IMG/VR virus record: IMGVR_UViG_3300025168_000600
Coordinates: 1 to 25,472 of that record
DNA length: 25,472 nucleotides
Reading direction: 5' to 3' (one strand)
Source: a virus
Part shown: positions 1 to 25,472 of the stretch, piece by piece
Layout of the letters: each line of letters starts with the position of its first letter
Numbering within the stretch: the stretch's first letter is position 1
Notes under the pieces: model-generated
Seen by the model: only the letters and a program-made list of their open reading frames with translations
What the model was told of the DNA's origin: nothing
Databases searched by the model: none
Program-made: the position numbers and the translations under genes

Positions 1-268
1 TAAAGAAGATGAATGGATTCCTGTTGGTGCATGGTGTTGGGAAAACTTTGATTATCTAAGTGGTGTATCCTTCTTACCTTTCGCTGACCATACATATACA
101 CAAGCACCTTATCAAGACATAGATGAGGATACTTATAAGAAGTTAGTAAAAGCTATGCCTTCTAGTATTAACTGGGCTAAGTTAAAAGACTTTGAGAAAG
201 AAGATAATACGAAAGGATCACAAGAACTTGCATGTACTGCAGGGGTATGTGAGTTGGTGGATATATAA
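1..268 (+). CDS. nrdJ: Class II (adenosylcobalamin-dependent) ribonucleotide reductase, C-terminal 88 residues; 5' end outside window
   Basis: The first full codon is at position 2 and the frame runs to TAA at 266-268. The visible 88 residues match the end of class II ribonucleotide reductases, which make deoxyribonucleotides for phage DNA synthesis: a conserved FLPFADHTYTQAPYQ stretch followed by a tail with GSQELACTAGVCELVDI. The two cysteines of that tail (visible residues 78 and 83, CxxxxC) would be the redox-shuttling pair that re-reduces the active site. The active-site Cys/Glu and B12-binding regions lie to the left of the window, so class II rather than class I rests on this tail pattern and on how common such genes are in marine phages. 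The stop overlaps the start of the next gene (TAATG). Confidence 0.9.
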   Translation, partial: KEDEWIPVGAWCWENFDYLSGVSFLPFADHTYTQAPYQDIDEDTYKKLVKAMPSSINWAKLKDFEKEDNTKGSQELACTAGVCELVDI

Positions 269-417
269 TGAAAGAAAGTAAACCTGCAATAGCCTCAGCT
301 GATGTTGAATTAATTAGAAAGGTGATAGCTTACTACCTTAAGTATGCATCACCTCCTAATAAAGAATTAGAAGAAAAGTTATTATCCCTTCATCATAGAG
401 TAGGAAGAATAGAATGA
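268..417 (+). CDS. Small unknown protein, 49 aa, between nrdJ and the FkbM methyltransferase
   Basis: ATG at 268-270 shares its A with the nrdJ stop, and the TGA at 415-417 overlaps the ATG of the next gene (ATGA), so the reading frame fits exactly between two coupled genes. The protein is mixed helical and charged (begins MKESKPAIASADVELIRK; ends LHHRVGRIE) with no membrane segment, signal peptide or cysteine motif. I do not recognise the family. Position suggests a middle-gene accessory co-translated with nucleotide metabolism genes. Support comes from the perfect stop/start fit; there is only a weak GGTGG-like Shine-Dalgarno upstream, consistent with translational coupling. Confidence 0.7.
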   Translation: MKESKPAIASADVELIRKVIAYYLKYASPPNKELEEKLLSLHHRVGRIE

Positions 418-1025
418 ACTTAAGATTACCAAAAGATGATAGACACTTTCAACATTATCTAAAGACAGTAGGTCCAGAGTATCAAAAGAAACATAGAGAT
501 TATTCTCTTAGCTTTGTAAAAGAACATGACATAGCTGTTGATGTTGGTGCTCATGTAGGAACATGGGCTATAGACCTTGAGAAAGTTTTTAATAAAGTAA
601 TTTGTTTTGAACCTATAGAAGAACATCGAGACTGTCTCATGGAAAACATTCAACATCCTGATAAAGTAATTGTAATAGGTACAGCTCTTGGAGACCATGA
701 AGAAGATGTTGTCTTCCTTGATTATGACACACCAGATAATAGTGGTACTGCTAGTATCAGAACAGAAGGTAAGTATAGATGTAAGATGAGAACCTTTGAC
801 TCTTATAATATAAAGAAGATAAACTATCTGAAGGTAGACATAGAAGGTTACGAACTAAACTTTCTAAGGGGTGCAAAAGAAACTATCATGAGAACTAAGC
901 CTGTCATCAACATAGAAATTAAACCAAGTGTTGATGCTCATCTTGTTATGTCTTATCTCTCTGATGAATTAGGTATGACCTTTCAAGGCAGGACTATTAA
1001 AGACTATGTATATATGTACACTTGA
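414..1025 (+). CDS. FkbM-family SAM-dependent methyltransferase
   Basis: A 203-aa class I methyltransferase of the FkbM type (Methyltransf_21). Visible motifs: SAM-binding motif I DVGAHVGTW (residues 43-51), motif II acidic residue in CFEP (64-67), the FkbM hallmark LKVDIEGYE (139-147), and the following IEIK strand (167-170). FkbM enzymes O-methylate sugars or small molecules, but the substrate cannot be read from sequence. The start has an AGGA Shine-Dalgarno 8 nt upstream and overlaps the previous stop (ATGA). In phages such genes are thought to modify host or virion glycans or other small molecules; sitting next to nrdJ rather than the glycosyltransferases at 3002-5925, it may act at a different time of infection. 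Family call is firm, role is inference. Confidence 0.88.
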   Translation: MNLRLPKDDRHFQHYLKTVGPEYQKKHRDYSLSFVKEHDIAVDVGAHVGTWAIDLEKVFNKVICFEPIEEHRDCLMENIQHPDKVIVIGTALGDHEEDVVFLDYDTPDNSGTASIRTEGKYRCKMRTFDSYNIKKINYLKVDIEGYELNFLRGAKETIMRTKPVINIEIKPSVDAHLVMSYLSDELGMTFQGRTIKDYVYMYT

Positions 1026-1052
1026 CAAATGCTTTTCCAATCCCCATATATA
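1022..1052 (+). promoter_or_regulatory. Candidate sigma70-type promoter before the 53-aa gene
   Basis: A perfect TTGACA (1022-1027) overlaps the methyltransferase stop. Seventeen bases later is CATATA (1045-1050), or TATATA two bases on (1047-1052). A start near 1058 would leave a short leader before the AGGAGA ribosome site and the ATG at 1072. The -10 is imperfect in a very AT-rich genome, so this is a candidate only. Confidence 0.4.
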
Positions 1053-1071
1053 GTAGGGAAAGGAGAAACAA

Positions 1072-1233
1072 ATGTTTCATTATTATGTAGACCAACCAGC
1101 TGTCCCTCAAAAAGTTATTGAGAAAAGATGGCAACAAGATATCGAAGGTAAGATAGAAAGTCTTGAAGACTATAAGAAAGAGATTGATAAAAAAATCAAG
1201 GCATATAAGGCTGACTTAAAGGCTATTCAATAA
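1072..1233 (+). CDS. Small charged helical protein, 53 aa, last gene of the rightward arm
   Basis: ATG at 1072-1074 follows a strong AGGAGA Shine-Dalgarno (1061-1066) and ends with TAA at 1231-1233. After an aromatic start (MFHYYVDQPAV) the rest is almost entirely Lys/Glu-rich and predicted helical (IEGKIESLEDYKKEIDKKIK), with heptad-like hydrophobic spacing that could form a short coiled coil. There is no membrane segment. I do not recognise a family. It is separated from the preceding gene by 46 bases carrying a promoter-like sequence and is followed directly by a hairpin, so it may be its own transcription unit. Confidence 0.7.
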   Translation: MFHYYVDQPAVPQKVIEKRWQQDIEGKIESLEDYKKEIDKKIKAYKADLKAIQ

Positions 1234-1241
1234 AATTATAC

Positions 1242-1280
1242 CTCCTGCTTCATATTTTTACTCCATAAATGAGGCAGGAG
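1242..1280. terminator. Hairpin between the convergent arms, probable terminator
   Basis: The arms CTCCTGCTTCAT (1242-1253) and ATGAGGCAGGAG (1269-1280) pair over 12 bp with one wobble and a 15-nt loop. It lies between the last rightward gene (ends 1233) and the last leftward gene (ends 1367). Read leftward, the stem is followed by a T-rich run (GTATAATTTTATTG), fitting a terminator of the late operon. The rightward side lacks a clear T-run. Confidence 0.65.
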
Positions 1281-1366
1281 TATCCTTTGAGCACCTTCGG
1301 TATACCATACTACCCTGACAATACGACTTCTTTTGTGTGCTTACTGTACATCCAGCAAATAGATTC

Positions 1367-1579
1367 TTATTCTTCTTCGAAGAAATCTTTAACTATATCT
1401 AAACCTTCTTGTGATTCAGCTACTTTTTTTACTTGAGCTATAAATTCTTGAGCAACATTACTATGTTCTCCTATACCACTAGGTTTATCTAAATATATTT
1501 GAGCATTTGCTACAGCCATATCTCTTTCAGATTCAAAGTGTTTGATTGCTGCATTAATTATAAGGTCTTTATGTGTCAT
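1367..1579 (-). CDS. Small unknown phage protein, 70 aa, last gene of the late operon
   Basis: The chosen start is the ATG at 1579 (MTHKDLIINAAIKHFESE), because it overlaps the preceding stop as TAATG and has a GGAGA Shine-Dalgarno about 8 nt upstream; a longer frame from 1591 is less well supported. The product is acidic, predicted mostly helical, and ends in VKDFFEEE. It has no signal peptide or membrane segment. I do not recognise a characterised family. It is the promoter-distal gene of the leftward operon, ahead of the 1242-1280 hairpin. Confidence 0.75.
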   Translation of the reverse strand: MTHKDLIINAAIKHFESERDMAVANAQIYLDKPSGIGEHSNVAQEFIAQVKKVAESQEGLDIVKDFFEEE

Positions 1580-1866
1580 TAACATCTCCATCTTTTGCGT
1601 GCCTGTCTCAATCTTGAGTTAGGATTCTTTGCAGCCTTCGGGAACTTCTTCATTTGCCCTGCTGATCGAGCACAATAGCTCTTTCTTCTCGCTGCATCTT
1701 TACCTGTAGGATTCTTCTTGGTAACAGCAGTCTTTAATTTACTGCCCGGATTCTGCCTACGATACTTAGCAACTCCCTTGGCTGATAGCCCAGCACCTTT
1801 CTTGGTAGGTCTCTTTGCTCCACTACCAATGGTCATTCCCTTCATGTTGCTCTTAGCTCTTGCCAC
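1579..1866 (-). CDS. Small highly basic protein, DUF6321-like
   Basis: A Lys/Arg-rich protein (up to 95 aa) with a KKGAGLSAKGVAKYRR core, a KSYCARSAGQMKKF segment and a C-terminal ARKRWRC. This matches my memory of the DUF6321 type of small phage proteins (xGLTAKGRAKY, FCARM-type Cys, KRWKC end). The charge suggests nucleic-acid binding, but no function is established. The start is uncertain: the long form begins with GTG at 1866; an ATG at 1845 (MKGMTIGSGAK), 7 nt beyond the upstream stop, gives 88 aa. The stop (TAA 1579-1581) is coupled to the next gene. Two cysteines (mid-protein and C-terminal) are notable in so basic a protein. Confidence 0.8.
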   Translation of the reverse strand: MARAKSNMKGMTIGSGAKRPTKKGAGLSAKGVAKYRRQNPGSKLKTAVTKKNPTGKDAARRKSYCARSAGQMKKFPKAAKNPNSRLRQARKRWRC

Positions 1867-1993
1867 GTTTAGGGAATCCCTTCTTCATATTTGCATATGC
1901 CTTTGCACTAATAGTACTCTTCTTCTTAGTACGACTTATACCTTTTTTCTTTCTAGCATTTATGTTTGCATAGAGTCCTTTTGCTTTAGCCAT
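1853..1993 (-). CDS. Tiny basic protein with GLYANIN motif, 46 aa
   Basis: ATG at 1993 to TAA at 1853-1855. The sequence starts MAKAKGLYANINARKKKG and continues STISAKAYANMKKGFPKRGKS. The GLYANI(N/H)AK/RK start recurs in small basic proteins of many phages, usually annotated only as hypothetical. It is about one third Lys/Arg, suggesting binding to nucleic acid or another polyanion. It overlaps the upstream Cys-rich gene by 34 nt in another frame and the long form of the downstream gene by 14 nt. The Shine-Dalgarno is weak (AAGAG). The conserved start motif is the main support that it is real. Confidence 0.7.
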   Translation of the reverse strand: MAKAKGLYANINARKKKGISRTKKKSTISAKAYANMKKGFPKRGKS

Positions 1994-2106
1994 TCGTCTG
2001 CCCACTCTTGTTGATTATTAACTTCAGTCTTACACTCACAACTCTCACCACAAAGACACACTTCTCCTGTGCATTCTGGATTACCACACTTACATTCTAC
2101 TTGCAT
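1960..2106 (-). CDS. Cysteine-rich small protein, 48 aa, possible metal binder
   Basis: ATG at 2106, with a strong GGAGGA Shine-Dalgarno 4 nt upstream that lies inside the end of the o-spanin gene; stop TAA at 1960-1962. Seven cysteines fall within residues 5-25 in the order CxC-x4-C-x4-CxC-x3-CxC, followed by a charged, Trp-containing tail (QQEWADEWLKQKD). The Cys spacing suggests a zinc or other metal knuckle, or a metallothionein-like clamp. No signal peptide is present, so it should stay in the reducing cytoplasm. I do not recognise a named family. It overlaps the o-spanin stop by 10 nt and the GLYANIN gene by 34 nt. Confidence 0.72.
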   Translation of the reverse strand: MQVECKCGNPECTGEVCLCGESCECKTEVNNQQEWADEWLKQKDSMQT

Positions 2107-2315
2107 AGTTCCTCCCATGATTCGTTGTGTATTAAAATCTGTCTTGCTGTACCATTGGTTAGTCTATCATCATCATGTATTAATATAGGATCTAACAAAG
2201 AACATGAGTCAGTCACTACGTTTCCACCTGTCAAGCAGCTTGTGAGTAACATCACTAATGGAAGTACGAGCAACGTCTTGTTTAATTTTATTCTTTTTTT
2301 TCTTAAGCTTTTCAA
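2097..2315 (-). CDS. Putative o-spanin (Rz1-like outer-membrane lipoprotein)
   Basis: A 72-aa lipoprotein: basic N-terminus (KSLRKKRIKLNK), hydrophobic core (LLVLPLVMLL), lipobox LTSC with the lipidated Cys at residue 27, leaving a mature chain of about 46 aa ending in GTARQILIHNESWEELCK. It is out of frame with, and overlaps by 107 nt, the membrane-anchored charged protein at 2209-2424, the classic layout of spanin pairs that fuse the inner and outer membranes at lysis. The first usable start is TTG at 2315; the only ATG in the signal region would cut away the basic part. The ending resembles the RQIL-HN-xWE-xxC ends I recall in Rz1-like phage proteins. Role is inferred from architecture. 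Confidence 0.72.
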   Translation of the reverse strand: MKSLRKKRIKLNKTLLVLPLVMLLTSCLTGGNVVTDSCSLLDPILIHDDDRLTNGTARQILIHNESWEELCK

Positions 2316-2424
2316 TTTTTAATAAACCTTTTTTAACAGCTGCATCAGCTCCTGCTTTCCTCATTAATATGAAAGGTAGGATTTTAGTAATAAGATTAGC
2401 TAGAGCTGATACAAAAGAAAACAT
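2209..2424 (-). CDS. Putative i-spanin (Rz-like inner-membrane protein)
   Basis: A 71-aa protein with one N-terminal hydrophobic segment (residues about 4-21, SFVSALANLITKILPFIL), then a Lys-rich helical stretch (about 29-50) and a C-terminus DVTHKLLDRWKRSD. This fits a small type II membrane protein with a periplasmic coiled coil, as in phage i-spanins, whose ends often carry a similar LxRW/RD pattern. The out-of-frame lipoprotein gene begins inside it. The ATG at 2424 has no good Shine-Dalgarno but starts 3 nt after the PqqA-like stop, so re-initiation after that peptide is likely. At 71 aa it is short for an i-spanin. Confidence 0.68.
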   Translation of the reverse strand: MFSFVSALANLITKILPFILMRKAGADAAVKKGLLKIEKLKKKKNKIKQDVARTSISDVTHKLLDRWKRSD

Positions 2425-2427
2425 GTA

Positions 2428-2502
2428 CTAGATTTCTGCACATGCATAACAGTTAATCTCAAGACCAACAGCTACTTCTTTTATACTAGGTGTTTTCCAC
2501 AT
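2428..2502 (-). CDS. pqqA: PqqA-like precursor peptide (pyrroloquinoline quinone), 24 aa
   Basis: A 24-codon frame from ATG 2502 to TAG 2428-2430, with a strong GGAAGGA Shine-Dalgarno about 8 nt upstream, embedded in the end of the preceding gene. The peptide begins MWKTPSIKEV and ends VGLEINCYACAEI. This is the layout of PqqA: a Trp-Lys-x-Pro start, a Gly before the core, and the E-x3-Y pair (Glu15 and Tyr19) that PqqE cross-links to build PQQ. Alphaproteobacterial PqqA peptides as I recall them share the WKTPKI.E..VG.EIN.YACA pattern. No pqqB, C, D or E is in the window, so maturation would rely on host enzymes. Inside the lysis cluster, it could raise PQQ for host dehydrogenases or act as a decoy for PqqD/PqqE. 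Confidence 0.8.
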   Translation of the reverse strand: MWKTPSIKEVAVGLEINCYACAEI

Positions 2503-2506
2503 AGAA

Positions 2507-2710
2507 TTATTCCTTCCCTGTTTGTTTAGCTCTACCAATATTAAGAGCTGACCATTCAAGTACCTTATATATTTTACCAAGTACTGAATCTGGATTAGGA
2601 GTTCTGGTACCAGCTACTATTACACTAGCTATAGTTATTATAGATGTAACAGTTGCTATTATCTCAGGTGCCATTGCCCAAATTTGTTGTATCATTCCTA
2701 CTTCTTCCAT
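2507..2710 (-). CDS. Small single-TM protein, holin candidate
   Basis: A 67-aa protein with one strong hydrophobic segment (residues about 15-34, including IIATVTSIITIASVIVAGT), followed by a conserved-looking TPNPDSVLGKIYKVLEWSALNIGRAK and a charged end. I recall this TPxPDxxLGKxYKxxExxALNxGKAK pattern in many phage membrane proteins. Size, single TM and position just before the spanins make a holin the best guess, though no endolysin is recognisable beside it. The start at 2710 is supported by a GGAGGA Shine-Dalgarno and TAATG coupling to the preceding gene; the internal Met6 has a misplaced ribosome site. Confidence 0.65.
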   Translation of the reverse strand: MEEVGMIQQIWAMAPEIIATVTSIITIASVIVAGTRTPNPDSVLGKIYKVLEWSALNIGRAKQTGKE

Positions 2711-3009
2711 TATTCGTATTCCTCCATAGTCGTTAAAGAATCTGCATGTATCTTATGTATCATTGTCTGTAAAGTAAATGACAACTCTACCATTTTAATT
2801 GAACCAGCAAAGTAATCCATTGTAGGCTTATCCTTATCAAACATAAGTACTATGAGCCCTTCAATGTCTCCGGAATCAATCTTTCCTTGTAACATAGTAA
2901 CACATTTCTGTATCATTTCCAATGCTTCTACCTTACCAGTTGGAGTTAAATCTCCTGTCTCTTTGTCAACACTAATAGTTTTACCTGTAAAATCAAGGAC
3001 ATCAGCCAT
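2710..3009 (-). CDS. Unknown small protein, 99 aa
   Basis: The start at 3009 (MADVLDFTGKTISVD) is chosen because AAGGA lies 8 nt upstream and the ATG overlaps the stop of the 727-aa gene; a frame extending 14 codons further upstream has no such support. The first part is a short beta-type stretch with an Asp/Thr-rich loop; the rest is helical with hydrophobic faces (ALEMIQKCVTMLQGKIDSGD; MVELSFTLQTMIHKI). No membrane segment or signal peptide. I do not recognise a characterised family. It sits between the glycan-enzyme pair and the holin-like gene and is coupled to both. Confidence 0.75.
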   Translation of the reverse strand: MADVLDFTGKTISVDKETGDLTPTGKVEALEMIQKCVTMLQGKIDSGDIEGLIVLMFDKDKPTMDYFAGSIKMVELSFTLQTMIHKIHADSLTTMEEYE

Positions 3010-5185
3010 ATAATACATCCTTATAGTTAGGTGATAGCTTCTTACTACCATTAGTTTTCCATAGAGTTCCTCCTAATCCTTCACCATGAATAGAAAGAGT
3101 AATGTCTTTAGGTCTTGTATCAAAGAATTTCTCTAAGTCTTGAGCACCAGCCAGTAATTCTCCTGTTGTCCAGAAGTGTTCGTTATCCACATTAACTTTA
3201 AGAAAAGCTTTCTGACCTTCATCATCTAGTTTCTCTGGTTGTTTAGGTTCTTCTTTTAAACTAAAGTCAAAGCCATGTAGTTTAAAGTCTCTGAATCCTA
3301 GGGTATGCATGATAGATACACTACGCATAGCAGCATTAGTACCACCAGTAATCCATGTTATAGACTTATCCATACCGGGAACTCCTTGAGCTACTGCCTC
3401 ACTATATGCGTGCCATCCTATAATCTGTGCGTGCTTCTCTCTTAATAGATTAGTTACAGATACATCTGTCATACCAGCCACTAAGAATAAAGTAGAAGGG
3501 TCAACTGTTTTAAATAAATCTGTTCTTACTATACCATGAGTAGACAATCCTGTTACTGGTCTTGGGTCTAGTATGGTACATATCCAAGGTTTAATACCAT
3601 GAGATAATAATATAGGATAAGAATGTTTAACACATACTACCTTAGCTTTAGGATTTTCTTTTATCTGTTTCTTAATCAACTCTATATCTAATGAAGGACC
3701 AGCAGACACTAGAATAATTGATTCATCATTAGCTACACAACTATGATTCATCCACTTAGGCAGTATCTTTAAGTTCTCTTTAATATTATTAAGTATATGT
3801 TCCTTTGGCATACTATCTTTAGGAGTTACTACGATAGGAACCTTTGGTTGAAATATATTTTCTTTCTTATCACACACTATAACTAAACCAATAAGACCTG
3901 TACCTAAACAAGGATCACTACTACGTAAAACAGAATTAGGTTTAGTAATTTTTTCTACTACTTGATTAACACCACAGTATTCATCATCAGGTTTCTTACC
4001 ACGTTTATCTTTACCAAAGTAATCATCAAAGATAACTTGAGGATTATGTTTAAGCATTTCATAAGTATGATGAACAGTATCATAAGATGTACCACCACCT
4101 ATCAATACAAAGTCAGCATTGATTTTTTCTTTAAGAGTTTCTTTAACATCACCCTTGTAGAGTTTATAAGTAAGAGTCTTTCCTTTTTCTTTTAATGTAA
4201 GAGCTAAACTTTTTAATTTCTTTTCTGCTTTCTTCAAGGTGAAAGCTTGTTTATTGTTAAACTCTTTAAGGTTTAGTTCAGGAGTAGTCTCTTCAAATAA
4301 ATCATAACCAATATAATGTACTGCATCTGTATGTTTTAATGCATGATGAATCATCATAAGAGCACGAGCTCCTGTATTAGTACCTGTCTCTATAATTGTT
4401 TTAGGTTTGTAATGATCGACCATATCTCCTACAAATTTATAACGAGGAGGTAATGCATTATCATCTTTCTTCATGCCTTTATTATGATACATAACATCAT
4501 TTAATAATGACTGACCGAAGGCATCAATACCTTTTACATTAGGTGTTAAGTTGTCTGCTATTAAACCATGAGCTTTATGTACAATAAGAAGCCTATCAAA
4601 TATAAAACCATCATGCCATTCTCTATAAGCTATAGTTTCTCCAGCATCATAACATCCCCTGAAGTCTTCAAGAAATTCTTTACCCATCATACTTTTTAAA
4701 TTAATACCTATGAAAGAAGTTTCACTATAGTCTATATCATTTCTTCCTAGATGTACTATATCTTTATCGCCTGAACAAACCTTATTTAAAAAGTTTAAAG
4801 TAATAGGAGAGTGTGTTACTGTGTCAGCATCTAACCAGATCAACCAGTTAGTATCACCATAATGATTACGAGCTGATGATGTTAAAGCATATACTTTATG
4901 ACACCACTTAATACAATCTCTCTTCCAATCATAAGGAGTTTTATTAGTAGCAGTACTACTATACTTACTCATCCTCTCTCTGTAGCTAAGCATATCTTTA
5001 TCATCATTTAAATTTTTGTATGTAATGTTCTTAGCTTTAGGTGCAGACTTAGGTAATTCAAAGTCATGATACCATGCTTCCAGTTGTATATCTTTATCCC
5101 AATACTTTTTAAAAGTCTTGAGCATTTCTTGTGCATACTTATCATACCCTTCTTTACTGAAGGATGTAACTATTGTGTAACTCAT
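3002..5185 (-). CDS. Three-domain fusion: GT-A-like glycosyltransferase, methyltransferase-like domain, Maf/DUF115 domain
   Basis: A 727-aa protein with three recognisable parts. Residues about 1-245: GT-A-type glycosyltransferase fold with a metal-binding DxD in WLIWLDADT (Asp119, Asp121). Residues about 250-440: Rossmann methyltransferase-like domain with IIETGTNTGARA (264-275) and GYD (293-295), but the usual DGGHSYE motif reads GGGTSYD (363-369), so activity is doubtful. Residues about 475-727: DUF115/MptE-like domain as in Maf flagellin nonulosonic-acid transferases, with ILVSAGPSLD (491-500), TWITGGTNAA (610-619) and LHGFDFS (636-642). Start ATG 5185 overlaps the preceding glycosyltransferase stop (ATGA), so the two are translated together. 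It probably builds or attaches a surface sugar; substrate and target are unknown. Confidence 0.8.
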   Translation of the reverse strand: MSYTIVTSFSKEGYDKYAQEMLKTFKKYWDKDIQLEAWYHDFELPKSAPKAKNITYKNLNDDKDMLSYRERMSKYSSTATNKTPYDWKRDCIKWCHKVYALTSSARNHYGDTNWLIWLDADTVTHSPITLNFLNKVCSGDKDIVHLGRNDIDYSETSFIGINLKSMMGKEFLEDFRGCYDAGETIAYREWHDGFIFDRLLIVHKAHGLIADNLTPNVKGIDAFGQSLLNDVMYHNKGMKKDDNALPPRYKFVGDMVDHYKPKTIIETGTNTGARALMMIHHALKHTDAVHYIGYDLFEETTPELNLKEFNNKQAFTLKKAEKKLKSLALTLKEKGKTLTYKLYKGDVKETLKEKINADFVLIGGGTSYDTVHHTYEMLKHNPQVIFDDYFGKDKRGKKPDDEYCGVNQVVEKITKPNSVLRSSDPCLGTGLIGLVIVCDKKENIFQPKVPIVVTPKDSMPKEHILNNIKENLKILPKWMNHSCVANDESIILVSAGPSLDIELIKKQIKENPKAKVVCVKHSYPILLSHGIKPWICTILDPRPVTGLSTHGIVRTDLFKTVDPSTLFLVAGMTDVSVTNLLREKHAQIIGWHAYSEAVAQGVPGMDKSITWITGGTNAAMRSVSIMHTLGFRDFKLHGFDFSLKEEPKQPEKLDDEGQKAFLKVNVDNEHFWTTGELLAGAQDLEKFFDTRPKDITLSIHGEGLGGTLWKTNGSKKLSPNYKDVLYG

Positions 5186-5925
5186 ATTTTAAATCTTCCT
5201 CTAATGCTATTTAAATGTTCTACTTCATTGAGCCATTCTTTGGCATACTCAGTCTCTCTATAATTGCTAAGCCAAGGTCCACCAAGGCTGTAATGAACAG
5301 CTTTAACCACGTTAGTATCTGGGCTGACACTAGGTACATAGTTCCAACTGTGAGGTAGAGCACCAATGTCAGAAGAATCCAACCAACCAAATTGATGGAG
5401 ATAAGAACCATCAGAGTGATTAGCTTGAGTCTTATCCATCCTTTTGTTTTTAGAATGCCCAAGATTCCAGAGAACCATTGACGACCATAGTTTTTTATTG
5501 TAGTTTTGTTGAACCATTCCATCCATCTTTATCCCTTCATCAGGATTATAATCATGCTTGACACACATGACTGCATAATCGTTATTAGCCATATCAAATA
5601 ACTCAGCAACGTCAGAACGAAAAAGAAAATCACAGTCAACAAACAATGCCCATCCTTCTGTCATTCCATTACGTCTACATATTTCAGGCACCAAGAACCT
5701 AGTGTGAGAGAACTCAGTAGAGAATGGTTTACCATCTGTGATATCTCTGTACTGTCCATCACCCTGTATATTCCAAGGCCTATCAAAGAGTCCTTGTCTT
5801 CGTAACTCTCTGTGTTCTAATTTAATTATATCTACGGGAGCAGAAGAGTGCCTCCTTATGGAATGCTTACACACTTCATAGGGCACATGCTCACGAGAAT
5901 CATATCCAATAAAGATTCGTAACAT
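5182..5925 (-). CDS. Glycosyltransferase, GT8-like
   Basis: Start is taken at 5925 (MLRIFIGYDSRE, 247 aa) because AAAGGA lies 7 nt upstream; an ATG five codons earlier at 5940 has no ribosome site. The N-terminus IFIGYDSREHVPYEVCKHSI, the FSHTRFLVP helix (residues 72-80), the DxD metal/nucleotide-sugar motif in GWALFVDCDF (Asp97, Asp99) and a late AVHYSLGGPW (His211) are those of GT-A-fold family-8-like transferases common in phages and polysaccharide loci. It should transfer a sugar from a nucleotide-sugar donor; donor and acceptor cannot be read. The 57-nt gap from the virion gene upstream and ATGA coupling downstream make it the first gene of a glycan-modification pair. Confidence 0.85.
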   Translation of the reverse strand: MLRIFIGYDSREHVPYEVCKHSIRRHSSAPVDIIKLEHRELRRQGLFDRPWNIQGDGQYRDITDGKPFSTEFSHTRFLVPEICRRNGMTEGWALFVDCDFLFRSDVAELFDMANNDYAVMCVKHDYNPDEGIKMDGMVQQNYNKKLWSSMVLWNLGHSKNKRMDKTQANHSDGSYLHQFGWLDSSDIGALPHSWNYVPSVSPDTNVVKAVHYSLGGPWLSNYRETEYAKEWLNEVEHLNSIRGRFKI

Positions 5926-5982
5926 GTTGTTTCCTTTCATGTACGTATTGTATTAGATATTAGGGAGGCTCACAAGGAAAAG

Positions 5983-8900
5983 TTATTTATACCAACTTTT
6001 TAATGCTTCGTTTCGCATTATTTCAGCATACCTTCCTTCAAATCCTTTAGGTGTAGCTGTTAAAATACTTGGGTCTGCTCTTCCAGTTTTAATTAGTACA
6101 AATTTCTGTGCTTTTTCCATTGCATTTTTAACTAATGTTCCATTTGGATCAAGCATGTTCTCTACATTTACTATCCCATCTGTAGTGCTATTTATAATGC
6201 TTTGGTCCCAGTCATTCATTCTTTCTATTTTTTTCAAAATCTCTGCATATATTCTGTCTGCCTTGTCACCATCTCCTTGATCGTATGCTATGTAATAATT
6301 AGAAAACATGTCAGCAAGTTGAGTACCAAGAGCCTTACTCTTTGCCTTACTCTTATTCATTAGATAATTTTTTTTCACTAATGCTTCTCTAGCTTCAACA
6401 ACATTAGTTGTACTAAAACCTAGAAGTTTTAAGGCTGTATCACGAACACTTCCGGGAGCAGTTAATGGATTACCGGACATTGTTTTTGCACCTTGTTCAT
6501 ACTGATCCCATGATTTAACTAGATTAGTAGTAAGACCAGAAGGAACCATAGCTAACCCAGCTTTAATTGGATTAAAATTAGGATCATTTGGATTTGTATA
6601 TTTTTTAATTCTACCTATATATCCTTCTAAGAATGAAGCAGCTGGACCACCAATAAGGACAGCAGGATTATCTCTGTTTCTTAAAAAATTAGAAAGCATA
6701 TTTAAAGATAGTCTATTAGTAAAGGATACACCTGTAGCAGTAGTTAAAGCTCCTTTAGTTATGACATCTACTATAGCTGGATCTACTTCAGCTTCATTTA
6801 AATAATTAACTACTTCCATTTTAACATCTGTCACAGGCATTCCTAATTTTTCTGATAGAAGTTTAATAGTTTCATTCACATCATCAGCATAAGGTTGACC
6901 CCATATACCACCCAATAACATTTGATAAGTAACCATACCAATAACCATAGATGCACCCATCTTACTATCTATAGTAGGAATAGGTACTCCAAGAATATCA
7001 TCTATAGTTCCTGAACTCATGCTTGTTCTTCCTACTTCTTTTACATCACCTGCAGATATACCCATTTTAATTATGTCAACACCAGAGTTACTCAACTGAA
7101 TAATTTCATCATCAGTCCAGAAAGTTTCTACAGTACCTAAAGCTTTTTCTCCACCATATCTTCCCATTATAGAATTACTATAAATTTCTATCATCATCTG
7201 TACAAAAGGTAAGAACTGTATAGGTACACCACCTGCTAATCTACTAATCATAGGTCTGTTGTATGCATCTAAACTAAACTGTGTCATGGTAGTAACAGAT
7301 TCAGCAGCATCTGTATACCCTTGTTCAGTATCTACAAGACTAGAGTTAGCTACTTCAGAAGCATTAAACTTATTTAAGTTATTGACCCCATTCTTTTTTG
7401 CTAATCTATATGTAGCCAAAGCAGCTGCTACTCTGTTTGTAATTTCTCCAGTAGCATACATAGTTGCCATGGCTTTACCAAATCCTAATCCTGCTTTAAG
7501 TATAGGATTAGCAAGCTTATTATTTTTATTAATACCTAATTTTTCTACAAAAAATTCTGCACTCACATCAGAGTTTTCAGATAAAGCTTCTGTGTTTATC
7601 TTACCAATAACTCCTTTATCTATTAGTTGAGATAACATTTGATATTCACCACGATCTCTTACTATATTTCTTCTTCTTAGTTTAGCATAAATTGTTTCAG
7701 CTTGTTCTTTTATATAAGGTTCATTACTATCTAATGAAGGAGCATACATACCTCTCTTATTAACTCCTACAGTAGCAGCAAATTTTGCAGCCTGATAGAA
7801 AGCTTTTGTTATTGCTGGTACAGCTGATGCTCCGTAGACAGAAGTTAATACTATTCCTGTCACACCACTTTGAAATAAGTTAACTAAGATAGAAGAAGGA
7901 TTGCCACCAAGAAATCCATAGAAAGCCACAGCTTTTAATTGTTGTGCCGAACTCTGAGGAGAAAAAGTAAAGTCTTTAAGTTTAGATGCTACCTCATAAA
8001 GATTACTTGTGCCGGGAAGCCTTCTTAATGGAGCTATACGAACAGCTGCTTTCTTTAAGATATCTAATTCATTTAAAATATTTTTTTCAGTTCTAATACG
8101 AGCAACATAACGTGCTACTTTAGATTGATAGATAGCATAAGCTTGGTCATGATAGCTTGCAAAATTTACTGGAGTTATATGTCCGGGTACTCCTGACCTT
8201 AAAGTAAAGTGTCCCTCTATCCCCCGTTTTTGTTTTTGTAATTTAATATTTTCTATTGCCTCTTTAAAATCTGCTCTGAAAGTTTCTGCTCCATCTTTTC
8301 CTTTTGCTTTTCTATTAGTTTCATCAGCTGATAGTATCATAGCTTCCATTACTTCGTGACCATTAAACTCGCCTTCACTAGCTACTTGTTTATTGTCAGC
8401 ATACTCATAACTATAACCTTCTGCTTTAGCATCTAAACTATCTTTCAAAGGAAAATCTTCAAAGAGTTGACTAGGTAAATTTTTCTCAGCCCATCCTATA
8501 GCATACGTCTGTCTATTACCTTTATAAAAAGGTATAACTATATCTGTTCTCCAAACAGTTTCTCTTACTCCTTTTTCATTTGTATATACTATTCTAAAGA
8601 TACCATCTCCTTGACGAACATTAGGAAAATAATTTGTTAAGCTTCTGTCTTGTGCATCTCTAATATACTCACCAAACTTTATCATCTCTTCAGATTTTGT
8701 TTGATCGGTTAATCCTTCTCCTCTAGATATAATAAGTTCACCTAAGTTTGGCACCTTATCTAAATCTACAATACCTTCTTTACTAGCTGACCACTCCTTT
8801 ACAATACTATCATACATAGGTACTTCACCGGGTACATCTAAGTATCTTACCATTGCTTCTAATCTTTCTAAGAAACTTTGTTGAAGTCCTCTTCTTAGCA

Positions 8901-11808
8901 TAGTAAAAGCTGCTACTGTTTCTTTATTATTTAAAGTTACTGGTTGACCCGGTGTAATATAATTTGGATTGCCTATTTCATTAAGATAACCTAATCTAAA
9001 ATCAACAGCCTGTTGACCTTTTAATATTCTTTTACCTATCTTAACTTCATAGTCTACTGGAAATAATATAGAAGCACTTTGACCATCTTCAGCAATTTTA
9101 AACTGTGCGTTAGGATCATCACCAAGTATATTAGCTACAGTTATAAATCTTTTAACTGTTCTATTATCTTCTTTACTTAAACTTCCTATACCTCGGTAGT
9201 AGTTATTGAAGTTAGATTGTATTGTTTTTTGTATCTCATTATATTTTACTAGGCCTTTAAACACAGGAGAAAAAGCTGGATAAATTTCAGCAATGTGATG
9301 CATAGAAGCCATGATATTATTATATATACCTACTCTAGCCATGTGACCACGTAAGCCTGAAGGACTATTGATATCAAAGTTAAGAACATCATTAGCTATT
9401 CTATCAGCTTTACTTTGATTAACAGTACCATCACTAGCTATACCACCAGCAAGTCTCATAGTGTCCGACATTAATTTCATATCTTTTATAAAATTATCTA
9501 CCTGTCTTTGATCACCATTCAATGCTTCTAAAAGCTCAGCTCTATTTTTTTCTAAAAGCATTGAACCACTAAAAAGTTTTTGATTAGTAGATTCATACTT
9601 AGGAACTGATTGTCCTCTTGACATTCTATCTAAGTCAGTCTCTAATTTTTTTATTTTTTTAACTTCTTTCTTAGTAAGAATAGGTTTCCCTGCTAATGCG
9701 TCTCTTCTTATTGCTACTGCTTCTTGACTTCCTTCTTGAGATTCTACAGGTGCTGTCTCTTCTTGTTTAATAACATTTCTAATTTGTTTTTTAACTTCAT
9801 CATCAAAGTATTTAATTGGTTTTTTATAAGGTTTAGAACGTAACTCTGGAATTACAGTTCCGTCTACAGATACTTCTATTACTTTTTGATTGTTTTTAAG
9901 TTGAACTTCTTTTATTTTATATGTTTTTCCATTATATGTAAATACAGTTTCGTCTTTTACAATGTCATATGCTAAATTATTTTTGTAAATATCTCTTACT
10001 ATGTTATTTATATCTGCATTTGATAGTAAAGGTTTATCTCCTTGAGTTCGTAAACGAAAAGCAACTTCACTTTCTTCAAAGAGTTTCTTAGGAGCTGGAT
10101 CTTTTTTACTTTGTGATTTCTCAGGAACCTTAACATTTTTACCAAACTTCAACTTGGCTGACTCTATAGGATTTACTACCCCTGAGTTTATTTCACTCTT
10201 AGATTGTGGACCTACTATAAATTGTCGTTGACCATTCTTTGTAGCAATTTCTTCTAGGGTTCCATTGTTCAGAAGAGTAGCTATAATTTTCTCTCCTCCT
10301 ACAGTATCTTCTGAAAAAATTGTTTCAATATCTTTGTTAGAGATAACTTCGTCTTGCCAAGTCTTCCAACCAAACAACTGATTAGTTCTTTGTGTAATTT
10401 TTGATAGTACAGTTGGATCTTTTAAGTCCTGATCTAAAGTATTTGGTAAATTGTTTTCTAATATTTCACCTGTTTCAGGATCAATCTTTCTTTCTGTATC
10501 AATATTAAATAAATCTAATTGACCATCATCAATTGCTTGTGCAAAAATTTCTTGTTCATTACGTTCAGGTTCAGGTGTAGGATCTGCGACACCATCTATG
10601 TCTACGAGTGGCTCTTTACCTAGTCCTACTTCTTCTGCGTTAAACATTTCTAGTTGAGGATCTTGTCCAGTTCTATCTATATCTATAGGTGCTGTAGGCC
10701 TTGACCCAAAGGCTCCACCTGCTGAACCAAAACCAGCACCAACAAAGAAACCTTGAGCAGTAGATTCTAATAATCTTTCTGCTCTTTCTTCTGCACTAAT
10801 TGGAACACCTGTTACATCAAGACCTGCATTCATAATTAATATTTCTTGTAGTCGCTCTGTAAATCCTTCTGAAGTTCCTTGAGTAATTCCAAGCATAGGT
10901 ATTCTACCAAGCCTAGTAGCTGCTACTTTATTAACAGCATTCAATGCAGTAGTTACTGTTCCTTGTGCTACATCTTTACCTGCTCCTTTAGTAAGAGCTT
11001 TTAAAAGAGGTTGAGTACCAAAACGACCAATACCTCCAAGAACAAGAGGAGCTAAAGCTATTGTATCAAGAGCTGCAGCTAGAGCACCAGTTGTAAAAAC
11101 AGTTGATGGATCACTTGCATTAGGATCTCGTTCTTTTACTTCGTCTTGTCCTTCTCCAGAAAGAAAAAGAAAACTAGGAAGGAATTGAAAAGCAGCTGCA
11201 CCAAGTGCTTTACTACGTTTAGGAGTTGTTATCTTCTTAGCTATGTATTTACCTATAGATCCCATACCTTTTTGAGCCAAGAATCTACCTGCTGAAGGAA
11301 CCCAAAACTTTGATGTAGCTGCACCGGCAATACCAGCTGGAATACCAGCAATTATATAAGGTAATACGTTAGCCATGCCCTGTTGTAAATAATCCCATGC
11401 ACCACGTTCATTACTACTGCTCAGACCAACACCTTTGATGTCTCCAAACTTCATGAGAGGAGGCATTGATGCATCCCATTCTTCTATTTCTTTTTGATTA
11501 GCTGCAATAATTTTTTTACCATAGTCTATTACACGAGGACTATCAAGAGCTTCACCAGTAACTTCAATAAATCTACCTGTTAATTTTTCAAGATTATCCC
11601 ATGACCTACCAAAGACTTGTCCTACAGGAGGTTGCCTAGGTTCTTGCTCTCCTGCTTCATAACCAATAGCTTGTTCACCAATAGGTTGACTAGGTAAATA
11701 TAATTCAGGGAAGTAAGATGATACAGCAGTATTCATCTCTTCATTAGTTGCATCAGTTGGAAATGCTAATGTCTTACCATTAGGTAGTGTAACATTTTTA
11801 TCAGACAT
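5983..11808 (-). CDS. Very large virion-associated protein, 1941 aa, probable internal/DNA-ejection protein
   Basis: The largest gene here. The N-terminus VTLPNGKTLAFPTDATNEEM resembles a short (LPDG-x-x-xFP-x-x-x-xDEEI) repeat-like module seen at the start of many large phage proteins. Hydrophobic Gly/Ala-rich segments occur at about residues 146-164, 201-217, 238-260 and 353-369, suggesting membrane contact. The middle is charged and low-complexity (about 400-720); the C-terminal 700 residues resemble large polyvalent-protein domains (LPD38/PLxRFG-type) of phage internal proteins, with further hydrophobic stretches. No lysozyme or transglycosylase motif is evident. By position and size it is comparable to the ejected gp16-class proteins of T7-like phages, but homology is not shown. 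AGGAG lies 6 nt before the start. Confidence 0.75.
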   Translation of the reverse strand: MSDKNVTLPNGKTLAFPTDATNEEMNTAVSSYFPELYLPSQPIGEQAIGYEAGEQEPRQPPVGQVFGRSWDNLEKLTGRFIEVTGEALDSPRVIDYGKKIIAANQKEIEEWDASMPPLMKFGDIKGVGLSSSNERGAWDYLQQGMANVLPYIIAGIPAGIAGAATSKFWVPSAGRFLAQKGMGSIGKYIAKKITTPKRSKALGAAAFQFLPSFLFLSGEGQDEVKERDPNASDPSTVFTTGALAAALDTIALAPLVLGGIGRFGTQPLLKALTKGAGKDVAQGTVTTALNAVNKVAATRLGRIPMLGITQGTSEGFTERLQEILIMNAGLDVTGVPISAEERAERLLESTAQGFFVGAGFGSAGGAFGSRPTAPIDIDRTGQDPQLEMFNAEEVGLGKEPLVDIDGVADPTPEPERNEQEIFAQAIDDGQLDLFNIDTERKIDPETGEILENNLPNTLDQDLKDPTVLSKITQRTNQLFGWKTWQDEVISNKDIETIFSEDTVGGEKIIATLLNNGTLEEIATKNGQRQFIVGPQSKSEINSGVVNPIESAKLKFGKNVKVPEKSQSKKDPAPKKLFEESEVAFRLRTQGDKPLLSNADINNIVRDIYKNNLAYDIVKDETVFTYNGKTYKIKEVQLKNNQKVIEVSVDGTVIPELRSKPYKKPIKYFDDEVKKQIRNVIKQEETAPVESQEGSQEAVAIRRDALAGKPILTKKEVKKIKKLETDLDRMSRGQSVPKYESTNQKLFSGSMLLEKNRAELLEALNGDQRQVDNFIKDMKLMSDTMRLAGGIASDGTVNQSKADRIANDVLNFDINSPSGLRGHMARVGIYNNIMASMHHIAEIYPAFSPVFKGLVKYNEIQKTIQSNFNNYYRGIGSLSKEDNRTVKRFITVANILGDDPNAQFKIAEDGQSASILFPVDYEVKIGKRILKGQQAVDFRLGYLNEIGNPNYITPGQPVTLNNKETVAAFTMLRRGLQQSFLERLEAMVRYLDVPGEVPMYDSIVKEWSASKEGIVDLDKVPNLGELIISRGEGLTDQTKSEEMIKFGEYIRDAQDRSLTNYFPNVRQGDGIFRIVYTNEKGVRETVWRTDIVIPFYKGNRQTYAIGWAEKNLPSQLFEDFPLKDSLDAKAEGYSYEYADNKQVASEGEFNGHEVMEAMILSADETNRKAKGKDGAETFRADFKEAIENIKLQKQKRGIEGHFTLRSGVPGHITPVNFASYHDQAYAIYQSKVARYVARIRTEKNILNELDILKKAAVRIAPLRRLPGTSNLYEVASKLKDFTFSPQSSAQQLKAVAFYGFLGGNPSSILVNLFQSGVTGIVLTSVYGASAVPAITKAFYQAAKFAATVGVNKRGMYAPSLDSNEPYIKEQAETIYAKLRRRNIVRDRGEYQMLSQLIDKGVIGKINTEALSENSDVSAEFFVEKLGINKNNKLANPILKAGLGFGKAMATMYATGEITNRVAAALATYRLAKKNGVNNLNKFNASEVANSSLVDTEQGYTDAAESVTTMTQFSLDAYNRPMISRLAGGVPIQFLPFVQMMIEIYSNSIMGRYGGEKALGTVETFWTDDEIIQLSNSGVDIIKMGISAGDVKEVGRTSMSSGTIDDILGVPIPTIDSKMGASMVIGMVTYQMLLGGIWGQPYADDVNETIKLLSEKLGMPVTDVKMEVVNYLNEAEVDPAIVDVITKGALTTATGVSFTNRLSLNMLSNFLRNRDNPAVLIGGPAASFLEGYIGRIKKYTNPNDPNFNPIKAGLAMVPSGLTTNLVKSWDQYEQGAKTMSGNPLTAPGSVRDTALKLLGFSTTNVVEAREALVKKNYLMNKSKAKSKALGTQLADMFSNYYIAYDQGDGDKADRIYAEILKKIERMNDWDQSIINSTTDGIVNVENMLDPNGTLVKNAMEKAQKFVLIKTGRADPSILTATPKGFEGRYAEIMRNEALKSWYK

Positions 11809-11816
11809 AAGAACTC

Positions 11817-13889
11817 CTACTCTTCTTTTAGTACTGCTCTTAGTGTATCACCTTCTCCTACAAAATCAAAGCTTCTTATTTTACCACCTTCTTTTTTCTT
11901 TACTATAAATTGTTCAAAGCCTTCTACAAATTCATCAGGCATACTAGAAAGATCAATCATACTTGCATCTATTTTTCCCCAAGGATTACCAGTAGTTAAG
12001 GCGGCATATATTTGAGCTTGTAGTTCAGGTTTATTTCCAGCCATGCTTCCTAGTCTTACTATATCCTCAGTTATTTTTTGTACTTCAGGATCACTCTTCT
12101 TATAACCTTGATCTTTCATGTTGGTCAAAGTAGTAGTAAGAAGAGTTAAAGATGCTGTAGAATCTAAGTTCTTTGAGATCTCAGATATTGTTTTAGCATT
12201 ATCAAGAGATGCTTTTCTTAAGCCAGCTCTTCGAGTAGTCTCATCACTTTCACCTTTAAGCTTACCAGCCATAGCTGCTGCTCCAGTATCAAACATTGCT
12301 CCAATAGCTTCATTTAAAGTTCCTGTCGCCATAATCTTAGAAGCATTTGCTAGAACTGGACCCCATGTTTGCATTCTAATTCTTGATGTAGCAGCATCAC
12401 TATCTACTTTATCGCTGGCTACTTCTAAACTCTTTATATATTTATTCATTAAGTTAGCATCAAAAGGAGAAGGATTAGGAGTAGGATCAATAGGAGCAGG
12501 AGTAGCAGTAGTATCTGTTACAACTTCTTCTTCCTCTATTTTATCATTTGCCCTCATCAAGAATTTATTATCATCTAGATTCGCCTGATATTTGTCATCT
12601 ATATTAAAGTATTTTGCTATATCCTCTTTTGTTTTACCATAATCTAAATCTAAATTTTGACCAAATAAACCTGCTATTGCTTCAAAAGGCAGAGATGCAA
12701 GATTATAAGCTCCTCCTACAATTCTATCTGGCATAGCACTAATTGCGTCTAACCCTTGATTAACTATAGAACCTTCATATCCCCCAGTAAATATATTATC
12801 ATCATCACCATCAGCATAATTAGTCTTACCCATTCTCACTTTATTACTAGGAGGAGTATACATACTTGCAAGACCACCTTGTTGTAACTTTTTAACTTGT
12901 CCACCGCTTGCACCAAAGAGACCAGCCATACCAGCCATGCCAGTAAGACCTGCACCAGCACCCAGTAGTTGACTGGACAATGGAGCAACAGCACTATAAG
13001 CTGTTTGATTACTAGAAGTGTTAGCAGGTAATGGAAACCCTCTAAGAATAGCAGAATAATCATTAAGAGTTTTCATTGGATAATTATATTCATCTTGGAA
13101 TTGTTGATACCCTAGATCAAGAGCACGTTGTTGTTGTGTCTGATCAGCAGCACCTACACCAGCAAGAGCTCCAAGTTCTTTCATTCTTTGTCCCGGAACT
13201 TGTGTTGCCATTTGTCCATACATACCAGCACCTTGTAATCCACGAGCATCTGCTTGACTCATAGCTTGTTGAGCTTGAGCAAAAGCTTGGTTCATTCCCT
13301 TGGCTTGTATGTCATCACTACGCATACCTTGATTACGCATTTGTTCTGCTTCAAGTATAGCTTGTCTTGAACCACCATAGCCACCAGCACCTACAGCACC
13401 AGCTCCTATTCTTTGACGTTCTTGTGCACCCATTCTACCGAGTTCACGTTGTTGTATATCAATGACATTTTGTGTATAAGGATTCATGTACTGTGCAGTT
13501 CTTGCGGCACTTGGTCCTGCAGTAGACCTATCAATTAAAGTTTCTTGTGCCTCAAAGTATGGAGTACTTGCACCTTGAGCATCACGAATACCTGTGAAAG
13601 CATTTTGTTGATCTTGATTAAATCCTGCAATACGTGGAGCATCATAAGCTTGATAACCTTGAGATGATCTTTGATCTTCTATACCTTTAGCCTTGCCAAA
13701 GATATCTTGTATAAATGGTTTTAGTTCATCAGGATATTGTGATGTTGTTTGTGTTGTAGTATGTGCAGGAGTAGGAGGAGGACCACCACCTTTACCAAAG
13801 GATATAACACCCATGTTTGAAAGATGTTCTTCTTCTTCTGTCCATGAATCAAATGGATTATCATTCCACATTCCTTGATTAATCATCAT
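11817..13889 (-). CDS. Virion structural protein, 690 aa, Gln/Gly/Ala-rich, internal-virion type
   Basis: Residues 134-150 read YMNPYTQNVIDIQQREL, a motif I know from structural proteins of many phages, followed by a Gly-rich patch (GAGAVGAGGYGGSRQA) and Gln/Ala-rich helices (QAFAQAQQAMSQADARGLQG). A hydrophobic Gly/Ala stretch lies near 315-335, followed by GGQVKKLQQGG; the C-terminus carries KKKEGGKIRSF. A Pro/Thr low-complexity linker is at 36-50. The start is the first of two ATGs at 13889 (MMINQ), with GGAG 7 nt upstream inside the preceding gene, which it overlaps by 11 nt. In context it is one of a set of proteins packed inside the capsid or ejected with DNA (inference). Confidence 0.78.
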   Translation of the reverse strand: MMINQGMWNDNPFDSWTEEEEHLSNMGVISFGKGGGPPPTPAHTTTQTTSQYPDELKPFIQDIFGKAKGIEDQRSSQGYQAYDAPRIAGFNQDQQNAFTGIRDAQGASTPYFEAQETLIDRSTAGPSAARTAQYMNPYTQNVIDIQQRELGRMGAQERQRIGAGAVGAGGYGGSRQAILEAEQMRNQGMRSDDIQAKGMNQAFAQAQQAMSQADARGLQGAGMYGQMATQVPGQRMKELGALAGVGAADQTQQQRALDLGYQQFQDEYNYPMKTLNDYSAILRGFPLPANTSSNQTAYSAVAPLSSQLLGAGAGLTGMAGMAGLFGASGGQVKKLQQGGLASMYTPPSNKVRMGKTNYADGDDDNIFTGGYEGSIVNQGLDAISAMPDRIVGGAYNLASLPFEAIAGLFGQNLDLDYGKTKEDIAKYFNIDDKYQANLDDNKFLMRANDKIEEEEVVTDTTATPAPIDPTPNPSPFDANLMNKYIKSLEVASDKVDSDAATSRIRMQTWGPVLANASKIMATGTLNEAIGAMFDTGAAAMAGKLKGESDETTRRAGLRKASLDNAKTISEISKNLDSTASLTLLTTTLTNMKDQGYKKSDPEVQKITEDIVRLGSMAGNKPELQAQIYAALTTGNPWGKIDASMIDLSSMPDEFVEGFEQFIVKKKEGGKIRSFDFVGEGDTLRAVLKEE

Positions 13890-14301
13890 GATGTTTCTCC
13901 ACTATTGTAAATCTTTTTTGCCATCCTATTTTTTTAACTTTTCTTTCCCATCCAGATCTTCCACAAGCTTCAAGGAAATCACAACCAGACTCTTTACTAA
14001 ACTTAACTAATACTCTATCCAATTCTTTTACCCAATCATCTAAGTTATCACCAGAAATAAAGTTAATTAATAACACAGTCTTTCTAGGATACTTCATAAA
14101 CTCTGTTATAGCTATGGCTTCTATCTCATCTTCTTCTTTATATATAACCCATAGATGATAATGATTAATAATAAGACTATGCAATACATCTGCAGTAATC
14201 ATTCTTCCATACGTATATGGTATTACTTTATCAACTAATGGTTCTATCTTATTCCAAATTGCAGTTATCTTATCAACAGGAACTAAACTTACTTTATACA
14301 T
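13879..14301 (-). CDS. GNAT-fold-like virion-associated protein, 140 aa
   Basis: The pattern LWVIYKEEDEIEAIAITEF, then a strand with VLLINFISGDNLDDWVKEL and a CDFLEACGRSGWERKVKKIGW ending follows the acetyltransferase-like fold of small phage proteins placed among internal-virion genes; the GR-x-GW-x-x-x-L/V-x-x-x-GW end is characteristic. T7 gp13 has a similar position and fold by my recollection. The canonical acetyl-CoA loop (Q/RxxGxG/A) is not evident, so enzymatic activity is doubtful and a structural or assembly role is likely. Start ATG at 14301 lies just after the preceding stop; its Shine-Dalgarno is weak (AGGT). Confidence 0.7.
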   Translation of the reverse strand: MYKVSLVPVDKITAIWNKIEPLVDKVIPYTYGRMITADVLHSLIINHYHLWVIYKEEDEIEAIAITEFMKYPRKTVLLINFISGDNLDDWVKELDRVLVKFSKESGCDFLEACGRSGWERKVKKIGWQKRFTIVEKHHDD

Positions 14302-14303
14302 AT

Positions 14304-16118
14304 TTATAATTTACCTGATCCAAAGACACTATATTTTCTTGTATTAATATTTTTAAAGTAGTGTTGCCCATTTGTTTTGTCAGTATACATATACATAAAG
14401 TCTGCTGGATTTAATTCCGGAGGTAACACACTAAAAGGAGGATTAGGTAAAACCATCATATCCTCAAATTTACCAGCTACTTCTACTTCTTCACCTGAAG
14501 GTGTACTCTCTTCAGTTACTGTTAAACTTTCAAGACCACCTGAAGTTTGTGGAGGTTGTTCCGGTCTCCCATATTTTGTCTGTCTTATATTTGCTATTGT
14601 CTGATCTATCTGCTCTGATCCTGCATCGCTTGAACCATTACCTATCATTGATACCACATCAGCTGGTATTACATATTCATCTCTTGCTAGTAATGCAGGT
14701 TGTTGTCCTTCTATATTAAAAGGAATATCATCAGACATTCCATCTCCCGGTCCTTTTACTCTTCCTTCAAAAGCTTTGTTACTATTACCTGCAATAGCTT
14801 TTAAACCATCTACAATTTCTCCACCTCTTGCAAAACGAGCTTGTGCTTGTTCATTAGCTGCTTGTATTAAAGGTACAATAGCTGGAATTACAGAAGAGTT
14901 TGCTGTACCTGCATTTGTCATGCCACCTTGATTCATTGCTTGCACAGGATTAGCACCAATAGAAGCTAGTACATCATAAGATTTTGTATCTTGTGGTGCA
15001 CCAGACCCTTGTAACAGTGCTAATACTTCAGGGTTGTTAAACATTTCACTAAAGGCTCCTGAACCTTTACCACCTTGACTTGATCCTCTTGGACCCATTT
15101 GAGCAGAAGCACTACCACCAAATGCCATTTGCATAGGAGGATTAGGATTCTGTAGTTGTAGTGCTGGATTACCCATTATACTATTGAACTGTGTGAGACC
15201 ACCTTGATTCATCTCTTCAACTTGTCCACCCTCTTGACCATAAGCCTGATTAAGAAAGTTCATACCATAAGGACCTGAACCACCAGAGATAAAGTTGTCT
15301 GATATTTGTTGTTGATTAAAAGGACCCATGGATGTTTGTGTGAATGGTGTTGAATATATATCTATAGGATTAGAAAAATCTTCTTGTTCTGGGATAGGCC
15401 TATTGGCATCAGCTCTCATCTGATCAACAGCAGCATTAACTCCAGTTTTCATAGCAGCCTGTGTTAGATGAGGAACAGCTAAAGCTGGATTTGCTAAAGC
15501 CTTTAGACCTTGTTTTTGAATAGCTTGCTTTGTAACATCATTTAAAAGATTTGAAGGTACGAATGCAGAACTTGCTAGTTCGCCAATACTTTTTTTAGCA
15601 AACCCTTTTCCAAGATTTTCTAAACCTTTTTCACTAAGAGCTCCTGCTGCTTGTGTACCAGCATAGGCACCTGTAGAGCCACCTGCTGTTACAGCTTTAT
15701 CTAATCCTGCTGTTCCAGTACCACCTAATAATCCTGCAGTTGCTCCACTCACTAGACCACTTGTTAAAGCTTCATCATGATCTTTACCTGTTAATCGTGC
15801 ACCACCATACCCTGCTGCAGCCTGTGCTGCCATCTGTGCTGGTATACTTGCACCACCAGTAGCTATACCTACACCTATACTTAGTAGTGCTGGCAAGGCT
15901 GCTTCAAGGAAACGTGAGCGACCTTCAGGTAATCCTGTGGCTGGATTAATAGTCATGGTGTTACCCGATAATTTATTAAGATTACTTACTTCAGTAGGAC
16001 TAAGATGGACAAGCATACTATCATTGTCTCTGCCCTTCATTGCCATAAGGTTAGCGAGGCCTGACATAGGTGCTTCAGGTACTGCTGTTGTTGGGTTTAC
16101 CATAGGTCTTTTTGCCAC
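14304..16118 (-). CDS. Internal virion-type protein, 604 aa, Gly/Ala-rich with hydrophobic segments
   Basis: The start is GTG at 16118 (MAKRPMVNPTTAVPEAP), with GGAG 7 nt upstream. Residues 34-66 hold the MLVHLSPTEVSNLNKL ... TINPATGLPEG signature common in phage virion proteins, followed by a long Ala/Gly-rich hydrophobic stretch (about 70-140) able to contact membranes. Short GGQVEEMNQGGL, MNQGGM and ARGGEI repeats occur mid-protein, and a C-terminal GPGDGMSDDIPFNIEG ... LARDEYVIPADVV block (about 460-500) is another known phage module. The three large proteins 604, 690 and 1941 aa share Gly/Ala hydrophobic patches and probably form the internal core or ejection apparatus. Exact role is inference. 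Confidence 0.78.
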   Translation of the reverse strand: MAKRPMVNPTTAVPEAPMSGLANLMAMKGRDNDSMLVHLSPTEVSNLNKLSGNTMTINPATGLPEGRSRFLEAALPALLSIGVGIATGGASIPAQMAAQAAAGYGGARLTGKDHDEALTSGLVSGATAGLLGGTGTAGLDKAVTAGGSTGAYAGTQAAGALSEKGLENLGKGFAKKSIGELASSAFVPSNLLNDVTKQAIQKQGLKALANPALAVPHLTQAAMKTGVNAAVDQMRADANRPIPEQEDFSNPIDIYSTPFTQTSMGPFNQQQISDNFISGGSGPYGMNFLNQAYGQEGGQVEEMNQGGLTQFNSIMGNPALQLQNPNPPMQMAFGGSASAQMGPRGSSQGGKGSGAFSEMFNNPEVLALLQGSGAPQDTKSYDVLASIGANPVQAMNQGGMTNAGTANSSVIPAIVPLIQAANEQAQARFARGGEIVDGLKAIAGNSNKAFEGRVKGPGDGMSDDIPFNIEGQQPALLARDEYVIPADVVSMIGNGSSDAGSEQIDQTIANIRQTKYGRPEQPPQTSGGLESLTVTEESTPSGEEVEVAGKFEDMMVLPNPPFSVLPPELNPADFMYMYTDKTNGQHYFKNINTRKYSVFGSGKL

Positions 16119-16174
16119 GTTTCTACTCCATTAGTTATAGACATTATATCCTGTAATGCCTGTGTTTGCAAAGG

Positions 16175-16456
16175 TTAGTTAAAGTCTACCCATGCTTGTG
16201 TTGCTGTTGTACTTACGTATCCTCTAAATTTTCCTGCTGATGCTGCATAAGCAATGTCACCAGCTCTGGGTCTACCTATAGTAGAGACTGTTACTACACT
16301 ATAAATGTTAGTTGAAGGTTTACTATTTACTTCTTCATCTCTAGTTTCTAATTCATTAATTAAATTACCACTCCATGATCTTAGATCATTATAAGTATCA
16401 TTCATTTCTTCACTCTTAATATTATAAGCTGTAGGTAAGTCAGGGTATCTAGCCAT
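16175..16456 (-). CDS. Small tail-associated protein, 93 aa
   Basis: Starts MARYPDLPTAYNIKSEEM at an ATG overlapping the preceding stop (TAATG) and ends GRPRAGDIAYAASAGKFRGY...AWVDFN. The IGRPRAGDxxYxAxxGKFRGYV...WVDFN ending recurs in small proteins that follow gp10/tail-tubular-like genes in phages, by my recollection. The N-terminal half is helical, the C-terminal half beta-rich. No membrane segment. It could be a tail accessory or trimerising plug; no function is established. It is followed by a 56-nt gap before the next GTG-initiated gene. Confidence 0.75.
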   Translation of the reverse strand: MARYPDLPTAYNIKSEEMNDTYNDLRSWSGNLINELETRDEEVNSKPSTNIYSVVTVSTIGRPRAGDIAYAASAGKFRGYVSTTATQAWVDFN

Positions 16457-18267
16457 TACTGTTGTCCATCCGGTTTAATGTCTAATCTTACTGCACCATA
16501 TCTCCAGTAAGTATTGTCAGTATGACTAGAAACTTTTACTCTTGCTTGTCTACCTCTTGCTCTAAGGTGAATCTGTTGTGTACCAGAGTTAATATTAAAT
16601 GGTCCCTTCTCTACAAAATCTCCTGCAGGAAACTGTTTAGTCTTAATACTAAATTGTATATTACCATCATTAATATCAAAGTCTGGAATCATTCTATCAA
16701 CAAACATTAGATCATGACCATCTTTTATATCAAAGTCAGCAGACTCTAAGTATGCAGTAATAGGTTGACCATCAGCACTATAGTAATCATCAGGCTCATT
16801 ATTATATAAATAAGAATCATTACTTGTAGTTATAGTATTATCATATACAACTCTATCATCAAAAGTAGTCCATAAAGATTCTCCGTACACCCACGTATTG
16901 TCTCCATAATTCCACATTACATAACGATTAGGTTCTTCAGAATTACTGGAAGGATATAACCATACTACTTCTTTAAACTCAGAATTAATTCCAGAAAATA
17001 TTTTACTTTGTTGTGATGTATTAATATCATCATAGATATATCTTCTTACTGTACAATCAAGATTTCTTATTTGACCATCAAAGATAAAGAAGTTATTTTC
17101 ACCCATCCATACCATACGACCATCAACATTAACAGCTCCATGCTGTGATACTAGACCACAAGCTGTACCTAACTGTCTGAAGTTAAATATAAAAGGTGGA
17201 CCAGTAAATTGCATACCATAGAGAGCATTGTCTGTGAACACACCAATAAGATTTCTAGAACGAACAGCTCCAATAATTTGTGAGCCGTCTGTAAGTATTG
17301 TTTCACCAGCAGTTGTAGTTATAGATGGAGTCCAGTTGTTAAAGTTTTCTTGATCACTCCAACGAACAAGTAAAGGATTGTAAGTTCCTGTTGCATATTC
17401 TGTTGAACCAAAAGATATAAGATGTCTGTCATTAGGAGAAACTAGTATTACATTATTAACACTTGGAGAAGCAGTAACAAGATAAGCTCTTTGAGGTGTA
17501 ACAGATACATCAGTATCATAATAAAAAATACGTCCACCTCTACGTGCCATTACTACATCTTCACCCCATGTATCAAACGACCAGTTAGTTGCTGGGAAAG
17601 TTATATTAGAAGTAGTAGCAGCTTGATTCCATGCTCTCATTCCTGTAGTAGAAGCTCCTGCATTATATACACCAGCTCCATAACCTAGTCCTTGTATAGC
17701 ATTAACATTACCAGTAGGTAAAAGGTATCCTACTTCTGCATTACCAATATTAGTAAAATTTCCTGTTGCTTGAGTACTATTAACAAATTCATAATTATTA
17801 ACACCTACAACAGAAACAAGACATACTTGATCTTTCAAAGTTATTCCTGCTGTAACTGTAGAACTAATAAAAGTAATCCAATCACCAGTATTTAAATTAT
17901 GATTATTAGAAGAAACTGCTATAGTTACTGCACCAGCTACATAATCCATCACACTTGTTAGTTGTACTGTACTTACAAGAGGAGTAACATCAATATTATT
18001 ATCACCATCATAAGAATATACTTTTTGTTCTGTACCAAACATAATATGTTTTGTTGTATCATTATCAGACCATGTAAGTAAGTCTCTAGCTATGCCATCA
18101 AAAGCTGCAGCAACTCTTTTATTATAGCCACGTAGATTCTCTGGTCTACCTTCTCTAAATCTTACACGATTACCATCATACCATGAACCTTCTTCGGCAT
18201 AACGTGTGGACTCTCTATGGAACCCCGGTTTAAAATCTAACCTAGCTGTTACTGAATCATATGCCAT
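16456..18267 (-). CDS. P22 gp10/tail-tubular-B-like tail protein, 603 aa
   Basis: The N-terminus (ARLDFKPGFHRESTRYAEEG, then WYDGNRVRFREGRPENLRGY) is a hallmark of the gp10-like DNA-stabilisation/tail-hub proteins of short-tailed phages, where the protein closes the portal and forms the tail tube. The rest is beta-rich, with repeated blade-like strands (LTWSDNDTTKHIMFGTEQKVYSYDG; PLLVRWSDQENFNNW; MVWMGENNFFIFDGQIR; EVVWLYPSSNSEEPNRYVMW), suggesting a beta-propeller as in tail-hub proteins. The length (about 600) fits the family. Start ATG 18267 overlaps the preceding stop (TAATG). Family call is fairly firm; whether it is a stopper or tail tubular protein is not. Confidence 0.78.
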   Translation of the reverse strand: MAYDSVTARLDFKPGFHRESTRYAEEGSWYDGNRVRFREGRPENLRGYNKRVAAAFDGIARDLLTWSDNDTTKHIMFGTEQKVYSYDGDNNIDVTPLVSTVQLTSVMDYVAGAVTIAVSSNNHNLNTGDWITFISSTVTAGITLKDQVCLVSVVGVNNYEFVNSTQATGNFTNIGNAEVGYLLPTGNVNAIQGLGYGAGVYNAGASTTGMRAWNQAATTSNITFPATNWSFDTWGEDVVMARRGGRIFYYDTDVSVTPQRAYLVTASPSVNNVILVSPNDRHLISFGSTEYATGTYNPLLVRWSDQENFNNWTPSITTTAGETILTDGSQIIGAVRSRNLIGVFTDNALYGMQFTGPPFIFNFRQLGTACGLVSQHGAVNVDGRMVWMGENNFFIFDGQIRNLDCTVRRYIYDDINTSQQSKIFSGINSEFKEVVWLYPSSNSEEPNRYVMWNYGDNTWVYGESLWTTFDDRVVYDNTITTSNDSYLYNNEPDDYYSADGQPITAYLESADFDIKDGHDLMFVDRMIPDFDINDGNIQFSIKTKQFPAGDFVEKGPFNINSGTQQIHLRARGRQARVKVSSHTDNTYWRYGAVRLDIKPDGQQ

Positions 18268-19196
18268 TAGTTATTCTTTGCTCCTAAAATTGTACCTGCA
18301 GTTAATGCATTAGTTCTTGACCATCCATTTATAGCTACACCAGCTGCTCCTCCGGGAGCTGCAGAGTTATACATTCCATATGGTGCACTACCACCATTAA
18401 TTGCATTAACACCAGCAACACCTAAAGTACCACCATTACCACCAGTTCCACCATAAGAACTGTGAATACTAATAGTACCAACTCCTGCTCCACCAGTAGT
18501 TAAAGTTCCTGCATTACCTGCAGGTCCAGATACAAAGGCATTAGGTTGTCCGGGATTCACAGGGCCTCCATCTCCAAAACCTGCTCCACCACCGGCAGAA
18601 CCTCCTTGGAAACTTCCAGATACAGGGAAAGCTTCTCCTCCATTTCCTCCACCGCCTCCTCCACCTCCGCCTCCGATGGTTCCGTTGTTGGTAAGATTCA
18701 TTGTAACACCACTAATAATATTTATAGCTGGACCACCCGGTTGTCCTGAACTATATCCATTTGGTCCAGCATTAGGATAATAAATAATAACAGAGAAAGA
18801 ACCAATACCACCGGCTCCACCTTTACCTGCAATATAAGTTCCACTATCTAATGTAAGATTAACTTGAGAGTTAAGAGGTAGCCCAGTAGTTTCAAATGCA
18901 TAATTACTTATAGAAGTACTTCTAATAATAGCTGAACTTGATAAAGTTAAATTAGCTATTACACTATCAGTTCCATTCCATCCTTGAGAAGTTGCTTCCG
19001 TAGCTGTACTAAAGTTAGTAGTAGTTCCTGAAAAAGTTTTACTAAATTCAAATCCTTTAGTAAATCCTTTTACCCATGCACTACCATTCCAATAGTAAAT
19101 ATTTGATACAGAGTTCCATGCGCTTCCAGTATAGATACTAGCTTCAGAAACTTTCTTCCAAACTCCACCTTCTATTATATAGAAAGATGATGCCAT
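18267..19196 (-). CDS. Polyglycine-rich tail adhesin-like protein, 309 aa
   Basis: The N-terminus (IIEGGVWKKVSEASIYTGSAW, then YYWNGSAWVKGF) is an attachment-type module seen in phage fibre proteins. After a beta region, residues 120-290 are dominated by Gly-rich runs: GKGGAGGIG, ten consecutive Gly at 175-184, GGSAGGGAGFGDGG, GGTGGNGG. This resembles the adhesin tips with polyglycine type II helical bundles described for the T4-like S16 gp38 receptor-binding protein, though homology is not shown. The preceding NLTNNGTIGGG motif is common in such fibre tips. It is coupled to its neighbours on both sides by TAATG. Probable receptor-binding or fibre-tip role. Confidence 0.75.
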   Translation of the reverse strand: MASSFYIIEGGVWKKVSEASIYTGSAWNSVSNIYYWNGSAWVKGFTKGFEFSKTFSGTTTNFSTATEATSQGWNGTDSVIANLTLSSSAIIRSTSISNYAFETTGLPLNSQVNLTLDSGTYIAGKGGAGGIGSFSVIIYYPNAGPNGYSSGQPGGPAINIISGVTMNLTNNGTIGGGGGGGGGGNGGEAFPVSGSFQGGSAGGGAGFGDGGPVNPGQPNAFVSGPAGNAGTLTTGGAGVGTISIHSSYGGTGGNGGTLGVAGVNAINGGSAPYGMYNSAAPGGAAGVAINGWSRTNALTAGTILGAKNN

Positions 19197-19906
19197 TATG
19201 AGAAGGCAGTAGTTTTATACCAAAGATCTCCTGTATACAATGTACCTAGAGAACCCGGATCAGTTGCACTTGTTGGTCCTGCTGTAGAAACCAATCTTTG
19301 ACCTATTGCATTACCTATTGCTGTACTCCCTGTAGTTGTTATCTTAGTTGATATAACAGCATTGTTTATGATAGCACCTGTACTAACATATGCAACATCC
19401 ATTCCTATTTGAGCTCTTGTTGATGCTGTTGTTGATTGTGTAATTAAATTAACACCTATTGGAGATGCACTTACTGCAAATAAATTACCTGCTCCTATGC
19501 CTGTACCATTAGCTGCATAAACATTAGTACCATTACAAATTACAGTTCCAATACCACCTTGTGCTATAGCTACTCCAGCAGCAGCAACTGTTTTAATTGT
19601 TACAGTATATGCACCACTAGTGTTATTATAAATAATATAATCTTTTTGAACTTGAGGAATAATTACAGCTACATTAGAAGTTAAAGTTCCTGTTACTTCT
19701 AATGTTTTAGTTCTAGCTTGATCAACTCCTCCATCAGCTACTGTTAATGTAAGGTCTACACTACTTACTGCAACATTAGTATATCCTGCTATACTAGAGT
19801 CTACTAAATCAATTACACTTTGATTAAGTTTTTGACCCCATGTATTAGGATTCTCTCCGTCCCCTTGTTTTTCTAGTCTTAATCTTGTTGTATATGTTGA
19901 TGACAT
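19196..19906 (-). CDS. Tail fibre protein, 236 aa
   Basis: Begins MSSTYTTRLRLEKQGDGENP followed by NTWGQKLNQSVIDLVDSSIAGY, a fibre-attachment module (tail-proximal domain) widespread in phages; the middle has beta repeats (LEVTGTLTSNVAVIIPQVQKDYIIYNN) and the end a trimeric-type repeat region (IGMDVAYVSTGAIINNAVISTKI) then SLGTLYTGDLWYKT. The protein is short for a full fibre and is likely a connector or short spike. AAGGA lies 8 nt before the ATG at 19906, which also overlaps the preceding stop as TAATG. Confidence 0.82.
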   Translation of the reverse strand: MSSTYTTRLRLEKQGDGENPNTWGQKLNQSVIDLVDSSIAGYTNVAVSSVDLTLTVADGGVDQARTKTLEVTGTLTSNVAVIIPQVQKDYIIYNNTSGAYTVTIKTVAAAGVAIAQGGIGTVICNGTNVYAANGTGIGAGNLFAVSASPIGVNLITQSTTASTRAQIGMDVAYVSTGAIINNAVISTKITTTGSTAIGNAIGQRLVSTAGPTSATDPGSLGTLYTGDLWYKTTAFS

Positions 19907-20127
19907 TAGAAGTTTCCTTTAATCCATGCAGCAATAATTGCTGTTACAAGTGTACCACAAACTAGCCAAGCTAGTCTTTCCCATCTTTGTGTATTACGAT
20001 TAGCATCATTTCTTATACTACGTAATTCTGTTGTTGCCTCTGCCCAACGAAGACCACATTCTCTTTCATGTTGTTCTATTTTTTTTAAAGCTTTAAGAGC
20101 CATGTCCATCGCAGTCTTCTCAGTCAT
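19906..20127 (-). CDS. Small protein with helical N-terminus and C-terminal TM segment, holin- or XhlA-like
   Basis: 73 aa: an amphipathic, charged helix (residues about 8-50: ALKALKKIEQHERECGLRWAEATTELRSIR) followed by one hydrophobic segment (52-69, LAWLVCGTLVTAIIAAWI) and a short GNF tail. The arrangement resembles XhlA/Bdr-type phage membrane proteins with a soluble coiled-coil domain and a TM anchor at the C-terminus. It sits among tail-fibre genes rather than in the lysis cluster, so a tail-membrane accessory role is equally possible. AAGG lies about 9 nt before the ATG. Confidence 0.7.
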   Translation of the reverse strand: MTEKTAMDMALKALKKIEQHERECGLRWAEATTELRSIRNDANRNTQRWERLAWLVCGTLVTAIIAAWIKGNF

Positions 20128-20155
20128 TGTACCATACCTTAGTTGTTATTCAAAA

Positions 20156-22714
20156 TTATCTTGCTGTTGCGTATTTATTGGAATTTTCTGCAAAGGCAAT
20201 GTACGATATAATATAATTATTTCCATTGTATCCTTCCCAAGTTGTTCTCATTTTAAAACCATTAGATAAGTAGTCTAATTCAAAAGTAGAACTATCTGAT
20301 TGTGCGTTATCACTATTCATGCTAAGTCTTTTTTGTACAGGATTAAAAGGACTACTATTGGCATTTGAATAAGACCATGATTCTCCAGCAGCACCACTAT
20401 GGTTATTTCCTATATACTTCACCATTACAAAAGCAGGTTTGAACCCTGTATAAACAAATGACCCGTCCGTATTTCCATTTCCAACATATTCTCCACTATG
20501 AATATATCCGGGACAATTTGCAAAACAATAAGCAATCATCTTAGAACCGGCACCATCATTTATACCATCTGTATAATTTGTACTAAAGACTGTTGAAGTA
20601 GGAGCAGACATAGAACCATTACCAGATTTGTCTACTGAAACATTACTATTATTTAAATTCATTCCATAGTTCCAGCTAGTTTGTGAGTCTGACCATACCC
20701 ACCAGTTACCAGATTTACCTAGGCCTTTAGTTATAATATAATTAGGAGCTTTGGATAAACCATGTCCTACTGTTTGAACTCCTACACCTGATAAAGTTCC
20801 TGTATAAGTAACTATAGAAGCACAAGTGCTAGAATCTAATTGTACTGTAGATGTTAAATCTCCATTACCATTACTAACTGTTGTTCCACCATTAAATCTC
20901 CAACCAATTCCCACCATAGGAGTTGATCCAGAATTAAACCATGTGCCACCTGTTATGTTATAATTAGTTCCACTTTGAGATACAAAATTGTATTGTGGTA
21001 GAGTAGCTTGAGCAGAAGTACCATTTGAACCTATATAATAGTTATTAGAACTAGCACCAAAAATTCCTTCTGTGGTATTCATCCAATAAGGAGTTTGAGC
21101 ATAAGTATCTGAACGCATAATATGCAAGTCTTGTTGAATACCAAATCCATTTTCACCAATGGTACTAATAGTTCTTGCACCATTATTACCTGTGTATCTC
21201 CAAGAACCAAATAATTTTTTTGCAAAGTTATCCTCAGTTTGTGCAGGATCAACAGTTGCATCTATTGGAAGGTTACCAGAACATAAAGCTACATAACCAG
21301 AAGGCACAGCCAGAGAAAAGTCACCAAATCCATTTTCATCTGCATTTCCACCAGCACTTACAAGTCCAGCAAAAGTTGAGTCAGCTCCAAAATTAAATAC
21401 ACCACTAGCAGTATTACCACCACCACCACTACCGAGATATGGTGCTAAAACTCCACTTGAAGGTATAGCATAAGTGGAACTATAACTACTTCCATTATAA
21501 GTCCATTTAAAAGTATTATTATCTCTATCTATTGCAATACCAAATGTTTGAGGAACAGACCTAGCAGTTCCTATACCATCTGCACTTTGAGCAACACCAT
21601 TTAACATAAATGCACCTTGATAATTATCAACAGTATAACCTCCTGCTCCACTTACTGCTGCTCCGCCTCTATCTCCTGTAAGATTTGATCTCATTATATC
21701 TGGTACACATACTCCCGGAAATACAGCATCTTGAGCACCACCAAATTGTGTAACACGAACTTCCCAATAATATTTACCTGATTCTGGTATTCCTGTAGAA
21801 GTAATAAAACCTCTTTGATTAGTACCTACTGCATATTTTAAATTACCCTCACTAAATGTAAAACCACCAGTATTTTTTTCTAATCCACCTATTGTAGCAA
21901 AATTACCACCATTACCAGCAGTAGCTGAGAAGGTTGGAGAGTCACCCATTTGATCTGAAGCTACTATACTATTAGCTGTCCAATCATTATTTTTTCCAGA
22001 TACGTCATTTCCCATATCACCACTAGAAGCAAAATCTAAATGAAAACCATTGTTACCAAATGTTAATCCTGAAGGGTCTTTGGGAATCCAAACTCCATTT
22101 TTTAGTTCTCCAAAATCTGAAATAGCAGCAGCACCATCAATTTGTATAAAGTCAGCCATATAACCACTCCAATATCTTGAAGCACTACCATATCTACCAA
22201 TGTAATTTGCAACTCCATTTTTACCTGCGTCTGGAGGAGTGGTATTAGGATAACCAGCATTTTGAGTCCACTCACCACCATTCAAAGCTATAAGTTCTCC
22301 ATTAATATAAATTTTTAATCTATCGTAATCATTTGATGCAGCAGAGTTTATTATTGCTACAAAATGGAACCAAGCAGAAGGATCTCTATATCTTATGTTA
22401 GTAGTATAACCATTTACTCCACCACTTCCCATATAATAAGCAAGGTTATCTGCTATAGCATCATCATTATTAAAATAAAAACTACCTGTATTTCCAACAG
22501 CAGTAAATATAGAAACTGGATTTACATCACCAGTAAAAGTTTTTTTAAGCCAAACAGAAAGGGCAACTTGAGTAGTAGATGATGGTGCTGAACCCCATGT
22601 TTTATTTAAATAAGAAGCACTCCCATCAAATCTTGCACTATTAGCTATTTGGTAGGAATAGAAATCACTACCACCGCCACCTGCTGGTTTATTCCATAAT
22701 TCATTATTAAACAT
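20156..22714 (-). CDS. Large tail/receptor-binding protein with LamG-like, SPRY-like and DUF7483-like regions, 852 aa
   Basis: The N-terminus MFNNELWNKPAGGGGSDFYS is typical of this protein class. Residues about 25-215 are a concanavalin A/LamG-like lectin domain (SARFDGSASYLNKTW, then WFHFVAIINS, YINGELIAL, NYIGRYG). About 285-475 is a SPRY-like sandwich (GKYYWEVRVTQFGG, GVFNFGAD). From about 475 on, GYVALCSGNLP, VDPAQTEDNF, MIAYCFANCPGYI and FVYTGFKPAFVMVK match the recurring phage C-terminal domain (DUF7483-type, by memory). These beta-sandwich domains bind carbohydrates, so receptor binding is likely. AAGGA lies 8 nt before the ATG. The C-terminal region is paralogous to the gene at 24145-25472. 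Confidence 0.8.
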   Translation of the reverse strand: MFNNELWNKPAGGGGSDFYSYQIANSARFDGSASYLNKTWGSAPSSTTQVALSVWLKKTFTGDVNPVSIFTAVGNTGSFYFNNDDAIADNLAYYMGSGGVNGYTTNIRYRDPSAWFHFVAIINSAASNDYDRLKIYINGELIALNGGEWTQNAGYPNTTPPDAGKNGVANYIGRYGSASRYWSGYMADFIQIDGAAAISDFGELKNGVWIPKDPSGLTFGNNGFHLDFASSGDMGNDVSGKNNDWTANSIVASDQMGDSPTFSATAGNGGNFATIGGLEKNTGGFTFSEGNLKYAVGTNQRGFITSTGIPESGKYYWEVRVTQFGGAQDAVFPGVCVPDIMRSNLTGDRGGAAVSGAGGYTVDNYQGAFMLNGVAQSADGIGTARSVPQTFGIAIDRDNNTFKWTYNGSSYSSTYAIPSSGVLAPYLGSGGGGNTASGVFNFGADSTFAGLVSAGGNADENGFGDFSLAVPSGYVALCSGNLPIDATVDPAQTEDNFAKKLFGSWRYTGNNGARTISTIGENGFGIQQDLHIMRSDTYAQTPYWMNTTEGIFGASSNNYYIGSNGTSAQATLPQYNFVSQSGTNYNITGGTWFNSGSTPMVGIGWRFNGGTTVSNGNGDLTSTVQLDSSTCASIVTYTGTLSGVGVQTVGHGLSKAPNYIITKGLGKSGNWWVWSDSQTSWNYGMNLNNSNVSVDKSGNGSMSAPTSTVFSTNYTDGINDGAGSKMIAYCFANCPGYIHSGEYVGNGNTDGSFVYTGFKPAFVMVKYIGNNHSGAAGESWSYSNANSSPFNPVQKRLSMNSDNAQSDSSTFELDYLSNGFKMRTTWEGYNGNNYIISYIAFAENSNKYATAR

Positions 22715-22725
22715 CTATTGTTCCT

Positions 22726-23484
22726 TTATGCAAATGCTAACTGAGGCGCACCTAATTGTATTTTACCTGCTGTTGAAATAAAGTATGGAAGAACATCAAG
22801 TGATCCTGCTGCTGTGCTAAGAGTTATGCCAGCTCCACCTACTGTTTCATAATCAGTTCCTAAAGATAAAGTACGTGAGCCTGTACCATCTTGTATAATA
22901 ACCATGACTCCTGATTGTCCCACTACATCTGTGGTAGGATTATCTAATGTTACATTACCTGTAAAAGTTAAAACAAAGTTTTGATAAGTGTCATAGTTTA
23001 AAGTAATATTTCCTGTGTTAGTTGCATCTGTAAGAGTAGCACCTCTTTGTGCTGCAGTAAAACTTTGAGCTACATTAGTTCTTGCTATAGTAGGACTTGC
23101 ACTTACTTTAACTGTATCTGTTGCACAGACAGCAGCTGTAATATCTGTACCACCTTCAAAGGTAATTGTATCACCTTCATTAATAACTTGTGAACCACCA
23201 CCATCTCCGGCAATAGTAAACTGTGTAGAAGCTGTAGTGAAAGAAGCGATATACTTTTGTGCGTGGGCTTCTAGTAAATCTCCTGCGCTTGCTCCTACAT
23301 CTAATACTATAGCTGTTCCATTAGTAGCTGTATAATCTGAACCATCTAATAAAACACCATTAAGAAAAACATCAACATGACCAACTGTATATGTTAAAGG
23401 AGAGAAAGTAGTTTGTCCACCAGTAGCAGTTACAATAGCTTTATCGGTTATTCCATATTGTAGTCCTTGACCTATATAAGCCAT
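22726..23484 (-). CDS. Tail fibre protein, 252 aa
   Basis: Begins MAYIGQGLQYGITDKAIVTA followed by FLNGVLLDGSDYTATNGTAI, a knob-like attachment module frequent in marine phage fibres, then beta repeats (INEGDTITFEGGTDITAAV) and a FTAAQRGATLTDATNTGNITLNYD trimeric-spike region. The C-terminal part (NVTLDNPTTDVVGQSGVMVI) has the repeat form of fibre shafts. AGGAG lies 6 nt before the ATG at 23484. A gap of 11 nt separates it from the following 852-aa gene. Confidence 0.8.
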   Translation of the reverse strand: MAYIGQGLQYGITDKAIVTATGGQTTFSPLTYTVGHVDVFLNGVLLDGSDYTATNGTAIVLDVGASAGDLLEAHAQKYIASFTTASTQFTIAGDGGGSQVINEGDTITFEGGTDITAAVCATDTVKVSASPTIARTNVAQSFTAAQRGATLTDATNTGNITLNYDTYQNFVLTFTGNVTLDNPTTDVVGQSGVMVIIQDGTGSRTLSLGTDYETVGGAGITLSTAAGSLDVLPYFISTAGKIQLGAPQLAFA

Positions 23485-23485
23485 T

Positions 23486-24100
23486 CTATTCTCCTAGTTG
23501 AGGCCAATCATTTAGTATTGCAAGAGTATTTACTGTCCCATCTTCGTTATAAGTAGAAGTATTAAGAGCAATAAAATTATCCATAGTTGTACAGTTAGTA
23601 ACAGCTGTTTCCATTTCTTCTGCTTTTACTCTGATAGCATCTCTGTATGTTTGTATGTTAGCAGGAATTTCTGTGCCATTATCAGACTTACGTATGATAG
23701 CCCAATCAGTTTGTGCAAGATAAGATGCTTGTTGAGATTTAATTTTTTGAATAGTATTAGATTTTAATCCTCTATTAATTACTTGATTACCATCTTTATC
23801 TGAGATAAGATTAAAATCTTCATCTACTGCATCTTCATCTTCAAGTTTAATATCTCCAGCTTTTTCAATAGACTCTACAACATTGTCTCCAACTACTGCA
23901 TAAGTAGGATCATAAGATATGTAATAATTAGAATCATATTTAGGAGCCATGATAACATCATAGATACCTAACGATAACCTTTCTTCTTTAGTCCATATAG
24001 TAAAAATAGAACGAGGATGTTGCACCCCATTCTCATCTACTATACTTTTTGGATGTGCAATAATCTTACTTACACTTCCATCTTTTACTAGTGCCCACAT
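23486..24100 (-). CDS. Tail-fibre-assembly-like protein, 204 aa
   Basis: Begins MWALVKDGSVSKIIAHPKSI with SIFTIWTKEERLSLGIYDV, a motif found in tail fibre accessory proteins. The C-terminal half (KSNTIQKIKSQQASYLAQTDWAIIRKSD, then AIRVKAEEMETAVTNC) resembles the helical domain of tail fibre assembly chaperones and the DUF4376 type. It may help fold or trimerise neighbouring fibre proteins or be part of the fibre itself. AAGGAG lies 7 nt before the ATG. It is placed between two fibre genes, which fits a chaperone. Confidence 0.7.
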   Translation of the reverse strand: MWALVKDGSVSKIIAHPKSIVDENGVQHPRSIFTIWTKEERLSLGIYDVIMAPKYDSNYYISYDPTYAVVGDNVVESIEKAGDIKLEDEDAVDEDFNLISDKDGNQVINRGLKSNTIQKIKSQQASYLAQTDWAIIRKSDNGTEIPANIQTYRDAIRVKAEEMETAVTNCTTMDNFIALNTSTYNEDGTVNTLAILNDWPQLGE

Positions 24101-24144
24101 TTTATTTCTCCTTTAGTTATAATTTGTATTTTATCATATTAATT

Positions 24145-25472
24145 CTACCTAGCCAATGAGTACTTAAAGGGATTGTGTGCAAATGCTAAGTAGATATAAT
24201 TTCTACCACTACCATTAAAAGCCACATGATCAGTTCTCATCTTTACCCCATTAGAAAGAAAATCTATTTTTGCTAAGTCTCCACTTTCTTCTACACCAGC
24301 TGTATCTGGATTTAAATATTTATCCATAACATTAAAAGTTTCTCTAGCACTATCATAAACAATCCAGTTGTTTGCATTACCAGTATCTTTTATCATAAAC
24401 CAAGCAGGTTTAAATCCCATATAAATAAATGTACCATCATCACCACCATTACCAGTATAATTATTTGCTGCAATATACCCCTCTACATTTGTAAAACAAA
24501 AAGCTACCATGTCTTTACTACTAGGATTTATATTACTATTTACCTCAAAAACACTTGATGTGTTTCCACTAGGTACAAAAAGATTACTACCTACACTATA
24601 AGTACCATTACTATTAAGGTACATTCTACTATTATCAGCAGGAAAAGCTCCAGCAGTTCCCATATTTTTATGGAATACTGTCCAATCCATTAATGCAGCA
24701 CCAGATGTAAATGGTTTACATATTAACATTGAAGGTGCTGCATTAAGACCATGACCAAGAGTAACTGAACCTCCAGTACCAGTCCATGTTACAACACTAA
24801 AACCACCACTAGGATCTACTTCTACTGTAGTATCTATTGACCCTGTAGTATTTGTACTTGTTGTTCCACCATTAGCCACCCATTTATAATTTACATAAGT
24901 TTGACCACTTGCATTCACTTGACCATAACCTGTTAATGTTAAAGCACTTTCTGTAGGAGCAGCAGTATAAGGACCACTAACACCTTGGTTTGCGTACCAA
25001 GCTGATGTATTAAATTCTCCAAAGGAATCATAATCTCCATTATTATATCCTTGAGTCCAAACATTCCAGTTATTACCAGAGTTACGTTGTCTAATAATAC
25101 TTAAAGAAGGTTTCTTTGCCATGTCTATAGTTATTGATCTGCCTGAATTACCATCACCTGTCCAAATTTTAGGACTAAATAATTTTTGTGGAAAATTATC
25201 TTCAGTTTGTGCAGGGTCTACTTCTGCTGCTACTGGTAAATTGCCAGAACACATAGCTAAGAATCCTGATGCTATAGTTTTTGGAGTATAATAAAAATTA
25301 CCATAACCTGTATTATCACTATTACCTTGTGCTGTTTTTGCTCCTGCAAAAGTTCCATCTTGTCCTGCGTTTAATATAGATGTTCCATTTCCATTATACC
25401 CAGCAACCCATAAAGATAAAGTTGTTCCTGCTGTAAAAGTATCTCCTGCATTAGCTCCTGTTGCTGGATTAC
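24145..25472 (-). CDS. Tail/receptor-binding protein, C-terminal portion; 5' end beyond the right edge
   Basis: A frame from TAA near 24145 stays open to the window edge (441 visible residues), so the ATG at 25254 is internal, not the start. Upstream of it the frame continues with a SPRY-like end (NAGQDGTFAGAKTAQ; GYGNFYYTPKTIASGFLAM). Then comes CSGNLPVAAEVDPAQTEDNF, closely matching CSGNLPIDATVDPAQTEDNF in the 852-aa gene, and a shared C-terminal domain (VAFCFTNVEGYIAANNYTGN; FIYMGFKPAWFMIK; FLSNGVKMRT). It is therefore a paralogue whose N-terminal region is outside the window. Probable receptor binding. Confidence 0.82.
   Translation of the reverse strand, partial: NPATGANAGDTFTAGTTLSLWVAGYNGNGTSILNAGQDGTFAGAKTAQGNSDNTGYGNFYYTPKTIASGFLAMCSGNLPVAAEVDPAQTEDNFPQKLFSPKIWTGDGNSGRSITIDMAKKPSLSIIRQRNSGNNWNVWTQGYNNGDYDSFGEFNTSAWYANQGVSGPYTAAPTESALTLTGYGQVNASGQTYVNYKWVANGGTTSTNTTGSIDTTVEVDPSGGFSVVTWTGTGGSVTLGHGLNAAPSMLICKPFTSGAALMDWTVFHKNMGTAGAFPADNSRMYLNSNGTYSVGSNLFVPSGNTSSVFEVNSNINPSSKDMVAFCFTNVEGYIAANNYTGNGGDDGTFIYMGFKPAWFMIKDTGNANNWIVYDSARETFNVMDKYLNPDTAGVEESGDLAKIDFLSNGVKMRTDHVAFNGSGRNYIYLAFAHNPFKYSLAR

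Follow-up and report, generated by a model that had tools for sequence, protein, structure and literature searches.

The window, by which we mean the whole stretch of viral DNA analysed here (25,472 nucleotides; IMG/VR record IMGVR_UViG_3300025168_000600), carries a very short gene, pqqA, lodged between a holin-like gene and a pair of spanin genes (Table 1). Its minus-strand translation (2502..2428) is MWKTPSIKEVAVGLEINCYACAEI followed by a stop codon. A first-pass annotation, made from sequence alone, had reported a PqqA-like peptide here and gave the coordinates 2428-2502 correctly, leaving the strand unsaid.

Table 1. Features at and around pqqA in the window
Feature	Position	Strand	Description
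pqqA	2428..2502	minus	24 codons; MWKTPSIKEVAVGLEINCYACAEI; E15-x3-Y19; PF08042 and TIGR02107 above cut-offs; present in 8/8 syntenic stretches
Shine-Dalgarno AAGGA	2511..2515	minus	8 nt before the ATG; read from sequence
Small membrane protein, holin-like	2507..2710	minus	67 aa; hydrophobic stretch; PHROG 9685; directly upstream of pqqA
Rz-like inner-membrane spanin	2209..2424	minus	phrog_1026 Rz-like spanin, E 3.5e-5; directly downstream of pqqA
Rz1-like lipoprotein spanin	2097..2315	minus	phrog_1275 Rz-like spanin, E 8.6e-19; lipobox-like LLTSC; overlaps Rz
Lys/Arg-rich protein	1579..1866	minus	95 aa
Small protein	1853..2005	minus	50 aa
Large protein	3002..5185	minus	727 aa; weak methyltransferase match; MptE-like domain PF01973, E 4e-18

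The peptide scores 29.3 bits against the Pfam PqqA model PF08042 (cut-off 21.1; E 8.3e-7) and 31.8 bits against NCBIfam TIGR02107 (cut-off 20; E 8.9e-8). A six-frame search returned a single PqqA match in the whole record (E 2.4e-7), and the same search returned none in 14 control genomes. Two properties expected of a PqqA precursor are met, namely the Glu-Tyr pair joined by PqqE, in E-x3-Y spacing (E15 and Y19), and a start and ribosome site of its own on a short peptide of 24 codons. The AAGGA element falls within the 3′ end of the holin-like gene, and purine-rich sites are present at the corresponding place before related viral pqqA genes. The earlier claims of PqqA identity, of the E-x3-Y motif and of a ribosome site thus all held. 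No convincing PHROGs family was found for the peptide (best E 0.4), and promoter and terminator scans of the region gave nothing above shuffled sequence.

The genes of the cassette are closely packed, with 4 nt between the holin-like stop and the pqqA start and 3 nt between the pqqA stop and the Rz-like start. The first-pass annotation had noted the placement between a holin-like gene and the spanins, and this held, with unequal support: the spanins are backed by PHROGs matches, whereas the upstream gene is called holin-like by its position and hydrophobic stretch only, its family having no assigned function. The holin-like protein is 76-100% identical among relatives.

A contig of 59,429 bases that is syntenic with the window seems to represent an entire phage genome; it has a 123-base terminal repeat and carries genes for terminase, portal, capsid, GroES, PolA, primase-helicase and ribonucleotide reductase. 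Through this record the requirement that an auxiliary metabolic gene lie on a genuine phage genome is met. The closest cultured relatives, identified by terminase for the 59,429-base contig and by a virion protein for the window, are HTVC027P, HTVC023P, DSL-LC04 and CRP-901/902, all at less than 45% identity, and their hosts are Pelagibacter HTCC1062 and Roseobacter. We conclude that the window derives from an HTVC023P-like podovirus with a genome of about 59 kb.

Conservation and spread of viral pqqA

Using the 727-aa upstream protein as query, eight syntenic viral stretches were found (one of them, L542, being the same as contig L120). pqqA lies between holin and Rz in all eight, with GLEINCYACAEI unchanged, whereas the identity of the flanking proteins drops as low as 65-77%; every copy has an open frame, without stops or frameshifts. 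The Glu and the Tyr are present in 121/121 viral loci of the window's type and in 172/172 of a second, beta type. These totals comprise all viral loci collected, including those fetched by patterns that required both residues. Two capped IMG/VR scans, one per type, left the two positions free, and the loci they returned carry Glu and Tyr without exception. Codons of viral pqqA vary synonymously: pN/pS is 0.175 among same-locus orthologues, 0.25 overall and 0.43 on codons outside the search pattern, the last taken over 105 distinct viral sequences with the pattern-fixed codons left out. Given the unbroken synteny, the retention of Glu and Tyr where neither was asked for and the pN/pS values of 0.175 and 0.43, the gene is not a product of chance. 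It is a genuine phage-borne pqqA under selection; that its product is processed to PQQ is inferred. The first-pass annotation had named as refuting outcomes the lack of any match to PqqA models, the loss of Glu and Tyr in relatives and broken frames among them, and none of these was found: both models match above cut-off, both residues are invariant and all frames are intact.

Viral pqqA is widespread. At least some 388 viral contigs carrying it were collected from IMG/VR, a lower bound from capped scans with degenerate DNA patterns; the first two, which required Glu and Tyr, each returned at least 120 stretches. The viral matches are short open frames of 23-29 codons, and a purine-rich site precedes almost every one. 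They lie between holin and Rz, after the portal gene, before groES, near a ribonucleotide reductase gene, or alone and opposite to their neighbours, so that the odd association with lysis genes remarked on at first holds for the window's phage lineage only. Counterparts of the complete phage's genes for terminase, portal, capsid, GroES, PolA or primase accompany 47/129 window-type loci. Two main peptide subtypes, C..AEI/L and S..AEK, occur in phages as in bacteria, and one viral peptide (L056) is identical to two bacterial ones (L249 and L274). On one further contig (L467) a PqqA-like peptide continues in frame into a long acidic tail rich in Asp and Ser, MEEWNTPEVTEEAVGLEINSYACAAMADDDNG...

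The possibility that the viral contigs are fragments of host operons was considered and is not supported, since neither pqqB-E nor xoxF was seen in the fetched flanks of 382 viral loci (0/382); the bacterial comparison set contains 54 operon and five xoxF-linked copies among 122 pqqA loci. An origin as fragments of host orphan loci is likewise not supported, there being no flank matches among the viral loci to the LysR and MFS genes that border the bacterial orphan copies.

Some small genes are common to the window phage and beta-type pqqA phages, as judged from the 50-aa protein, which is 77-86% identical to products on beta-type contigs L017, L065 and L080. The 95-aa Lys/Arg-rich protein has counterparts at 72-75% identity on beta-type contigs L021, L028, L106, L139, L154 and L222; in L021 and L028 its gene and pqqA are 300 nt apart. 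A DNA match between the window and HTVC010P falls within the window's copy of this gene.

Among cultured phages, a tblastn search of 50,697 phage records with the window peptide gave no match. The beta-type peptide, searched in the same way, matched nine Methylophilales phages, one environmental podovirus and two Acinetobacter contigs. The nine, from Methylophilales isolates, are Venkman, P19250A, MEP301, MEP401, MEP402 and four Melnitz phages. This number gives no carriage rate: MEP431-434, Venkman EXVC038S and others are listed in the taxonomy, and their presence among the 50,697 records is undetermined. Five of the nine have no annotated gene at pqqA. For the other four, the Melnitz records, and for the environmental podovirus, the sole annotated frame at this place is a 'hypothetical protein', which in both loci read (Melnitz-1 and the podovirus) is on the strand opposite pqqA. 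In Venkman and MEP301 pqqA stands alone on the strand opposite to that of its neighbours, and a strong hairpin follows directly on the stop. A match in Acinetobacter phage MD-2021a (H14; L559, CAKLQF020000010.1) was rejected as bacterial chromosome carrying ppk and pqqB-D; this rejection rests on contig H14, its sister record H15 having been left unread. Neither pqqA nor methanol dehydrogenase is mentioned in two methylophage papers (PMC9004378, PMC10580990), nor PQQ in the paper on isolation of OM43 phages (PMC8163748).

An orphan precursor and its bacterial counterparts

A pqqABCDE locus has pqqB-E next to pqqA on one replicon, and the window gene does not fit this description: it is an orphan precursor gene and not a PQQ operon. 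Adjacency to pqqB-E does not define PqqA, however, because bacteria too have orphan copies. PqqE was absent above cut-off from all 49 viral records searched, the window record included, many of these records being fragments. No methanol dehydrogenase was found on the window record. A PQQ-dependent alcohol dehydrogenase passed the cut-off in one viral record, as a full enzyme on a contig of 72,356 bases (L059), a finding reminiscent of the Lake Baikal phages that encode methanol dehydrogenase and PqqA (PMC7678222).

A scan for GLEINxYACA found the window's peptide type in Alphaproteobacteria, mostly marine and some from soil. PqqE exceeded the cut-off in 25/27 bacterial genomes with this peptide type, and PQQ-dependent alcohol dehydrogenases did so in 18/22. 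A further expectation of an auxiliary metabolic gene, namely that bacteria using the pathway possess a close homologue, is therefore met. That these Alphaproteobacteria are the hosts of the window phage is inferred. In their operons pqqB follows pqqA after about 100 nt, and many of them have more than one pqqA, both in operons and as orphans. The first-pass annotation had proposed that the two cysteines flanking the Tyr could matter to processing; as a peculiarity of the phage this failed, because bacterial operon copies have both.

Four orphan chromosomal copies in marine Alphaproteobacteria (L249, L250, L266 and L274) lie beside a gene for a LysR-type regulator, with an MFS-type transporter gene also flanking orphans of this kind where the contig extends. 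One marine alphaproteobacterial genome has five pqqA matches.

Proposed substrate supply and its rivals

PqqA is the protein component that PQQ synthesis consumes; within it PqqE introduces a cross-link, with PqqD as chaperone (PMC7936290). PQQ levels varied in Gluconobacter oxydans when pqqA, pqqABCDE or pqqABCDEN was overexpressed, and in Acetobacter pasteurianus pqqAB brought a 29% increase in PQQ (PMC7936290). We consider it likely, at a probability of roughly 0.75, that phage pqqA is a minimal auxiliary metabolic gene feeding the host PQQ pathway, the production of PQQ during infection being inferred. In this view, phage PqqA would be made alongside lysis and virion proteins and would enter the host pathway of PqqD, PqqE, protease, PqqB and PqqC. 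PqqE would join Glu15 to Tyr19, one PqqA being consumed per PQQ, and the resulting supply would keep periplasmic quinoprotein dehydrogenases (XoxF-type methanol or other alcohol dehydrogenases) running and charged while host gene expression fails. Seventy-five bases would suffice for the phage, because the enzymes can act repeatedly and PqqA alone is spent. Supply of substrate is the simplest reading, because PqqA is consumed and because overexpression of pqqA or pqqAB alters PQQ.

The initial suggestion that a PQQ-making host receives extra precursor from the phage is the best supported of those considered: bacteria with the same peptide type have both pathway and dehydrogenases, and the phages lack PqqE. 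The effect on the host is still inferred. An independent link to hosts comes from the beta-type pqqA of the nine Methylophilales phages, which supports supply. In the absence of expression or product data, host identity, timing of expression, processing, a rise in PQQ and benefit to the phage are all inferences. Several points weigh against supply. The host of the window phage is unknown, its nearest cultured relatives infecting Pelagibacter and Roseobacter, and no cultured phage matched its peptide. Precursor may not be limiting, since bacteria already own pqqA and frequently have more than one copy. If expressed late, the gene would have little time to be of use.

The alternative that survives best, and which we nevertheless regard as unlikely, is a decoy: phage PqqA would saturate PqqD or PqqE and so stop or divert host PQQ synthesis or S-adenosylmethionine use. 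The peptide is indeed carried without PqqE and could be overproduced late in infection. A decoy would not need the joined Glu and Tyr, yet neither varies in any viral copy observed, and the phage peptides equal or closely resemble host copies. The pairing of pqqA with a PQQ-dependent dehydrogenase on L059, and of PqqA with methanol dehydrogenase in the Baikal population VP_266 (PMC7678222), points to use of PQQ.

Also unlikely is a second alternative, in which host enzymes convert the peptide not to PQQ but to another modified product, such as a signal, an antimicrobial or a superinfection factor. The location in a lysis cassette in the window's lineage and a marine RiPP family annotated as PqqA and co-expressed with defence genes (PMC11118758) speak for it; the lack of any further peptide-maturation gene seen beside pqqA, its varying position among phages and the likeness to canonical precursors over the whole length speak against. 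A co-translated peptide serving the holin and spanins, its PqqA likeness being chance or relic, would fit the tight spacing kept in 8/8 syntenic stretches; we give this little credence in view of the PqqA motif, the absence of a membrane helix and the occurrence of the same peptide outside lysis genes in other phages. Finally, a non-functional hitchhiker from a host genome, although compatible with identical peptides in bacteria, is likewise unlikely in view of purifying selection across the 105 sequences, preserved ribosome sites, several phage lineages and positions, and unbroken frames in 8/8 syntenic copies.

Relation to known systems

Phage pqqA as a kind is already known, as the first-pass annotation had allowed: a viral PqqA was reported in the Lake Baikal methylophage population VP_266 (PMC7678222), and a study of reservoir sediment names pqqA among viral genes (PMC13188868). 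Its breadth, its orphan state across lineages, its placement in a lysis cassette and its presence in cultured methylophages seem to be unreported in the literature searched. At 75 bases, it is among the smallest possible auxiliary metabolic genes, found in phages of marine bacteria and overlooked in annotation even of cultured, published methylophages. Cultured methylophage-host pairs make a rise in PQQ, methanol oxidation and a limiting supply of precursor directly testable.

A bolder reading, which could as readily prove wrong as right, sees a general phage strategy in the supply of nothing but the peptide that a cofactor pathway consumes. Orphan pqqA genes of fewer than 30 codons, missed by gene callers, would have been acquired by many unrelated aquatic phages whose bacteria use PQQ, and these phages would in this way determine PQQ levels and alcohol oxidation in a sizeable fraction of the marine methylotrophs and Alphaproteobacteria under infection.

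Set beside known systems, the substrate supply proposed here is closest to that of VP_266, whose PqqA is likewise phage-borne and was proposed to feed PQQ to methanol dehydrogenase (PMC7678222). VP_266 differs in encoding its own methanol dehydrogenase and in having a methylotroph host, whereas the window belongs to a marine podovirus with a peptide of alphaproteobacterial subtype. The pqqA genes of the Methylophilales phages resemble the window's in being orphans of 23-24 codons with their own ribosome site, but encode the beta-type GFEVTMY, and the copies of Venkman and MEP301 lie outside the lysis cassette. Orphan chromosomal pqqA of marine Alphaproteobacteria is also apart from pqqB-E and encodes a close peptide, MWKSPVVKEVAVGLEINCYACAEI; it differs in its fixed place between LysR-type regulator and MFS-type transporter genes, which no viral locus matches. 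Operon copies of these bacteria share the subtype of the window peptide. With the PqqA family at large (PF08042 / TIGR02107), the window peptide has in common its length, the W-x2-P motif and the Gly before E-x3-Y, and is set apart in that its gene belongs to a phage, is not accompanied by pqqB-E and lies within a lysis cassette.
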